A stretch of 64,000 nt of DNA from an uncultured Acetobacteroides sp. (lineage in GTDB: Bacteria > Bacteroidota > Bacteroidia > Bacteroidales > ZOR0009): positions 930,001-994,000 of the forward strand of contig NZ_OY782755.1 in the NCBI RefSeq assembly GCF_963678165.1, read 5' to 3'. This document shows positions 1 through 64,000 of the stretch, piece after piece. The notes below the pieces were generated by a model. The model searched no databases, had not been told where the DNA came from, and saw only the letters and a list, made by a program, of their open reading frames with translations. Each line of letters starts with the position of its first letter. Position 1 is the stretch's first letter. A program made the translations under genes and the position numbers.

Positions 1-1
1 C

Positions 2-3000
2 TCAAATACGCTGCTTAGTAGCCTAGAGTGCGGGAATAACCAGCTTATGTTCTCCACCCTGCCGGTTAAGTCAGGCCTTAAAACGTACACCTATATTCCG
101 CAAGCGTTGGTTACCATCGGTAAGGATATGACCGTAAACGGAAACACATTTAAGAATGTGAATGTTGGTGAAATAATAGATTTAAGCGCCGAGGCTACCG
201 TTGATGGCAAGAACACCACTTTCGTATGGAAGAAGCGAAGCGATGGCTCGGAGGTAAAACCAACAAGCAGTTCCGGTGCCAAGTTTACCTTCGATGAATC
301 TCTTGCAAAAGAGACCATCTATTGCGAGATGAGGAATGATGCGTTTCCCCAATTTGCTGGAGATAATTATCTTAAAACGGTAGATGTTGCTATAGGAAAC
401 TCTTTTGATATCTACAATGCCTATGAGGTGGGTAAACTACGCGCCTTCCTCGATCAGCCATCGGCGGTAGCCGGTAAGACCAACGGTTTGCAGGTGAATG
501 CGGGCTACAATTCCAACGATCCCTCCACCTTTGGGGTTACTTGGACAGAGGCTGCTGTTGAAAAGAGAGCTGAAAGAATAGTATGGTATAATAAAAGCCT
601 GTATGGAGATCTCTGTTTCCCCGATTTTACGAAGCTAACTTTATTTCTAGTTTACAACAACCAACTTAAAACGGCAAACTTAAGCGGTTGTACGATGCTA
701 AAAGACCTTCATGTGAATAGCAACCAGCTTACCAGCATCGACGTTTCGGGCTGTAACCAGCTTTGGTCGTTTAACTGTTATAATAATAAGCTTACGTCGT
801 TAAATGTTGGTTCACTAACAAAGCTAACAAACCTGTATTGCCAGAGTAACCAGTTTAAGTTCTCTACCCTACCGGTTAAATCGAGCCTAACAACGTACTC
901 CTATGCCCCACAAGGATATATAAATATTGGTAGAGATACTACAATTAATGGCAATGCTAAAAAATACATCAAAAGAGGGGAGGTTGTAGATTTAAGTAAC
1001 GAGATTGTTGTCGGTAGTAAACCGTCGGTTTTTGAGTGGAAGATGAGAAGAGATAACTCAAAAGTAACACCAGTATCGAACAATGAAGGTAAGTTTACTT
1101 TTGGTTCATCTCTTATTGGAGAGTCCATATACTGCGAGATGAATAATGCTGCGTTTCCTGATTTTGCTGGGTCTAATGTGCTTCATACTGTAGATGTATT
1201 GGTTACAGATGCTTATAACCAGAGTGATGTTGGTAAACTTAAGGCTTTTCTACAACAGGAATCTGCAATTTCCGGACAAAAGAATTATCAAAGAATAGGG
1301 TTGGAGGTTGATATAAACGACCCATCGTCGTGGCCATTGGTAGAGTGGACGGCTTCTTCAACGAATAAAAGGGTGAAATCAATTATCTGGATGCGGAAAG
1401 ATTTGGCAGGTAATTTGGACTTGTCGGGGTTGGATAGTTTAAAGTCGGTTGAACTTACCACCAATAAAATAGCTTCGGCAAACTTTAGTGGTTGTACAAA
1501 ACTCGAAAAGATTTGGTTGGATGAGAATACAGTAACCTCCATTAATACGTCAACTTTAGCCAGCCTTAAGGAACTTAATGTAAACTACAATAAAATTACT
1601 CAACTCGATCTCTCTGCAAATACGAAGTTAGAGGAAGCCGAGTTTGCGAGCAACCTGCTTACTACGGTTAAACTACCGAATACACCGACACTAGGTTCTG
1701 TACGTGCGACACGAAACAACTTTAAGTTGTCGACATTACCCCCTGCATTAAGTCAGTATTATAGCTACTTCTACCAGCCTCAGAATCCAATGGTAATTGG
1801 TGATGCTGTGCAAGAGAATGGGAAGACTATCTATAAGGTTGGATCATATACTACTATTGATTTAAGTAGCGAGTTGACTATTGGCGGTAAAACAACGACT
1901 TATTCGTGGTATAACGTTAGCAAGAAGGCGGATATTACTCCAAGAACTTCAGCAAACGGTAAGTTCTCTTTCGATAACACTGTTGAAGGCGATACGCTGA
2001 TATGCTATATGCGCAACGAGTCTTTCCCTGACTTTACGATGTTGTACCCATTTGAAACCGTGAAGGTGTTGGTTGTGTCAGGATACAACCAATACGAAGT
2101 GGGTAAGCTAAAAGCCTTTTTAGATCAACCTTCATCTGTAGCGGGTAAAACCAACGGGCAGCAGGTGAATGCCGCCTATGATCCAAACGACCCGTCTACC
2201 TTTGGGGTATCATGGACAGAGACTGCCATTGATAAGCAAGTGGCAAGCATATCATGGGCAACAAAGAGATTGTCGGGGAATTTAGACTTCTCCAACTTTA
2301 CGCGGTTAGGTTGGTTTTACATTTATGGTAACCAACTTAAAACGGCTAATGTTAGCGGTTGCACGATCCTTAACAACCTTCAGGTGGATAACAACCAGCT
2401 TACCAGCGTTGACGTTTCAGGCTGTAGCCAACTTTCGTGTTTTGAATGCCAAGGCAACAAACTCACGTCGTTAAATGTTGGTTCGCTAACAAAACTCACC
2501 TCCCTTAATGCGCAAAATAATAAGCTAAAGGAACTCGACCTTAACTCAAATACACTGCTTAGTATTCTATACTGCGGAGATAATCTGCTTAAGTTTTCGA
2601 CTTTACCTGTTAAGTCGAACCTTACAACGTACACCTATACCCCTCAAGGATTGATTGAGATTGGTAAGGACATAACAGTATACGGTAATACCTTTAAGCA
2701 TGTGGGGGTAAACGATGCTATCGATTTAAGCGCAGAGGCCACTATTGGAGGTGAAACTACAACCTTTGTGTGGAAGAAGCGGCGAGATGGCTCGGTGGTT
2801 ACCCCTGAAACCAACAATGGAGGTAAGTTTACCTTCAATACTTCGCTAACAAATGAGGCCATCTTCTGCGAGATGAGCAACGCTACCTTTCCCTCTTTTA
2901 CGGGGAATAACATTCTTAAAACGATAGATGTGGTAGTGGGCGATAACCCCAATCCCTACAATAAATATGAGGTTGATAAACTCAAAACATTCTTAAATCA

Positions 3001-5776
3001 ACCATCTGCTGTTGCTGGTAAAACTAACGGGCAACAGGTGAGTTCTGCCTACAATCCTGAAGATCCATCTACCTATGGAGTAACGTGGTCTTCAGATTTT
3101 TTTGAGAAAAAGGTTACTTCAATAGGTTGGAGTGCTAAGTCGTTAGCAGGGAATCTAGATTTATCTGGTTTTACTTCAATAGAGAGTATTGGTGGGGACT
3201 GGAATAGTTTAACAGGGGTGAATGTAAGAGGATGTTCTTCTTTGAGGTTGCTATATCTTTATGAAAATAAACTTACGTTGTTAGATGTTTTTGCTTGTGG
3301 AAAACTTGAATCTTTATTTTGTCAGAATAACCAGTTGGAAACTGTTGATTTAAGTACAACTCCTTTGTTGACATACTTTGATGTCAGTTTTAATAGTTTG
3401 AATTCTTTGGATTTAAAATCTCAAAATAGCCTGTATAAACTTAGTTGTGATAATAATAGGTTAACTTATTCTACCATGCCAACAAGGGCAGCATCTATAA
3501 CTACGTTTAGTTGTGTACCTCAAAAAAAGGTGGAAATTGGTGAAAAGCAGATTGCAGGAACGACTGAAAAGTATTTTCTGGGAGCTGATCAAGTTGTTGA
3601 TCTTAGCAAAGAAGATATTGTAAAAGGTGTTCAGACTACATTTACTTGGAAAGATAGTTATGGTTCGGTTGTGACCCCGACTACATCAAATGGAGGTAAG
3701 TTTACCTTTAACAGCACGTTTGTAGGAAAAAAGTTGTATTGTGAGATGGCTAATGCTGGCTTCCCAGATTTTGTTGGATATAACATTCTTAAGACTGTAA
3801 CAGTTGAAATAGTGCCTGCCTACAACCAAAATGATGTAGATAAACTAAAGGTATTCCTTAACAAGCCTTCGCAGGAGTCGGGGAAAACCAACGGTCAGCA
3901 ATTAAATACAACCTATAATCCTGAAGATCCTGCAACCTACGGGGTAGCTTGGAGTAGACATAATGTCAATAAGCGAGTAATTAACTTCCAATGGTATGAT
4001 AAGAAACTTTCGGGCGATTTAGACCTGAGCGGCTGCGAGTTATTGAATGATGTGTTTATTTCGAACAATAAGATTCCATCAGTTAACTTTAAGGAATGCT
4101 CATCGCTGGTAAATCTTTATGCCGAATCTAACGAAATCGCTTCGGCTTCATTTGATAAGCATCCATTACTTGAATCGGTTGACATTTCTCTGAATAAGTT
4201 AACTTCTCTTGCAATACCAGAGGCTCCAATGATCTCTTACCTTTTTGCGGCAGACAATAAGTTATCTCAGATAGATTTAAGTAAGATGGCTTCTTTAACC
4301 AGAGTCAAGTTAATGAGAAACGAGTTTTCTTCAATGGATGTATCTGGTCTTACCAAACTGCAGATGTTGAAGGTTGAAGGTAATAAAATTACCGGAGTAA
4401 AGTTTGGAGGTAACGAGCAGCTGGTTTTGGTAAACCTTGATAATAATCAGTTGTCATCTGTTGATGTTTCTAGCCTTACTTCTCTAAGCGATCTTGCTCT
4501 GTCGAATAATAAACTATTGCTTTCCAGATTGCCTCTTAGTAAGGCGGCCTATACAAATTATTCCTATGCACCTCAACCTTTAATGGCAGTAGGTCATGCT
4601 AAGCAGGAGGGGAACGACGTTAAGTATTTCATATGTGCAGAAGAACCATTGGACTTAAGTAGTGAACTTAACGTTGGTGGAAATGTGACGACATTTGTTT
4701 GGAAGAAAGCTGATGGAACTGTTGTTTTACCAACTACTTCAAATAATGGGGTATTTACTTTCTCTACGGACTTAATTGGCGAAACTCTTTATGGGGAACT
4801 GTCAAATGCTTCCTTTCCTGATTTTGCTGGTGATAAAGTATTTAAAACCGTAAAGTTTACAGTACTATCACCATACAACGAAGAGGAGGTTGCTAAACTG
4901 CTTGGCTTCTTTGGGCGTCCATCTATTAATGGAGCAACTAACGGTAGCAGCATTGGTATATCTAAGATGAATAATCCTAACTCTTGGCGAGGTATAGAAT
5001 GGACAAGTGAGGTTTCCGATAGACGAGTGAAGTCCATTAATTGGGCTAGTCTTGGAATAGCAGATACTCTTAATGTTTCTAATTTTGTTAAACTAAACTC
5101 AGTTGATGTCTCTGATAACAAGTTGACTAAGATAATTTCGAACAATACGCCACTCCTTAAAAGGGGTTTATTCAGTAGCAATAGTCTTAAGTTTTCTACT
5201 ATGCCGACAAGTACATCTTTTGATGAGTATAACTGCTTTCCTCAAGATAAACTGGAAATTGGGAAGAAGGCAGATAATGGCAGTTACACTTTAATGGCAG
5301 GTGAATATATCGATTTGAGTAGTGAAGTTGCAGTTGAAGGTCAAGCAACCAACTTTATCTGGAAGGATGAAGCAGGAAAGACAATTATTCCAACGAAGGC
5401 TGAAAATGGAAGGTTTGCCTTTAATAACGACTTTATTGGTCTAAAGATATACTGCGAACTCTCAAATTCTATATTTCCGAATGGAAGTATTCAAACTGTG
5501 TTTGTTCTCATTCCTAGTTCAAAGTTTGAAAGTAAGTTTGGAAAAGAGGTGAGTATTGCAGTTTACCCAAATCCAACCACCTCAATTCTTAAAGTCGAAA
5601 TTGATGAAGTAATTCGTGAATATCGTATTTATTCGGTAAGAGGAGTCTTGGTGAAATCAGGATCTATAAATGACTTTAAGGCAGAAATTAACGTGCAAAC
5701 CCTAACGTCAGGAACATATTTGCTTGAGTTGACTGATGGTGCCAAGGTTTACCGCTCAAAATTTATAAAGCAGTAA
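2..5776 (+). CDS. Giant modular leucine-rich-repeat surface protein with T9SS sorting domain (5' end outside window)
   Basis: The frame is open from base 2, and the residues before the first Met match an LRR segment repeated later (near 2545), so the gene starts upstream of the window. At least 1,900 residues are visible. They alternate between short LRR blocks of the SGCxxLxxLxxxxNQL type and an all-beta segment beginning FSTLPVKS or similar (near 50, 860, 1727, 2594, 3470, 4520 and 5198) and containing DLSxE, FxWKK and CEMxNxxFPxF motifs. The last 75 or so residues (from about 5550) are a type A T9SS sorting domain with YPNPT, SGTYLLEL and a basic end. A cell-surface or secreted protein exported through the outer membrane by T9SS is therefore expected. 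The ligand is unknown; adhesion is a guess. Some modules are almost identical at the DNA level, indicating recent internal duplication. Confidence 0.9.
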   Translation, partial: SNTLLSSLECGNNQLMFSTLPVKSGLKTYTYIPQALVTIGKDMTVNGNTFKNVNVGEIIDLSAEATVDGKNTTFVWKKRSDGSEVKPTSSSGAKFTFDESLAKETIYCEMRNDAFPQFAGDNYLKTVDVAIGNSFDIYNAYEVGKLRAFLDQPSAVAGKTNGLQVNAGYNSNDPSTFGVTWTEAAVEKRAERIVWYNKSLYGDLCFPDFTKLTLFLVYNNQLKTANLSGCTMLKDLHVNSNQLTSIDVSGCNQLWSFNCYNNKLTSLNVGSLTKLTNLYCQSNQFKFSTLPVKSSLTTYSYAPQGYINIGRDTTINGNAKKYIKRGEVVDLSNEIVVGSKPSVFEWKMRRDNSKVTPVSNNEGKFTFGSSLIGESIYCEMNNAAFPDFAGSNVLHTVDVLVTDAYNQSDVGKLKAFLQQESAISGQKNYQRIGLEVDINDPSSWPLVEWTASSTNKRVKSIIWMRKDLAGNLDLSGLDSLKSVELTTNKIASANFSGCTKLEKIWLDENTVTSINTSTLASLKELNVNYNKITQLDLSANTKLEEAEFASNLLTTVKLPNTPTLGSVRATRNNFKLSTLPPALSQYYSYFYQPQNPMVIGDAVQENGKTIYKVGSYTTIDLSSELTIGGKTTTYSWYNVSKKADITPRTSANGKFSFDNTVEGDTLICYMRNESFPDFTMLYPFETVKVLVVSGYNQYEVGKLKAFLDQPSSVAGKTNGQQVNAAYDPNDPSTFGVSWTETAIDKQVASISWATKRLSGNLDFSNFTRLGWFYIYGNQLKTANVSGCTILNNLQVDNNQLTSVDVSGCSQLSCFECQGNKLTSLNVGSLTKLTSLNAQNNKLKELDLNSNTLLSILYCGDNLLKFSTLPVKSNLTTYTYTPQGLIEIGKDITVYGNTFKHVGVNDAIDLSAEATIGGETTTFVWKKRRDGSVVTPETNNGGKFTFNTSLTNEAIFCEMSNATFPSFTGNNILKTIDVVVGDNPNPYNKYEVDKLKTFLNQPSAVAGKTNGQQVSSAYNPEDPSTYGVTWSSDFFEKKVTSIGWSAKSLAGNLDLSGFTSIESIGGDWNSLTGVNVRGCSSLRLLYLYENKLTLLDVFACGKLESLFCQNNQLETVDLSTTPLLTYFDVSFNSLNSLDLKSQNSLYKLSCDNNRLTYSTMPTRAASITTFSCVPQKKVEIGEKQIAGTTEKYFLGADQVVDLSKEDIVKGVQTTFTWKDSYGSVVTPTTSNGGKFTFNSTFVGKKLYCEMANAGFPDFVGYNILKTVTVEIVPAYNQNDVDKLKVFLNKPSQESGKTNGQQLNTTYNPEDPATYGVAWSRHNVNKRVINFQWYDKKLSGDLDLSGCELLNDVFISNNKIPSVNFKECSSLVNLYAESNEIASASFDKHPLLESVDISLNKLTSLAIPEAPMISYLFAADNKLSQIDLSKMASLTRVKLMRNEFSSMDVSGLTKLQMLKVEGNKITGVKFGGNEQLVLVNLDNNQLSSVDVSSLTSLSDLALSNNKLLLSRLPLSKAAYTNYSYAPQPLMAVGHAKQEGNDVKYFICAEEPLDLSSELNVGGNVTTFVWKKADGTVVLPTTSNNGVFTFSTDLIGETLYGELSNASFPDFAGDKVFKTVKFTVLSPYNEEEVAKLLGFFGRPSINGATNGSSIGISKMNNPNSWRGIEWTSEVSDRRVKSINWASLGIADTLNVSNFVKLNSVDVSDNKLTKIISNNTPLLKRGLFSSNSLKFSTMPTSTSFDEYNCFPQDKLEIGKKADNGSYTLMAGEYIDLSSEVAVEGQATNFIWKDEAGKTIIPTKAENGRFAFNNDFIGLKIYCELSNSIFPNGSIQTVFVLIPSSKFESKFGKEVSIAVYPNPTTSILKVEIDEVIREYRIYSVRGVLVKSGSINDFKAEINVQTLTSGTYLLELTDGAKVYRSKFIKQ

Positions 5777-5832
5777 GTTTTGTTGATATCAAACTCTCCG
5801 TTTAAGTGGCGGGGAATTCTAATGGTGAAAAA

Positions 5833-5860
5833 AAGAGGCAGCATTCACATGCGGCCTCTT
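5833..5860 (+). terminator. Hairpin terminator after the LRR gene
   Basis: An 11-bp stem with one mismatch (AAGAGGC on the left, GCCTCTT on the right) closes a six-base TTCACA loop 57 bases after the stop codon. The T-tract is weak (CTTCTTACC). The rest of the gap up to 6097 is AT-rich and I see no gene in it. Confidence 0.6.
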
Positions 5861-6097
5861 CTTACCATTTGGGAATAATAAATGGTTACTTTACTTAAAA
5901 AAATAAAGCTGGCTGTTGGAATATAAGGGATAAATTTTTGTTCATTGCTAAAGTCTACTTTTTCTTAATCTGAATTCTCTTCTCACCGTTTGAACTGAAT
6001 CAAATGTTCTTGTTGAGCGAACTCTTCTATTAGAACGGCAAAAGGTATCAATTTGTTTGCTTTAAGCACGAAAAAAAAACGAAACAACGTTAAATCG

Positions 6098-6130
6098 ATG
6101 TCGAGCCCTTCGCTATGTAGGGTGCGACAT
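6098..6130 (+). other. Hairpin in the aroK upstream region
   Basis: A 12-bp imperfect stem (ATGTCG..GCCCT pairing with AGGGT..CGACAT, one mismatch and one G-T pair) has a nine-base loop and lies 54 bases before the aroK start. A poor -7-like TACTTTAC follows at about 6147. It may be a terminator remnant or an upstream regulatory structure; nothing else supports a function. Confidence 0.3.
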
Positions 6131-6184
6131 TCACAAAAATATGGCTACTTTACCACAAAATCCACCAGATTTTTAATTTTTGCT

Positions 6185-6703
6185 ATGCGAATTTTCTTGA
6201 TAGGCTATATGGGATGCGGTAAAACCACCGTAGGGAAGCGTCTGGCGAATAAGCTAGGGCTCCGTTTTCTCGACTTGGATAGCTACGTGGAGGAGAAATA
6301 TGGGAAAACGGTAGCCGAACAGTTCGAGGAGGTTGGCGAATCCGGATTCCGTGAGCGTGAGCGTAATGCCGTGAACGATATATGTGCGCAATTTGATGAT
6401 ATTCTTGTTTCTACTGGCGGCGGCGCGCCTTGCTTTTTCGACAATATGGAAACGATGAATGCCGCAGGGGTGACAGTCTACCTAAAGATGACGGCCTTGG
6501 CGCTTGCTAGCCGCTTGAAAGGAGCTCGCAAGAGCCGTCCTTTACTAAGGAATAAAACGGAGGAAGAGCTTGTCGCCTACATTGAAAAGACACTTGGCGA
6601 GCGCGAGGTGCACTACAATCAGGCTCACATTGTAGTTTCCGCGTTAAGCATCGATGTGGATGGGCTGGTGAATCGCATATACCATGCGTTAAATCCACGC
6701 TAG
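6185..6703 (+). CDS. aroK: Shikimate kinase
   Basis: This 172-residue cytoplasmic kinase phosphorylates shikimate with ATP to shikimate 3-phosphate in the chorismate (aromatic amino acid) pathway. The Walker A loop GYMGCGKT is at residues 7-14, Asp32 and the RERE segment near 56-60 fit the shikimate pocket, and the GGG motif is at 78-80. The lid region carries KSRPLLR. I chose the ATG at 6185 because the family begins directly with a beta strand before the P-loop; an in-frame ATG at 6053 would add 44 residues unlike any kinase and would cover the upstream hairpin. The stop codon overlaps the stop of the convergent gene at 6700 by four bases (shared CTAG). Confidence 0.93.
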   Translation: MRIFLIGYMGCGKTTVGKRLANKLGLRFLDLDSYVEEKYGKTVAEQFEEVGESGFRERERNAVNDICAQFDDILVSTGGGAPCFFDNMETMNAAGVTVYLKMTALALASRLKGARKSRPLLRNKTEEELVAYIEKTLGEREVHYNQAHIVVSALSIDVDGLVNRIYHALNPR

Positions 6704-7425
6704 AAGCCGACCCCTATCCCCAATTTCAAATAGCGTGAGCTAAAGCCGTTGTTGGCAACAACGTTGTTTGCGCTTAAGTCCGTTATACCGTAATGGAATG
6801 ATACATCTATTATAATGGATAACTTTCCTACAGGAATAGATGTGCCACATCCTGCTATTCCGCAGGCCTGCATGTTCTGAACCTTCTTGGTAACATCAAC
6901 GTAGGCGGTGCTCGAAGTGTACGTACTTCCTATCGAACTTTCTTTATTCAAAGCGGCTTGTGCTTTTACGATATAGGTGCCCGATATGCCAATCTTTAGG
7001 TACATATCTGGCGAAGCATTGGGCAGGTGGTATTTCGCTGTAACGGGGATGTCTACCCCATACATGGTAAGATCGACCGATTTTACATCGCTAAGAAATG
7101 ATGAACTTGGGTTGAACACCAGCGAAGATGGAACTTTTTCCCCTCCAAATTGGATGAAGTTAACCTCCACCTGTCCACCAATATTTTCGATGAACTTGTA
7201 TTCGAAGAATCCTCCACCAAAAAAGCCAAAGTTGCAGTTGGAACTGCTGCTATTGTCTGGGGCTATACTTGATATGCTAATGCCACCTGTAGCCCCGTAG
7301 CTGAATGGGGCATTTGATTTGGATGACTTGTAGGATCGCCTTGGTTTTGCCGCTATGTCAGAGGGCATTTCTACTAGTATTGCTAACAGTAGAAGTAGCG
7401 TGAGTAATTGTGTGAGTGATTTCAT
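6700..7425 (-). CDS. Outer-membrane beta-barrel protein (porin-like family)
   Basis: The 241-residue product has an N-terminal signal peptide (basic start, a run of Leu, cleavage near residue 25) followed by alternating hydrophobic strands rich in Gly and aromatic residues, ending in KLGIGVGF. The terminal Phe is typical of outer-membrane barrels. GGFFEYKF and YLKIGISGTY resemble the Bacteroidota outer-membrane beta-barrel domain family (OMP_b-brl). No transport substrate can be inferred. It is transcribed alone, convergent with aroK. Confidence 0.7.
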   Translation of the reverse strand: MKSLTQLLTLLLLLAILVEMPSDIAAKPRRSYKSSKSNAPFSYGATGGISISSIAPDNSSSSNCNFGFFGGGFFEYKFIENIGGQVEVNFIQFGGEKVPSSLVFNPSSSFLSDVKSVDLTMYGVDIPVTAKYHLPNASPDMYLKIGISGTYIVKAQAALNKESSIGSTYTSSTAYVDVTKKVQNMQACGIAGCGTSIPVGKLSIIIDVSFHYGITDLSANNVVANNGFSSRYLKLGIGVGF

Positions 7426-7540
7426 GCGTCCAAATGTTGATGTTGTTCCCTATAAAACGTTCATTTCTAACCCTAAGAAACTTTTCGCTAAGATAGTTTA
7501 TTTAAAAAAGGATTAAAACTTCATCTAAAGATTATTTTGG

Positions 7541-7598
7541 TTGGAGGTCTGGATTTAGATTACCTATCTTTGACCAGTTGGTTAAACCGATTAATCAA
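7541..7598 (+). promoter_or_regulatory. Promoter with overlapping palindromic operator for the efflux locus
   Basis: A Bacteroidota-type promoter is visible: TTG at 7541-7543, 21 bp spacing, then TATCTTTG at 7565-7572. The imperfect palindrome TTGGTTAA-5-TTAATCAA at 7578-7598 lies over the expected transcription start and just before the TetR gene. The size and position fit a TetR-family operator and suggest autorepression of the whole locus. Confidence 0.6.
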
Positions 7599-7603
7599 AC
7601 TTA

Positions 7604-8227
7604 ATGGTCAAAGATAAAAACGTTAATATGGAACAGTCAGCAGAGGGGAAAATACTAGCTGCCGCCAAAAGGGTGTTTGTAGAAAAAGGTCTTGATGGTG
7701 CTCGGATGCAGGAGATTGCTGATGAGGCGGGGATGAGTAAGGCTTCGCTTCATTATTACTACCGATCGAAGCAGCATTTATTTGATGGAATTTACATGCA
7801 GGTATTCAGCGATGTGATTCCGCGCATATTTGAGATAATAAATTCAGACTTATCGCTCTTCGATATAATAAGGCGTTTCTTTGAAATGCATATCGAGTTT
7901 TTAAAGCAGGATCCTTCCACTCCAATGTTTGTTTTAAGGGATATAAATAGAGTTCCGCATTTGCTGGAAAGAATATTGAAGGAGCGTAATGTGGATATAT
8001 ACGCAGCCGTAAACGCTAAAATTGCAGATGCCGTGGAGAGGGGCGATATTAAGTTCATCAGGGGAGAAGAACTCATCTTAAATATGGTTTCGCTTAGCAT
8101 CTTTCAGTTCGCAGGGGCTCCTATCTTTAAAACAATAGGAAGAATTTCTGATGAGGATTTCGATAAGCTTATAGAGGAGCGAAAAAAAACGCTGGCAGAG
8201 TTTGTTATTAGTGCTATTAAAAGATAA
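7604..8227 (+). CDS. TetR/AcrR family transcriptional regulator
   Basis: The 207-residue protein begins with a TetR DNA-binding domain: ILAAAKRVFVEKGLDGARM is followed by the recognition helix MSKASLHYYYRSK. The rest is an all-helical ligand-binding and dimerisation domain. It is the first gene of the efflux locus (TolC starts 11 bases after its stop) and sits directly downstream of a palindrome, so it probably represses its own operon until an exported toxic compound binds. A second in-frame ATG at 7628 is an equally possible start. The inducer cannot be predicted. Confidence 0.85.
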   Translation: MVKDKNVNMEQSAEGKILAAAKRVFVEKGLDGARMQEIADEAGMSKASLHYYYRSKQHLFDGIYMQVFSDVIPRIFEIINSDLSLFDIIRRFFEMHIEFLKQDPSTPMFVLRDINRVPHLLERILKERNVDIYAAVNAKIADAVERGDIKFIRGEELILNMVSLSIFQFAGAPIFKTIGRISDEDFDKLIEERKKTLAEFVISAIKR

Positions 8228-8237
8228 AACATAAGAT

Positions 8238-9491
8238 ATGATTCGATTAATTCTAGGACTCATCTTAAGTGGAACTATCTCTGCCAATGCTCAGGAGATG
8301 AAGTTAGCTGATTGCTGGCAAAAAGCAGAGCAGACCTATCCTCGAGCAAAGGATAGGCAGGAATATGAGCAGATTGCCAATTTGAAGATGTCAAATCTGA
8401 AAACGGCTTATCTGCCAAGGGTTGATGCTAACGCGCAGGCAACCTACCAATCGGATGTTACCCACATGGATTTGAGCAATATCCCAATTAAAGGTCTTTC
8501 GATTGCTTCGCCGGATAAGGATCAGTATAAGCTTACGGTGGATTTGAGCCAGCTGATTTGGGATGGCGGACAGGTTACAGCGTCTAGGAAGCTGGAGTTG
8601 GCAGGATTGACTGCCGATAATATGCAAGTTGCTGTCGATTTGTATGCGCTGAAAGGACGTGTTACGCAACTCTTCTATGGAATTGTTCTTAAGAAGCAGC
8701 AGTTTAAGATTCAGGAGGCGCTAAAAGCCGATTTGCTGCAGAAGTTAAGCAAAACATCGTCGGGTGTGCGTAATGGGGCTGTGCTTAAGGCAAACGAGCT
8801 GCTGCTTAAGGCTGAAATCGTTAAGCTTAATCAGGAAATGGCATCAACGGAAAGTGATAGGAAGGGGCTAGTTGATGCGCTGGCTGTGCTAGTTGGATCA
8901 ACAATCTCCTATTCTTCCAATTTTGTATGGGATGAGGCTCCATCGGCAGGTGGATTGCGACCTGAACTTGAGCTTTTCAAGTCGCAGAAGGCTCGACTTG
9001 ATGTGGCTAACGAGCTTTACACTGCAAAGCGAATGCCTAAGGTTTCTGCTTTCGGTCAGGTTGGATATGGTAAACCTGCGCTGAACATGTTCAACAGCAG
9101 CTTCGATTCTTTCTACTACGTTGGGGTTAAAGCAACTTGGAACATCTTTGATTGGAATAGCACTAAGCGAGATCGACAGACCTTAAGGTTTCAACAAAAC
9201 ATGGTAGACACCCGTCAAGCGATGTTTGAGCAAGCGCAGAAGATGGAGTTGGCGCAAGAGTCTAAGTCATTATCGAAATATGAGAACCTTTTGATAACTG
9301 ATGAGGAACTTATTATTGCTCGTGAGGAGGTTGCTAAATTATACTCGGTGATGTACGACAACGGTGCTATCGATGCGGCTGATTATGTAGGTCGTCAGAC
9401 GGAACTGAAGCAGGCAGAGCTCAATCGCGAGATGCATAAGGTTATGCTTGCTTTTAGTAGGGTAAATGTCAATATTATTAATGGTAAATAG
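8238..9491 (+). CDS. TolC-family outer-membrane efflux protein
   Basis: The protein has 417 residues with a signal peptide ending near SANAQ (residue 19) and two similar halves of the OEP fold. Long amphipathic helices, for example around QIANLKMSNLKTAYLPRVDA, are followed by beta segments. It would form the trimeric outer-membrane duct that joins the membrane-fusion lipoprotein and inner-membrane ABC pump encoded next. It is ten bases from the downstream adaptor gene, so it is co-translated or at least co-transcribed with it. Confidence 0.88.
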   Translation: MIRLILGLILSGTISANAQEMKLADCWQKAEQTYPRAKDRQEYEQIANLKMSNLKTAYLPRVDANAQATYQSDVTHMDLSNIPIKGLSIASPDKDQYKLTVDLSQLIWDGGQVTASRKLELAGLTADNMQVAVDLYALKGRVTQLFYGIVLKKQQFKIQEALKADLLQKLSKTSSGVRNGAVLKANELLLKAEIVKLNQEMASTESDRKGLVDALAVLVGSTISYSSNFVWDEAPSAGGLRPELELFKSQKARLDVANELYTAKRMPKVSAFGQVGYGKPALNMFNSSFDSFYYVGVKATWNIFDWNSTKRDRQTLRFQQNMVDTRQAMFEQAQKMELAQESKSLSKYENLLITDEELIIAREEVAKLYSVMYDNGAIDAADYVGRQTELKQAELNREMHKVMLAFSRVNVNIINGK

Positions 9492-9500
9492 GAGAATTGT

Positions 9501-10382
9501 ATGAGAGCTTATATAGTGGTAGCCGCAATAGCGGTAGCAGCATTGACTGGATGCAATGGCGGAAATGAGAAAAATGATGCCTACGGTAATTTTGAGGCTG
9601 TTGAAGTGGTTGTTTCCTCGGAGGTTAATGGACTAATTACTTCGGCTTCGGTTGTAGAGGGAAACGAAGTTGGCGTAGGTCAGGTTCTTTGCACGATAGA
9701 CTCGTTGCAGAATAGGTTAAGGATCGATCAAATGCAAGGAATGAAGGAGGCAACTCAATCGAAGGTTGGGACTATTGAAGCGCAGATCGCCGTGCTTCAA
9801 GCACAGAAGCAGACTGCTGATAAAGATTACGCCCGAATCTCTGCAATGCTAAAGGATGGAGCCGCAACTCAGCGCGATTACGATAATGTTAGCGGGCAAT
9901 TGAATGTAATAAACCGACAAATTGCACAAGCCAAGAGCCAGCTGGCAGGAATTCAAGGAGAACTAAAAAGCCTCACCTCGCAGGAGTCGCAGGTTGCCGA
10001 TTTGGTTACGAAGTCGGTGGTTAAATCGCCAATTGCAGGAACGATTCTCGATAAGTACATCGAAAAGGGAGAACTGGCTGTTCCTGGTAAGCAACTCTAT
10101 AAGATTGCAGATACCAAGACGCTGGTGCTAAAGGTGTACGTTTCGGGCTCGCTTCTTCCAAAGGTGGTGGTTGGTAAGAAGGTTGCAGTTTACATCGATA
10201 AGGATAAGAAATCTGACGAGAAGTTGGAGGGCGTTGTAACCTGGGTTTCGCCACAGGCTGAGTTTACTCCAAAGATCATCCAAACCAAGGAGGAACGGGT
10301 TGATTTGGTTTACGCCGTTAAGGTTAATGTACCCAACGATGGTAGATTGAAGATTGGAATGCCTGGTAGTGTGGTATTCTAG
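9501..10382 (+). CDS. HlyD/YbhG-type membrane-fusion lipoprotein
   Basis: The 293-residue protein has a lipobox (AALTGC, Cys18), so it is probably anchored by lipid in the inner-membrane periplasmic leaflet. A biotinyl-lipoyl-like half motif (VNGLITSASVVEGNEVGVGQ) is followed by a long coiled-coil hairpin (about residues 75-165), then the second lipoyl half (VVKSPIAGTI) and a beta-barrel domain. This is the periplasmic adaptor that connects the ABC-2 pump with the TolC protein. The arrangement matches YbhG of the YbhGFSR exporter. Confidence 0.88.
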   Translation: MRAYIVVAAIAVAALTGCNGGNEKNDAYGNFEAVEVVVSSEVNGLITSASVVEGNEVGVGQVLCTIDSLQNRLRIDQMQGMKEATQSKVGTIEAQIAVLQAQKQTADKDYARISAMLKDGAATQRDYDNVSGQLNVINRQIAQAKSQLAGIQGELKSLTSQESQVADLVTKSVVKSPIAGTILDKYIEKGELAVPGKQLYKIADTKTLVLKVYVSGSLLPKVVVGKKVAVYIDKDKKSDEKLEGVVTWVSPQAEFTPKIIQTKEERVDLVYAVKVNVPNDGRLKIGMPGSVVF

Positions 10383-10415
10383 TTGTGAGTACTGAGAAGT
10401 GAATAAAAAAAAGTG

Positions 10416-11324
10416 ATGATAGCACTCAGCATAGAGAATATCAGAAAGCATTTTGGCGAGGTGGAAGCGCTGAAAGGTGTTTCGTTGAGCATAGAACAGG
10501 GGGAACTATTTGGGATAATTGGTCCAGATGGTGCCGGCAAGACTACCTTGTTTCGGTTGATTGCCTCGCTTCTGCTTCCTTCGTCGGGGAAGATAACTGC
10601 ACTCGGGCTCGATTCGGTGAAGGACTACAAGCAGATTCGAAAGATGGTGGGCTATATGCCCGGAAGGTTCTCGCTTTATCCCGACCTGACGGTTGCGGAG
10701 AATCTCAACTTCTTCGCATCGGTTTTCGGGACAACCATAGAGGAAAACTACGACCTGATTAAGCCTGTGTTTAAAATGTTAGAGCCATTTAAAGACAGGC
10801 CTGCAGGAAAGCTCTCGGGGGGAATGAAGCAGAAGCTAGCCCTCTCCTGTGCGCTGATCCATAAACCTGAATTGCTGCTGCTCGATGAGCCTACAACGGG
10901 CGTCGATGCTGTATCGCGAAAGGAGTTTTGGGAAATGCTTAAAATGCTAGAGCAGCATGGCATCACCATTGTAGTTTCGACGCCGTACATGGACGAGGCA
11001 AGCCTTTGCGATAGGGTTGCGCTCATTCAGTCGGGTGAGATCCTTAAGGTCGATAAGCCTTCTGCCATTATAAGAGATTTTAGCAAGCCGCTCTACGCTC
11101 TTCCAACGGTAAACATATACGCATCAATTAAGGCGTTGCGGGCGATGCCCGAGGTGGAAAGCGCATTCGCTTTTGGACAGAACGTACACGTTGTGCTGAA
11201 GAACGAAAATGCCAGAGCGAGCGTTGAGCAGAAGCTCGCAGAATGCGGAATCGCTCAACCCTTACAGCCAACCGAGGCGACCATCGAGGACTGCTTTATG
11301 GATTTGATGGTCTCGGTTAAGTAG
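10416..11324 (+). CDS. ABC transporter ATP-binding protein (first ATPase, YbhF N-half-like)
   Basis: This cytoplasmic ABC ATPase has about 302 residues. Walker A is GPDGAGKTT, the signature LSGGMKQK, Walker B LLLLDEPTTGVD, and the switch region STPYMDEA (His of the usual switch replaced by Pro). A GPDGAGKTT loop is typical of the N-terminal half of the fused ATPase YbhF. About 60-70 C-terminal residues form the extension seen in this subfamily. I prefer ATG 10416 to the GTG one codon upstream. It is followed by a DUF559 element rather than directly by the second ATPase gene. Confidence 0.9.
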   Translation: MIALSIENIRKHFGEVEALKGVSLSIEQGELFGIIGPDGAGKTTLFRLIASLLLPSSGKITALGLDSVKDYKQIRKMVGYMPGRFSLYPDLTVAENLNFFASVFGTTIEENYDLIKPVFKMLEPFKDRPAGKLSGGMKQKLALSCALIHKPELLLLDEPTTGVDAVSRKEFWEMLKMLEQHGITIVVSTPYMDEASLCDRVALIQSGEILKVDKPSAIIRDFSKPLYALPTVNIYASIKALRAMPEVESAFAFGQNVHVVLKNENARASVEQKLAECGIAQPLQPTEATIEDCFMDLMVSVK

Positions 11325-11400
11325 CTGCTGAAAGAGGTAAACAGCTATCGCTTTAATTAGATTGTTTAGGCTCAAAACTGAAGCGCTGCTTCTTATCGGA

Positions 11401-11433
11401 GGTTATCCCCCGCTGGCGGGGGCGAGGGGGTGG
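11401..11433 (+). repeat. Hairpin repeat copy a (left end of element 1)
   Basis: GGTTATCC is followed by the palindrome CCCCCGCTGGCGGGGG and GAGGGGGTGG. It is the inverted partner of 11871-11904 and belongs to the same family as the copies near 12839, 17003, 17975, 18251 and 24682. Confidence 0.8.
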
Positions 11434-11482
11434 AAGCAAAGGCGGCAATGAAAAGTCTTTTACTCACGTAAAATCAGCAATA

Positions 11483-11860
11483 ATGGACAACTCGGGCTAT
11501 AATAAAAAGCTGAAATCGTTTGCCAATAGCTTGCGGCATAACATGACTAAGGCAGAAGCTTGTCTTTGGAAGTACGCTTTGGGCAATAGGCAAATGATGG
11601 GCTTACAGTTTCGAAGGCAGCGTCCTATTCTTAGCTACATTGCCGATTTTGTATGCCTTGAATTGAAGCTAGTTATTGAGGTTGATGGCTACTCTCATCA
11701 GCTAGAGGAGGTCCATCTTCGTGATATGAAAAAGGAAGACGATCTTCGAAATGCAGGGTTCCGAATTCTTCGATTTTCCGATAACGAGGTGTTAAATCAC
11801 ATTCAAATGGTAAAAGAGGAGATTGAACGAACGATTATAAGTGTAAAGGGGGAGACTTAA
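11483..11860 (+). CDS. DUF559 (Vsr-like PD-(D/E)XK) endonuclease-domain protein
   Basis: The 125-residue protein has the DUF559 pattern: SLRHNMTKAEACLWKYAL, a basic QFRRQRPI segment, then IADFVCLELKLVIEVDGYSH, which carries the Asp and the EVD acidic pair of a PD-(D/E)XK/Vsr-like nuclease core, and FRILRFSDNEV. It probably cuts or nicks DNA in the cytoplasm, but no DUF559 substrate can be read from sequence. A second, divergent copy lies at 18294-18680 with the same flanking-repeat architecture. It interrupts an exporter operon and is unlikely to take part in export. Confidence 0.85.
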   Translation: MDNSGYNKKLKSFANSLRHNMTKAEACLWKYALGNRQMMGLQFRRQRPILSYIADFVCLELKLVIEVDGYSHQLEEVHLRDMKKEDDLRNAGFRILRFSDNEVLNHIQMVKEEIERTIISVKGET

Positions 11861-11870
11861 TGAAGGCTCC

Positions 11871-11904
11871 GTCCACCCCCTACCCCCGCCAGCGGGGGAT
11901 ATCC
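11871..11904 (-). repeat. Hairpin repeat copy b (right end of element 1)
   Basis: Read on the minus strand this is GGATATCC, CCCCCGCTGGCGGGGG core, then TAGGGGGTGGAC, nearly identical to copy a. It begins 10 bases after the DUF559 stop and could also act as its terminator. The remaining 120 bases before the next ATPase gene hold nothing else I recognise. Confidence 0.8.
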
Positions 11905-12028
11905 TTCGATTGATTGCTGGTTTATTCCTCAGCGAAGGCGAATTGAGGGTGGCATTTGGGGTTGAGCCTTTTATGCATGCTAAATGTGCCGCCGTATTTA
12001 GGCTAGCGTCTTTTTTCAAACAAGAATT

Positions 12029-12757
12029 ATGATTACCGATAGCAAGATAATAGAGGTTAAAGATCTGGTAAAGAAGTTCGGCAGCTTTGTTGCCAACGAC
12101 CATTTGACCTTCGACGTTTACCAAGGCGAGATATTCGGTTTCCTTGGGGCAAACGGCGCCGGGAAAACCACCGCCATCAAGATACTTTGCGGGCTATCCT
12201 CGCCCACATCGGGGAAAATCTCGGTGGCAGGCTTCGATGGCTACACGCAAACCGAGCTGATTAAGCGCAATATCGGCTACATGAGCCAGAAGTTCTCGCT
12301 ATACGAGGACCTAACGGTTGCCGAGAACATCCGATTCTACGGAGGCATCTACGGAATGGCGATGAAGGAGATCAAGCAGAAGACGGAGCAGCTGCTAAAG
12401 CGCTTAGGCTTTTACGAGGAGCGTAATACCCTTGTTGCATCGCTTCCACTTGGATGGAAGCAGAAGCTTGCCTTTTCCGTTGCCATATTTCACGATCCCA
12501 AAATCGTATTCCTTGACGAGCCAACGGGCGGCGTTGATCCCATAACGCGCCGACAGTTCTGGGAGCTGATATACGAGGCAACCGAACGCGGTATAACCGT
12601 GTTCGTAACCACCCACTACATGGACGAGGCGGAGTACTGCAACCGCGTTACCATTATGGTAAACGGCAAAATTGAAGCGCTCGATACCCCAACGATGCTT
12701 AAGGAAGCCTATAAGGCAGAAACTATGGACGAAGTCTTTCTAAAGCTCGCCCGATAG
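12029..12757 (+). CDS. ABC transporter ATP-binding protein (second ATPase, YbhF C-half-like)
   Basis: The 242-residue ABC ATPase has Walker A GANGAGKTT, a signature that reads LPLGWKQK rather than LSGGQ-like, Walker B IVFLDEPTGGVD and the switch His in TTHYMDEA. The altered signature (SLPLGWKQKLA) is typical of the C-terminal half of YbhF, which supports the view that this and the ATPase at 10416 are the two halves of one asymmetric ATPase encoded separately. It would pair with the permeases encoded downstream. Confidence 0.9.
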   Translation: MITDSKIIEVKDLVKKFGSFVANDHLTFDVYQGEIFGFLGANGAGKTTAIKILCGLSSPTSGKISVAGFDGYTQTELIKRNIGYMSQKFSLYEDLTVAENIRFYGGIYGMAMKEIKQKTEQLLKRLGFYEERNTLVASLPLGWKQKLAFSVAIFHDPKIVFLDEPTGGVDPITRRQFWELIYEATERGITVFVTTHYMDEAEYCNRVTIMVNGKIEALDTPTMLKEAYKAETMDEVFLKLAR

Positions 12758-12838
12758 GGAGTAGGGAGAAGGGAATAGCGATTAGAGAGTGATTGACGAA
12801 CGGGAGCGTTGAGACCTATTTTAGTAATCAATGTTCTT

Positions 12839-12875
12839 TATCCTCCCGCTTAGGCGGGAGGTAGGGGAGGGTAAA
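12839..12875 (+). repeat. Solitary hairpin repeat copy c
   Basis: TTATCCTCCCGCTTAGGCGG with the following GAGGTAGGGGAGGG forms the family hairpin and tail. The preceding TAATCAATGTTCT matches the outer flank of the other copies. It sits in the 187-bp gap between an ATPase gene and its permease gene. A partial GGTTATCCCTC at about 12889 may be the decayed partner. Confidence 0.7.
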
Positions 12876-12944
12876 AGACTTATAAGTAAGGTTATCCCTC
12901 AATCTCGAAAACTCTTCGCTTACATCAAAAAAATGAAGTAGAAC

Positions 12945-14054
12945 ATGAAACTAAAGAGGCTAGGTAGCTTTTTGTCGAAGGAGTTTAAGCATATCTTCAG
13001 GGATAAGCGTTCGATGCTGATCCTTTTCGGAATGCCGGTTGTGCAGCTGCTGCTTTTCGGATACGTTATTACCAACGAGCTGAAGAACGCTAACGTAGCG
13101 GTGCTCGACAAAAGCAAGGATGCTACCACCAAAAAGATAATCGGCGCGTTGGATGCTTCCAACTACTTTCAGTGTACGGATTTCCTGACGGACGAATCGC
13201 AGGTGAAGGAGGTGCTACGTTCGGGGAAGGTGAAGATGGTTGTTGTGTTCGACGCCAGCTTTGAAAAGAACTTGGTGGATCATAAAAAGGCGCAGGTGCA
13301 GATTGTTGCCGACGCCGCCGAACCCAATGTGGCCAACGCATCGGTAGGTTATACCTCGCAGATCGTTAACAAGGCGGTGAACGATATCTTTCACCAGGAG
13401 ATGAATAGAGGTGTGATCGTTCAGCCACGAATGGTGTACAACGAGGAACAGCAAAACGTCTTCATGTTTGTTCCTGGAACCATGGCGCTTATCCTAATGC
13501 TGATCTCCGCCATGATGACCTCCATAACCATTGCTCGCGAGAAGGAGCGCGGAACGATGGAGATCCTGCTGGTATCGCCACTAAGGCCGTCGCAAATAAT
13601 AATGGGCAAGGTGCTTCCCTACTTCTTCCTGTCGTTTATCAATGCGGTTGTCATCTTGCTGCTAAGCCAGTACGTGTTTGGGCTTCCAATACGCGGCAGC
13701 TACGTTCTGCTGCTGGCCGAAAGCATGCTCTTCATCCTGATGGCGCTTTCGCTGGGCATCCTTATCTCTACGGTTTCGGCAAGCGAGCAGCAGGCGATGT
13801 TCATATCGATGTTTGCGCTGCTGATGCCTACCATGCTGCTCTCGGGCTTCATCTACCCCGTGGAGAATATGCCCTCGTGGCTTCAGGTTATCTGCAACAT
13901 CATTCCGGCACGCTGGTTTATCGTCATCGTTAAAGGAATAATGCTGAAGGGGAGCGATCTGATGGGGGTGTGGAAGGAAACGCTCGTGGTGGTTGGCTTC
14001 ACCGCCATCTTTATCATTGGTAGTATTAAGAAATTTAAGGTAAGGCTGGAGTAG
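12945..14054 (+). CDS. ABC-2 type permease (YbhS/YbhR-like)
   Basis: This 369-residue inner-membrane protein has the ABC-2 layout: one membrane helix near residues 25-45 (MLILFGMPVVQLLLFGYVIT), a large periplasmic domain of about 130 residues, then five helices, with the conserved coupling segment REKERGTMEILLVSPLRP between the first two. It should form a heterodimer with the 14229 permease and export a hydrophobic or cationic compound towards the TolC duct. It belongs to the YhiI/YbhR group by neighbourhood and architecture. Confidence 0.9.
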   Translation: MKLKRLGSFLSKEFKHIFRDKRSMLILFGMPVVQLLLFGYVITNELKNANVAVLDKSKDATTKKIIGALDASNYFQCTDFLTDESQVKEVLRSGKVKMVVVFDASFEKNLVDHKKAQVQIVADAAEPNVANASVGYTSQIVNKAVNDIFHQEMNRGVIVQPRMVYNEEQQNVFMFVPGTMALILMLISAMMTSITIAREKERGTMEILLVSPLRPSQIIMGKVLPYFFLSFINAVVILLLSQYVFGLPIRGSYVLLLAESMLFILMALSLGILISTVSASEQQAMFISMFALLMPTMLLSGFIYPVENMPSWLQVICNIIPARWFIVIVKGIMLKGSDLMGVWKETLVVVGFTAIFIIGSIKKFKVRLE

Positions 14055-14057
14055 GTA

Positions 14058-14190
14058 AGACTTTAGATATTAGATGTTAGACGTTAGACACAAGACGCAA
14101 GACACAAGACGGGATGGAGATGATTAAGTGCGTTTATCTTGATACTTGTGTCTTGAATCTTGAATCTTGATACTTGAATCTTGAGTCTTT
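14058..14190. repeat. Paired inverted low-complexity repeats (AGACACAAGAC / GTCTTGAATCTTG)
   Basis: The gap between the two permease genes holds a left tract of TTAGA/AGACACAAGAC units (about 14068-14110) and a right tract of CTTGAATCTTGATACTTG units (about 14137-14190). The right tract is roughly the reverse complement of the left, so the RNA could fold into a long imperfect hairpin. No reading frame is present. Confidence 0.6.
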
Positions 14191-14228
14191 TAATCAATCT
14201 CCTGTAATAACTTCTTCAAATTAAAACT

Positions 14229-15338
14229 ATGCGAACCGTTCTATTTATACTTCAGAAAGAGTTTAGGCAGATATTCCGAAACAGGAGTATGCTTCCCATC
14301 ATCTTTGTTTTACCGGTGGTTCAGCTCTTGGTGCTAATCCACGCGGTTACCTTCGATGTGAAGTCGTTGAGCTTAGTGGTGGTGGATAACAGTAGAAGCT
14401 CCGACTCGCGCGAGCTCGTAAACAAGTTCGTCGGATCATCATTCTTCCTGATGAAGGATTATCCGCAGAGCAGCCAACAGGCAATGGCCCTCATCAATAG
14501 CGGTAAGGCCGATCTGGCGCTGATTATCCCCGAAGGGTTTAGCCTTAAGCAGGTGAGGGATGGAAGGGTGAACGTGCAGCTGCTCGTTAACGCCATCAAC
14601 ACCACGCAGGCAACGCTGGCAAATGCCTACGCGAACTCGATTATTGGTGATTTCAACCGCACCAAGCTACCTCCGGGCGCCATCGATAACGTGTACGCCG
14701 CCGATGTTCGTCCGCAGTTCTGGTTCAACCCAACGCTCGACTTCAAGATTTACATGTTCCCCGGAATCTTGGTAATCCTGGTCACCGCCATTGGGCTTTT
14801 CCTTTCGGGGATGAACCTGGTGCGCGAAAAGGAGATAGGCACCATCGAGCAGCTGAACGTTACGCCCATCAAGAAGTGGCAATTCGTGGTGGGGAAGGTG
14901 CTGCCGTTCCTCATCATCGGGCTTTTCGAGATCGGCTTGGGCGTTCTCCTCGGAAGGATTGCTTTCGGCATTCCGTTCGTAGGCTCGGTTGGGACGCTTT
15001 TCTTAACCACCTTCACCTATCTTCTTGTGGTGATTGCCCTCGGAACGCTAATCTCCAACCAGTCGAGCACCCAGCAGCAGTCGATGTTTGTTAGCTGGTT
15101 CTTCATGATGCTATTCCTGATGATGAGCGGGCTTTTCAACATCGTCGAGAGCATGCCGCAGTGGGCGATATGGCTCAACAAGCTCAACCCGATCTCCTAC
15201 TTCATCCTGATTATTCGAATGGTGATGCTGAAGGGGGCTACGCTTTCGGATATTGCCGTTCCGCTGGGCTCGCTGGCTGCCTACGCGGCTGTTGCCATGA
15301 CGCTAGCCATCACCTTATACCAAAAGAAGACGGCTTAA
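14229..15338 (+). CDS. ABC-2 type permease (second subunit)
   Basis: The 369-residue inner-membrane protein is a paralogue of the preceding permease. It has an N-terminal helix (IIFVLPVVQLLVLIHAV), a periplasmic domain, the coupling motif REKEIGTIEQLNVTPIK and five C-terminal helices ending in a basic tail. It is the partner half-permease of the exporter. The gene is followed 24 bases later by a second TetR gene. Confidence 0.9.
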   Translation: MRTVLFILQKEFRQIFRNRSMLPIIFVLPVVQLLVLIHAVTFDVKSLSLVVVDNSRSSDSRELVNKFVGSSFFLMKDYPQSSQQAMALINSGKADLALIIPEGFSLKQVRDGRVNVQLLVNAINTTQATLANAYANSIIGDFNRTKLPPGAIDNVYAADVRPQFWFNPTLDFKIYMFPGILVILVTAIGLFLSGMNLVREKEIGTIEQLNVTPIKKWQFVVGKVLPFLIIGLFEIGLGVLLGRIAFGIPFVGSVGTLFLTTFTYLLVVIALGTLISNQSSTQQQSMFVSWFFMMLFLMMSGLFNIVESMPQWAIWLNKLNPISYFILIIRMVMLKGATLSDIAVPLGSLAAYAAVAMTLAITLYQKKTA

Positions 15339-15362
15339 TCAATATCACTTAACGCATAACGT

Positions 15363-15983
15363 ATGAAATCGAAAAGGCACTACTATATCGACCGAGTTTC
15401 GGAGATGATACTCGACACCGCTAACGTAAACTTCAAGGTGGATGAGATTGCCTCGTCGATCGGGGTTACCAAGAAGACGCTCTACAACTATTTCGACAGC
15501 AAGCAGCAGCTCTTGGAGTGCGTCGTTGATAGCTACCTGAAGAGGGGGATTGACGAGATTCGGACCGAGGCAGCTACGATCGGGCTCCCCATTGCCTCGC
15601 TTGTAGCCGTGGGGCGAAAGGTAAGCGCCCTACAGCATAGCCTCGCGCGGCATCCTGCCATCACCCGCGAGCTGGTTGATGCGGCTTCGGCGCAGCGAAT
15701 CGTTGGCGAGCGCCGCGAAGAGCTGCTCGCCGTGGTTGTTCATTTCTTCGCGAAGGGATCGCGTACGGGCGTCTTCGACGACGATCTGGATGCGGTGCTG
15801 GCGGGTAAACTCTTCCTCTCGGGCGTAGAGGCGGCGGCGCATCGGCGCTTTGCCACGGCAGATGGTCGTACCGTCGAGGGCGAGTTGAGCAAGGTGATGT
15901 ACTACATGCTAAAGGGGTGCTGCTCGTCGGATGGGCTGCTGAGCCTTCGCGAGGCGCTCGATCTCCGGGTTGTTGCCTGCTAG
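15363..15983 (+). CDS. TetR family transcriptional regulator
   Basis: The 206-residue protein has an N-terminal helix-turn-helix domain (DEIASSIGVTKKTLYNYFDS) and a helical C-terminal domain. It closes the efflux locus and differs from the first TetR at 7604, so the locus has two repressor-type regulators, one at each end. Whether it acts on the locus or on a different promoter cannot be decided from sequence. Its GC content is visibly higher than that of the first TetR gene. Confidence 0.85.
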   Translation: MKSKRHYYIDRVSEMILDTANVNFKVDEIASSIGVTKKTLYNYFDSKQQLLECVVDSYLKRGIDEIRTEAATIGLPIASLVAVGRKVSALQHSLARHPAITRELVDAASAQRIVGERREELLAVVVHFFAKGSRTGVFDDDLDAVLAGKLFLSGVEAAAHRRFATADGRTVEGELSKVMYYMLKGCCSSDGLLSLREALDLRVVAC

Positions 15984-16049
15984 ACCTTTCCTCTTCTCCT
16001 CGTTGATCAATAAAACGCTATCTTTACCTCTACCTTAAACGTGGAGGCT

Positions 16050-16325
16050 ATGCTTGCTGTTATCATCCTTTTTACCGTTGGATTCCTTGCCGGACTTCTT
16101 CTGAAGCGGTGGATTAGGTCTACCAAGCCCATCGAGCGGTTGGTGACCATCGCCATTTGGCTGCTGATCTTTATCCTTGGAGCCAACGTTGGCTTCAATA
16201 GGGTGGTGATGGGCAACCTGCATACCTTGGGCTTGTGGGCTTTAATCATTGCCGTGGGATCGGTTGCCGGAAGCATCGCCGTTGTTGCCCTCGTTCAGCG
16301 CTACATCTACAAGGGGAGGGGCTAG
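16050..16325 (+). CDS. Lysine exporter LysO, N-terminal half (DUF340-like)
   Basis: This hydrophobic protein of about 91 residues has three predicted membrane helices (FTVGFLAGLLL, the segment around LLIFILGANVGFN, and VGSVAGSIAVVALV). It resembles the N-terminal half of LysO, which in Enterobacteria is one protein of about 300 residues exporting L-lysine or its analogues. The ATG at 16050 is preferred because GGAGG lies just upstream; a GTG at 16041 is the alternative. It is followed by its C-terminal half three bases after the stop. Confidence 0.7.
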   Translation: MLAVIILFTVGFLAGLLLKRWIRSTKPIERLVTIAIWLLIFILGANVGFNRVVMGNLHTLGLWALIIAVGSVAGSIAVVALVQRYIYKGRG

Positions 16326-16328
16326 GCG

Positions 16329-16931
16329 ATGAAGGGAAGCATTATTGTTCTATCCGTCTTCGTAGCTGGAATGCTGCTCGCCTACTTTGGCGTTCTTCCT
16401 TCTGTAATGGCTCAATACGACCTGAGCACCATCGCCCTCTACTTCCTGATGCTTATGGTTGGCGTGAGCATTGGTGCCGACGAGCATGTTGTTGCCATAC
16501 TCAAGTCGGTAAGCTTTAAGATTGTTCTCGTCCCCGTTGGTGTTGTGGTGGGCACCACTATCGGAGCCTTTCTGGTATCCTTTCTGGTTAAGGGGATTGA
16601 TACGAAGAACGTGCTGGCTATAGGTTCGGGCTTTGGCTACTACAGTCTGTCGAGCATCTTTATCGGAAAGATTAGCGGTAACGAGATGGGAGTGGTGGCG
16701 CTTCTTGCAAACATGATCCGCGAGCTCTCCACGCTGATGCTTGCACCCCTCTACGTTCGCCTCTTTGGTCGATTGGCTCCCGTTGCAGCAGCCGGCGCCA
16801 CGGCAATGGATACCTGTCTTCCGGTTATCATGAGGTACTCGGGAAAGGAGGTTGCCATCATCGCCCTCTTTAGCGGTATTGCGCTAACGGTGGTAGTCCC
16901 GTTTCTGGTGGTGTTTATCTTGGCGATGTAG
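16329..16931 (+). CDS. Lysine exporter LysO, C-terminal half
   Basis: The 200-residue membrane protein has about six helices and the glycine-rich segment GSGFGYYSLSSI characteristic of the LysO C-terminal domain, plus acidic and polar residues within helices (SIGADEH, GNEMGV). With the preceding gene it would reconstitute a full-length exporter in the inner membrane. Both halves are intact open frames with their own starts, so this looks like a stable two-gene arrangement rather than a frameshift. Confidence 0.75.
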   Translation: MKGSIIVLSVFVAGMLLAYFGVLPSVMAQYDLSTIALYFLMLMVGVSIGADEHVVAILKSVSFKIVLVPVGVVVGTTIGAFLVSFLVKGIDTKNVLAIGSGFGYYSLSSIFIGKISGNEMGVVALLANMIRELSTLMLAPLYVRLFGRLAPVAAAGATAMDTCLPVIMRYSGKEVAIIALFSGIALTVVVPFLVVFILAM

Positions 16932-17002
16932 GGGAGAATCAAGATTTTATTATTTCGAGGTTAGAACCTTATCAATTTAATCAAAGGTTTAATTCGATGC
17001 AC

Positions 17003-17155
17003 GTTATCCTCCCGTTTAGGCGGGAGGTAGGGGGCTATCTTCGAAAAGAAATAGTCATATGTTGTAGTTTAGTTGGGCAATTCTGTAATAGGTACGTACG
17101 AATTAGTACTAGCCAGCCCAACTACCCTTGCCTCCCGCATTACGGGAGGATACAG
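17003..17155. mobile_element. Gene-less inverted pair of hairpin repeats (copies d and e)
   Basis: Copy d (17003-17036: GTTATCC, hairpin CTCCCGTTTAGGCGGGAG, GTAGGGGG) and inverted copy e (17117-17155: CCTCCCGCATTACGGGAGG then ATACAGAGCG) face each other across about 80 bp with no reading frame. This is the layout of a miniature, non-autonomous form of the DUF559 elements. The gap 16932-17225 holds little else. Confidence 0.65.
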
Positions 17156-17225
17156 AGCGATTAATCAACGTCGTGGCGTTGGTGTTGAGGTTTCCCTTCG
17201 CAACGGATTCTCTTTTGCCCGAGCC

Positions 17226-17576
17226 TTACCTCTCACCCCTCTCCACAATATACCTCTCCAGCTCCTTAATCCTATCGGGGGATAGGGCATCGATCATTTT
17301 GTGGATGGACACGGACGTTTTGCTGCGGCGTAGTGGCTGTAGGGGATGGCTTTTGTTGTCTTTACTCTCATCGGATGGAGTCCAGTCAAGTAAATCGTTG
17401 GGTGTGCAGCCGTAAGTTTCGCATAGGTACTCGAGTTCATCGAGATTGACGGTTGCATTTCTTCCATGCATCAGGTTGGTGATCTTATGGCGCTGGTATC
17501 CGTTGCTTCGGAGATGCTGGTAGGGATCTTCGATTCCACGCGATAGCAGAATGCGGTAAAGGTTTAGCTTTAGCAT
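17226..17576 (-). CDS. Small HTH (XRE/Cro-type) transcriptional regulator
   Basis: The 116-residue protein starts with a Cro/CI-type helix-turn-helix: LSRGIEDPYQHLRSNGY, then HKITNLMHGRNATVNLDEL and LCETYGCTPNDLLDW, the usual ending of this domain. The 45-residue tail is polar with a short amphipathic helix (PDRIKELERYIVERGE). A short inverted repeat, TAACG-12-CGTTA, overlaps its start (17576-17597) and may be its operator. It stands alone among repeats, and its targets are unknown. Confidence 0.8.
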   Translation of the reverse strand: MLKLNLYRILLSRGIEDPYQHLRSNGYQRHKITNLMHGRNATVNLDELEYLCETYGCTPNDLLDWTPSDESKDNKSHPLQPLRRSKTSVSIHKMIDALSPDRIKELERYIVERGER

Positions 17577-17726
17577 AACGCTGATATTTAATCGTTAATC
17601 ATGCCATTAAGGTACGAATAAATTTTGTTTAACAGCGTGCTTCCCTTTGCTGATTTTTCTTTGGGCCACCTTGTTCCTTCAGAGGGGCGATTGGTATTCG
17701 CTATGGAAAAGGTAGCGTAGCGGCTT

Positions 17727-17831
17727 GCGATTGGTGTATCGGTGCCCCAATTTGGTGGATGCGTTGCCGCGATTGGTGCGCGGATTGCCGCATCTGGTGT
17801 ATGGGTAATCGCATTTGGTGCTTACCTCGAA
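17727..17831. repeat. Five-copy 21-bp degenerate tandem repeat
   Basis: The core TTGGTG (once CTGGTG) recurs at 17731, 17752, 17773, 17794 and 17815, an exact 21-base period, within units resembling GCGATTGGTGNNTGGATTGCC. The sequence between units is degenerate, not unique, so it is not a CRISPR array. It lies in the gene-free stretch 17577-17974. Confidence 0.75.
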
Positions 17832-17974
17832 GGGAATATAGATAATGCTTTAACCTATGCTGATTAGGCTAAAGCATATATCGATTAGGTTGAGGCGTAA
17901 AGGCATTTGGCCAGGATGTTATGGCGTAATTCGAAGACCTAAGTCTATTTGTTTTGAGAATTGCTTGATAAAAC

Positions 17975-18137
17975 GCTCTTTATCCTCCCGCTTAGGCGGG
18001 AGGTAGGGAGTAATTGACGAATAAAACTAATATCTACTTAAGGCAAAATAGCAATCATCGCCTGCTAAATGACATTGCTCGCATAAGTTCGAGTACAACC
18101 CACCCCTTACCCCTCCCGAGGAGGGCATAAAGAGCGA
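17975..18137. mobile_element. Gene-less inverted pair of hairpin repeats (copies f and g)
   Basis: Copy f (17975-18010: CGCTCTTTATCC, hairpin CTCCCGCTTAGGCGGGAG, GTAGGGAG) and inverted copy g (18096-18137, ending GGGCATAAAGAGCG) enclose about 85 bp without a gene. The outer flank CGCTCTTTAT is the same on both ends when read inward, so the pair has terminal inverted repeats outside the hairpins too. The hairpin cores of f and g belong to two different subtypes. Confidence 0.65.
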
Positions 18138-18250
18138 TTAATCAGTGTCTATGCTAATAATTGGGGCGCGAGTTTGTATTAGAGTTGTAGCTTATGGCAT
18201 CCTTCGAAGATCTAAGGTTGTTTATTATGAGAATAGTTTGATACGAAGGT

Positions 18251-18747
18251 GGTTATCCCCTCCTTGGGAGGGGTAGGGGTGGGTTTTATGACGTTAATTA
18301 TCGATAGAACTCAACTCTATTACAGTATTCTCAATGACTAGTAAAACACCTTTGATGTTTTGAAACACTTCAACATCCTGAAAGCGGAGTAACCTGATGC
18401 CAAGTTCCTCTAAGCGTCTGCTTTTATCGACATCCTTTGCATAAACCTCTTCCAGCTGATGAGAATACCCATCGATTTCAATGGCTAGCATTAAATCGTT
18501 ACAGTAGAAATCTATGATATAGCTATCAATTGGCTTTTGGCGAGTGAAATCATAGCCAAGCATCTTCTTTGCCTTAAGATAGTTCCATAGAATTACCTCC
18601 GATTTGGTGGAATGCTTTCGTAGATGCTTGGCTAGCTCAACTAGCTTGGGATTGTAGGGAATTATCTTTGGCTTATTCATGGTATTGTTTACTTATTTCG
18701 ACTTTACCCACCCCCTGCCCCCTCCGAAGGAGGGGATAATGAGCGAT
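18251..18747. mobile_element. DUF559 element 2: nuclease gene flanked by inverted hairpin repeats
   Basis: Repeat h (18251-18287) and inverted repeat i (18705-18747) both contain a CCCCTCCTT(G/C)GGAGGGG hairpin and a GGGGTGGG tail facing inward. They enclose only the minus-strand DUF559 gene, whose stop is about 7 bases from h and whose start is about 25 bases from i. The order and spacing mirror element 1 although the hairpin sequence and the protein differ, which argues for a conserved unit. Confidence 0.7.
18294..18680 (-). CDS. DUF559 (Vsr-like PD-(D/E)XK) endonuclease-domain protein, second copy
   Basis: The 128-residue protein carries the same motifs as the copy at 11483: LRKHSTKSEVILWNYLK, YDFTRQKPI, IIDFYCNDLMLAIEIDGYSH with the nuclease Asp and EID pair, and IRLLRFQDVEV. 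The two copies share the invariant GYSHQLEEV block but differ elsewhere, so they are old paralogues rather than a fresh duplication. The role is probably DNA cleavage or nicking; the close fit to its flanking repeats suggests these are its substrate. Confidence 0.85.
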   Translation of the reverse strand: MNKPKIIPYNPKLVELAKHLRKHSTKSEVILWNYLKAKKMLGYDFTRQKPIDSYIIDFYCNDLMLAIEIDGYSHQLEEVYAKDVDKSRRLEELGIRLLRFQDVEVFQNIKGVLLVIENTVIELSSIDN

Positions 18748-18807
18748 TAATTATTGTCTAAACCTTATTTATGAGGGTTTTGTTTTACAATCCCTTTATC
18801 TAAATCC

Positions 18808-21762
18808 CTACCGCTTACAGATAACATTATACGGGCAGTACTTTTGGCACATCTGCGCTGGGTCGCCCGTCTGATCGAAGGGCTGAGTCGAGCCAAAGAG
18901 TTCCGCTAGGGCGTTATCCAGGAACGAAACGTAATCCTCCTTGTAGTCGAAGAAGTTTTCGATTGGCTTAGGGGCATTGCGCCCCTCCTTTAGGGCTAGC
19001 GATGGCTCGAAGTCGTTGGTTTGGATGCCGCGAACGAAGTAGAGCGCTGGCTTAATGTTCTTCACCTCGCCCTTTTTGCTGATGTCGTACATCAAAGAGT
19101 ATAAAAACGTCTGCATGGAGCCCGAATACTTGGAGGTATCCTTACCCACGAACATCTTTTCGAATCCGGCAAACTCGTTTTTGCCCTTGTACGCTCCCGT
19201 TTTGTAATCTACAATGCGGGTAACGCCGTTAAGCCGATCCACACGGTCTAATCGTCCTTTTAGGAAGATGTTTCGTGTTTGTCCATCGACAGTAAACGGA
19301 TGCAATGCCGCCATTCCCTCTTCCAAGGATACCATTGCCAGCGTCGATCCCTGCTTTATCAGCTCCAAATCGTACTTAAGTATTCCCTGAATGTACTTGG
19401 TAACGACCCTTTTCACCAAAAGGAACTTGCCATTCATCTTAAGCAACGACTTACCCTCTTCGCTCTTGATAAATTCTTTAGCAAATGCATCATCAATCAC
19501 CTTTTCGATACGCGATTGGTCGTTAAGCAGCGCCTCCAGCTTGTTGGCAGCGATGCTTTCCTTACCCAGCTGCTGGTAGATGACATCCATCGCTTCGTGA
19601 AGGATCTTACCGAAGATCTGATTGCTGATATCCTCCTCCACATCCTCCTGTTCCTTTACGTCGGCGATGTAATTGAAGTAGAATTTTAGCCTACAGGTGA
19701 GGTAAGACGAAATGGCGCTTGGCGAAAGCCCTCTACGGCGGCTTCCATCGACGTACTGGTTGAGGATTTCCATCACCTCCGGCGACTTTTCGATGGTAAT
19801 AGCGGGCGAAGTCTTAAATCCCAACGAGTAGCCGATTGTTTGCTCGGTGATTTCGAGACCGCTTTCGAACTTAAGCTGCTGCAGGAAGCGGCTCATCTCG
19901 CCGGTGCTTCGCTCATCGGCTTTAGTGTTGTACAAAAGGTGAATATTGCCTGCCCTTTGCAGCAAACGGTAGAAGTAGTAGGCGTACATCGCCTCCTGCT
20001 GCTCGTAGGTTGGCATGCCAAAGGCTCTTTTAATGTTGTAGGGGACAAAAGATGGCTGCTGAGCCACTGCTGGGAAGCGGTCATCGTTTAATGATAGGAT
20101 GATAACGTTCTCGAAGTCGAGGTTACGCGTCTCTAGGATTCCCATAAGCTGCAATCCTGCTACCGGAAAGCCTTCGAACGGAATGCGAATGCCGCTAAGC
20201 GCCTTCCTAACCAAGCTGATGTACACCTGTAGCGATATATCCATCGCCTCGCGCACCAAAGCCGTGTGCAGCTTGCGTAGGGCTACCAGCGTAGTGTTGA
20301 TAAACTCGACGTAGTGCTCCGATTGCTCGTCGCTTTTGGCGTTCTCCCTGTCCAAAAGCTGCTCCAGTATCTCTATAAGGGCTGCCGATAGCCGCTGGTA
20401 GCTTACTTTTCCTTCCTTTTGCTTGTTGGGTGATGCCTCTATCGAGAAAATAGGTCCGATAAGCGGCAGCTGGCAGAGCCTACTCTGCGAAAGGAATATC
20501 TGATTCTCCTCCTTGATCTGCTTACGGACGTTTTCGAACTCCTCTATGCCCAAACCTTTAAGCAGCTGGTGGCTAACAATCGCCGAAACGTCCTTGTGGT
20601 AGAAGAAAACGCCATCATCGTTCGATTTAAGCGTTCTGTATAATGACAAAACGTGCTCGATAAGCGAGTAAACGGGCGTAATCTTTAGCGGATAGCCCAT
20701 GGTAACGTTCACCGTTTCGATTTGTGGCGATGTAGATCCCTCGTCGCTGTACGAGATGGCAGAAAGTACTGGGGTAAGCAGCGTTTCGTCTGTGAAAACG
20801 ATGGCAGTTTGCTCCGCTTTGCCTCCACGTGCAACGATATCCATTGCCAGCTGCGCCGCATACTTAGCCTGTATCGTGTCCGACGGTGTAGCAACAATGG
20901 TTACCTCCTTTTTCCCCTTGCTAAATAGATTCTTTGGGTTGAGATTCTTTGCCTCTGGGAACATTTCGAGATTCTTACGAAGGAAAAGCCCTGCCTCCTG
21001 CTCCTTACTCTTCACGTAGTACGAGTCGTAGTCGTAGTAGAACTCCGCATTTCGCTTACGCATGTAGTCGAACAGCACCTGCTCGCACCTATTCAATGCG
21101 TTGAAGCCCGCAAACACGGTATGCTCGGCATCAGCGAATAATTCCTCTCCGTTTTTCAGGTTTTGCGCCATGTCGCGGTATATCATCCCCGAGTAGGCAA
21201 GCCCCTGCTCGCGCAAGCGCTGGTTAAACTGCTTGTAGATGGGCAAAAGCGCCTCCCAAACCGATAAGAACTGGCTCTGATACTCGTTCTGCTGGCTCTC
21301 CTTCGCCTCAAACGCCTTCCAAAACGATGCAATGATCTCGCGTTGCTCATCGGTAAGGAACGAAAGGTCGTCGGTTAGCTCCTTTTCGGCTGCAAGGTTG
21401 CGGAAAAGCTGATCGGGCTCTACCATATACTTATCTATAGCGTCGAAATCGTTGAGCAGCGCCTCTCCCCAGAAGTAAAACTGGTCGAAAGTCTCGTTAG
21501 TCTTCTTCACATCGGCAAAAGCCCGGTACAGCTCGATGATAAGCCGGTAGCTATCGGCTACTCGCAGCGACGTATGCCCATGGATAAACTCGTCAATGCC
21601 CACATACCGTGGTTGCCACGTTGGTTGCTTTATCAATTTGGCTAATGCCCGCGAGAAGTAGTAACGAGCCCTTCGCGAAGGGAATACAATGGTTAGCTTA
21701 TGGATGTTATCGCCGTGCTTATCGTATAGCGTGCGAGCGAGATCGGAGAGGAAGGAGGTCAT
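18808..21762 (-). CDS. AddB-like PD-(D/E)XK nuclease / inactive helicase
   Basis: The 984-residue protein begins with a degenerate helicase-like region (TIVFPSRRARYYFSRAL in place of a Walker A). It ends with a RecB-type nuclease domain: GKILHEAMD, GRLDRVDRLNGVTRIVDYKTG with the D/K catalytic residues, and QTFLYSLMY. Four Cys (SYLTC near residue 692, then CQKYCPYNVIC at the end) are placed as in the AddB iron-sulfur staple. It would resect double-strand ends in recombinational repair together with an AddA-type helicase, which is not encoded in this window. It stands alone with no close upstream partner. Confidence 0.8.
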   Translation of the reverse strand: MTSFLSDLARTLYDKHGDNIHKLTIVFPSRRARYYFSRALAKLIKQPTWQPRYVGIDEFIHGHTSLRVADSYRLIIELYRAFADVKKTNETFDQFYFWGEALLNDFDAIDKYMVEPDQLFRNLAAEKELTDDLSFLTDEQREIIASFWKAFEAKESQQNEYQSQFLSVWEALLPIYKQFNQRLREQGLAYSGMIYRDMAQNLKNGEELFADAEHTVFAGFNALNRCEQVLFDYMRKRNAEFYYDYDSYYVKSKEQEAGLFLRKNLEMFPEAKNLNPKNLFSKGKKEVTIVATPSDTIQAKYAAQLAMDIVARGGKAEQTAIVFTDETLLTPVLSAISYSDEGSTSPQIETVNVTMGYPLKITPVYSLIEHVLSLYRTLKSNDDGVFFYHKDVSAIVSHQLLKGLGIEEFENVRKQIKEENQIFLSQSRLCQLPLIGPIFSIEASPNKQKEGKVSYQRLSAALIEILEQLLDRENAKSDEQSEHYVEFINTTLVALRKLHTALVREAMDISLQVYISLVRKALSGIRIPFEGFPVAGLQLMGILETRNLDFENVIILSLNDDRFPAVAQQPSFVPYNIKRAFGMPTYEQQEAMYAYYFYRLLQRAGNIHLLYNTKADERSTGEMSRFLQQLKFESGLEITEQTIGYSLGFKTSPAITIEKSPEVMEILNQYVDGSRRRGLSPSAISSYLTCRLKFYFNYIADVKEQEDVEEDISNQIFGKILHEAMDVIYQQLGKESIAANKLEALLNDQSRIEKVIDDAFAKEFIKSEEGKSLLKMNGKFLLVKRVVTKYIQGILKYDLELIKQGSTLAMVSLEEGMAALHPFTVDGQTRNIFLKGRLDRVDRLNGVTRIVDYKTGAYKGKNEFAGFEKMFVGKDTSKYSGSMQTFLYSLMYDISKKGEVKNIKPALYFVRGIQTNDFEPSLALKEGRNAPKPIENFFDYKEDYVSFLDNALAELFGSTQPFDQTGDPAQMCQKYCPYNVICKR

Positions 21763-21885
21763 TATCGGTAATGGTTTGTCTGATTAGTACGAAGATAGCG
21801 GTATAGTTTCAATAATCTCTTGCTACTATCAACAAAAACGTCGGGTAAACCGTATTTCAGATCACATGTACCGTATTGCTATCGT

Positions 21886-22755
21886 TTAAAGCGAGTAAAC
21901 AAGTGCTACACTGATGCTAAAAGCGCTATGAGAATCGTTTTCTTCTTTCTTATGGTTCGAGAGTTCTTCCATTATCACCTTGCTATCTCCCGAAAAGAGG
22001 TAGTAGTATTTGGAGTGAAGAATAAGATGAACACTTTCGAAATCGTAGCTCCATCTAACGCCTAAATCGAAGCTCGGAACAGCCTGATGGTTTTTGCGAG
22101 TTACCAAGTATTGTGATTCGATAAGTTTACTGTTGGATGAATTCCATGTAGGTTGTGTACTTTCGAATTGACAGCTGTAACTACCATTGTAAAGTCCTAA
22201 CGATAGACCGCTCTCTACTTCCAATGTTTGAGGAAAGAACCCAAATGTAAGCAAGTCGAATAGGATAGAGCCTAAATTGTTACTCTTTTTTTCGGAATCT
22301 CGAAGCTTTCCTCGTTTGGTGAGTGCGTAAGAGACGTTTAGTGGGATCTGAACGTACCTACTTCCATCCCAAAGGTCAAATTTCATGGAGTTAATTCCCA
22401 TATTTATTGCCACACGCTCGTTAGGGTAGTAGCTAGCGGCAATTCCATAGTATAATCCCGATGCTTTGCCTAACCCTACGCCAAATTTTTCTTGGCTAAT
22501 GGCGTAAAACCCAGTTTCGGCTCCAACAGCAAAGCGCTGTGCGCGAATTTGTGGTGTTGTAAGCAGCATTAGTAGTAGTAGCAGAAGCAGCGCTTTTAGT
22601 CTTTTGTCAATTGGTTGGAATAGATGACTCTTAGAGGACGATAATATGGATATCTGTTGCTGCCTATTTAATGAAAAGTACGATAGGTATAATGTATACG
22701 GAGGCATATAGGAAATAATTTTGCTCGAATATAGAAGATGCGCAGGAAAAATCAT
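21886..22755 (-). CDS. Outer-membrane beta-barrel-like protein of unknown function
   Basis: The product contains an obvious signal peptide (KRLKALLLLLLLMLLTTPQIRAQ) and then about 220 residues of alternating strands ending SISVALVYSL, compatible with an outer-membrane barrel. The start is uncertain: the first 50 residues before the signal peptide look non-coding, and ATGs at 22755 and 22707 are the only upstream Mets. A non-ATG start nearer 22610 is possible. No function can be assigned. The downstream neighbour is the AddB-like gene. Confidence 0.55.
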   Translation of the reverse strand: MIFPAHLLYSSKIISYMPPYTLYLSYFSLNRQQQISILSSSKSHLFQPIDKRLKALLLLLLLMLLTTPQIRAQRFAVGAETGFYAISQEKFGVGLGKASGLYYGIAASYYPNERVAINMGINSMKFDLWDGSRYVQIPLNVSYALTKRGKLRDSEKKSNNLGSILFDLLTFGFFPQTLEVESGLSLGLYNGSYSCQFESTQPTWNSSNSKLIESQYLVTRKNHQAVPSFDLGVRWSYDFESVHLILHSKYYYLFSGDSKVIMEELSNHKKEENDSHSAFSISVALVYSL

Positions 22756-22803
22756 AGCGGATGAAAGTATTATTTGCTAACTCCAGTATCTATATAAAAA
22801 CAA

Positions 22804-22845
22804 CAAGGGCTTTCATTCCATCGGCTAGAGGATTGAAAGCCCTTG
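22804..22845 (-). terminator. Terminator of nadE
   Basis: Twelve-base arms CAAGGGCTTTCA and TGAAAGCCCTTG pair around an 18-base loop that itself can fold. On the minus strand the stem is followed by TTGTTGTTTTTA. It lies just after the nadE stop. Confidence 0.75.
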
Positions 22846-22879
22846 CTCTCTATTTTATTACGAAGGTTGAACCCTTCTT

Positions 22880-24520
22880 TTAGAAGCGAAACACCAGCGG
22901 CATCTTCCTTCCAAAGCCAAATGCTTTCGACGAAACGCGAAGGACTGGGGCAAACTGGAATCGCTTATACTCGTTCATGTTTACCAGTCGAACCACCTTG
23001 CGAACGACTTCGGGGCTGTATCCGGCTGCTGCAATTGCCTGCTCATCCTCCTGCCTTTCGATGTATCTAAATAGGATATCGTCGAGAACGTCGTAATCGG
23101 GCAGCGAATCGGTATCCTTTTGGTCGGGACGAAGTTCTGCCGAAGGAGCCTTGGTTAGTACGTTAACCGGAATAACCTCCTTCTCCTTATTGATAAGTTT
23201 TGCCAACTCGTAAACCTGTGTCTTGTAAACATCACCAAGAATCGACATCGAACCGTTCATATCGCCGTAAAGCGTACCATATCCAACGGCAGCCTCGCTC
23301 TTATTGGTGGTGTTGAGTAGAAGATTGCCGAACTTGTTGGAGATACCCATGAGCAGCGTTCCTCTAATGCGCGCTTGGATGTTTTCTTCGGCAACGTTCA
23401 TGGGTAGATCGCCAAAGATCGGAGCTAGCATGCTTTCGAACGCCTTAAATCCCTCCTCGATGGTAACGATATCGTACTTAACGCCCATACGTTTTGCCTG
23501 CTCCACCGCATCGTTTACCGAGTGATCGGAAGAGTAGCGCGAAGGCATCATCAGTACGCGAACGTTTTCTGCTCCTATTGCTTCGGCAGCAAGGGCAAGC
23601 ACGAGCGCTGAGTCGATACCACCCGAAAGACCAAGAACTGCGGTCTTAAAGTTCATCTTTGCGAAGTAGTCGCGTATGCCTATCACAAGGGCTTGACGAA
23701 TTCGCTCGATGGAAGATGTCTTCTCGAAGTGGTTTGGCTTAAGATTGCTGGTGTTGATAACCCTGTAGTCCTCTTCAAACGACTTAAGGGCTTCGCATAG
23801 CTCGCCATCGGAGGAGAGAACCATCGATGAACCGTCGAAGATCAAGTCGGTGTTGGCGCCTACCTGGTTTACGTAAACAACCGGAAGCCCGTAGCGGCGA
23901 ACGTTACCGAGAAACACGGAGAGACGCTCCTCTACCTTGTCGTGCGAAAAGGGCGAGGCAGCAATATTGATAACTATGTCGGGGTTTAGCTTCGAAAGGT
24001 TCTCCATCGGAGAGGTACGGTAGAGCTGATTCTTGCCAAAGCGGTTGGAAATTGGCTGATCGTCCCACAAATCCTCGCAAATGGTAATGGCTAAACGCTT
24101 TCCCTTATACTCTACAATGCTAAACTCGCTGTTTGGCTCAAAGTAGCGGTACTCGTCGAAGATATCGTAGGTGGGTAGAAGCGTTTTGTGGGCAATATGT
24201 TTGATCTCGCCATCGGCAATAAAGTAGGCGCTGTTGAAGAGCATCTTTCCCTTTTCGTATGGGTTAACGCTGGGAGCGCCAACAATCACTGCAATGCCAT
24301 AAGAGTTGGCAACGAGCTGCATAATAGCAATCTCGCAGCGCTCTACAAACTCACGGCGCTCTAGTAAGTCGTGTGGTGGATAGCCGCACACGGCTAACTC
24401 CGAGAATACAACCAAATCGGCGCCATCGGCTTTCGCTTTGGCAATGCTCTCTAAAATCTTGGTTGTGTTCGCTTCGAAATTATTTACGTGATAGTTGAGC
24501 TGGGCAAGTGCTATCTTCAT
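22880..24520 (-). CDS. nadE: Glutamine-dependent NAD+ synthetase
   Basis: The 546-residue protein fuses an N-terminal nitrilase/glutaminase domain (catalytic Glu in VVFSELAVCGYPP, Lys near HKTLLPTYDIFDEYRYF, Cys in AITICEDLW) with a C-terminal ATP-pyrophosphatase synthetase domain (LGLSGGIDSALV P-loop, SEAAVGYGTLYGDM). It amidates nicotinate adenine dinucleotide to NAD+ using glutamine nitrogen. I chose the ATG at 24520 because the family begins MKIALAQ; an in-frame ATG six codons upstream exists. In many Bacteroidota nadE lies near gldB, which is found here 1.2 kb away. Confidence 0.95.
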   Translation of the reverse strand: MKIALAQLNYHVNNFEANTTKILESIAKAKADGADLVVFSELAVCGYPPHDLLERREFVERCEIAIMQLVANSYGIAVIVGAPSVNPYEKGKMLFNSAYFIADGEIKHIAHKTLLPTYDIFDEYRYFEPNSEFSIVEYKGKRLAITICEDLWDDQPISNRFGKNQLYRTSPMENLSKLNPDIVINIAASPFSHDKVEERLSVFLGNVRRYGLPVVYVNQVGANTDLIFDGSSMVLSSDGELCEALKSFEEDYRVINTSNLKPNHFEKTSSIERIRQALVIGIRDYFAKMNFKTAVLGLSGGIDSALVLALAAEAIGAENVRVLMMPSRYSSDHSVNDAVEQAKRMGVKYDIVTIEEGFKAFESMLAPIFGDLPMNVAEENIQARIRGTLLMGISNKFGNLLLNTTNKSEAAVGYGTLYGDMNGSMSILGDVYKTQVYELAKLINKEKEVIPVNVLTKAPSAELRPDQKDTDSLPDYDVLDDILFRYIERQEDEQAIAAAGYSPEVVRKVVRLVNMNEYKRFQFAPVLRVSSKAFGFGRKMPLVFRF

Positions 24521-24681
24521 CTCCTTAACGTTTAGCATTTTTAATTGCCTGCTAAATTACGTATTTGTTTTGGAAGACCGAACTTCGAAGTGAGAAGTTA
24601 AGCGGGAGCAAGAAGAAGGTTAACCCGAGTCAAGATTAATGAAGTCAAAGAGGTTGAAGGATTTGGAAAACTCACAATCAA

Positions 24682-24725
24682 CGCTCTTTATCACCTTCAT
24701 TGGAGGGGTAAGGGGTGGGTTTTTT
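24682..24725 (+). repeat. Solitary hairpin repeat copy j
   Basis: CGCTCTTTATC, an imperfect hairpin CCTTCATTGGAGGGG and GTAAGGGGTGGG match the family, including the outer CGCTCTTTAT flank. It lies in the 330-bp gap between nadE and the next outer-membrane protein gene. The rest of that gap shows no gene. Confidence 0.65.
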
Positions 24726-24797
24726 CGCTATTTCTTAGCGGTAGTCGTTTCTAAACGGTTCGGAACTAACATCTAAAGTCTCCTCTTAATAAAAAAG

Positions 24798-24823
24798 GAA
24801 AGGGAGCGTTTCTGCTCCCTTTC
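24798..24823 (-). terminator. Terminator of the 24853 outer-membrane protein gene
   Basis: A perfect ten-base stem GAAAGGGAGC / GCTCCCTTTC with loop GTTTCT lies 30 bases after the stop. On the minus strand the stem is followed by CTTTTTTATT. Confidence 0.8.
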
Positions 24824-24852
24824 TTCTATATCTGTAAACCTATTCGATCATC

Positions 24853-25527
24853 CTAGAACATCACCCCTAGCTTAAACGAGATGTTGTTGAGGTTGATGTG
24901 CAGCGACGAGTTGTTAACCGTGTTGGTAAGCCCGTTGTTGTAGGTAACGCCAAATATTAATGCCACGTTGCCCCCAAGCGCGTATTCGGTACCAACACCT
25001 ATTTGGTAGCCTAGGTTAAGAAAGTTCATCTCTCCATCAAGAACCTCGCCGTCCATTGCATCAGCACTGCCATGTCCCGAACCCGAAAATCCTTTAGACT
25101 TTAGCAGAATGGACGTTTTGAATCCAAGATTGGCGTAAAAGGAGTTATATCCAATGGGGTTAGTTTTAAGTTTTATGCCAATAGGTGCAGTTAAGTACTG
25201 AAGGCGATACTTCATACTTTCGCCCGAATTAATTTTGTAGCCGTCTCTATCTTTAGTGTCCAGCGAGAATCCTGTAGTGTTGTACTTCAGATAACCACCG
25301 GTGCTCTCGATAAAGACTCCGGAGTAAACGGCATAGTGTTCTGCGAAGTATTTGTCGATATTCAATCCGAATGCTATCCCTGGAATGGAGCCATCACCTT
25401 CAACCTTCTTGCGGTCGGAGCTAAGCCACGAAACCTGAGGGTCAACAGTTACGCCAAAATGGACTTGCGAATGGGCTGGAAGTAAAAATGCGAGCGCAAA
25501 TAGAGCGGTTATTGCAATCTTCTTCAT
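24853..25527 (-). CDS. Outer-membrane beta-barrel protein (porin-like family)
   Basis: The 224-residue protein has a signal peptide (MKKIAITALFALAFLLPAHS) and a barrel of alternating strands rich in Gly, Tyr and Asn, ending NISFKLGVMF with a terminal Phe. LQYLTAPIGIKLKTN and YQIGVGTEYALG resemble the PorT/OMP beta-barrel families of Bacteroidota. Function is unknown. It is divergent from gldB and may share the intergenic region with its promoter. Confidence 0.7.
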   Translation of the reverse strand: MKKIAITALFALAFLLPAHSQVHFGVTVDPQVSWLSSDRKKVEGDGSIPGIAFGLNIDKYFAEHYAVYSGVFIESTGGYLKYNTTGFSLDTKDRDGYKINSGESMKYRLQYLTAPIGIKLKTNPIGYNSFYANLGFKTSILLKSKGFSGSGHGSADAMDGEVLDGEMNFLNLGYQIGVGTEYALGGNVALIFGVTYNNGLTNTVNNSSLHINLNNISFKLGVMF

Positions 25528-25713
25528 CGTTAATGCTATTTTTTGAGTTTAAGTGGAATGCTAACCGGGTTATGGTTGACATGCACGGGCAAATTTAGCG
25601 AAAGAAATATTGTAACCTTACAGCTTGTCTGATAATGTTGTCCAATTTGGTGGATAGCCTTGCCGTAAATTGCTATTTAATGTAAAAGAATTTCGTGCAT
25701 ACGCTTGTAGTTG

Positions 25714-25721
25714 TACCTTTG
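25714..25721 (+). promoter_or_regulatory. -7 element of the gldB promoter
   Basis: TACCTTTG matches the TAnnTTTG consensus and lies 18 bases before the gldB start; TTTCG at 25691-25695 is a possible -33 element. This rules out the upstream in-frame ATG at 25670. Confidence 0.6.
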
Positions 25722-25738
25722 CAAAAACAAGAACGAAA

Positions 25739-26770
25739 ATGAAGAAGTTGGTTTTACTATCCGTAATGGCAATTGCTATTATCGGGGTGGGGTGCCATAA
25801 AAGTAAGACGGGAGCTCCTCAAGCTGCCGATGTAAAGCCTGCCGAAAAGGCTGTGGATGTAAAAATCCTTCGATTTGATAAAGATCTGGCTTCGCTGAAT
25901 GTAAATAATCTTGCGCCATCTATCCCAATCCTCAAAAAAAAGTACGGAAGCTTTATCGACTTATACTCCGATGGCATTCTCGGTATAGGAAAGACTTCTG
26001 ATCCTGAATATTTAAAGGGGCTACATGCTTTTCTGACCTATCCGGTTGTTCGCGAAGCCTTCTCTGCAAGCTCAAAAGCCTTTACTCCCGAGGTAATCTC
26101 ATCCATCGAAAAAGAGCTCTCTGCCGCATTTACCCTCTACCAGGGAACATTTCCAAACAAAACAATCCCCCATATCTTTTTCACCTACGTTGCCGGATTC
26201 AACCAGTCTGTAATGCTTACTGATGATGCGTTGGGTATTGGTCTCGACAAGTATTTAGGTGCTAAGTACGTCAACTATCCCAATATGGGCTTCCCCCGCT
26301 ATCTTACGGCTAAGATGGTTAAGGAAAGAATTCCGGTTGATGTTATTTATGCTTGGGCAAATAGCGATTTCCCCATCCGCAAGGAGAGCGAGCCTTTGCT
26401 GTCGCACATTGTTTATCAGGGCAAATTGATGTACCTGGTTAGCCAAATGCTTCCTAATGCAACCGATACGCTAGTGTTCGGCTTCACTAAAAAGCAGATG
26501 AAATGGTGTACGAAAAACGAAAAGATGATGTGGAATTATCTGGTAGGTCAAAGCCTACTTTTCAACTCCGAAGGTTTTGTTCGAACCAAGTTTATTGATG
26601 AAGCCCCCTTTACCAATGTCTTCGCTGCCGAATCTCCAGGTAGGGCTGCCGTTTGGTTAGGCTTTAGAATAGTATCAGATTATATGCGCAATACCAAGTC
26701 GACCTTAGCCGATTTGATGAAGGAAAACGACTTTCAAAAGATCCTTACTGCTGCTAAGTATAGACCGTAG
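25739..26770 (+). CDS. gldB: GldB-family lipoprotein
   Basis: The protein of about 343 residues has a lipoprotein signal (IAIIGVGC, Cys19) and the GldB pattern: ILRFDKDLASLN near the start, a helical middle (IPHIFFTYVAGFNQSVMLTDDALGIGLDKYLG) and MVKERIPVDVIYAW. GldB is needed for gliding in Flavobacteria but is conserved in many non-gliding Bacteroidota, where its task in the envelope is not clear. The start at 25739 is fixed by the lipoprotein signal and the promoter. fhs follows 36 bases later with no terminator between. Confidence 0.8.
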   Translation: MKKLVLLSVMAIAIIGVGCHKSKTGAPQAADVKPAEKAVDVKILRFDKDLASLNVNNLAPSIPILKKKYGSFIDLYSDGILGIGKTSDPEYLKGLHAFLTYPVVREAFSASSKAFTPEVISSIEKELSAAFTLYQGTFPNKTIPHIFFTYVAGFNQSVMLTDDALGIGLDKYLGAKYVNYPNMGFPRYLTAKMVKERIPVDVIYAWANSDFPIRKESEPLLSHIVYQGKLMYLVSQMLPNATDTLVFGFTKKQMKWCTKNEKMMWNYLVGQSLLFNSEGFVRTKFIDEAPFTNVFAAESPGRAAVWLGFRIVSDYMRNTKSTLADLMKENDFQKILTAAKYRP

Positions 26771-26806
26771 CAAAGTTGGTTACGTTAGATAATTTTTAAT
26801 AGCATA

Positions 26807-28477
26807 ATGAAGAGAGACATTGAAATTGCCCAGGAGGCAGCAATTAAGCCTATTGTAGAGATTGCAGCAACGCTTAATGTGCCAGCCGACGATCTTGAAC
26901 TTTACGGAAAGTATAAAGCGAAGCTTCCTCTTAGCTTGATCGATGAGAATAAGGTAAAGAAGGCGAAGCTGATTCTTGTTTCTGCCATCTCACCAACTCC
27001 TGCCGGAGAAGGGAAAACAACCACCTCTATTGGTTTGGCAATGGCTATGAACAAGATTGGAAAGCAAACCACCGTAGTGCTACGTGAACCTTCGCTTGGA
27101 CCTGTCTTTGGGATAAAAGGAGGTGCCACTGGAGGGGGATTTTCTCAGGTTCTTCCTATGGAAGATATTAACCTGCACTTTACAGGTGATTTTTCAGCCG
27201 TTGAAAAGGCGCACAACCTGCTTGCTGCATTAATCGACAACAATCTGCAAAGCAAGAAGCATAATCTTAATCTCGACCCACGAACCATTGCATGGAAGCG
27301 CGTAATGGATATGAACGACCGCGCTCTTCGTAATATCGTAATAGGATTGGGAGGTACTGCAAATGGTGTTCCTCGCGAAACAGGATTCGATATTACTGCT
27401 GCGTCGGAGATTATGGCTATTCTTTGCCTCTCTAAGAATATTGCCGATCTAAAAGAAAAGTTGGGCAACATTTTTGTGGGATTTACCTTTGATGGCAAGG
27501 CAATTTACGCTCGCGATCTTAATGCTCAAGGAGCAATGGCTACTCTTCTAAAGGATGCCATTAAGCCTAACCTCGTTCAAACTCTCGAAGGAACACCTGC
27601 AATTATTCATGGTGGACCTTTTGCTAATATTGCCCAAGGAACCAATACCGTTGTGGCTACTAAAATGGGAATGTCTTTATCCGATTATGTTGTTACTGAG
27701 GCTGGTTTCGGTTTCGATTTGGGTGGCGAAAAATTCCTTGACATCAAATGCAAGTATGCAGGGCTATCGCCTGCTGTAATTGTTCTAGTTGCAACTACCC
27801 GTGCGCTAAAGTATCACGGTGGCGCGCCTCTTAAGGAAGTCGGTAACTCGAATATTGAAGCGCTGAAGAAAGGTCTTGAGAACCTCGAAAAACATATCGA
27901 GAATGCCAAACTCTTCAACGTAACTCCTGTTGTTGCCATCAATAAGTTTACCAACGATACGCCAGAAGATATGGCTGCTATTGTAGAGGTTTGCAAGCGT
28001 CATGGTGTAATGGCTTACGAGGCTAACGTATGGGCTGAGGGTGGAAATGGTGCTTTGGAGTTGGCAGAGGCTGTTGTTAAGATTGCTGATACAAGCGATG
28101 CACAGTTTAAACCTCTTTACGATTGGAATGAGAGCATCGAAAAGAAGATCTCTACAATCGCTAACAGTATTTACGGGGCTGATGGTGTCGATTATCAACC
28201 TAAAGCAAAGGCTGCTCTCAAGAAGATTGTAAGTCTTGGATTGGAGCATCTTCCTGTTTGTGTGGCAAAGACACAAAAGTCTCTTTCCGATAATCCAAAT
28301 CTGTTAGGGCGTCCTAAAGAATTTACGATTACTGTTAGAGATATTGAAATAGCAGCAGGTGCAGGCTTCGTTGTCCCAATTACTGGCGAAATGATGCGTA
28401 TGCCTGGTTTGCCAGAGGAACCTGCATCAAACAATATCGATATTGATAACGAAAGTAACATAACTGGGCTGTTTTAG
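26807..28477 (+). CDS. fhs: Formate--tetrahydrofolate ligase
   Basis: The 556-residue cytoplasmic enzyme activates formate with ATP to 10-formyl-THF for one-carbon metabolism. The P-loop SPTPAGEGKTT lies near residue 65, followed by LREPSLGPVFGIKGGATGGG and, further on, TEAGFGFDLGGEKFLDIKC, all hallmarks of the family, and the length is normal. It probably shares a transcript with gldB. The presence of fhs suits an anaerobe supplying formyl units for purines or serine interconversion. Confidence 0.97.
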   Translation: MKRDIEIAQEAAIKPIVEIAATLNVPADDLELYGKYKAKLPLSLIDENKVKKAKLILVSAISPTPAGEGKTTTSIGLAMAMNKIGKQTTVVLREPSLGPVFGIKGGATGGGFSQVLPMEDINLHFTGDFSAVEKAHNLLAALIDNNLQSKKHNLNLDPRTIAWKRVMDMNDRALRNIVIGLGGTANGVPRETGFDITAASEIMAILCLSKNIADLKEKLGNIFVGFTFDGKAIYARDLNAQGAMATLLKDAIKPNLVQTLEGTPAIIHGGPFANIAQGTNTVVATKMGMSLSDYVVTEAGFGFDLGGEKFLDIKCKYAGLSPAVIVLVATTRALKYHGGAPLKEVGNSNIEALKKGLENLEKHIENAKLFNVTPVVAINKFTNDTPEDMAAIVEVCKRHGVMAYEANVWAEGGNGALELAEAVVKIADTSDAQFKPLYDWNESIEKKISTIANSIYGADGVDYQPKAKAALKKIVSLGLEHLPVCVAKTQKSLSDNPNLLGRPKEFTITVRDIEIAAGAGFVVPITGEMMRMPGLPEEPASNNIDIDNESNITGLF

Positions 28478-28565
28478 ATTACTGCAGTTTTGTGATATGT
28501 TGTTATAGATATTGCGATCTTGCTGAAAAAGTCTCTGTGAAAAACTAATTGTTATTACAATCCGT

Positions 28566-28573
28566 TATATTTG
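28566..28573 (+). promoter_or_regulatory. -7 element of the cysteine desulfidase promoter
   Basis: TATATTTG fits TAnnTTTG exactly and lies 39 bases before the start codon. A convincing -33 element at the right spacing was not seen. Confidence 0.5.
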
Positions 28574-28612
28574 GGACGATTTTAAATACGCTATATAACC
28601 TAAAAGAAGACC

Positions 28613-29905
28613 ATGGATATTGCCATTAAAGAGCGTCTTGTTTGTCTCTTAAAAACGGAGGTTGTACCCGCTCTTGGTTGTACCGAACCTATTGCGGTAT
28701 CGTTAGCCGTTGCAAAAGCACGCGAAGCATTGGGTAGTATTCCTGATGTCGTTGAAGTATTCGTTAGTCCCAATATTCTTAAGAATGGGATGGGTGTTGG
28801 AGTTCCTGGCACAGGAATGGTTGGTCTTCACATTGCGGCTGCTCTTGGCGCCCATTACGGTGATTCGGCGAAGCGGCTACAGCTGCTCGATGGCATAACT
28901 CCTGATATTGTGGAATTGGCAAAAAGTTTTGTTGGTTCAAAGAAGGTTACTATTGGTGTTAAGGACGGTATCGACAAGTTGTTTGTCGAAGTTGTTTGTA
29001 AGAAAGATGGTGATGAAGCAAGTGCCTACATTAAAGGCTGTCATAGCAACATTGTGCTGGTTAAGAGAAATGAGAAGATATTGGAAGGTTCTCTTGATGC
29101 TCTTACTCCATCAACAGGTTGTCCCTCTTCGGATGAGTCTAAGCCTGCGATAACCTTTAAGGATATCTACGAATATGCAACAACAACTCCCCTAGAGGAG
29201 ATCGACTTTATCCTCGAAGGGGGTGTGATGAATAAGCGTATTTCCGATGAGGGGTTGCGTGGCGATTATGGCTTAAAGGTGGGTAAGTGCATTAAGAACA
29301 GGGTCAATACCAACATGCTCAAGGATGATTTGCTTACCCATGCGCTAGCGGTTACTACTGCAGCTTCTGATGCGCGTATGGCTGGAAATCTTCTTCCTGC
29401 TATGAGCAATTCGGGGAGCGGAAATCAGGGGATAACCGTAATGCTCCCTGTTGTTGCTGCTGCCGAGAAGTTGAATTCTTCGCGCGAGGAGTTGGCACGG
29501 GCATTGGTTATTAGCAATCTGCTATCAATTCATATCAAGTCACAAATGGGGCGCCTTTCTGCTCTATGTGGTGTGTCTGTCGCTTCTGCAGCTGCCTCCT
29601 GCGGTATCGTTTACCTTTTTGGAGGTTCCTTTGACCAAATGACCTATGCCATCAAGAATATGATTGGCAACCTAACCGGAATGATTTGCGATGGGGCGAA
29701 GGTTGGATGCTCCTTAAAGGTGTCTTCTGGTGTTTCGGCTTGCATTAACTCGGCGCTGCTGGCTATTGATAATATCTGCATTCAGGATACCGATGGTATT
29801 ATAAACGAGGATGTGGAAGCCTCCATCGCTAATCTCGCGAAGATAGGTTCGGATGGCATGGTTGAAACAGACAAAATGATCCTCGATTTCATGCTGAAGA
29901 AATAG
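28613..29905 (+). CDS. L-cysteine desulfidase family protein (CyuA/UPF0597, serine dehydratase alpha-like)
   Basis: The 430-residue cytoplasmic protein matches the CyuA/YhaM family: PALGCTEPIAVSLA at the N-terminus, STGCPSS in the middle, and GSGNQG and MICDGAKVGCSLKVSSG in the C-terminal half, with the cysteines expected to hold an oxygen-sensitive [4Fe-4S] cluster. Members break L-cysteine into pyruvate, ammonia and sulfide without PLP. The product could feed pyruvate or iron-sulfur assembly and protects against excess cysteine. It has its own promoter and a strong terminator. Confidence 0.88.
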   Translation: MDIAIKERLVCLLKTEVVPALGCTEPIAVSLAVAKAREALGSIPDVVEVFVSPNILKNGMGVGVPGTGMVGLHIAAALGAHYGDSAKRLQLLDGITPDIVELAKSFVGSKKVTIGVKDGIDKLFVEVVCKKDGDEASAYIKGCHSNIVLVKRNEKILEGSLDALTPSTGCPSSDESKPAITFKDIYEYATTTPLEEIDFILEGGVMNKRISDEGLRGDYGLKVGKCIKNRVNTNMLKDDLLTHALAVTTAASDARMAGNLLPAMSNSGSGNQGITVMLPVVAAAEKLNSSREELARALVISNLLSIHIKSQMGRLSALCGVSVASAAASCGIVYLFGGSFDQMTYAIKNMIGNLTGMICDGAKVGCSLKVSSGVSACINSALLAIDNICIQDTDGIINEDVEASIANLAKIGSDGMVETDKMILDFMLKK

Positions 29906-29920
29906 GAAAATGGTTAATAG

Positions 29921-29956
29921 ATAGAAAAGGCTGCCGTTATTGGCAGCCTTTTCTAT
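29921..29956. terminator. Bidirectional terminator between convergent genes
   Basis: A perfect 15-bp stem, ATAGAAAAGGCTGCC with GGCAGCCTTTTCTAT, and loop GTTATT separate the cysteine desulfidase gene from the minus-strand gene at 29962. Runs of T or A lie inside the stem base on both sides. Confidence 0.85.
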
Positions 29957-29961
29957 GATCG

Positions 29962-30726
29962 TTATCTCATCTCTAAGAATTTTATGTGATCGATAAGCAG
30001 GTTTGGTCTGTTAAGGTCGCCTGCTTGGCAGTAGTAGTACTGGTGTTCGAGCTTTTTATTCCCGTTTACTATTGCACCTGCTGGTAATATTTGCCCGTTA
30101 TTCTTCAACTGTAGAATTTCATCTTTGGTAAGATACCCGGTGACTTCGAATTTGAAACAGGGCGCAAAAACAATCTTCTTTATCTGTTCCTTGTCGATCT
30201 CCTGATTCTTGGTTAGCTTGAAGTTCTCGAAGAGGTGAATTACCCCAGGCTTGATGCGGGTAAGCACGAAGTAGTCGTACTGGATTCGGTTTTTATGCCC
30301 ATTCCCGTAGCTGGCATCAGCATTCCAATATTCGGTGTCGAGCAGCAGCAGGTTGGAGTAGTAGGGAACTGCTTTTACCAACAGTCGCTTGTTGTGATTT
30401 ACGAGTAGCTCAAAGTTCTCGTACTTGTCGGTTTCCCATTCCTTCATCTTTTTAGGGTAACGTACAGATACCCCATTCATGTCGAGGTATTTCTTCATTC
30501 CGATTTCGCACAGTTTACCCCTGAAGGCTTTCGCAAAATCGGCTACGTTTTGCTGCTTGTGCGATCCCCAAAATAGCGATGTCAAGTTTTTCTTTTTACC
30601 AACCGTATGCGAAAAGGCGAATTCAAATGCTTCCTCTAATGCGCTTGTTAGAATAAAGTCGCTTTTAAAATCTTTTCCCTGTGTGGTGAGGTAAGATACT
30701 TCAATGTTTTCTAGTTCTTCTGTCAT
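29962..30726 (-). CDS. Unknown protein, possible PD-(D/E)XK restriction-endonuclease-like fold
   Basis: I do not recognise this 254-residue protein. The middle contains KLCEIGMKKYLDMNGVSVRY, then WETDKYENFELLV and NHNKRLLVKAV. This resembles the helix-Glu, Asp and x-x-K strand order of PD-(D/E)XK nucleases, but the Glu expected two residues before the Lys is missing (LVKA). There is no signal peptide or membrane segment. It is divergent from the ATPase-TOPRIM pair at 30901-32574, with 174 bp between, which is why a link to DNA processing or phage defence is suggested. This is an inference from pattern and position only. Confidence 0.4.
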   Translation of the reverse strand: MTEELENIEVSYLTTQGKDFKSDFILTSALEEAFEFAFSHTVGKKKNLTSLFWGSHKQQNVADFAKAFRGKLCEIGMKKYLDMNGVSVRYPKKMKEWETDKYENFELLVNHNKRLLVKAVPYYSNLLLLDTEYWNADASYGNGHKNRIQYDYFVLTRIKPGVIHLFENFKLTKNQEIDKEQIKKIVFAPCFKFEVTGYLTKDEILQLKNNGQILPAGAIVNGNKKLEHQYYYCQAGDLNRPNLLIDHIKFLEMR

Positions 30727-30869
30727 ATTAGCTGGTATTGGTACTGCTCTAAATGTAGCATAAACAATTCAGGAATCCGATTTTTTATCGCATTATTTTA
30801 ATGGTTTTCCTGCGAAATCTTTTCGAGGGGAAAATGTGCTTAAGCGCTACAATAGGGGACACAATTGGC

Positions 30870-30877
30870 TATCTTTG
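30870..30877 (+). promoter_or_regulatory. -7 element of the ATPase-TOPRIM operon
   Basis: TATCTTTG matches TAnnTTTG and lies 23 bases before the ATG at 30901; it overlaps the upstream in-frame ATG at 30865, ruling that start out. Confidence 0.6.
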
Positions 30878-30900
30878 TTAGAATCCAAAAATATGGTACT

Positions 30901-31932
30901 ATGCTTTCATCTCTTTTGGTAAAGAATTACAGATGCCTTAAATACTTGAAGGTCGACCAGTTTTCGCACGTTAACCTTATTACGGGCGAGAACAACACGG
31001 GGAAATCGACGCTGCTCGAAGCCATTTCGCTCTTTATTAGCCAGGGCGAGGTGGGGTGGATTTTTAAGCTGCTCTCGGAGCGAGGCGAGTACTACCGGTC
31101 AGAATCCGACAGCGATAGTACGAACTTCAACCTGAAGTCGCTATCGTCGCTGTTCTACGACCGGCAGGTTTTGGTTGACGACGAGGGTAGCAGCATCACC
31201 ATAACCACCAACGGAAGCGAGAATGAGGCGAGCAGCCTTACCCTTCGAATTGTTGAGATGGGGAGCCAGCATGCGCTCGGGCTCGAGGTGGTTAACGCTT
31301 CGCAGAAGGTGGTTATGCCGCTGTTTATCGATCATCCTTCGCGCTTCTACTGCAACATAGAGTCGCTGTTCCCTTTTCAGCTGGTAAGGACTAGCACCAA
31401 CTATAAGCTTAACGAGCAGCTTTGGGATAAGATCATCCTTACGGAGAAGGAGGACTTCACCATAGAGGCGCTTAAAATTGTCGATCCGAACATCGAGCGG
31501 TTGGCGTTTATCCAGATTGATGCCTCGGGGTACCGTAAGCCCGTCGTTAAGCTTAAGGGTAGAGATACCGTTATCCCGCTTTCGGGGATGGGTGACGGCA
31601 TTAACCGGGTGCTATCCATCATCCTTGCCTTGGTAAACTGCTCCAACGGCATTCTGCTTATCGATGAGTTTGAGAATGGGCTTCACCACCACGTTCAGCA
31701 TAAGCTGTGGGAGGTTATATTTAGCATGGCCAGCAAGCTGGGCATTCAGGTGTTTGCCACCACGCATAGCAACGACTGCATCTACACGTTCGAGCAGCTG
31801 CTCAACGACGATGTGCACATCAACGACGGGAAGCTCATCCGCCTCGATAATAGGGATGGAAAGATTGTTCAGGTAGAGTTTGACCCCGAGGAGATGCGCA
31901 TTGCCACCGAGCAGCGCATTAACCTCCGATAA
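30901..31932 (+). CDS. AAA family (OLD-like, SMC-related) ATPase
   Basis: The 343-residue protein has the P-loop GENNTGKSTLLEAI at about residue 27, a signature-like LSGMGDGINR, Walker B ILLIDEFENGLHH and the switch TTHS. Length and order match AAA_15/AAA_21 ATPases of the OLD class that lack a fused TOPRIM domain. The TOPRIM protein is encoded 15 bases downstream, so the pair is a split OLD-like enzyme. Such pairs usually sense or cut DNA in anti-phage or plasmid-interference systems. The FEQLLND and FDPEEMRIATEQ segments near the end are typical of family members. Confidence 0.85.
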   Translation: MLSSLLVKNYRCLKYLKVDQFSHVNLITGENNTGKSTLLEAISLFISQGEVGWIFKLLSERGEYYRSESDSDSTNFNLKSLSSLFYDRQVLVDDEGSSITITTNGSENEASSLTLRIVEMGSQHALGLEVVNASQKVVMPLFIDHPSRFYCNIESLFPFQLVRTSTNYKLNEQLWDKIILTEKEDFTIEALKIVDPNIERLAFIQIDASGYRKPVVKLKGRDTVIPLSGMGDGINRVLSIILALVNCSNGILLIDEFENGLHHHVQHKLWEVIFSMASKLGIQVFATTHSNDCIYTFEQLLNDDVHINDGKLIRLDNRDGKIVQVEFDPEEMRIATEQRINLR

Positions 31933-31947
31933 ATTGAGGCTGTAGGT

Positions 31948-32574
31948 ATGGATATAAGGGCAAAGGCAAGCAGAAAGCTGCTCGTTGAGGGAAGCGACGA
32001 CCAGCACGTTATCTTGGCGTTGTGCAGCCGGCACAAGCTGCCGGTTACGTTTGATGTGGTAGACAACCGTGGCGTAACCAACCTCCTTAAAAGCATAAGC
32101 GTTTGGCTAAAGACCTCGTCGTTGGAAACGCTGGGGATGATCCTTGATGCCGACGAGCAGGTGGAGAAGCGCTGGCACGAGGTGAAGGGGCGCTTGGAGC
32201 AGGCGGGGTATCACCTCCCCGACCATTCGGTGAGGGGCGGCACCATCCTGCGCCAGCCGGGGCTGCCGGTGGTTGGCATTTGGCTGATGCCCGACAATAT
32301 CTCCAGCGGCATGCTCGAGGATTTTCTAAAGTACCTGATTCCCGAAGGCGACCTGCTGCTGCCCGAGGCCGAGCGCACCCTCGACCGGCTGGAGCTGGAG
32401 CGCATCAACGGCTACAAGCACGTGCATCGGGCAAAATCGCTGCTGCACACCTGGCTGGCGTGGCAGGACAGCCCCGGCATGCCCATCGGCGTTGCCATTA
32501 CGCACAGCTACCTCGATACCAACTCCGACCTCGGCTACGAGTTTGTGGAGTGGCTGCGGGAGTTGTTTGGATAG
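31948..32574 (+). CDS. TOPRIM-like DUF3226 protein, partner of the ATPase
   Basis: The 208-residue protein begins like a TOPRIM domain: KLLVEGSDDQHVI carries the catalytic-type Glu14 and an acidic pair, and GMILDADEQVEKR supplies the second acidic motif (DAD). Later residues (WLMPDNISSGMLEDFL) match DUF3226 proteins. With the preceding ATPase it would form a nicking or cleaving nuclease controlled by ATP. The 3' half is strongly GC-rich compared with the genes at the window ends. It ends just before a palindrome and a terminator. Confidence 0.8.
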   Translation: MDIRAKASRKLLVEGSDDQHVILALCSRHKLPVTFDVVDNRGVTNLLKSISVWLKTSSLETLGMILDADEQVEKRWHEVKGRLEQAGYHLPDHSVRGGTILRQPGLPVVGIWLMPDNISSGMLEDFLKYLIPEGDLLLPEAERTLDRLELERINGYKHVHRAKSLLHTWLAWQDSPGMPIGVAITHSYLDTNSDLGYEFVEWLRELFG

Positions 32575-32588
32575 GATGAATACGAAAA

Positions 32589-32623
32589 TACCCCTGACAG
32601 GGTTTTAAACCCTGTCAGGGGTA
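32589..32623. repeat. Perfect 17-bp inverted repeat
   Basis: TACCCCTGACAGGGTTT and its exact reverse complement flank a single T. The same kind of CCTGACAGGG palindrome occurs as a dispersed repeat in other Bacteroidota to my knowledge. It is followed by a separate terminator, so it is not needed for termination here. Confidence 0.75.
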
Positions 32624-32633
32624 GGTGCAAATA

Positions 32634-32664
32634 AAAGAGAGGTTCTATTTTAGAACCTCTCTTT
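32634..32664. terminator. Bidirectional terminator between the TOPRIM gene and ahcY
   Basis: Fourteen-base arms AAAGAGAGGTTCTA and TAGAACCTCTCTTT pair perfectly around TTT in the gap between convergent genes. Confidence 0.85.
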
Positions 32665-32685
32665 GCTTATGTTGCAGCTTCTTTT

Positions 32686-34107
<1,422 letters not shown>

Positions 34108-34356
34108 GCGGGTAAATTTTTGCGCTAAGGTAGCGATTTATGGTTAATTGGGTGCTGCGTTGTTTGATGTTACGTTAACGTCTGCTCGATCTTAGGTACG
34201 GCCATTGGGCTATGCGGGGTTCGGCCTCTCCGGGCTGTCGGCGGGGTAGAACCATTAGGGCCTGTTGCGCTTCCCGATTTCATCGGCGGGTGCAAGGGCA
34301 GGGCGACTTCCGTGCTTAGCTTGGCCGCGATGACAAGAGCCCATAGCCATGCGAGG

Positions 34357-34482
34357 AAGCCTCTTCCGAACGTTGGGAAATGATTTCCTGAAGCGGGGAA
34401 GCCTCTTCCGAATGTTGGGAAATGGTTTCCTGAAGCGGAGAAGTCGCTTCCGAACGTCAGAAGATGATTTTCTGAAGCGGGG
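34357..34482. repeat. Three 42-bp tandem repeats
   Basis: Units start at 34357, 34399 and 34441, each 42 bases (AAGCCTCTTCCGAAC... to ...CTGAAGCGGGG) and about 80-95% alike, with a partial fourth. Both strands stay open across the repeats and would encode 14-residue repeats such as RGSLFRTLGNDFLK, but no start or ribosome-binding site is convincing. The gap 34108-34356 holds nothing else I recognise. Confidence 0.8.
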
Positions 34483-34500
34483 AATCGCTTTAGGGGAAAA

Positions 34501-34534
34501 TAAAAGAGGCATCCTGAAAAGGATGCCTCTTTTA
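34501..34534 (-). terminator. Terminator of trxA
   Basis: A 14-bp perfect stem TAAAAGAGGCATCC / GGATGCCTCTTTTA with loop TGAAAA lies 17 bases after the trxA stop; on the minus strand it continues TTTTCCCC. Confidence 0.85.
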
Positions 34535-34550
34535 TTGGTGGTCACAGCGG

Positions 34551-34868
34551 CTAGAGCAGCGCGTTGAGCTTCTCAACCAGCTTAGCCTTTGGAACGGCGC
34601 CCACCTGCTTGTCCTTCACCTCGCCGTTTACGATGAACAGCACGGTGGGGATGTTGCGGATGCCGTACTTGGTGGCAATGGCGTTGCAGTCGTCAACGTT
34701 TACCTTGCCGATAACGGCCTTGCCGTCGAACTCGCCGTGCATCTCCTCGATGATGGGGGTGAGCATGCGGCATGGCCCGCACCATTCTGCCCAAAAGTCT
34801 AGTACTACAGGCTTGTCGGCCTTAGCTACCAATTCCTCGAAGTTCCCTTCGTTAATTTCTAGTGCCAT
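34551..34868 (-). CDS. trxA: Thioredoxin
   Basis: This 105-residue thioredoxin has the active-site WCGPCRM motif near residue 28, the buried Asp before it (VVLDFWAEWCGPC) and the cis-Pro segment IRNIPTVLFIVNGE. It reduces protein disulfides in the cytoplasm with electrons from thioredoxin reductase. The ATG at 34868 gives the usual family length; the longer frame to 34913 adds unrelated residues. It lies 99 bases downstream of dnaE. Confidence 0.95.
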   Translation of the reverse strand: MALEINEGNFEELVAKADKPVVLDFWAEWCGPCRMLTPIIEEMHGEFDGKAVIGKVNVDDCNAIATKYGIRNIPTVLFIVNGEVKDKQVGAVPKAKLVEKLNALL

Positions 34869-34967
34869 ATGGAGTTGTTTTAATTGTTTTCGTCCGTGAT
34901 GCAAAAGTATCAAATTGCGGTAAACGATGCTTCGTAAGCGCCGAAATATTGCGTCTATATAGCGCGG

Positions 34968-37900
34968 CTAGTCTACCAGCCTAAAGTTGATGCTGTTGTG
35001 CTGCAGGTAGTCGATAAACTCGTGGCTAAGCCCCACCCGGAAGGTGCGCGAGTGCATTTCCACCGAAAGTTTGTCGGCGGGGTCAACCAGCTTCACCTTA
35101 AGGGCGATGTTGCCCTTGCTGCTCTCCACGTAGTTCTTGATCTCGGCGGCCAGCTCGTCGGTGATGCTGAAGATGGGCAGGGTGAGCTGGATGCCCTTCA
35201 CCATCTCGTCCTTGACGTTGGGCAGCTGGCGGATGAGCTTGATCTTGGCCTCCATCTCGCCGGGGCGGAAGGGGTGCTCGTGCACCGAGCCGCGGATCAG
35301 CAGCGAGTAGCCCTCGTAGAAGAAGCTGCGGAACTGCTCGTAGTCCTTTCCGAAGAGGGTAAACTGGTGGCTGTCGGCGTAGTCCTCCACGGTAATCGAG
35401 CCGTAGGGCTTGCCGGTCTTGGTCATCAGGTTGCGCGCCGAGGTTATCATGCCGGCCACCGAGAAGTCGCGCCCCGCCATCGCGGGCAGGTCGTTGAGGT
35501 CGGTGAGCGTGCAGTTGGTAAAGTTGTCGATCTCCACCCGGTACTCGTCTAGCGGATGCGACGAGAGGTAGATGCCCACCACCTCGCGCTCCTTGTTCAG
35601 CGTCTCGAGTTTGTTCCACTCGGGGGCGTTGGCCGGCGGCTCGGGCTTCTGCACGATCTCTGCCGACGCGATGGCGCCGAAAAGGCTATTGCTGGCGCTG
35701 TTCCGCTCGTTCTGCACCAGGTTGCCGTAGCGGATCAGGCTTTCTATAAAGGTCACGTTCTTGGTGTCGGGGGCAAAGTAGGCCGAACGGGGTAGGGTGC
35801 TCAGGCTGTCGAATCCGCCGGCAAGGATGAGCGTCTCCAGGTTCTTGCGGTTGGCCGAGCTGAGGCTTACCCGCTCCACTACATCGTAGATATCCTTGAA
35901 GGGACCCCCCTTCTTACGGGTTTCTATGATGGCGTTAACGGCTCCTTCGCCGAGCCCCTTTACGGCGCCCAGCCCAAAGCGAACCGCACCCTTCGAGTTC
36001 ACCGAAAACTTGTAGTTACTTTCGTTGATGTCGGGGCCCAGCACCGAAATACCCATGCGCTTGCACTCGTCCATGAAGGTGGTAATCTTCTTGATGTCCG
36101 AGAGGTTGCGGCTCAGCACCGCCGCCATAAACTCCGAGGGGTAGTGCGCCTTCAGGTAGGCGGTTTGGTACGACACGTAGGCGTAGCAGGTGGAGTGCGA
36201 CTTGTTGAAGGCGTACTGCGCAAAGGCCTCCCAGTCGGTCCACACCTTCTCCAGGATCTTGGCGTCGTGGCCCCGCTCGGTAGCCCCCTTGATGAAGTCG
36301 GCCTTCAGCTTGGCCATCATGTCAATCATCTTTTTACCCATCGCCTTACGCAGCGTATCGGCCTGGCCCTTGGTAAAGCCGGCCAGCTTCTGCGACAGCA
36401 GCATCACCTGCTCCTGGTATACGGTAATCCCGTAGGTATCCTTCAGGTACTCCTCCATCTCGGCGATGTCGTACTCAATCTTCTTGCGGCCGTGCTTACG
36501 GTCGATGAAGTCGGGGATGTACTCCAGAGGGCCTGGGCGGTAGAGGGCGTTCATCGCAATGAGGTCCTCGATGCGGTTGGGCTTCAGGGCGCGCAGGTAC
36601 TTCTTCATGCCCGGCGACTCGAACTGGAACAGCGCGGTGGTGTCGCCGCGCGAGTACAGCTCGTAGGTGGCCGCATCGTCGAGCGGGATGGTGTCGATGT
36701 CGAGGTCGATCCCCTTGCTGCCAAGGATGTACTCCTGCGCATCCTTTATGATGGATAGCGTTTTAAGGCCAAGGAAGTCCATCTTGAGCAGGCCGATATC
36801 CTCCACGTGCTTGCCGTCGTACTGGGTCACCAGCAGCTCGGCATCCTTGTGCGTGCTCACCGGGATGTAGTTCTCCAGATCATCTTTGGCAATGATGATG
36901 CCGCAGGCGTGGATGCCGGTTTGGCGAACAGCCCCCTCGAGGGTTTCGGCAAAGCCCAGCGTCTTTGCGATTAGCGGGTTGGGCGATGTCCGCTCCTGGT
37001 TCAGCTCCGGCACCTCCTGGAAGGCCTTTGCCAGCGTGGTGCCCGGTTTTTCGGGAACCATCTTGGCCAGGCGGTCGGCCTCGGGCAGCGGCAGCTTCTG
37101 CACGCGGGCCACATCCTTGATGGCCATCTTGGCCGCCATTGTCCCAAAGGTGATGATGTGCGCAACGCGCTTCTCACCGTATTTTTTCGATACCCACTTG
37201 AGCACCTCTGCGCGCCCCTCCTCGTCGAAGTCGATATCGATATCGGGCATCGATATACGGTCGGGGTTAAGGAAACGCTCAAACAGCAGATCGTACTTTA
37301 CGGGGTCGATATTGGTAATCTTTAGGCAGTAGGCAACGGCCGATCCGGCCGCCGATCCACGGCCTGGGCCAACCGATACGCCCATGTCGCGGGCTGCCCG
37401 TATAAAGTCCCACACGATGAGGAAGTAGGAGGGGAATCCCATGTTTTCGATAACGCCAAGCTCAAAGTCGACGCGCTCCTTTGTTTCGCCCGAAAAGCCG
37501 TCGCCCCAGCGCTCCTTGGCACCCTCGTAGGTAACGTGGCGCAGGTAGTGCATCTCGCCGTCGAACCCCTCGGGGATGGGGAAGATGGGCATGATGGGCT
37601 TTTTGTTGAGCTCGTAGCTCTCTATCTTTTCGTCGATTTCCTGGGTGGTGGCAATTGCCTCGGGGTACTCTGCAAAGAGGCGCTCCATCTCTTCGGGGCT
37701 CTTCAGAAACTCCTGCTTGGTGTAGCGCATACGGGTAGGGTCGTCAATATCCTTGCCCGTGTTTAGGCAGATGAGCAGGTCGTGCGCGTCGGCATCCTCA
37801 GCGTTGATAAAGTGCACGTCGTTGGAGGCAATGTACTTTATGCCGGTCTCCTGCGATATCTTCTTTATGATCTCGTTAACCTTCTTCTGGTTTTCGAATA

Positions 37901-38462
37901 TTTCGGAGTCGATCTTATGATCACCCGATTGGTGCAGCTGCAGCTCCATGTAGTAGTCGTCGCCAAAGATGTTCTGGAACCATTTGGCCACCTTTAGTGC
38001 CGCCTCGTATCCCTCGTGCATTACAGCTTGGGGAAGCTCACCGCCAAGGCAGGCCGAGCAGGCTACAATTCCTTCGTGGTAGCGCTCCAGCAGGTCTTTG
38101 TCAATACGGGGCTTGTAGTAGTATCCCTCTATCCACGAGTAGGAGACAATCTTCATCAGGTTTTGGTATCCCTCGTAGTTCTTGGCAAGCAGGATGAGGT
38201 GGTCGCCGCTACGGTCGTCCTTGTCGCTCTTGTCGAAGCGGCTGTTCCTGGCCACGTAGGCCTCCACGCCAAGAATGGGTTTTATGCCCAACTCCTTCGC
38301 CTTTTTGTGGAAGAGTTTCACCCCAAACATGTTTCCATGGTCGGTGATGGCAATAGACTTCATCCCCTTTTTTGTGGCAGTTTTCAGTATGCCGGCAATG
38401 CTTGCCGCCCCATCGAGGATGGAGTATTGGGTATGCACGTGTAGGTGCGTAAATTCGGCCAT
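34968..38462 (-). CDS. dnaE: DNA polymerase III alpha subunit
   Basis: The 1,164-residue replicative polymerase starts with a PHP domain (FTHLHVHTQYSILDG, with the HVH metal ligands) and carries the catalytic PDIDIDFDEEGR, followed by the palm/fingers segments and a helix-hairpin-helix and OB region. Its length agrees with DnaE1. The ATG at 38462 is preferred because MAEFTHLHVHT is the standard beginning. A -7-like TAACTTTA lies on the minus strand at 38508-38515. A strong GC bias produces several long shadow frames inside it. Confidence 0.97.
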   Translation of the reverse strand: MAEFTHLHVHTQYSILDGAASIAGILKTATKKGMKSIAITDHGNMFGVKLFHKKAKELGIKPILGVEAYVARNSRFDKSDKDDRSGDHLILLAKNYEGYQNLMKIVSYSWIEGYYYKPRIDKDLLERYHEGIVACSACLGGELPQAVMHEGYEAALKVAKWFQNIFGDDYYMELQLHQSGDHKIDSEIFENQKKVNEIIKKISQETGIKYIASNDVHFINAEDADAHDLLICLNTGKDIDDPTRMRYTKQEFLKSPEEMERLFAEYPEAIATTQEIDEKIESYELNKKPIMPIFPIPEGFDGEMHYLRHVTYEGAKERWGDGFSGETKERVDFELGVIENMGFPSYFLIVWDFIRAARDMGVSVGPGRGSAAGSAVAYCLKITNIDPVKYDLLFERFLNPDRISMPDIDIDFDEEGRAEVLKWVSKKYGEKRVAHIITFGTMAAKMAIKDVARVQKLPLPEADRLAKMVPEKPGTTLAKAFQEVPELNQERTSPNPLIAKTLGFAETLEGAVRQTGIHACGIIIAKDDLENYIPVSTHKDAELLVTQYDGKHVEDIGLLKMDFLGLKTLSIIKDAQEYILGSKGIDLDIDTIPLDDAATYELYSRGDTTALFQFESPGMKKYLRALKPNRIEDLIAMNALYRPGPLEYIPDFIDRKHGRKKIEYDIAEMEEYLKDTYGITVYQEQVMLLSQKLAGFTKGQADTLRKAMGKKMIDMMAKLKADFIKGATERGHDAKILEKVWTDWEAFAQYAFNKSHSTCYAYVSYQTAYLKAHYPSEFMAAVLSRNLSDIKKITTFMDECKRMGISVLGPDINESNYKFSVNSKGAVRFGLGAVKGLGEGAVNAIIETRKKGGPFKDIYDVVERVSLSSANRKNLETLILAGGFDSLSTLPRSAYFAPDTKNVTFIESLIRYGNLVQNERNSASNSLFGAIASAEIVQKPEPPANAPEWNKLETLNKEREVVGIYLSSHPLDEYRVEIDNFTNCTLTDLNDLPAMAGRDFSVAGMITSARNLMTKTGKPYGSITVEDYADSHQFTLFGKDYEQFRSFFYEGYSLLIRGSVHEHPFRPGEMEAKIKLIRQLPNVKDEMVKGIQLTLPIFSITDELAAEIKNYVESSKGNIALKVKLVDPADKLSVEMHSRTFRVGLSHEFIDYLQHNSINFRLVD

Positions 38463-38515
38463 ATATGCTTGATTGATTGAGGTTGTTCTACAGCAACCTT
38501 TGGGCAATAAAGTTA

Positions 38516-38840
38516 GCGATATTTTTTTGTTGCCCGTGGGTCCATGTTGCCATTGGCGGTTGATTATTTCGAACCAATTCTATTCCGCTGATTGCTAGGT
38601 GTGCGGATTGTTCCTTACTTTGTTATTCATTTTTAATAAGCCGACGCTGCAGCTCCCTGCGGATTTAACTCTACATCTTGGAGAATCGAGCCCTTCTTGC
38701 ATGACAGTCCAATCTTAAGCAGCAAGGGGGGAGGTTGAGAGTTTGGAGATACGAACCATTACCGCTGGTAGGGGCGATTTAATCCGTTAAACATTACTTA
38801 AAAAGAAAGGGCTGATAATCGGAATTTTATAGGAAAGTCG
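38516..38840. other. Intergenic region between dnaE and rpsP without a gene
   Basis: This divergent gap holds no reading frame with coding character, no tRNA-like fold and no copy of the hairpin-repeat family. It must contain the promoters for dnaE and rpsP; only the latter is visible near its right edge. Confidence 0.6.
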
Positions 38841-38848
38841 TATCTTAG
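38841..38848 (+). promoter_or_regulatory. Probable -7 element of rpsP
   Basis: TATCTTAG is one base off TAnnTTTG and lies 43 bases before the rpsP start. The leader between has no autogenous-looking stem that I could identify. Confidence 0.4.
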
Positions 38849-38891
38849 CGCCGCAAATAACGTAGGTTGTTTAACTTTAAAATTTTAGAAA

Positions 38892-39431
38892 ATGCCTGTA
38901 AAAATTCGTTTGGCACGTCATGGTAAGAAAGATTACGCTTTCTATCACATTGTCGTTGCAGATAGCAGGGCGCCACGTGATGGTAGATTTATCGAAAGGA
39001 TTGGTTCTTACAATCCCAACACTAATCCTGCTACAATCGAGATCAAGTTCGAAAAAGCACTTGACTGGATGTTTAAAGGCGCCCAACCTACCGACACTGT
39101 AAGGTCAATTCTTTCAAAGAAAGGCGTTCTTATGAAAAAGCACCTTCTTGAAGGTGTTAAGAAAGGCGCTTTTACTGCTGAAGTTGCAGAGGAAAAGTTC
39201 AATGCTTGGTCTGCAGATAAGTCTAACAAGACTACTGCTGAGCTTAATCAGCTAACTCAGGCAAAGAACGACGCAAAGCGCGCACGTCTTGCTGAAGAGG
39301 CCAAGCAAAAGGAAGCAAAGGCTGCTAAGCTTGCCGAAAAGCTTGCTGCTGCCGCTGCTGCTGCTGCTCCTGCTCCTGAGGCTGCTGCCGAAGAAACCAC
39401 CGAAGAGGCTGCTGAATCTACTGAAGCTTAA
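38892..39431 (+). CDS. rpsP: 30S ribosomal protein bS16 with long C-terminal extension
   Basis: The first 80 or so residues are a normal bS16 ([38 protein letters not shown]). Residues about 80-179 form a Lys/Ala/Glu-rich helix with a run of eight alanines and an acidic [11 protein letters not shown] tail, as common in Bacteroidota bS16. It belongs to the small subunit and is co-transcribed with rimM, which begins 12 bases after its stop. Confidence 0.96.
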
Positions 39432-39443
39432 TCTTTGGATCTT

Positions 39444-39974
39444 ATGCATTCAGGAAAGAGTTGCGTTGCCGAAGTTATTAAGACCTTTGGTGTAAACGGA
39501 GAATTAGTACTTAAGCTTTATAGTAGCTTTCCTGAAGAGATTGACTTAGAGGAACCGGTTTTCATCGATATCGATGGAATCGCGGTTCCTTTCTATTTTA
39601 AATCATTCCGCTTCAACGGAAAAAGTAAGGCGGTAGTTGTATTCGACGACTTTGAGTCGGAGTTGCTCGCCGAAGAATTAGTAGAAAAGAAGGTCTTGTG
39701 CGACGATGAACTTTTAGAGGTTGACGATGACGAGCCTTCGCCCTCCGACTTTATTGGTTACAAGGTGCTAACCCACTGCGATACGCCGCAGATGATTGGT
39801 ACGGTTGAGGATTACTACGACTACCCGAATAACCCCCTATTCCAAGTTCTTACCGCCGACGATCAGGAGATTCTCCTCCCTGTCAACGAAGATTTTATTG
39901 TCGCTATCGACGATGAGCAGGAATCGCTTTACGTCGAATTCCCCGAAGGTTTTCTCGATATTTTTGAAGAGTAG
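39444..39974 (+). CDS. rimM: 16S rRNA processing protein RimM
   Basis: The product of about 176 residues has the RimM N-terminal barrel (VAEVIKTFGVNGELVLKLY) and a C-terminal PRC-barrel (FIGYKVLTHCDTPQMIGTVEDYYDYPNNPLF... EILLPVNEDFI). It assists assembly of the 30S head near bS16/uS19. The ATG at 39444 is preferred over the in-frame TTG three codons upstream. The rpsP-rimM order is conserved in many bacteria; trmD and rplS do not follow here. Confidence 0.92.
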   Translation: MHSGKSCVAEVIKTFGVNGELVLKLYSSFPEEIDLEEPVFIDIDGIAVPFYFKSFRFNGKSKAVVVFDDFESELLAEELVEKKVLCDDELLEVDDDEPSPSDFIGYKVLTHCDTPQMIGTVEDYYDYPNNPLFQVLTADDQEILLPVNEDFIVAIDDEQESLYVEFPEGFLDIFEE

Positions 39975-40022
39975 GATGTAACTTTTTGGAAGGGTTGTCG
40001 TCATAGAAGGAAAACTACAACC

Positions 40023-40724
40023 ATGACAAAAAAATTACTATTTTCTTTAGGACTACTGCTTGTGTCCTGTGTATTCGCCTATGCTCAGAAGGGGCGCGTG
40101 TATGTTGCTGACAATTTCGACGGCATTAAGTTTGCGCTACCGGTAGAACTCAACATCTCTATTGGGAGCAAGTTTGAGGTAAAAGCGGTTGGTGCCGCAG
40201 AGGATATCGATTGGATAGTTGTCGAGAAAAACGGAAGCTCGTTGAATATTAAGTCGAAGTCAAAGCATGGGCATCATCGTTTTGATCGAGGAACAAAAGT
40301 CTATGTAACGCTTCCTCGCTTAGAGGAGTTATCACTGGCAGGTTCGGGAGATATTTACGTTAAGGGTGATGTTAAAGGGGGCGCATTACAAGTTAATGTG
40401 GCCGGCTCGGGAGATATTGCAGTAGAAAAAGTTTCGGTGGATATCTTTGGTGTAAACGTGTCGGGTTCGGGGAATGTAAAAATTACCGATCGCTCCTCAG
40501 CCAACAGAGCAGAGTATAAGATTGCTGGTTCTGGATCAGTTTCATCTCGTAATGTTATGGCTAAAAGTGTTGTGGTTAATGTTGCAGGTAGTGGCGATAT
40601 TAACGCCTATGCCTCCGAGAATCTATCTGTTAAAATTGCAGGTAGTGGTAATGTAGAGTGTTTTGGAAATCCAAAGAATGTGGAAAAGGTTAAGTTCGGT
40701 TCCGGAAGTATTTCCATCAAATAA
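40023..40724 (+). CDS. GIN-domain (DUF2807) exported protein
   Basis: The 233-residue protein has a signal peptide (MTKKLLFSLGLLLVSCVFAYAQ) and the DUF2807 beta-helix-like domain, in which the triplet GSG recurs six times at turns (LAGSGDIYV, VAGSGDIAV, VSGSGNVKI, IAGSGSVSS, VAGSGDINA, IAGSGNVEC). The family occurs widely in Bacteroidota as putative adhesins or envelope proteins; no function is proven. It is probably periplasmic or surface-attached. A strong terminator follows. Confidence 0.88.
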   Translation: MTKKLLFSLGLLLVSCVFAYAQKGRVYVADNFDGIKFALPVELNISIGSKFEVKAVGAAEDIDWIVVEKNGSSLNIKSKSKHGHHRFDRGTKVYVTLPRLEELSLAGSGDIYVKGDVKGGALQVNVAGSGDIAVEKVSVDIFGVNVSGSGNVKITDRSSANRAEYKIAGSGSVSSRNVMAKSVVVNVAGSGDINAYASENLSVKIAGSGNVECFGNPKNVEKVKFGSGSISIK

Positions 40725-40749
40725 GTTTTCCTATCATCGGTTAATAAAA

Positions 40750-40774
40750 AAGGCGAGCAACGTTTGCTCGCCTT
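40750..40774. terminator. Bidirectional terminator
   Basis: AAGGCGAGCAA / TTGCTCGCCTT with loop CGT sits between the convergent GIN-domain gene and the glycosyltransferase gene; AATAAAAA and CTTTATT flank it on the two sides. Confidence 0.85.
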
Positions 40775-40779
40775 CTTTA

Positions 40780-41919
40780 TTAGTTGACATGCTCGAATAT
40801 TTTACTTTTTAGATCTTTCATTTGCTCAATTTCTTCGATTTTCTTGGGCTTAGCAATGCTTTTATTCTTTGATGCAGCTCTTCGGCTAAGATTCCATAGT
40901 AAGCCAATCAACGAAAAAACTACAGCGCATAATGCAAGAATATGGTAGTTTATATTAAGAGGTTGAAGGGCAAAGCATATTCCAATAATAGCCGCATTTA
41001 CACTAATGAGTATTGAAGTTGACGCCTTGTGTGAGAAGCCTAAGCGTAGCATTAGATGGTGTATGTGTCGCTTGTCGGGATGAAATGGTGACTGTCCATT
41101 TGCTATTCTTATTGAGAATACTCTGAGTGTGTCGAAAACAGGAAGTGCCAGGACGGAAATGGCTAAAGCAGGTGCAAAGTTGATGCTAAACGGACCACTG
41201 CTAGCTGCATTGATGTTGATAAACTTTAGTGTGGCAGTGGTAATGAATAGCCCGAGCACTAGGGATCCTGTATCACCCATAAATATCTTATTGGCATTGC
41301 CAAAAACATTGTAAAGTAGGAAGGCAAATAAGGCTCCTGCCATTGCAAAGCAGAGCATTGCCCATGCAAAATGGCCTAGGATATAGAAATCTACGCCAAA
41401 GAATGTGGAGGCCAAGATTCCAAATCCAGAAGCTAGCCCATCAATACCATCAATTAGGTTTACAGCATTTATTAGTGCTATGAAGATAAACATGCTTGAC
41501 AGAATGCTTGGCCAGTAGGGTATGTCGTAAATGCCAAGTATTCCTTCGAAGGAGGTTATCCTTACATCTCCCAGAAAAGTAATCATAAATGCTACTAGAA
41601 TTTGCCCCACAAGTTTCTTTTTGGGTGATAGAACTAGTATGTCATCCTTTATCCCTAAAAAGAACAGAACTAGCATGCCAAGCAGTAGTGAGTTAAACTC
41701 AGGAACAAAATAGTAGGAGGCAAGAAGCAGCGATGCTACCGAAAATCCAATAAAAATGCCCACACCACCTAGCGTAGGAACCGCTTTTTTGTGCGATGTA
41801 CGGTTGTTGGGTTCGTCCACGAGGTTCTTGAGGTGTGCAATGCGGATAACCACCGGAATGATCTTGTAGCTCGTGTAGAATGCGATAATAAAGCTGATGA
41901 ATGGAATTAGATTTTTCAT
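40780..41919 (-). CDS. Undecaprenyl-phosphate sugar-1-phosphate transferase (MraY/WecA family)
   Basis: This 379-residue inner-membrane protein of about ten helices has the family motifs: NRTSHKKAVPTLGG near residue 40, AVNLIDGIDGLASG, FMGDTGSLVLG and a cytoplasmic PFHPDKRHIHH loop. It transfers a UDP-sugar phosphate, probably GlcNAc-1-P, to undecaprenyl phosphate to start O-antigen, capsule or other polymer synthesis (WecA/TagO type; a second MraY elsewhere would serve peptidoglycan). It lies six bases after the Sua5-like gene on the same strand, so both may be co-transcribed. Confidence 0.9.
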   Translation of the reverse strand: MKNLIPFISFIIAFYTSYKIIPVVIRIAHLKNLVDEPNNRTSHKKAVPTLGGVGIFIGFSVASLLLASYYFVPEFNSLLLGMLVLFFLGIKDDILVLSPKKKLVGQILVAFMITFLGDVRITSFEGILGIYDIPYWPSILSSMFIFIALINAVNLIDGIDGLASGFGILASTFFGVDFYILGHFAWAMLCFAMAGALFAFLLYNVFGNANKIFMGDTGSLVLGLFITTATLKFININAASSGPFSINFAPALAISVLALPVFDTLRVFSIRIANGQSPFHPDKRHIHHLMLRLGFSHKASTSILISVNAAIIGICFALQPLNINYHILALCAVVFSLIGLLWNLSRRAASKNKSIAKPKKIEEIEQMKDLKSKIFEHVN

Positions 41920-41925
41920 AGATAG

Positions 41926-42501
41926 TTAGTCGTTAATGATCTTAACACTTCCGTTTAAGCCTAATTCAATGACCGAAGGCATTTTTGCTGTGAATATGGC
42001 TTGCTTAGTTGCTGCAGCAGTATGGTCTGCGATTGCAAGTATTGGTTGTGGAATGTATTCAGCGCTAGTTGGTATCTTGTCTAGGTTGTCAGTTGCTGGA
42101 ATTGATAGGAGAGGCCTGTTGATTCTTTCCAATATTTTATCAATGAGTCCCACCGATACAATTCTAAAGGGGGCCTTGTCCTTATCGATTAGGATACTTT
42201 GGGATATTCCAGATACGGTTGGAAGAATAAGGGTTAATGGCGATGTCGCAACGCCTAGAAGCTCTTCTGCTACCTCTGGCAATTCGCGAGTATATCTGGA
42301 CAGTTGGTTAATATGGTTTACAAGAAGAGAAAATTGGGACTTGCTCGCTGTGCTAAAGCATGAAAACAACTTACTTACTGGTGTTTCATTTGTTCCATCG
42401 CATACAATTTCATATCCAATTTCGGTAGGAATGATACAGATGCCTCCTTTTTTTAATACTTCCGTAACTATTTGAATGTCTTTCAATTCCTGATCTTGCA
42501 T
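41926..42501 (-). CDS. Degenerate Sua5/YrdC-like protein
   Basis: The 191-residue protein follows the YrdC fold: ILKKGGICIIPTEIGYEIVCDG replaces the canonical PTDT.YGLGCD start, then SKSQFSLLVNHINQLSRY, ATSPLTLILPT and RIVSVGLIDKILE. The usual Lys-Arg ATP and threonylcarbamate contacts (KRP.P) are absent, so normal threonylcarbamoyl-AMP synthase activity is doubtful. It is more likely a YciO-like or regulatory paralogue. It precedes the WecA-like gene with a six-base gap. Confidence 0.65.
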   Translation of the reverse strand: MQDQELKDIQIVTEVLKKGGICIIPTEIGYEIVCDGTNETPVSKLFSCFSTASKSQFSLLVNHINQLSRYTRELPEVAEELLGVATSPLTLILPTVSGISQSILIDKDKAPFRIVSVGLIDKILERINRPLLSIPATDNLDKIPTSAEYIPQPILAIADHTAAATKQAIFTAKMPSVIELGLNGSVKIIND

Positions 42502-42687
42502 AAAAAGGTTGCTTTTGAAAATGAATTATGATAACCTTAATTTGTAGAGCAACAAATATATGGATTTCATTGGTAAGATTAGGCTGTAATGCTGATTTTG
42601 TTTATGTAAAATTGGCGAGATTAGGTTTCCTTCAAAGAGTCATTGATAGAGTGTGTTGTTTTTATTTTTTTTCGAGGATAAATATAA

Positions 42688-42718
42688 AAAGAGGATGCTT
42701 ATCTAAGGCGTCCTCTTT
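42688..42718 (-). terminator. Terminator of dapD
   Basis: AAAGAGGATGC / GCGTCCTCTTT (one G-T pair) with a nine-base loop lies 27 bases after the dapD stop; on the minus strand it is followed by TTTTATATTT. Confidence 0.8.
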
Positions 42719-42745
42719 CTATGTTATTGCTAAGCTAAACGTAGC

Positions 42746-43567
42746 TTATACTGCCACATTAAAGTCTCTTAGTGCATCGTTTAGTGATGTTTTGAGATCA
42801 GTAGAGGCTTTGCGAGTACCAATGATTAGCGCACACGGAACATGGTATTCTCCTGCATGAAATTTCTTAGGATAAGTTCCTGGAATCACTACCGAGCGAG
42901 GCGGTACATATCCTTTGTACTCTACAGGTTCTTCTCCCGAAACGTCTATGATTTTTGTTGATCCCGTAATAACGACGTTAGCACCAAGTACAGCTTCTTT
43001 CCCAATATGGGCTCCTTCGACTACAATGCATCGTGAGCCGATAAAGCAGCCATCTTCTACAATTACAGGTGCTGCTTGAACAGGTTCTAAAACCCCGCCA
43101 AGACCAACGCCACCGCTAAGGTGAACATGCTTTCCAACCTGTGCACAAGACCCCACTGTAGCCCAAGTATCAACCATTGTACCTTCATCGACATAAGCAC
43201 CAATGTTTACGTATGAAGGCATCATTATAACACCTTTTGCAAGGTACGAGCCATGGCGGGCTATACCATGAGGTACAACACGTACCCCCAGCTGTTCAAA
43301 ATTCTTTTTTAGTGGAATTTTATCGTAAAACTCAAATGGGCCAACTTCGATGGTCTCCATTTGGGCAATAGGAAAATACATTAGAACGGCTTTCTTTACC
43401 CACTGGTTAACAATCCATTTGTCGCCTTCTGGTTGGGCAACCCGAATCGTACCCTTGTCGAGATGTTCAACCACATCAGTAATTGCTTTTCTAGTACTTT
43501 CTTCGCGGAGGAGTTCTCTATTCTCCCACGCTTTTTCTACAATTTGTTGTAGGTCTTCAAGAGTCAT
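42746..43567 (-). CDS. dapD: Tetrahydrodipicolinate N-succinyltransferase
   Basis: The 273-residue enzyme has a left-handed beta-helix of hexapeptide repeats (SYVNIGAYVDEGTMVDTWATVGSCAQVG, then HLSGGVGLGGV) after a helical N-terminal domain, ending in a short C-terminal segment. It succinylates tetrahydrodipicolinate in the succinylase branch of lysine and diaminopimelate synthesis, needed for peptidoglycan. The length equals the E. coli enzyme. Its operon partners (dapC/dapE) are not next to it. Confidence 0.96.
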   Translation of the reverse strand: MTLEDLQQIVEKAWENRELLREESTRKAITDVVEHLDKGTIRVAQPEGDKWIVNQWVKKAVLMYFPIAQMETIEVGPFEFYDKIPLKKNFEQLGVRVVPHGIARHGSYLAKGVIMMPSYVNIGAYVDEGTMVDTWATVGSCAQVGKHVHLSGGVGLGGVLEPVQAAPVIVEDGCFIGSRCIVVEGAHIGKEAVLGANVVITGSTKIIDVSGEEPVEYKGYVPPRSVVIPGTYPKKFHAGEYHVPCALIIGTRKASTDLKTSLNDALRDFNVAV

Positions 43568-43652
43568 GGTGGTAAAGTTATTTGGTTTTATGCTTTTTTC
43601 GGAGTGTAAGATACCGAATTTGGGCGAGGTGAGAAATTCAAAAAAGAGTTAG

Positions 43653-44768
43653 CTATTCCGAATAATCGCCTGTTTCGTTATCCATTCCTATGTAGAAATC
43701 CGCAATTACCGGATAGTGATCCGAGTACTTTATCCGTGGAGATGAGTACTTGTAGGGCACAATTCGTTTATCCGAGAAAATAAAATCGATGCGCATGGTC
43801 GGAAGTAATCCTTTATATGTAGCAGCAAAACCATGCCCAACTTCAGTAAAGGTATCGTTCATCTTACCTTTTATGGAGTTGTACGTGTAAGAGTTGGGGA
43901 GGTCGTTGAGGTCGCCACAATAAATAATAGGATGCGTTGTACGCTCAATTATGTGTTTGATGGTGTCTACCTGGTATGCTCGCTTGATATATGCACGGCG
44001 AAACTTTCGCGCTATCGATTTGACGTTGCTTATGCTTAAAGCGTTTTTGGCAATTCTTGCTCCCTGGTTATGAGGTTTATCTGTCTCTTTTAGCTTTATC
44101 GATTCGAGATGGCTGCAGAATACTCGTATAGTATCTTTACCTACTCGAAGATCTGTGTAGATGGTCGAGTTGTAGGTGTCCTCGCCGAAGTTTACCTTTT
44201 TCTTCTTTACTATCGGGTACTTGCTAAAGATGGCAACCCCAAATTTCGCATCACGCTTATTCTTTTCGATGGTGTAGCTGATGTAGCTGTAGGGGTAGTC
44301 GCTTAGTTGTTTCTTTACATTGGCTTCCGAAAGTCTCTTAGGCATGGTAAAGAACTCCTGGAAACAAATGATGTCGGCTTCTTTGCGATTAATGAAATCG
44401 AACATCTCGTTGCTGGTTGCCTCCTCGGAGTCGTACAATCGAAATAGATGCACGTTGTAGGTCATCACCCGTATCTTTTTTACCTCATTGGGAGGCGTGA
44501 CCTTTTCGTTGAATGCAAGATATTTTGGGATGTGCCATACGCTAAAAAAGAGGGCTAGTATTGATATCGCAGCTTCTTTTTTCCAAAAGAGGATCCAAAG
44601 AAGCATAAATCCAATATTAATAACGAGCAACAGGGAAAACGACATACCCAGTAGCGCAATGGGCCAAAACGTTGCGGGGCTAATGTAGCCTGCAATGCTG
44701 GAAAAGATTAGCGCTATTGCGGCAGCGAAGTTGACAATAAGGAGCAGTATGGCGATAACCTTTCTCAA
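43653..44768 (-). CDS. Membrane-anchored endonuclease/exonuclease/phosphatase (EEP) family protein
   Basis: The 371-residue protein starts with two or three membrane helices (about residues 5-85) and then an EEP domain: RVMTYNVHLFRLY, DIICFQEFF with the metal Glu, FCSHLES, IIYCGDLNDLPNSYTY and YSDHYPVIADF with the catalytic Asp-His pair. It might cleave a nucleic acid or a phosphoester outside the membrane; the substrate is unknown. Its start overlaps the stop of the upstream rhomboid gene by four bases, so translation is coupled. Confidence 0.85.
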   Translation of the reverse strand: MRKVIAILLLIVNFAAAIALIFSSIAGYISPATFWPIALLGMSFSLLLVINIGFMLLWILFWKKEAAISILALFFSVWHIPKYLAFNEKVTPPNEVKKIRVMTYNVHLFRLYDSEEATSNEMFDFINRKEADIICFQEFFTMPKRLSEANVKKQLSDYPYSYISYTIEKNKRDAKFGVAIFSKYPIVKKKKVNFGEDTYNSTIYTDLRVGKDTIRVFCSHLESIKLKETDKPHNQGARIAKNALSISNVKSIARKFRRAYIKRAYQVDTIKHIIERTTHPIIYCGDLNDLPNSYTYNSIKGKMNDTFTEVGHGFAATYKGLLPTMRIDFIFSDKRIVPYKYSSPRIKYSDHYPVIADFYIGMDNETGDYSE

Positions 44769-45637
44769 CTATTCAGATCGTTTTTGTACTTAAAGAGTTT
44801 CTGCTTTTCGGCTTCCGTTAGGCTGTCTAGCCCTTTTTGCGATATCTTGTCGAGTAGTTCGTCGAGTTCCTTGTTGTTTTGCCTTTTGTGGGGCTGCATC
44901 TGTGGATTCTTGTAGGCTACTTTTAGGGTTTTTCTTTTGAAGGATATTTTCTTTATGCTGTTAAGTAAGCTCTCAAGCCATCCAAGGATGTTTTTTCCAT
45001 TTTTGCGATAGGTGTATCCCCATAATGCTCCTACAAAAGCACCGCCAAGGTGGGCTATATGCCCTCCTGCATTGCCAAATGGGATCTGTATAAGGTCAAT
45101 TATCAGGTAGGCAAAGGCAAGATATTTGAGTCTTACGTCTCCAATGAACATCAGCCAAATCTTGTGATTTGGGGAAAACGATGCAGATCCAAATGTTATT
45201 GCCATAATGGCTGCCGATGCTCCAAGGAGTATCGAAGTACCTTCATCGTAGAATACGGGAAGGCTGTTGTAGGCGAATAGAAAGAAGAGTCCACCTGATA
45301 TGCCTCCTGCAATGTACATTGTTGTTAGCTTCAGGTTTCCAAAGAAATCGACAAATATTACCCCAAACCAATATAGCACAAGCAGGTTGAATAGCGCATG
45401 CAAGAAATCGAGATGGTAAAACATGTAGGTGATAATCGTCCACGGATGTTTTACAGCCGTTGTAGGATCGGACGATAGTGCCAACATCTTATCGAAAAAT
45501 AGCGGCGTATGGTCGGTGGCTAAGTAGAAAATGGCGTTGTAGACACCAACAAATATAAACACCGCGATGTTGATGTATATCAAACCTGCAAGGGCGCCAT
45601 CTTTGGTAAGCGATAGTCTAAGTCGATTGTAGTGCAT
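44765..45637 (-). CDS. Rhomboid-family intramembrane serine protease
   Basis: The 290-residue protein has six membrane helices, the serine loop as LLGASAAIMA (GxSx with Ser as nucleophile) and the His of the pair in GHIAHLGGAFVG, plus a soluble C-terminal tail of about 80 charged residues (from KRKTLKVAYK). Rhomboids cut membrane-spanning substrates within the bilayer. It is followed by the EEP gene (4-base overlap) and preceded by a second rhomboid (1-base overlap). Substrates are unknown. Confidence 0.85.
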   Translation of the reverse strand: MHYNRLRLSLTKDGALAGLIYINIAVFIFVGVYNAIFYLATDHTPLFFDKMLALSSDPTTAVKHPWTIITYMFYHLDFLHALFNLLVLYWFGVIFVDFFGNLKLTTMYIAGGISGGLFFLFAYNSLPVFYDEGTSILLGASAAIMAITFGSASFSPNHKIWLMFIGDVRLKYLAFAYLIIDLIQIPFGNAGGHIAHLGGAFVGALWGYTYRKNGKNILGWLESLLNSIKKISFKRKTLKVAYKNPQMQPHKRQNNKELDELLDKISQKGLDSLTEAEKQKLFKYKNDLNS

Positions 45638-46446
45638 CAGTACATCAAATTATGTTTCTTCCAGTAGCGAATTATTAGGAAACCAACGAGCATACCTCCC
45701 AAGTGGGCAAAGTGGGCAATGCCTGGTTGCTTTCCGCTAAATCCAAAGAAAAGCTCAATGCCGGCAAAAATCATTACCATATACTTGGCCTTAATTGGAA
45801 TTGGAGGAATAAGGAGAAGAAGCATCATGTTGGGGAAGAGCATCCCGAAGGCAAGAAGCACACCGTATACCGAGCCAGATGCCCCAATGGTTATGCCATT
45901 CTCGCGAGCTTCCATGATGTCGTAAACTGCTTTTTTTGCTCCGTCGATGTAGGTGGTATCTTTTGGATGGCTATACCAGCCGTCGAGGAAGCCCGAGATT
46001 TCGCCTTTGGCTCCTGGGGCATACGATTTCACAAAGTCGAAGAACGTGTCGGGTGTCATGTTCGCAATGACCTGTTCGGCGCTGCTACGCATCCATTCTG
46101 TTTCGGCAATGGTAACAACGGAGTTCAGAAGCGATGCTCCAATACCAGTCATGAGGTAGTAGAGCAGAAACTTTTTGCCACCCCAAACCTGTTCCAGAAT
46201 GCGACCAAACATCCACAGCGAAAACATATTGAAAAATAGGTGCGTGATATCGCCGTGAAGGAAAATGTTGGTTAGGGGTTGCCAGATGCGGAATGAGCTG
46301 GAGTAGAACGAATGTAATCCGAACGTGTCTATGATATCGATGTTCATGTTACCCAAAAACCAGGTAAGCAGGAGCATTAGCGCATTAATAATTATCAGAT
46401 TGAGTACTACTGGTGGAGTGTTTCCAATTCGATTCTGTTGAAACAT
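45637..46446 (-). CDS. Rhomboid-family intramembrane serine protease
   Basis: The 269-residue protein has a canonical serine motif IGASGSVYGVLLAFG, the catalytic His in AHFAHLGGMLVG, and the WRxxTxxxLH-like WQPLTNIFLHGDITHLFFNM segment after helix 1. The two adjacent paralogues share fold but little sequence, so the duplication is old. It follows mutL by 12 bases and is part of a long minus-strand operon. Confidence 0.88.
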   Translation of the reverse strand: MFQQNRIGNTPPVVLNLIIINALMLLLTWFLGNMNIDIIDTFGLHSFYSSSFRIWQPLTNIFLHGDITHLFFNMFSLWMFGRILEQVWGGKKFLLYYLMTGIGASLLNSVVTIAETEWMRSSAEQVIANMTPDTFFDFVKSYAPGAKGEISGFLDGWYSHPKDTTYIDGAKKAVYDIMEARENGITIGASGSVYGVLLAFGMLFPNMMLLLLIPPIPIKAKYMVMIFAGIELFFGFSGKQPGIAHFAHLGGMLVGFLIIRYWKKHNLMY

Positions 46447-46458
46447 TTCTTTCTTTTT

Positions 46459-48315
46459 TTACTTAAAACGATTCTCTAGTTCATCGAGTCCAAGGATGAA
46501 AAGCGTAGGCTTTCCTGATGGACTCACGTTGGGCGAGGTGCATGCAAATAGCTTATCGAACATGTCCTGCATCTCCAACGCATTCAGCTGCTGTCCGAGT
46601 TTAATGGCCGATGCTATGGCCATTGCACGGGCAATTTTGGATCTTATGGTGTCCTGCAGTTCGGCTTCACCATCGTTTAATTCTTGAATCAGGCTTTCGA
46701 GAACTTCCTTGAAGTTTTGGTTAGAAAGCGATGCTGGGCTGCCGTGTATTGCTGCTGTGTGCTCTCCGCTTGGTCGGATATCCCAACCGATGCAATGCAG
46801 TTCGTCGGATATGCCGAGTAGCAGCGCGTAATCGGACGGGTTTAGCTCCACGAGTTGGGGGAAAAGTTCCTGCTGTACAATTCCCGAATGATGCTCAAGT
46901 GCCGAAAGGTAGTATTCGAAGAGAATACGCTGATGGGCCTTCGACTGGTCGATTATCATAACGCCCGACTTTACGGGGGTGAGAATGTACCGTCCCTTTA
47001 TCTGGAAAAATACCTGTTCGGTGCTGCCAATGTCCATTGTTTGCTGCTCGTGCTTAGGCTCATCATCTAAAAACGACGGAGACCTAAACGTTTCAAATGG
47101 ATGGTTCTCGGTTGTGGGAAAACCTTCGTATAGCTTCTGCCATCCTTTTGGTGCTGACTCCTTTTTGAACGATCCCCCGCTTGGGCTGGTGAAGCTGCGG
47201 CTGCCTTCCTCGAATGGGTTAAATGACGGGTTGACGTCTATTTCAGGCATGCTCACCGGATCATTCTTCGAGAAGACAGGGATATCGATTACTCCGTAGG
47301 TGTCGAAATCTATGGATGGCGAAACGGAAAATTTGCCGATCGATTCGCGAACGGAGGCATTGATGATTTGCCAGATGGCGCTCTCGTCCTCGAACTTGAT
47401 TTCTGTTTTGGTAGGGTGGATGTTGATGTCGATGGCAGCTGGATCCACCGTAAGGTATATGAAGAACGAGGGGTAGCTGTCGTTGGGCGTCAGCTGCTCG
47501 TATCCCTTAAAGACGGCCTTCTGGAGGTAGGCGCTCTTGAAGTAGCGCCCGTTTACAAAGAAGAACTGCTCGCCTAGCGACTTCTTGGCATGCTCCGGTT
47601 TTCCGATATACCCCGAGACTTTTACAATTGATGTTTCGGTGTTGAGATCAATCAGGTTGTTGGTTATCGACTTGCCCATCAGCCCAACGATTCGCTGCTT
47701 TAGGTTGGCTGCGGGTAGGTTGTATACCTCGGTTCCGTTGTTGATTAGCGTGAACGAAACGTCGGGGTGGCAGAGCGTAACGCGCTGGAACTCGTTGATG
47801 ATGTGGCGCAGCTCCACGCTGTTCGACTTTAGGAATTTACGGCGTGCTGGAACGTTGAAGAAAATGTTCTTTACCGAGAATACGGATCCGACAGGACAGC
47901 TGATCGACTCTTGGCTGATGAACTCCGACCCCGAGATGACTATATGCGTTCCAAGCTCAGCCTCCTCCTTTCGGGTCTTAAGGTCTACTTCGGCAATAGA
48001 CGCAATGGAGGCAAGGGCTTCACCCCTGAAACCGAAGGTGCTGATGCCAAAAATGTCGTGAACCGAACGGATTTTTGAGGTTGCATGCCGCTCGAAGGCT
48101 AGGCGTGCATCAGTTTCGCTCATACCCGATCCGTTGTCGATGATCTGAATGAGCGTTTTCCCAGCATCCTTAACTATTATCGTAATGGCGCTGCTTCCGG
48201 CATCAACGGCATTTTCCACCAACTCCTTAATTGCCGATGCGGGTCGTTGAACTACCTCGCCTGCGGCTATTTGGTTGGCTACGGAATCGGGTAGCAGCTC
48301 TATGATATCAGGCAT
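46459..48315 (-). CDS. mutL: DNA mismatch repair protein MutL
   Basis: The 618-residue protein carries the GHKL ATPase motifs of MutL: ELVENAVDAGSSAITI, DNGSGM and TFGFRGEALASI, and a C-terminal dimerisation domain. MutL links MutS mismatch recognition to strand nicking. The metal-site motifs of endonuclease-active MutL appear changed: DQHAxxE reads DQSKAHQ, ACHSAIK reads AIASAIK, and CPHGRP reads SPSGKP. The enzyme may therefore lack its own nicking activity. It is co-transcribed with the rhomboids and the small protein at 48330. Confidence 0.93.
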   Translation of the reverse strand: MPDIIELLPDSVANQIAAGEVVQRPASAIKELVENAVDAGSSAITIIVKDAGKTLIQIIDNGSGMSETDARLAFERHATSKIRSVHDIFGISTFGFRGEALASIASIAEVDLKTRKEEAELGTHIVISGSEFISQESISCPVGSVFSVKNIFFNVPARRKFLKSNSVELRHIINEFQRVTLCHPDVSFTLINNGTEVYNLPAANLKQRIVGLMGKSITNNLIDLNTETSIVKVSGYIGKPEHAKKSLGEQFFFVNGRYFKSAYLQKAVFKGYEQLTPNDSYPSFFIYLTVDPAAIDINIHPTKTEIKFEDESAIWQIINASVRESIGKFSVSPSIDFDTYGVIDIPVFSKNDPVSMPEIDVNPSFNPFEEGSRSFTSPSGGSFKKESAPKGWQKLYEGFPTTENHPFETFRSPSFLDDEPKHEQQTMDIGSTEQVFFQIKGRYILTPVKSGVMIIDQSKAHQRILFEYYLSALEHHSGIVQQELFPQLVELNPSDYALLLGISDELHCIGWDIRPSGEHTAAIHGSPASLSNQNFKEVLESLIQELNDGEAELQDTIRSKIARAMAIASAIKLGQQLNALEMQDMFDKLFACTSPNVSPSGKPTLFILGLDELENRFK

Positions 48316-48329
48316 TCTTTAGCAGTTGT

Positions 48330-48620
48330 TTAAAGGAATCGTTGGATAAAATAGAGTATTAGAAAGATTATTGCCACCAGTATCAGCCTGATTAGCAATG
48401 TCTGTGTCCTACTCCTCTTTACATCTTTCCGCGAGCTACGGAGCTGGCGCTTGATGTTCCCTCGTATCGACGATCCTGGAATGTAGCTTGCCCTATCGGC
48501 GTTTGCCTCATGCTCAATCAGCCTTTTGCGCTCTTGCACCTCATCCTTGATGGGGTCGTAGTAGCGGGGCTTGTAGCTAAAGGTGCGATATTTAGGCAAC
48601 TTGAAAAATCTAAGGATCAT
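48330..48620 (-). CDS. Small tail-anchored membrane protein upstream of mutL
   Basis: The 96-residue protein has a positively charged, soluble N-terminal part (FKLPKYRTFSYKPRYYDP, then many Arg/Lys/Glu) and one C-terminal membrane helix (LIRLILVAIIFLILYFI). Similar small proteins are found next to mutL in other Bacteroidota, as I recall; the role is unknown. It is 14 bases upstream of mutL and is the first gene of this operon. Confidence 0.7.
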   Translation of the reverse strand: MILRFFKLPKYRTFSYKPRYYDPIKDEVQERKRLIEHEANADRASYIPGSSIRGNIKRQLRSSRKDVKRSRTQTLLIRLILVAIIFLILYFIQRFL

Positions 48621-48639
48621 CTTTTCTCTTTGGCTATTG

Positions 48640-48647
48640 CAAAACTA
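48640..48647 (-). promoter_or_regulatory. -7 element for the mutL operon
   Basis: On the minus strand TAGTTTTG matches TAnnTTTG and lies 20 bases before the first start codon of the operon. I see no clear -33 element. Confidence 0.5.
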
Positions 48648-48857
48648 CCTAAAAATAACGATTCTTCCTTTAGTATTCAGATATCCTAAATGCGGAGGGC
48701 TCTCTTTTTGTACTCTTTTAAAGATGAATGGAACGTAAGGGGGTGTTCAGATGGTCGGTTGTTTGCTTGGAGGGCCTTGTTAAAAAATGTTTTGAAGAAG
48801 TGTTGCTGTTTTCTGAAATATTTCTAAATTTATGGGCATAACCATATTGAAATAAGT

Positions 48858-50396
48858 ATGTTGGTGAAAGTATTCGGAAGCGCAGTGTATGGTATAAAGG
48901 CTACCACCATCACAATTGAGGTTAATGTTACGTTGGGTGTTAACTTTTTTCTGGTGGGATTGCCAGATAGCGCAGTTAAGGAGAGCCAGCAGAGGATTAC
49001 GTCGGCCTTAATGACCAATGGCTTTAAGATGCCCGGTCATAAGATTATCATAAACATGGCTCCTGCCGATATTCGCAAGGAGGGGTCGGCCTACGACCTA
49101 CCCATCGCTATTGGGATTCTGGCAGGATCGGAGCAAATCGTTTCGGGGAAGCTTCAGGAGTACGTCATTATGGGGGAACTTTCGCTCGATGGCGGTTTGC
49201 AACCCGTAAAAGGGGTGCTGCCCATTGCCCTTCAGGCGGCCGCCGAAGGGTATAAGGGGCTTATCCTTCCGGTTCAGAATGCCAAGGAGGCGGCCATTGT
49301 AAAGGAATTGGATGTTTACGGCATGTCGAACATAAAGGAGGTGGTTGACTTCCTATGCGATAAGGCTAGCTTCGCCCCCGAAAGCTGTAATGTCGACGAG
49401 CTATTCGCCGAGACGGCGAGCTGCTACAGCGTCGATTTTTCGGATGTTAAGGGGCAGGAAAACGTGAAGCGTGCGCTCGAAATAGCGGCTGCTGGCGGGC
49501 ATAACATCATTATGATTGGGGCTCCGGGATCGGGCAAAACGATGCTCGCAAAGCGGCTGCCCACCATTATCCCTCCGCTTACGCTTGAGGAGGCGCTGGA
49601 GACAACCAAGATACACTCGGTAGCCGGGAAGGTGGAGAAGCATGGTGGCCTGATCACCCGTAGGCCGTTTAGGGCGCCACACCACACGGTGTCGGACGTG
49701 GCGCTGGTGGGCGGCGGCACCTACCCGCAGCCGGGGGAGATCAGCCTGGCGCACAACGGCGTTCTCTTCCTCGACGAGTTGCCCGAGTTTAAGCGGGCGG
49801 TGCTGGAGGTGATGCGTCAGCCGCTTGAGGACCGCAGCATCACCATCTCGCGGGCAAAGTTCTCGATAGAGTACCCCTCCAACTTCATGCTGGTGGCCTC
49901 CATGAACCCCTGTCCCTGTGGCTTTCACAACCACCCGGAGAAGGCGTGCGTGTGCCCTCCGGGTATGGTGCAGCGCTACCTGAGCCGGATCTCGGGGCCG
50001 CTGCTGGATCGTATCGACATACAAATTGAGGTGGTGCCGGTTCCCTTCGAGAAGCTCTCGGAGCAGCGCCTAGCCGAGTCGAGCGAGGTGGTGCGCAGCC
50101 GGGTGATAAAGGCTCGGATGGTGCAGCACGCGCGCTTTGTCGCCGAGCACGAGGTGCACTGCAACGCCATGATGGGCAGCCGCCTCATCCGCAAGTACTG
50201 CAAGCTCTCCGATGCCGGTACCTCCATCCTAAAGAACGCCATGGAGAAGCTGGGCCTTTCGGCCCGTGCCTACGACCGTATCCTTAAGGTGTCGCGCACC
50301 ATTGCCGACCTCGACAGCTCTCCCGATATCAAAACCAGCCATATTGCCGAAGCCATCAACTACCGCAGCCTGGATAGAAGCGATTGGGCGGGGTAG
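48858..50396 (+). CDS. comM: YifB/ComM-type Mg-chelatase-like AAA+ ATPase
   Basis: The 512-residue protein has an N-terminal S5/Lon-like domain, an AAA+ core (GAPGSGKTMLAKRLP, Walker B LFLDELPEF) and a Cys-rich insertion (CPCGFHNHPEKACVCPPGM) ending in the Mg-chelatase C-terminal region. ComM is a hexameric helicase that extends strand invasion during natural transformation; the YifB family is also widespread in non-competent bacteria. It is transcribed alone. Confidence 0.92.
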   Translation: MLVKVFGSAVYGIKATTITIEVNVTLGVNFFLVGLPDSAVKESQQRITSALMTNGFKMPGHKIIINMAPADIRKEGSAYDLPIAIGILAGSEQIVSGKLQEYVIMGELSLDGGLQPVKGVLPIALQAAAEGYKGLILPVQNAKEAAIVKELDVYGMSNIKEVVDFLCDKASFAPESCNVDELFAETASCYSVDFSDVKGQENVKRALEIAAAGGHNIIMIGAPGSGKTMLAKRLPTIIPPLTLEEALETTKIHSVAGKVEKHGGLITRRPFRAPHHTVSDVALVGGGTYPQPGEISLAHNGVLFLDELPEFKRAVLEVMRQPLEDRSITISRAKFSIEYPSNFMLVASMNPCPCGFHNHPEKACVCPPGMVQRYLSRISGPLLDRIDIQIEVVPVPFEKLSEQRLAESSEVVRSRVIKARMVQHARFVAEHEVHCNAMMGSRLIRKYCKLSDAGTSILKNAMEKLGLSARAYDRILKVSRTIADLDSSPDIKTSHIAEAINYRSLDRSDWAG

Positions 50397-50853
50397 CGCC
50401 GGCTTAATTCGCATGGCTTCATCCCCCGTTCTCTTCCGAGGGAACTGACTTCTCAAATTATGGTTTAGGAGTTGCTGGTATGCTAAGTCGTATTCATCCC
50501 CAACTCGCTGAAGGGGGCTGCGGAGCAGCCCGTAGCTTGACAAAATGCCGAATAGTAGTTGGGAGTACTCCCTGCTATGTTGAACTGCCGAGAAGTCCCC
50601 TTTAGGGGATTTAGGGGTGAAAGCAACGCATCGTATATTCTAATAGCGAATCCTCCGTTCCCTCCCAAACCGTTTGGTGTTGGCGAAGAAGTCGATTTGG
50701 AAGCCCCATGCAGTTTCGTAACGGCAAAAGGGCTTGCCAAGCATGCCCATCCAAGGGAGGTGGGGCTATCGGCTGTGTAGAATTTTTTTTTCCTAGGGCC
50801 GAAGGCGTAATCATTTTATCGATATCTTCGCAGCCTAAACTAAAATTTACCTA
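50397..50853. other. Intergenic region with palindromic repeat fragments
   Basis: I see no credible gene here. The segment contains GGCTGCGGAGCAGCC (50516-50530, a short hairpin), TCCCCTTTAGGGGATTTAGG followed by GGTG (50595-50618, a hairpin plus G-rich tail like dispersed Bacteroidota repeats) and CCAAGGGAGGTGGGGC (about 50751). A near-consensus -7 element TATCTTCG at 50822-50829 probably drives the transporter gene. Confidence 0.5.
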
Positions 50854-52176
50854 ATGAGTTCGAGTACTAATAGGCAGCCTGCCGCGCTTTACCTGATTGC
50901 AGCGGCCGGTGCTGGCGAGCGTTTTGCCTACTACGGCATGCGCGCAATTCTAATGCTTTACATGATTGCCGGGGTTTCCGGGCAGCTGTCGGGGATGAGC
51001 TTCTCGCAGCATTCTGCCGGGATCGCCTATGGCGTATTCAACGCCCTATGCTACGGTTTGCCCTTCTTCGGCGGGCTACTTGCCGACCGGGTTATCGGCA
51101 GCCGCAAGTCGGTTTCTATCGGTGGGGTCTTCATCATCCTCGGCTTTATCGTTCTTTCGTTGGACAACAAGATGCTGCCGTTTGTGGGAGGGCTAACGCT
51201 GATTGCCATTGGCAACGGCTTCTTTAAGCCAACCGTGGTGTCGATGATCGGCGCCCTTTACGAGCAGGGCGATCCCCGTCGTGATGGCGCATTCACGCTC
51301 TACTACCAGCTCTTCAACGTCGGCGCCTTTATCGCACCGCTGCTCTGCGGCTTTGTGGCCACGCAGTGGGGGTATCTGGCCGGCTTTCTAGTTGCGGCAG
51401 GGGCCGTATCCCTGAGCATGATCATCTACTGGATTTATGCGCCAAAGTACCTCAAGGAGATTGGCAAGATGAAAAAGGTCGACAAGGCCAGCGCTGGTGA
51501 GGCGCATGCCGAAAAGGAAAAGCTCACAAAGGAGGAAAAGGACCGGCTGTCGGTGATCTTTGTGCTGCTCTTCTTCGTGACCTTCTTCTGGACCGGCTTC
51601 GAGCAGGCTGGCAGCTCCATGACAATTTTTACCGAGCAGAATATCGATAAGTCAATTGGTGGATGGGCCGTGCCAACGGCATGGTTCCAGGGCATCAACC
51701 CCTTCTTCGTATTTGTGTTTGGATTTGCGGTGTCGGCGCTTTGGCTAAAGCTGCATAAGATGGGGAAGAACCCGTCGATCCCCGTAAAGATGGGGTTGGG
51801 GATGATCTTCCTTGGGCTTGGATTCGTTGTTATGCTCGGCGCCGTGAGCCAGTACAACCAAACCGGGGCGCAGGCCAGCATGATGTGGATCGTTGCCGCC
51901 TACTTCCTGCAAACCATCGGCGAGCTGATGCTTTCGCCTATCGGGTTGTCGATGATCACCAAGCTCGCGCCACAACGGATGGTGTCGATGTTTATGGGCG
52001 TATGGTTCTTGCCATCGTTCCTGGCTCACCTCATGGGCGGATTCATTGCCGGCTACTCGCAGGATCTCGGGTATGGGCTAACCTTTGGCTGCATCGCCGC
52101 CTTTGTGATGGTGCTCGGCTTGGGTGTGATCTTCCTCAGAGGAACGCTTGTACGCCTTATGCATGGTAGGGGGTAA
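50854..52176 (+). CDS. POT/PTR family proton-coupled peptide transporter
   Basis: The 440-residue inner-membrane protein is of the MFS type with about 12-14 helices. The signature GERFAYYGMRAILMLYM (ExxERFxYY-like) on helix 1 and the PTR2 motif FTLYYQLFNVGAFIAPLLCG identify the POT family, which imports di- and tripeptides with protons. The 60-residue charged loop in the middle (KKVDKASAGEAHAEKEKLTK) is usual. Substrate range is inferred from family membership only. A terminator follows. Confidence 0.92.
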   Translation: MSSSTNRQPAALYLIAAAGAGERFAYYGMRAILMLYMIAGVSGQLSGMSFSQHSAGIAYGVFNALCYGLPFFGGLLADRVIGSRKSVSIGGVFIILGFIVLSLDNKMLPFVGGLTLIAIGNGFFKPTVVSMIGALYEQGDPRRDGAFTLYYQLFNVGAFIAPLLCGFVATQWGYLAGFLVAAGAVSLSMIIYWIYAPKYLKEIGKMKKVDKASAGEAHAEKEKLTKEEKDRLSVIFVLLFFVTFFWTGFEQAGSSMTIFTEQNIDKSIGGWAVPTAWFQGINPFFVFVFGFAVSALWLKLHKMGKNPSIPVKMGLGMIFLGLGFVVMLGAVSQYNQTGAQASMMWIVAAYFLQTIGELMLSPIGLSMITKLAPQRMVSMFMGVWFLPSFLAHLMGGFIAGYSQDLGYGLTFGCIAAFVMVLGLGVIFLRGTLVRLMHGRG

Positions 52177-52200
52177 TCCTTCTGCTATCCGATATAACGA

Positions 52201-52236
52201 AAGAGGCTCGAACATTCGGGCCTCTTTTGTTTTTCT
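52201..52236 (+). terminator. Terminator of the peptide transporter
   Basis: AAAGAGGC / GCCTCTTT with inner TCGA/TTCG pairing and a T-rich run (TTTTGTTTTT) lies 24 bases after the stop codon; its end touches the stop of the convergent gene at 52235. Confidence 0.85.
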
Positions 52237-52660
52237 AGTTGAAAACAGTAAGGTAGTTGCCGCTCGGCATAGTTCTGTAGGACTGTAGGTGCAGGTTTCC
52301 TTTCCCTTCCGCATACCCGTTAAGCAGGTTGTAGCGGGTATTGCAAACGGGGCATACCCCAAAAATCTGGTCGACAATCGTAATGCTCTTGTGGTCTTGG
52401 TTGGTGCACGTGGCATCAAAGGCGTTGTATCCAACTCCCGTGTTGGAGATGATCACCCCATTTCCGAGGTAGCCAACGGGTCGCGCTAAGTAGTAGCTCA
52501 CTTTTACCGCAGTTGATGGATTCTGGAGCAGGGTGTAGCTTGGGTCGGTAAGCGAAATCGTAATATTAACCGCTGTCTGAGGCAGCAGCGGCCTTTCCTC
52601 CTTGGCGCATCCAAAAAGAAGGGGAACGGCTACAAGAAAAATTGCTGCGCATGCTTTCAT
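52235..52660 (-). CDS. Rieske-like lipoprotein with non-canonical ligand positions
   Basis: The 141-residue protein has a lipobox (LLFGC, Cys18), so it is probably an envelope lipoprotein. The C-terminal half follows the Rieske pattern C-x-H-(15-17)-C-xx-H with exact spacing, but the His positions are changed: Cys85-T-Asn87 and Cys103-P-V-Cys106. The following RYNLLNGYAEGKGNLHLQSY and SGNYLTVFN also fit a Rieske cluster-binding subdomain. It may bind a different cluster or zinc, or only keep the fold. The start at 52660 is set by the signal peptide. I know of no function. Confidence 0.7.
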   Translation of the reverse strand: MKACAAIFLVAVPLLFGCAKEERPLLPQTAVNITISLTDPSYTLLQNPSTAVKVSYYLARPVGYLGNGVIISNTGVGYNAFDATCTNQDHKSITIVDQIFGVCPVCNTRYNLLNGYAEGKGNLHLQSYRTMPSGNYLTVFN

Positions 52661-52766
52661 CTCTACCTGTTTTTTTGATGCAATTATAGCGATTAAACCG
52701 GTATTCCGCTTGCCGATCGCCAATATTTCCCTTGCTCTTTGCTAGCCTACTCAAATGGCTCGCTCC

Positions 52767-53144
52767 CTGCCTGCAGTGGCCCATTTCCTGCCCGAAGCTT
52801 TTCGCTCCGTGCCTGTCACTTCTGCTTCCGAGTCTGTCACTTCTGCCTTCGTGCCTGAAACTTTTCGCTTGGTGCCTGAAACTTTTCGCTTGGTGTCTGT
52901 AGCTTTTGGCTTCGTGCCTGTAGCTTTTGGCTTCGTGCCTGTAGCTTTTAGCTCCGTGTCTGAAACTTCTGCCTCCGTGTTTGAAGCTTTTGACTTCGTG
53001 TCTGTCACTTTTGGCTTCGTGCCTGTAGCTTTTCGCTTGGTGTCTGTAGCTTTTAGCTCCGTGTCTGAAACTTCTGCCTCCGTGTTTGTAACTTTTGCCT
53101 TCGTGTCTGTCACTTTTAGCTTCGTATCTGTAGCTTTTACCTTC
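52767..53144. repeat. About 18-copy 21-bp minisatellite
   Basis: Seventeen regular units plus one degenerate unit follow each other exactly every 21 bases, e.g. GTGCCTGTAGCTTTTGGCTTC and GTGTCTGAAACTTCTGCCTCC. Positions 1-3 and 7-15 of the unit are most conserved. Both strands remain open in several frames. The minus strand would encode heptads of the type K-x-K-(A/V)-(T/S)-(D/G)-T starting at an ATG at 53146. No ribosome-binding site is convincing, so I treat it as a repeat rather than a gene. Confidence 0.85.
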
Positions 53145-53207
53145 ATAATTACTATCTAGAGCTAATCAAGCCCCCTATAACCTTAACGGGCATCCGGTGG
53201 CGCATCC

Positions 53208-53407
53208 TTAATGGTAAAAGAATTCCCCGCCTAGCGCCTCCACCAGCATCTGGCCTCTTCCCAAAACCTCCAGCGCCTTTTGTGCCGAAAAGGAGTCTAG
53301 CACCTAACGGCGGTACAACCTTATTCGGAAGGGTGATGCTGCACCATCGCCCGCTGCAGCACGTAGGGCAGCACCCTTTGCGCGTTCTTTTCCAACGGCG
53401 ATGCCAT
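53208..53407 (-). pseudogene. Possible decayed gene fragments
   Basis: Two short minus-strand stretches have protein-like composition in different frames: MASPLEKNAQRVLPYVLQRA and a few more residues (53407 to the stop at 53321), and VLDSFSAQKALEVLGRGQML plus a few more residues (53303 to the stop at 53208). They look like parts of one small helical protein separated by frameshift and stop. I do not recognise the family and confidence is low. Confidence 0.25.
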
Positions 53408-53614
53408 TTTCTCCAAGGTGATGTGCCAAATGCGGTATGGGGAGGTACGTATTGCGGTGGAATACACATAGGTTTAGCTGACTGCTAGATGTTTGGGTGA
53501 AAATAGATTGTTAAAGGATGGCGAATGGATTAAAATATGCATATATTTGTGGAACGAAAGAGTCTCAGGTTGCTGGGATTCTTTCTTTTTTATTTAAACC
53601 TCAAAACAAAAGCT

Positions 53615-54087
53615 ATGTCAAAAGTGATATATCTTACAGAAGAAGGTTATAACAAGCTACGAGCAGAGCTCGATCATTTTAAAAGTGTAGAGCGTCCTGC
53701 CATCTCTCGTCAGATTGCAGAGGCTAGGGATAAAGGTGACCTTTCTGAAAATGCGGAATATGATGCAGCAAAAGAGGCTCAAGGTTTGCTCGAGATGCGT
53801 ATTGCAAAGCTTGAAGATACTGTTGCAAACGCTCGTATTATCGACGAGTCTAAGATAGATACCAGCACGGTGCAAATCTTGAATAAGGTGAAGATTAAAA
53901 TCTTAAGACCAACTCAACGATGCAGTACACGCTGGTGTCCGAGAACGAGGCCAACGTCAAGGAGGGCAAGATATCTACAGGCACTCCAATTGCCAAAGCC
54001 TTGATGGGCAAAAAGGTTGGCGATCTGGTCGAAGTTCAAATCCCTGCTGGGTTGGTAAGCTTCGAGGTTCTCGAAATCTCACGATAA
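53615..54087 (+). pseudogene. greA: Transcription elongation factor GreA, frameshifted
   Basis: The N-terminal coiled-coil domain is intact (SKVIYLTEEGYNKLRAEL, RDKGDLSENAEYDAAKEAQG). After VQILNKVKIK the frame runs into unrelated sequence. Adding one A to the AAAA run at 53897-53900 restores NLKTNSTMQYTLVSENEA and the full C-terminal domain to VLEISR, stop at 54087, total 157 residues as expected for GreA. GreA rescues backtracked RNA polymerase. Loss of this factor with an otherwise perfect sequence suggests a one-base error in a homopolymer or a recent mutation. hit follows 11 bases later. Confidence 0.85.
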
Positions 54088-54098
54088 ATTTTCGAGAC

Positions 54099-54494
54099 AT
54101 GGCATCGATTTTTACAAGAATTATCAATGGCGAGATCCCCAGCTACAAGGTAGCAGAGGACGATCGCTACTATGCATTTCTCGACATCTCTCCAATGACA
54201 AAGGGGCATACCTTGGTTGTTCCCAAGGTGGAGGTCGATTATCTTTTCGATCTTGATCCCCAAGTATTGGCAGATATGACCGTCTTTGCGCAAAAAGTAG
54301 CAAACGGAATTAAAGCAGTTATGCCTTGTAAAAGAGTAGGGGTGGCTGTTTTGGGAATGGAGGTGCCCCATGCACATATCCATTTGGTGCCTATTAGCAA
54401 GGAGTCCGATCTCGATTTCCGTAAAGAGAAGCTGAAGCTCTCACCCGAAGAGTTTGCCGACATCGCTAAAGCAATTGCCGAAAACATAAAGTAA
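54099..54494 (+). CDS. HIT family protein (histidine triad hydrolase, HinT-like)
   Basis: The 131-residue protein contains the histidine triad HAHIHLVPI near residue 90, with FTRIINGEIPSYKVAEDD at the N-terminus, standard for HinT-type nucleotide phosphoramidases. It acts in the cytoplasm on AMP-linked adducts. It is co-directional with greA at an 11-base distance, an arrangement common in Bacteroidota, and ends in a strong terminator. Confidence 0.93.
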   Translation: MASIFTRIINGEIPSYKVAEDDRYYAFLDISPMTKGHTLVVPKVEVDYLFDLDPQVLADMTVFAQKVANGIKAVMPCKRVGVAVLGMEVPHAHIHLVPISKESDLDFRKEKLKLSPEEFADIAKAIAENIK

Positions 54495-54524
54495 AAAGGA
54501 GGGTTTAAAGCCCTCCTTTTTTTT
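54494..54524 (+). terminator. Terminator of greA-hit
   Basis: AAAAGGAGGG / CCCTCCTTTT with loop TTTAAAG and eight T residues begins at the hit stop codon. Its right end overlaps the stop of the convergent glycosyltransferase gene. Confidence 0.9.
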
Positions 54525-55569
54525 ATTCTTGCGAGTAAATAATCTCCTCTATTTTCCTAATTATCGTCTCAGGTTTAATGTCGTTCATGCAGCGGTAATC
54601 GCCCCACATACACTCTTTATTGCCGTATACCGAACATGGGCGGCAGCTTAAATCGAGTTGAATGATATTATCGACAGGCTGTTTCCAACCGTAAAAGCCA
54701 GCGTATGGATGGGTTGCTCCCCATATCGAAACTACAGGGGTTGCTGTGAGCGATGCTAAATGCATGTTGGCGGAGTCCATGGATACCATTACATCCAGAT
54801 AATCCATAACCAATAACTCCTGTCCTAGACGAATCTTACCGGCAACCGAAATGGCATTGTCGTACTTAGTCTCCCAAACCTTTAGTGCTGCTTCTTCAGC
54901 CTTTCCTCCTCCAAAAAGAATAATCTTCACCCCATCCTTTTGGTTGAAGTGTTGGACAACCTCCTCCATCTTCTCCGGTGGGTAAACCTTCCCTTTATGT
55001 TGAGCAAAAGGAGCAATTCCTATCCACTTGGCATTTTTATTGCCGAGTAGGTCTACGATGTCTGGAGTAAGTTCCGTTTGGGTTGGGAAAATAGTGTCAA
55101 ACTCGACGCTTATTGGGAGTCCTGCTCGTTTTAGCGTGTCAACATAGCGCTCAAAGGTTGTTGCCAACTGCTTAAACTCTTTTTTAGGGTACTGCGTTAG
55201 CTCTTTCTTTTCCTGACGGCCCTTGTTGATTTTAACAACAGGAACTTGGTACAAGCGGAATAGCTTTCTGAGGAACTTCGAGAATATAACATCGTGAAGG
55301 TCGATGACAACATCCCACTTCTCCATTTTGCGCAGCATGGAAAAGAAGCGAAAGAAATCTATTACTCCTTTTCGTCCTTTTCTGATATCTGCTCCAATGA
55401 ACCTAACGCCAGTGTTTTCAAATAGCGGTTTTACCCAAGGCTTAGAAATAAACGTAATTTCTACATTGGGATGCTGCTTTGCTATAGAGTGAATAACAGG
55501 TATAGTCATTGCTACATCGCCTAGTGCTGATAGACGAATAACAAGAATCTTAGCTGGTTTAGAAATCAT
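54523..55569 (-). CDS. Glycosyltransferase family 9 (heptosyltransferase-like)
   Basis: The 348-residue protein starts KILVIRLSALGDVAMTIPVI, the N-terminal GT9 motif containing the catalytic-type Asp, and has GIAPFAQHKGKVYPPEKMEE and VSMDSANMHLASLTATPVVSIWGATHP, the nucleotide-sugar binding half. It would add a heptose or other sugar to lipopolysaccharide core in the cytoplasm at the inner membrane. The downstream neighbour on its transcript side is none; DUF4254, upstream, is often found with GT9 genes in Bacteroidota. Confidence 0.9.
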   Translation of the reverse strand: MISKPAKILVIRLSALGDVAMTIPVIHSIAKQHPNVEITFISKPWVKPLFENTGVRFIGADIRKGRKGVIDFFRFFSMLRKMEKWDVVIDLHDVIFSKFLRKLFRLYQVPVVKINKGRQEKKELTQYPKKEFKQLATTFERYVDTLKRAGLPISVEFDTIFPTQTELTPDIVDLLGNKNAKWIGIAPFAQHKGKVYPPEKMEEVVQHFNQKDGVKIILFGGGKAEEAALKVWETKYDNAISVAGKIRLGQELLVMDYLDVMVSMDSANMHLASLTATPVVSIWGATHPYAGFYGWKQPVDNIIQLDLSCRPCSVYGNKECMWGDYRCMNDIKPETIIRKIEEIIYSQE

Positions 55570-55710
55570 ATAAGCAGGACAGTGTGTTAGTTGGCAAAGG
55601 TACTAAATGCAAACGTTTTGCAGAAGAGTTAAGATGATTTTTCGTTTGCAATCTTCACGATCTGCTCCATAAACTTATGCAAATGGTGAAGTTCCTGAAG
55701 ATTATGCTAA

Positions 55711-55742
55711 AACAGCAAGCCCTTGTAGTAGAACTTGCTGTC
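55711..55742 (-). terminator. Terminator of the DUF4254 gene
   Basis: ACAGCAAG / CTTGCTGT pair around a 14-base loop 20 bases after the stop; the minus-strand tail is TTTTAGCATAAT, a weak T-tract. Confidence 0.6.
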
Positions 55743-55761
55743 TTATTTAGGCAAAAGCCTT

Positions 55762-56367
55762 TTATTTCTTTCCGTAAAGGATTGGATTAAGCGATGGATC
55801 GTTATACATTTTCATCTGCTTGTATACCTTCATGTAGCGACGACCTGATTCGATATCATCAATAAGTTGGTCTATCGCCGAAGAGAGATCCACTCTCTGC
55901 TCTAGTAGAATTCGAAGCTTATTGGAGCATTGCTCTAAGTGAGCAGCATCGCTGTCGGTGCGGTTTACCTCCTGTTGCATGTGGTAAATCTTAAGAGCAA
56001 GGATTGATAATCTGTCGATAGCCCAAGCAGGGCTCTCTGTATTAATTACAGTATCCTGGAGAGGTTTGATGTGAGCGTATTTCTCAAGGAAGTAGCTGTC
56101 AATCATTTCTACCAAGTCGGTACGATCCTGATTCGACTTGTCTATTCTGCGTTTTAAGGCAAGCGCTTCAATGGGATCGATGTTGGGGTCGCGAATGATA
56201 TCCTCAAGGTGCCACTGTACAGCATCAATTCTGTTTTTCAAGTATAAGATGTTCTCGATAGTTTGTGGCTCATAAGGGTTTTCAAAAACGCTATCAACAT
56301 CGTCGGCAATGTGATAGTTGTCAACGCATTGGTCAAATAGTTTGTTGCATAAAGCACTAAATTCCAT
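55762..56367 (-). CDS. DUF4254 protein
   Basis: The 201-residue soluble protein is highly helical and charged, with YHIADDVDS, NPYEPQTIENILYLKNRIDAVQWHLEDIIRDP and PAWAIDRLSILALKIYHMQQE, features of DUF4254. These proteins cluster with lipopolysaccharide-core glycosyltransferases in Bacteroidota, and the GT9 gene lies next to it. No biochemical role is known to me. No signal peptide or membrane segment. Confidence 0.85.
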   Translation of the reverse strand: MEFSALCNKLFDQCVDNYHIADDVDSVFENPYEPQTIENILYLKNRIDAVQWHLEDIIRDPNIDPIEALALKRRIDKSNQDRTDLVEMIDSYFLEKYAHIKPLQDTVINTESPAWAIDRLSILALKIYHMQQEVNRTDSDAAHLEQCSNKLRILLEQRVDLSSAIDQLIDDIESGRRYMKVYKQMKMYNDPSLNPILYGKK

Positions 56368-56421
56368 ACGAGTAAAATTTGTAGTTTGCCAGCAAAAGTA
56401 ACTTATTATGCTATAAATACA

Positions 56422-56450
56422 AATCGGCAGACATTTAATGTTTGCCGATT
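56422..56450 (-). terminator. Terminator of ruvC
   Basis: A 13-bp stem AATCGGCAGACAT / ATGTTTGCCGATT (one G-T pair) with loop TTA lies about 34 bases after the ruvC stop; the minus-strand tail is TTGTATTTATAG. Confidence 0.75.
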
Positions 56451-56483
56451 CGTTATGCTGTGCAATATAATTGCTGCTGATTG

Positions 56484-57041
56484 CTATTTTACTCGTTTGG
56501 GGTTTTTGCTGATGAAGTCCGTCCAGCTGTTAAATGATGCATCAACGGTTGGTTTGTTTGATTGAAAGAAGTGGCAAACCGCAATTCCTAATGCATCGGT
56601 TGCGTCAAAGGTCGATTGTGGCAGCTCCTTTTCCTTTAAAATGCTTTTTAGCATGGCCGCAACTTGTTCCTTCGACGAAGTGCCTTGTCCTGTGATGGAC
56701 ATTTTGACCTTTCGGGGGGAATACTCAAAGATAGGAATCTGTCGGGCAAGGCAGGCTGCCATGGCAACACCTTGCGCCCTTCCTAACTTCAGCATCGACT
56801 GAACGTTTTTTCCGAAGAAGGGAGCTTCTATTGCAAGTTCGTCTGGGTGGTATTGGTCTATTATGGAGGTTACTTTTTCAAATATCTTTGCCAACTTTAT
56901 GTAGTGATCTCCTAGTTTTTTTAGGTCTATCACCCCCATACACACTAGTTTCGCATTCTGCCCTTTTACTGCAATAACACCATATCCCATCAGGTTGGTA
57001 CCTGGATCAATGCCAAGTATTATTTTTTCATCCTTATTCAT
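56484..57041 (-). CDS. ruvC: Crossover junction endodeoxyribonuclease RuvC
   Basis: The 185-residue nuclease resolves Holliday junctions made during recombination, together with RuvAB. The catalytic residues are visible: Asp in LGIDPGTN, Glu in IEAPFFGKN and the Asp pair in STFDATDALGIAVCH. An ATG at 57041 gives the usual N-terminus MNKDEKIILGID; the ATG six codons upstream is possible. It lies 226 bases downstream of the DUF4286 gene. Confidence 0.95.
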   Translation of the reverse strand: MNKDEKIILGIDPGTNLMGYGVIAVKGQNAKLVCMGVIDLKKLGDHYIKLAKIFEKVTSIIDQYHPDELAIEAPFFGKNVQSMLKLGRAQGVAMAACLARQIPIFEYSPRKVKMSITGQGTSSKEQVAAMLKSILKEKELPQSTFDATDALGIAVCHFFQSNKPTVDASFNSWTDFISKNPKRVK

Positions 57042-57267
57042 GTAATTCTCTTTATACAACTGCTGTTTTTATTGGTGAGGTAAGCCTAAAACGATGACGC
57101 TTTTTAATCAACTAAATGTTATTGTTAGTAGATGTTGCAGGTCGTTTTTTAGAAAATAGGGATGGTTGTGTGCGAGACTGTTGTTTTGAAGTCGGTGGTA
57201 ACGGTGTTCTAAAAATAATAGTAGTGATGCAAAAATAACCGTTTTGCGGTTGTTGCTCATTACGGGT

Positions 57268-57579
57268 CTACTCAATGATTTTAAGAACAGTTTTAAAGTA
57301 GTATACCGTGTTAGGAAATATTTCAGGAAGTTGTTTTTCGAGTGCTGAATGGCAAAGCGAATCGTAAAGAAGACTTTGTTGAGGATCTGTTATTCTGATT
57401 TGAAGGGAATAGGTGAAATCATCTTCTCCCCCTTGAAGCATCACCCTGCTAAGAAGATGACTCTTGCATATCCCCGAGTTCTGGACAAATGGGATGAAAT
57501 CCTTTTGAATCCATTTGAGCCATGGCTGATTGACAGTTTTGTCGACGCTAAAGGTTGTGTTAATGATAAATCCTGGCAT
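57268..57579 (-). CDS. DUF4286 family protein
   Basis: The 103-residue protein starts FIINTTFSVDKTVNQPWLKW and includes DDFTYSLQIRITDPQQ and LPEIFPNTVYYFKTVLKII, fitting the ferredoxin-like DUF4286 family of Bacteroidota. It is soluble, with no known function. In relatives it lies next to ruvC, as here. Confidence 0.8.
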   Translation of the reverse strand: MPGFIINTTFSVDKTVNQPWLKWIQKDFIPFVQNSGICKSHLLSRVMLQGGEDDFTYSLQIRITDPQQSLLYDSLCHSALEKQLPEIFPNTVYYFKTVLKIIE

Positions 57580-57610
57580 AATGGTGATTTTTTATGTGTC
57601 GAGAGAAAAA

Positions 57611-57638
57611 GGGCACATCAACTAACATCGATGTGCCC
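57611..57638 (-). terminator. Terminator of serS
   Basis: GGGCACATC / GATGTGCCC with a ten-base loop lies just after the serS stop; on the minus strand it is followed by TTTTTCTC. Confidence 0.85.
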
Positions 57639-57663
57639 ACATATTTAGTAAATAAATTGCTTA

Positions 57664-58941
57664 TTAGCAAATGTACTCAAAACCGGTGTATGGCTGAAGA
57701 ACTTCGGGGATTCTAATGCCTTTCTCTGTTTGGTTGTTTTCGAGAAGCGCTGCAACAATACGGGGTAAAGCCAACGAACTTCCGTTAAGAGTGTGCGCAA
57801 GTTGTGTCTTCTTCTCTCCATCTTCTTTGAAGCGAAGTTTAAGACGATTTGCTTGGAATCCTTCAAAGTTAGAAACTGATGAAACCTCCAACCAACGTTC
57901 CTGTGCTGCGGAGTAAACTTCAAAATCGTAGGTGAGGGCCGAGGTGAAACTCATGTCTCCACCGCAAAGCCTAAGTATACGGTAGGGTAGACCTAGTTTT
58001 TTTACGATGTTCTCAACGTGAGCAACCATTCCGTCGAGTGTTTTATACGACTCATTGGGGTGGGCAATCTGAACAATTTCTACCTTGTCAAATTGGTGAA
58101 GACGGTTCAGCCCACGAACATCCTTGCCGTACGATCCGGCCTCACGGCGGAAGCATGGGGTGTAGGCAGTCATCTTTATGGGTAGTTCTTTGCTGTTTAA
58201 AATTACATCGCGGAAGATGTTGGTTACAGGAACCTCTGCAGTTGGAATTAGGTAAAAGTTATCAATAGTAGCGTGGTACATCTGGCCTTCTTTGTCGGGA
58301 AGTTGACCTGTGCCAAAACCAGATGCTTCGTTAACCATAAGAGGAGGCATAACCTCGGTATATCCTGCAGACGTATTTTCATCGAGGAAGAAGGAGATTA
58401 GTGCTCTCTGCAGTTTTGCTCCCTGGCCTTTGTAAACAGGAAATCCTGCGCCGGTGAGTTTAACCCCAAGTTCAAAGTCGATGATATCGTATTTTTTTGC
58501 AAGTTCCCAGTGTGGCAATGCCGTTGCTTTGTCTAAGTTAGGGATGTCTCCACTTTGGCGTACCACAACGTTGTCGGATGGAGTCTTCCCTTCAGGAACT
58601 AATTCGCTAGGGAAATTAGGCAGAAGAACAATCTTCTGTTCGAGTTGTTGCTCAACTTCCGATAGTCTTACCTGCATTCCTTTGGTGGCTTCTTTCATGT
58701 CAAGGGTTTTCTGCTTAAGGGTGTTGGCCTCTAGCTGCTTTCCTTGGCTGAACATTACTCCAATTTGGCGCGATATGTTGTTCATTTCGGCAAGGTCGGC
58801 ATCAACCTTTGCTTGAATAGCCTTGCGCTCATCGTCTAGCGCAATAATCTCATCGATAGTTGCAGAAGCATCAAAGCCTTTTGTGGTAAGGCGTTTAATG
58901 GATAGATCCTTGTCTTCTCTAATTTGCTTGAGGGTTAGCAT
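57664..58941 (-). CDS. serS: Serine--tRNA ligase
   Basis: The 425-residue class II synthetase has the N-terminal tRNA-binding coiled coil (about residues 28-100) and motifs 2 and 3: FRREAGSYGKDVRGLNRLHQ and LNGSSLALPRIVAALLENNQ. It charges tRNA-Ser (and tRNA-Sec if present) with serine. Length is normal. A strong hairpin just upstream separates it from rpmA. Confidence 0.97.
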   Translation of the reverse strand: MLTLKQIREDKDLSIKRLTTKGFDASATIDEIIALDDERKAIQAKVDADLAEMNNISRQIGVMFSQGKQLEANTLKQKTLDMKEATKGMQVRLSEVEQQLEQKIVLLPNFPSELVPEGKTPSDNVVVRQSGDIPNLDKATALPHWELAKKYDIIDFELGVKLTGAGFPVYKGQGAKLQRALISFFLDENTSAGYTEVMPPLMVNEASGFGTGQLPDKEGQMYHATIDNFYLIPTAEVPVTNIFRDVILNSKELPIKMTAYTPCFRREAGSYGKDVRGLNRLHQFDKVEIVQIAHPNESYKTLDGMVAHVENIVKKLGLPYRILRLCGGDMSFTSALTYDFEVYSAAQERWLEVSSVSNFEGFQANRLKLRFKEDGEKKTQLAHTLNGSSLALPRIVAALLENNQTEKGIRIPEVLQPYTGFEYIC

Positions 58942-58967
58942 GTGAGATGTATTTTATATAAATTAAA

Positions 58968-59011
58968 ATCTCCTGTTTTTACAACCGTAAAGTTGCAAAA
59001 AAACAGGAGAT
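58968..59011 (-). terminator. Terminator of rplU-rpmA
   Basis: ATCTCCTGTTTTT and AAAAACAGGAGAT pair around an inner CAAC/GTTG hairpin, followed on the minus strand by TTTTAATTT. It lies 30 bases after the rpmA stop and immediately before serS, so it may also influence serS expression. Confidence 0.8.
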
Positions 59012-59041
59012 CGTAATAAGTTATTGCCGTAAACTTTTTAC

Positions 59042-59302
59042 CTACTCAGCTGAAATAGGAGAAATGTTTACGAATGACTTGTTGTCTTTTTTTCTGAAAG
59101 AAACAACACCTTCAACAAGCGCAAATAGGGTGTGATCTTTACCCATACCTACGTTTAGGCCGGGGTAATGTCTTGTACCTCTTTGACGCACGATGATGTT
59201 GCCAGCCTTTGCAGTTTGACCTCCGAAAAGTTTAAGACCTAGTCTTTTACTTTCCGATTCTCTACCGTTTCGTGAACTACCGGCACCTTTTTTGTGAGCC
59301 AT
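59042..59302 (-). CDS. rpmA: 50S ribosomal protein bL27
   Basis: The 86-residue protein begins [20 protein letters not shown], the usual bL27 N-terminus that reaches the peptidyl-transferase centre, and continues [23 protein letters not shown]. No extra N-terminal sequence needing cleavage is present. It is 20 bases downstream of rplU, the standard order. Confidence 0.98.
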
Positions 59303-59322
59303 TGTCTTACTACTTTAAAAAG

Positions 59323-59634
59323 TTACGCAATAATATCTTCTACCAAAATCTGAGAAAGGTACGAACGGTGACCGTTGCACTTTTTATAACCTTTTCTCCT
59401 CTTCTTCTTAAATACGATAATCTTATCGCCCTTAAGGTGAGAAATGATTTTAGCGTTTACTTTGGCGCCTTCTACTGCAGGTGCACCAATCTTAACCTGT
59501 CCGTCATTGTCGACTAGCAGTACACGATCGAAGCTTACTTGGGTTCCTTCGTCACCCTTTAGACGGTTAACATAAAGCTTCTGATCTTTTTGTACTTTGA
59601 ACTGCTGTCCTGCGATTTCTACGATTGCGTACAT
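59323..59634 (-). CDS. rplU: 50S ribosomal protein bL21
   Basis: The 103-residue protein begins MYAIVEIAGQQFKVQKDQKL and ends with the KKRRKGYKKCNGHRSYLSQ segment typical of bL21, which binds 23S rRNA domain V. It starts the rplU-rpmA operon and has a textbook promoter upstream. Confidence 0.98.
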   Translation of the reverse strand: MYAIVEIAGQQFKVQKDQKLYVNRLKGDEGTQVSFDRVLLVDNDGQVKIGAPAVEGAKVNAKIISHLKGDKIIVFKKKRRKGYKKCNGHRSYLSQILVEDIIA

Positions 59635-59670
59635 CGGTTCTGTTTAATTTGTACAATTCAATTCGAAAGA

Positions 59671-59703
59671 CAAAACTAGGTAAATCAAATTAAATATACA
59701 AAG
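59671..59703 (-). promoter_or_regulatory. Promoter of rplU-rpmA
   Basis: On the minus strand CTTTG (59699-59703) is followed after 20 bases by TAGTTTTG (59671-59678), a full match to the Bacteroidota -33/-7 arrangement, 36 bases before the start codon. Confidence 0.85.
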
Positions 59704-59839
59704 GCTTTGTAAAAAAATGGGAAAAGATTTGAGTAATTATTATTTTACAAAATATAGGATGTCGACTGCTAAAGTATGGACAAAATGTATAACTTGGGCA
59801 TTTAAAACTAATGGACACCCGATTTACTCTAGTGATAGG

Positions 59840-60451
59840 ATGCAAAAGGTAAAGTTAAACGTGCTCGGAATATCTTATAGTCAAACGCAGTCAGGCGCGT
59901 ATGCGCTTGTGCTTTCCGAAGAAGGAGGACAAAGACGTATTCCTATTATTATTGGAGGTTTTGAGGCTCAGTCTATTGCTATTCATCTAGAAGGGCTTAC
60001 TCCTCCACGTCCCTTAACTCACGATCTGTTTCTTTCATTCTCAAAGTTGTTTAACATAGAACTTCTGGAGGTAAACATTTATCGTTTAGAGGATGGGGTG
60101 TTTTATTCGCAGCTTGTTTGCTTTAACGGCGAAAAGGAGGAGGTAATAGATTCGCGTACAAGTGATGCAATAGCTCTTGCGCTTCGCTTTAAGTGTCCCA
60201 TATTCACAACTCCAGATATTGTAGATAGGGCTGGTGTGTACATTGAAGAAGAAGAGGGCGAAACAGAGGAATCTGCCGATTCTGGTGAGGCTGTTTTTGA
60301 AGAACATTCGACTTTTGATGAGTCAGAGTTTAAATCGTTAAATATTGACTCTCTAAACACCCTACTTAAGGAAGCTGTTGATCTCGAAGATTATGAGCGA
60401 GCCTCCCATATTAGAGATGAGATTCAACGGAGAAAAGACGAAAACCTATAG
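59840..60451 (+). CDS. Bifunctional nuclease family protein (DUF151) with UVR motif
   Basis: The 203-residue protein has the DUF151 domain (VKLNVLGISYSQTQSGAYAL, RIPIIIGGFEAQSIAIHLEG, RPLTHDLFLSF, DSRTSDAIALALRFKCPIFT) and ends with a UvrB/UvrC motif (LLKEAVDLEDYERASHIRDE). DUF151 proteins related to BFN are nucleases of the stress response in plants; the bacterial job is not settled. I chose ATG 59840 over 59717 because the preceding residues do not belong to the domain. A run of acidic residues links the two parts. Confidence 0.85.
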   Translation: MQKVKLNVLGISYSQTQSGAYALVLSEEGGQRRIPIIIGGFEAQSIAIHLEGLTPPRPLTHDLFLSFSKLFNIELLEVNIYRLEDGVFYSQLVCFNGEKEEVIDSRTSDAIALALRFKCPIFTTPDIVDRAGVYIEEEEGETEESADSGEAVFEEHSTFDESEFKSLNIDSLNTLLKEAVDLEDYERASHIRDEIQRRKDENL

Positions 60452-60550
60452 ACTAAAGTGCAAAGGTATCTACGTTTTATTCTTCTAGCAGTGATGTTGG
60501 TTATTGCTTTTGATTTTGTAATGCTTTGATAGTTAATGATCCGTTATTAG

Positions 60551-60594
60551 AATAAATTAGGGAAGTAGGAAGAATCCTACTTCCCTAATTTATT
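60551..60594. terminator. Perfect 20-bp bidirectional terminator hairpin
   Basis: AATAAATTAGGGAAGTAGGA pairs perfectly with its complement around AGAA, between the convergent nuclease and lipoprotein genes. The right arm covers the stop codon of the minus-strand gene. Confidence 0.85.
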
Positions 60595-61583
60595 CTCTTT
60601 TTAACTAGTATCGAGTCTAAATCGTTTGTGTTGTAGTAACTGAATGTAAGTTTATAAATTGGGTCTTTTGTTTTACCGTTATGGTTGTAAATGGTGACCT
60701 CTTCAATTTTATTCTGATTGTTAAGTCTGTATTGTTCCTCCATAATAGATTTGTCTTTTGTAATAATTGTTCTGCCAACAGGTCTTTTCTCGTAGTAGGT
60801 GTAGGTGATTGTTTCTCGTTTTTGTGTTCGTGGGTATAATTTTATGATCTGCTCTATATTTCCATCGTTATTTAGAGATGTGCTACTTATCATTCTAGGA
60901 TTAACAAGGTCATTGTATTCGCGAACTATTAGGTTCTTATTTCGTGTATTTTCTTTCCAACTAGGTGATTTGTCGTATATGAGAAAGAAACTGGAGTACG
61001 ACTTGATATCTTGAAAGTCAGTGTTTTTTTGATCTCCTGATATTAACTGGTTGTCAAAAGAAAACTTATAGATATCTACTAACTTGAAATTCTGATTTTT
61101 TGTGTCGTACTTGTACATCAACATATTCTTGATAGTATGGCTAACTGCATCAAGATTCTTTCTGTTTTTGATGGCTAAAACAGTGAGTTCATTATTCTTT
61201 TGGTTGGAGTAGTAATCTGTCTCTTTTTTTTGATTGAGAATGTCGAGAACATCATTTCCAAGATTTTTTTGCGCTGCAACTCTAATGCCCGGATCGTTTA
61301 TGCCGAGTATAAGTAATCCATCCGCACCATATTGTTGTGCAATGCGTTTAAGGTAATTTACTTGTTTGTCTATGTCGTCATTGGTGAATGTCTGCTGAAT
61401 AACACCGACCTTGACGTAGGATTTTGGATCAGGAAATTTGTCAGCATTGTAGTATGTAGACACATTATTGTTATGGCTTGGGAATGGGTAAGCCATAAGT
61501 AAATTAATTTTGGGCTGATGATATGATCTCATACAGCTTGAAACAAGGATTGTTGCAACTAAAAGGTAAAGTAACTTCTTCAT
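60585..61583 (-). CDS. Uncharacterised lipoprotein
   Basis: The 332-residue protein has a lipoprotein signal (YLLVATILVSSC, Cys17) and no domain I recognise. The N-terminal part has KVGVIQQTFTNDDIDKQVNYLKRIAQQYGADGLLILGI, which could be a small Rossmann-like segment, and the C-terminal part is beta-rich with repeated YKLTFSYYNT-like strands that resemble RHS/YD-type or MORN-like tracking of text-like repeats. It is alone between terminators. The function is unknown. Confidence 0.65.
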   Translation of the reverse strand: MKKLLYLLVATILVSSCMRSYHQPKINLLMAYPFPSHNNNVSTYYNADKFPDPKSYVKVGVIQQTFTNDDIDKQVNYLKRIAQQYGADGLLILGINDPGIRVAAQKNLGNDVLDILNQKKETDYYSNQKNNELTVLAIKNRKNLDAVSHTIKNMLMYKYDTKNQNFKLVDIYKFSFDNQLISGDQKNTDFQDIKSYSSFFLIYDKSPSWKENTRNKNLIVREYNDLVNPRMISSTSLNNDGNIEQIIKLYPRTQKRETITYTYYEKRPVGRTIITKDKSIMEEQYRLNNQNKIEEVTIYNHNGKTKDPIYKLTFSYYNTNDLDSILVKKRIN

Positions 61584-61791
61584 CTCTTTCAAATTATTAT
61601 TACTAGCAAGTAACAATTTGAAATGGAGAAGTGTTATTTTTTTCTACTCTTTTTTTAATCAAGGGTCTATTTAATGTCTATAGTATTATTTGTGATATTG
61701 TCCAAGGCTTAGTAGTCTGATTGTTATGGCTCCCTTGTTTCTTTGTCGTTTTTTTTGTGTTAAGTAGTGTATGAGAATGGATTTCCTAGTT

Positions 61792-62730
61792 TTAAATTCT
61801 GTCGGACGATAGAATTTGAAGAGCAGCATTCCTGTCCTGTTCTAATTGCTTTTTGAGTACCTCAATTCCTTCAAATTTCATTTCGTTTCGGATTCGGCTT
61901 ACGAACTGAATGCTGATGGTGCTGCCATAAATTGAACTGTCAAAATTGAAAATGTTGACCTCTATGGTTTTGTGCTGATCCTTGCTAATGGTTGGACGAT
62001 ATCCGATATTAAGCATGCCGTTGAGAACTAGCCCGTCAATTAAAACTTTAACGGCATAAACACCATCGGCTGGAATTATCTTGTGCTTTTCGAGAACCCT
62101 AATATTTGCTGTTGGAAAGCCTATCTTGCGGCCTACTTGAAAGCCTTTTTCAACTATTCCAGTTAAAAAATAGTTGTATCCAAGGTATTTCGATGCTTTG
62201 CTGACGTCGCCAAGTAAAATAAGGTTTCTAATTTTTGTTGAACTAATGCTTATGCTTTCATGCGTTTGGGCTTCAACTTTCTCGACTTCAACTTCGAACT
62301 TGAGTCCCAATCTTTGCATGGTAGTAAAATCGCCTGTGCCATTTTTTCCAATATGGTGGTCGTAGCCAACAATTAGCTTCCTGATCTTTAACCAATCGAC
62401 AAAGAACGTTTTAAAAAAATCCTCAGCAGATAAGTTGGAGAGTTCGGTGGTGAATGGTATTACCACGAAGTGCTCAAGTCCATTACGGGCTATAAGGCTG
62501 GTCTTTTCATCGAGTGTGTTGATTAGCAGGAGTTCATCATCATTCTTGCCAAGCACTATTCTTGGGTGTGGCCAAAGAGTCAGGACTAGTGGATTTGCAT
62601 CTAGTTCTTTTGCATCTGCTTTAACCTTTCGTAGAATAGCTTGATGTCCAATATGTACACCATCGAAAAAGCCTAGAGTAATTACGCCTCGCGTAGGAAC
62701 TTCTTTCTCAAATGGTCTATATATCTTCAT
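61792..62730 (-). CDS. ribF: Bifunctional riboflavin kinase / FAD synthetase
   Basis: The 312-residue enzyme has the N-terminal FMN adenylyltransferase domain (VITLGFFDGVHIGHQ, ISSTKIRNLI) and the C-terminal riboflavin kinase domain (GRKIGFPTANIR, GMLNIGYRPTI). It makes FMN and FAD in the cytoplasm. The ATG at 62730 is preferred over a TTG at 62748, which overlaps a -7 element. No FMN riboswitch is visible upstream. Confidence 0.94.
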   Translation of the reverse strand: MKIYRPFEKEVPTRGVITLGFFDGVHIGHQAILRKVKADAKELDANPLVLTLWPHPRIVLGKNDDELLLINTLDEKTSLIARNGLEHFVVIPFTTELSNLSAEDFFKTFFVDWLKIRKLIVGYDHHIGKNGTGDFTTMQRLGLKFEVEVEKVEAQTHESISISSTKIRNLILLGDVSKASKYLGYNYFLTGIVEKGFQVGRKIGFPTANIRVLEKHKIIPADGVYAVKVLIDGLVLNGMLNIGYRPTISKDQHKTIEVNIFNFDSSIYGSTISIQFVSRIRNEMKFEGIEVLKKQLEQDRNAALQILSSDRI

Positions 62731-62745
62731 CCCCAATTTTTTTTG

Positions 62746-62753
62746 CAAATATA
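62746..62753 (-). promoter_or_regulatory. -7 element of ribF
   Basis: On the minus strand TATATTTG matches TAnnTTTG. It lies 15 bases before the ATG at 62730, giving a very short leader, and decides between the two possible starts. No -33 element is seen at normal spacing. Confidence 0.5.
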
Positions 62754-62845
62754 ACTACCTTTTTAATGATTTGTTTGAGCTGTGCAAAACGAGCTCTGGT
62801 GCATATTTGTTTTAATTGTTTTTTTTTCGACTTTTATCCTGTTAT

Positions 62846-64000
62846 ATGAGAAAAGAAATGTACAAGCACATTATATATGTATTTGCAGCTTTGTTGCTAT
62901 TCGCTTCATGCAGTAGTAGGAATAAAGCAAATACCATAGTTAGCGGATTAGCAACAGATTACTCTGGCAGAACGATATATATATCGAAAGTTCTGCCTTC
63001 AAAGAGAGTGCTTGTTGACTCTGCGTTGGTTGATACTCTCGGAAACTTTGCGTTTAGGCTCACGCTTGTTAATCCCGATTTCTTTGAGATTTCCGATAAA
63101 CCTAATAAAAGTGGAATTGTTATTATAGCTTCGCCTAGTGAGCGGATTGAGGTAAATTTACCCCGTGGCGCGAGCTGGAATGTTGCCGATGTAAAGGGGG
63201 CAAGTGGATTTAATCAGTTAAAAATCCTTAGCGATTCGCTCTGCAATCTTCGAGGACGTTTGCATTCAATTCAAAAACAGTTTGACACTTTAAAGTATAG
63301 CTATAGATATGATAGTTTGCGTCGAGTGTTAAAGCAATCTTTTAATGGGCATATAGCCAACTATCGTGGCTTTTTGCGAAACTTTGTAGTTCAGAACAAG
63401 GGATCTTTAGTCTCGATTCCTGCACTATACCAGCGTATTGATTCTGCTTCGTACATGCTTAACGAAAAGGCTGATTTGCGCTTCTTCTTATTGACTGATT
63501 CTATTCTTTACCGAAAGTATCCCGAAAGTGCCATGGTAAAGGCATTTCATACTAGGATGCAGTCAGTTCGATACCAATTGAATAATCAGAAACTGAATAA
63601 AGAGTCAATCGCAGAAGGTGCTTTGGCTCACGAGTTTAATCTTAAGTCGCTTAATGGTGATACTGTGTCGCTGACTAAGCTAAAAGGTCGGTATGTTCTT
63701 CTTAGCTTCTGGGCGTCATGGGCAAAGCCTTCGGTGGCTGAAAATGGTAGGCTGGTAGAGATTTATAAGAAGTATAAACCTTACGGTTTTGAGATAGTTC
63801 AGGTATCTCTTGATAGAAATTTGAATGAGTTAAGCAGGGCTATAACGCCCGATATGCGACAGTGGAAGCAATGCTCAGAATTTAGAATGTGGAATTCTTC
63901 CATTGTAAAAAGCTATCGGGTTGCTTGTATCCCTTCAAACTTTATTATTAATAGACAGGGAATTGTTGTTGCTAAAAATGTTCTGGGGAAAAATCTTTTT
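62846..64000 (+). CDS. TlpA-like lipoprotein lacking the catalytic cysteines (3' end outside window)
   Basis: The frame is open from the ATG at 62846 to the window end (385 codons, no stop). It begins with a lipoprotein signal (LLLFASC, Cys22), then an N-terminal beta domain like DUF4369 (GRTIYISKVLPSKRVLVDSA) and a helical linker, and from about residue 260 a thioredoxin/AhpC-TSA domain (HEFNLKSLNGDTVSLTKLKG, VLLSFWASW, GFEIVQVSLD, CIPSNFIINRQG). The active-site WCxxC reads WAKPS at residues 292-296, so both cysteines are gone. The cis-Pro IPSNF is kept. Redox activity is unlikely; it may be a binding protein. Confidence 0.85.
   Translation, partial: MRKEMYKHIIYVFAALLLFASCSSRNKANTIVSGLATDYSGRTIYISKVLPSKRVLVDSALVDTLGNFAFRLTLVNPDFFEISDKPNKSGIVIIASPSERIEVNLPRGASWNVADVKGASGFNQLKILSDSLCNLRGRLHSIQKQFDTLKYSYRYDSLRRVLKQSFNGHIANYRGFLRNFVVQNKGSLVSIPALYQRIDSASYMLNEKADLRFFLLTDSILYRKYPESAMVKAFHTRMQSVRYQLNNQKLNKESIAEGALAHEFNLKSLNGDTVSLTKLKGRYVLLSFWASWAKPSVAENGRLVEIYKKYKPYGFEIVQVSLDRNLNELSRAITPDMRQWKQCSEFRMWNSSIVKSYRVACIPSNFIINRQGIVVAKNVLGKNLF

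Follow-up and report, generated by a model that had tools for sequence, protein, structure and literature searches.

Standalone genes for nucleases of the DUF559 family (PF04480) are often found between inverted repeats made of hairpins whose tails mirror the stem, and the same repeats occur without the gene, both singly and as inverted pairs, with whole units differing in presence or position between relatives. An association of DUF559 with this class of repeat can be regarded as almost certain. The explanation considered probable is a widespread mobile repeat system of the REPIN/RAYT-like kind, in which a nuclease of the Vsr/homing type would recognize the folded repeats. Each of the three components (these repeats, this nuclease family, a REPIN/RAYT-like way of life) is already known; no paper linking DUF559 or ycjD (the DUF559 gene of E. 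coli K-12) with repeats was found in the open-licence literature searched.

The stretch of DNA analysed (the window) comprises 64,000 nucleotides from an uncultured Acetobacteroides sp. Both of its DUF559 genes were found to be enclosed by inverted hairpin repeats with a G-rich tail, as an earlier note made from the sequence had claimed, and the following features make up the two units.

11483..11860, + strand: unit 1 DUF559 nuclease gene, 125 aa (PF04480, 108.2 bits; cut-off 20.6)
11395..11436, + strand: unit 1 left repeat arm, hairpin CCCCCGC/GCGGGGG with the gene-facing tail GAGGGGGTGG
11872..11910, - strand: unit 1 right repeat arm, inverted, beginning 11 nt past the stop codon
18294..18680, - strand: unit 2 DUF559 nuclease gene, 128 aa (PF04480, 95.7 bits; cut-off 20.6)
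18253..18287 (about), + strand: unit 2 stop-side repeat arm, TTATCCCCTCC..GGAGGGG-TA-GGGGTGGG
18705..18751 (about), - strand: unit 2 start-side repeat arm, with the spacer CA and not TA, and the outer sequence GAGCGATTAAT

The arms of unit 1 (11395-11429 and 11876-11910) are 86% complementary over 35 nt, each consisting of the stem CCCCCGC..GCGGGGG followed by a G-rich tail. The general layout of the window's arms is TTATCC or a similar sequence, a GC stem-loop, a spacer of 2-3 nt and a G-rich tail toward the gene, with the tails directed inward in both units, and the interiors of the two units contain no gene besides DUF559. The similar spacing described in the earlier note was also recovered, the stop-side arm beginning 11 nt (unit 1) or 9 nt (unit 2) past the stop codon and the other arm lying, as read from the sequence, approximately 47 nt (unit 1) or 24 nt (unit 2) from the start codon. 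A loose pattern for the repeat (TATCCN{6,24}GGGG) gave 19 matches in the window, several of them overlapping and some not repeats, against 5.0 expected, and none of 100 shuffles reached 19. The fold energies of five arms as single-stranded DNA had z values ranging from -0.7 to -3.6; for some arms, the energy of the hairpin alone is thus weak evidence. Readings of the arms as an ordinary terminator or as members of an Rfam family were rejected, with no terminator-like site found in 11300-12050 and no Rfam family in the window at gathering score. Repeats of other kinds were also observed in the window, namely a long tandem repeat with a 21-nt period (52726-53187), a perfect 22-nt inverted repeat with a 4-nt loop (60549-60596) and long diverged repeats spaced 810, 1671 and 1734 nt (1-3840), the last likely to represent a protein with repeated domains.

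Searching the genome (4.30 Mb, one contig) raised the two DUF559 genes noted earlier to four. Of the two additional genes, one (L003) was judged by eye to lie between hairpins of a different type, one arm of which has a mini-hairpin separating stem from tail (the automatic inverted-repeat score of L003 being only 23), and the other (L004) is unframed, with direct repeats downstream instead. A strict pattern (TTATCCN{8,22}GGTAGGGG) identified 41 dispersed copies genome-wide versus one for the reversed pattern. The window also contains gene-less repeats, including two inverted pairs that were missed in the earlier note, as follows.

17004..17166, no strand assigned: gene-less inverted pair 1, ends approximate
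17975..18144, no strand assigned: gene-less inverted pair 2, ends approximate
12833..12872, + strand: single repeat copy, the relative G002 having at the same place a copy with a different stem
24682..24721, + strand: single repeat copy, found as an inverted repeat

At 12833-12872 the flanks match those of the G002 copy (L188) and the stem type differs at the same intergenic place; the stems seem to have been swapped or converted.

Thirty genomic copies were read with their flanks, 26 of which were placed by a looser pattern. An inward-facing inverted partner was found at 51-54 nt for ten of these 26 (nine pairs) and an outward-facing one for none, and by eye some further copies also have a partner, overlooked by the pattern. 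Seven of the nine pairs share a similar inner 50 nt, an eighth appears to be the same in reverse and one differs (L008). Where an arm was picked by its TA spacer, the spacer of its partner was CA in eight of nine pairs; stem types vary freely from arm to arm. The pairs with a partner at 51-54 nt represent a short element of the non-autonomous kind. In the window, the arms of the two gene-less pairs are farther apart (by roughly 85-95 nt) and the interiors differ; constant spacing therefore applies only within a subfamily.

The conserved architecture that the earlier note had proposed, together with its analogy to RAYTs and REPINs, is supported far beyond this genome. A unit was counted as framed when the best inverted match between its two flanks scored at least 34. 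This was the case for 42 of 90 standalone DUF559 units with full flanks from relatives and a class sample, for 23 of 49 in a sample of named genomes from many phyla (among the matches listed) and for five of 12 loci on named replicons. The framed units of the many-phyla sample include those of Acinetobacter (L313), Rufibacter (L265), Nostoc (L301), Reyranella (L324) and Viridilinea (L288). When the upstream flank of one unit was set against the downstream flank of another, the score was reached by 141 of 8010 combinations (1.8%) in the class sample and 66 of 2352 (2.8%) in the many-phyla sample. Among control genes for small nucleases of the same superfamily and class, none was framed (YraN 0/26, Vsr 0/25), even at a score of 30. 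Furthermore, an arm of the triplex type (described below) was found beside 40 of 89 DUF559 genes, versus 0/26 for YraN, 0/25 for Vsr and 0/89 for shuffled flanks. Chance or composition as a reading of the framing is ruled out by the mismatched flanks, control genes and shuffles.

The class sample consisted of automatically retrieved loci and 60 standalone places in listing order, leaving out 18 further picked places (four of them near contig ends) and unlisted lower-scoring matches; the many-phyla sample was drawn from the best 80 loci among the matches listed, with 51 of 84 matches falling within the standalone limits. Dropped before counting for short flanks were 5 of 95 class units and 2 of 51 many-phyla units, and 4 of 30 YraN and 5 of 30 Vsr loci were likewise dropped before counting, the control flanks having been set from rough gene starts. 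Several sampled units share a genome and are thus not independent.

Among 56 well-framed units, the median distance from stop codon to repeat is 9 nt, with tails directed inward in 16, outward in five and without a call in 35. DUF559 genes lacking the repeats had been named in the earlier note as evidence against its reading, and here the outcome is mixed, as about half of the standalone units possess no inverted pair at the score-34 threshold and the rest are framed. The unit of Synechocystis B12, which on inspection by eye is framed, scores 20. Real cases are thus lost at this threshold, but many of the units below it may be truly unframed.

The tail of the repeat, when read backwards, was found to follow the stem's purine strand, with A faced by T or A and G faced by G, a feature that was missed in the earlier note. 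Examples are provided by L037 (stem GGAGAGGG, tail GGGTGAGG), L130 (stem AAGGGGG, tail GGGGGTT) and L058 (stem AGGGAGGGG, tail GGGGTGGGT). Hairpins were selected blind to the tail apart from its initial GG, which was then excluded from the test. Across 75 distinct stem-tail pairs the mirror match holds at 327 of 459 positions, against a permuted mean of 249.4 (sd 9.4) with none of 5000 permutations as high; only identical stem-tail pairs were dropped from this test, related arms remaining in it. The direct register was at chance in the same permutation test (z -0.41), and the first set alone gave 192 of 276 versus 147.9. A or T stands in the tail opposite 107 of 152 stem A positions and opposite 64 of 307 stem G positions. 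As judged from sequence, this is the code of an antiparallel purine-motif triplex. In some alphaproteobacterial arms (L303, L321 and L324) a variable mini-hairpin was seen by eye between stem and tail, as expected if the two must fold back on each other. Because the tail mirrors the purine strand of the stem by the triplex code, the repeats resemble the BoxC/PIT/intrastrand triplex repeats, a likeness also missed in the earlier note.

The residues E25, W29, Q46, D55, E66, D68, G69 and H72 are invariant in both DUF559 alignments (34 and 48 sequences), and the protein of unit 1 has the family's invariant E25, D55, E66, D68 and H72. A single-domain model of its 125 aa was predicted with a pLDDT of 89.9 (a single-sequence model with a pLDDT of 39.1 was set aside). 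The best matches of the model are 3HRL (Neisseria) and the catalytic domain of the homing nuclease I-Bth0305I (3R3P, EDxHD catalytic-domain fold; TM 0.79 by target, E 6e-5), with E. coli Vsr being a weak match (E 0.0098). On the basis of this predicted structure, the DUF559 protein is likely to be a hydrolytic nuclease. A PD-(D/E)XK nuclease is unable to join ends alone; strand transfer is thus not expected, and repair or replication would have to finish the reaction.

Comparison between genomes revealed differences in the presence and position of whole units. Unit 1 is flanked by two ABC ATPase genes, which are separated by 704 nt. At the same place in two genomes of the genus no DUF559 gene is present, and the distance between the blocks aligning on either side is 41 nt in G002 and 59 nt in G001. 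The extra stretch at this place is longer than the unit, and the edges are therefore undefined there. The alignment of unit 2 to G002 covers 501 nt, of which 409 are identical, and extends from TTATCC to GATTAAT outside the far repeat, but in G002 the unit occupies the opposite side of a small adjacent gene that by eye is HTH-like. The relative of the unit 2 gene in G002 (L053) was observed to have an internal stop, with the surrounding repeats kept.

The three genomes of the genus carry 41 (G000), 26 (G002) and 0 (G001) strict copies of the repeat, of which one of the 41 and two of the 26 are not repeats by eye, and they encode four, two and no DUF559 genes, respectively. In 38 other relatives there were 0 or 1 strict matches each, none of them repeat-like by eye. 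The earlier note had also held that abundant repeats in genomes with no DUF559 gene would speak against it. Here too the outcome is mixed: the one genome of the genus with no DUF559 gene has no strict copy and that with two has 26, but G002 possesses 18 places resembling the repeat of unit 1 without having unit 1. The repeat of one unit in G028 occurs 16 times there, against a single occurrence across the 40 other genomes.

At one point of pglX three states were seen: Planktothrix lacks an insert, Pseudanabaena galeata has an inverted pair inside an open frame, and Synechocystis B12 carries a complete DUF559 unit. In the Pseudanabaena galeata gene (L252), pairs apparently lie inside the open frame in two places and yield stretches rich in proline and glycine, and the Planktothrix gene (L253) has other in-frame repeated stretches (ILSETKDL..AQND type), by eye possibly another palindrome family. 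Between hrpB and mrcB of E. coli, among five strains picked from the listing, two lack repeats, MG1655 and KY204 have two different pairs and UTAK-8 has a collapsed pair. Neither a target-site duplication nor an exact empty site was obtained at the sites read, where the flanks differ or are too diverged or altered. The interval sapF-fabI of E. coli was considered as an empty site and rejected, as the four strains without ycjD that were read carry efflux genes there (PMC12817139, in the text available), which indicates replacement.

Some DUF559 genes apparently hold conserved positions, such as the order sapF-ycjD-fabI in E. coli. The gene apparently lies beside dnaG in sphingomonads (yqeY-DUF559-dnaG in L159, L298 and L319, two by eye) and apparently lodged between pheS and pheT in Bradyrhizobium (L291, L323 and L334, partly by eye). 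Four Bradyrhizobium loci examined by eye have repeats upstream only (three) or none (one). These positions suggest that many copies are now settled, and the gene seems to be settled at a fixed operon position in several lineages. RAYT genes are also often settled at a fixed operon position.

The DUF559 nuclease quite likely acts on the folded repeats; that it cuts them, and how, is proposed as follows. A repeat exposed as a single strand (on the lagging strand or during repair) would fold into a hairpin or intrastrand triplex. The DUF559 protein, as a hydrolytic nuclease of Vsr/EDxHD type, would recognize this fold and cut beside it, and host repair, replication or gene conversion would then re-insert or copy the unit, or a gene-less pair in trans. 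Spread of the units and gene-less pairs that depends on the nuclease is considered probable, with somewhat less assurance than its action on the folded repeats. A more tentative suggestion, less likely than not, is a distinct class of DNA mobility in which intrastrand-triplex folds, frequently of two arm types, form both ends of the element, and in which a hydrolytic nuclease of the Vsr/homing type would read the folded DNA and move or copy the element.

The main rival, which is rather unlikely, is that DUF559 is a settled host repair nuclease that resolves or trims hairpins or triplexes at stalled forks, the nearby repeats being its substrates or autoregulators and the units moving only by recombination between repeats. 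Such recombination could move units without the nuclease, the exchange of stem types between copies is what gene conversion would give, and the apparently conserved positions sapF-ycjD-fabI, yqeY-DUF559-dnaG and pheS-DUF559-pheT fit this account, as does the Caulobacter DUF559 protein VsrA, which is needed for the SOS response in a methylase mutant according to the available text of PMC12907096. However, the different position of unit 2 with its edges at the repeats, the occurrence of up to 11 DUF559 matches per genome, the confinement of repeats to carriers and a gene-less pair family of constant length all point to a replicating unit.

It is less probable still that DUF559 behaves like a homing endonuclease gene, cutting repeat-less alleles at preferred sites and being copied in by repair, with the repeats as mere ends or insulators. 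Spread of the repeats without the gene argues against this, as do the single small domain with no obvious region for binding a long DNA target and the fact that no intron or intein was noticed around the units read; the similarity of the fold to 3HRL and the I-Bth0305I domain, and the occupation of the same pglX point in two cyanobacteria, are the evidence in its favour. That DUF559 is cargo (a passenger or defence gene) on hairpins moved by another enzyme, such as a Y1/RAYT transposase, is very improbable, for although RAYTs use hairpins and the genome has seven Y1_Tnp matches (six over the cut-off), none of four Y1_Tnp loci read carries GGTAGGGG within approximately 1.5 kb, no further gene lies in either window unit, the strict repeat is absent from the same-genus genome without DUF559 (G001) and PADLOC gives only weak matches. 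Two of these Y1_Tnp loci (L338-L341) gave scores of 47 and 34, with rough flank coordinates, for inverted repeats of another kind in their flanks.

Should such a distinct class of mobility be real, DUF559/YcjD would be the missing enzyme for BoxC/PIT/triplex repeats in hundreds of genomes, including that of E. coli K-12, and the reported instability near these repeats would have an explanation. The REP-like way of life would then have arisen with a nuclease and a DNA fold that are both unrelated to those of REPs. A function for DUF559, a large and little-characterised family, would be suggested as well. Bacterial triplex-forming repeats, known as orphan repeats since the 1990s, were connected with genome instability; the available text of PMC4666352 names no enzyme, and a gene family recurrently framed by them makes the question testable in E. 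coli K-12 through ycjD.

Regarding known systems, the DUF559 protein shares its predicted fold with Vsr and the EDxHD homing endonucleases (I-Bth0305I). It differs from Vsr in that unit 1 scores 23.1 bits on TIGR00632, far under the cut-off of 97.85, and from the EDxHD homing endonucleases in that its model is without an extra DNA-binding region for a long target. The CGTC-tagged REPs are similar as palindromic repeats without a known transposase in the text available of Di Nocera et al. 2013 (PMC3733652). They were rejected as partners of DUF559, as CGTC-like repeats lie less than 400 nt from only two of 167 unit records, a count in which a few loci appear twice and the pattern is an interpretation of that paper's wording.

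The REP/REPIN systems with RAYT (TnpA-REP) share a small nuclease gene between inverted hairpin repeats and dispersed gene-less pairs (PMC3733652, in the text available). Unlike the HUH Y1 enzyme of those systems, the nuclease here is of the PD-(D/E)XK/Vsr type, the ORFs between the repeats belonging to PF04480 with a Vsr/homing-nuclease fold, and the repeats have a mirror tail where REPs have a GTAG tag at the hairpin foot. GTAG was found only in arms with the TA spacer, within the stem end and spacer, the other arms having CA or CG.

The closest comparison is with BoxC, also named PIT or the intrastrand triplex motif (TM; TMECO in E. coli), reported in over 260 genomes and forming a triplex in vitro for TMECO (Holder et al. 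2015, PMC4666352, in the text available). In the same text, E. coli MG1655 has 23 copies, including five inverted pairs of type A with type B, and instability is reported around the repeats; no triplex was seen in vivo by DMS footprint, no mobility activity was found near the E. coli copies and no partner gene is named, the text having no occurrence of endonuclease, nuclease, ycjD or DUF at the start of a word. The copy TMECO 9 (1351204-1351239) and the stop codon of ycjD (1351407-1351760) are 168 nt apart, and at ycjD repeats are present on one side only. A 901-nt query with ycjD has one place covering at least 80% of it in 3364 of 5426 E. coli genomes. The window arms miss the E. coli consensus (CCCTCNCCC..GGGNGAGGGN3GGGNGAGGG), which the copy beside ycjD fits. 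Both groups of repeats are dispersed in multiple copies, some as inverted pairs, both combine a hairpin with a third strand that follows the class II purine-triplex code across a short second loop, and both include inverted pairs with two arm types, TTA and CCG in E. coli and, in eight of nine pairs picked by a TA spacer, TA and CA in the genome studied here.
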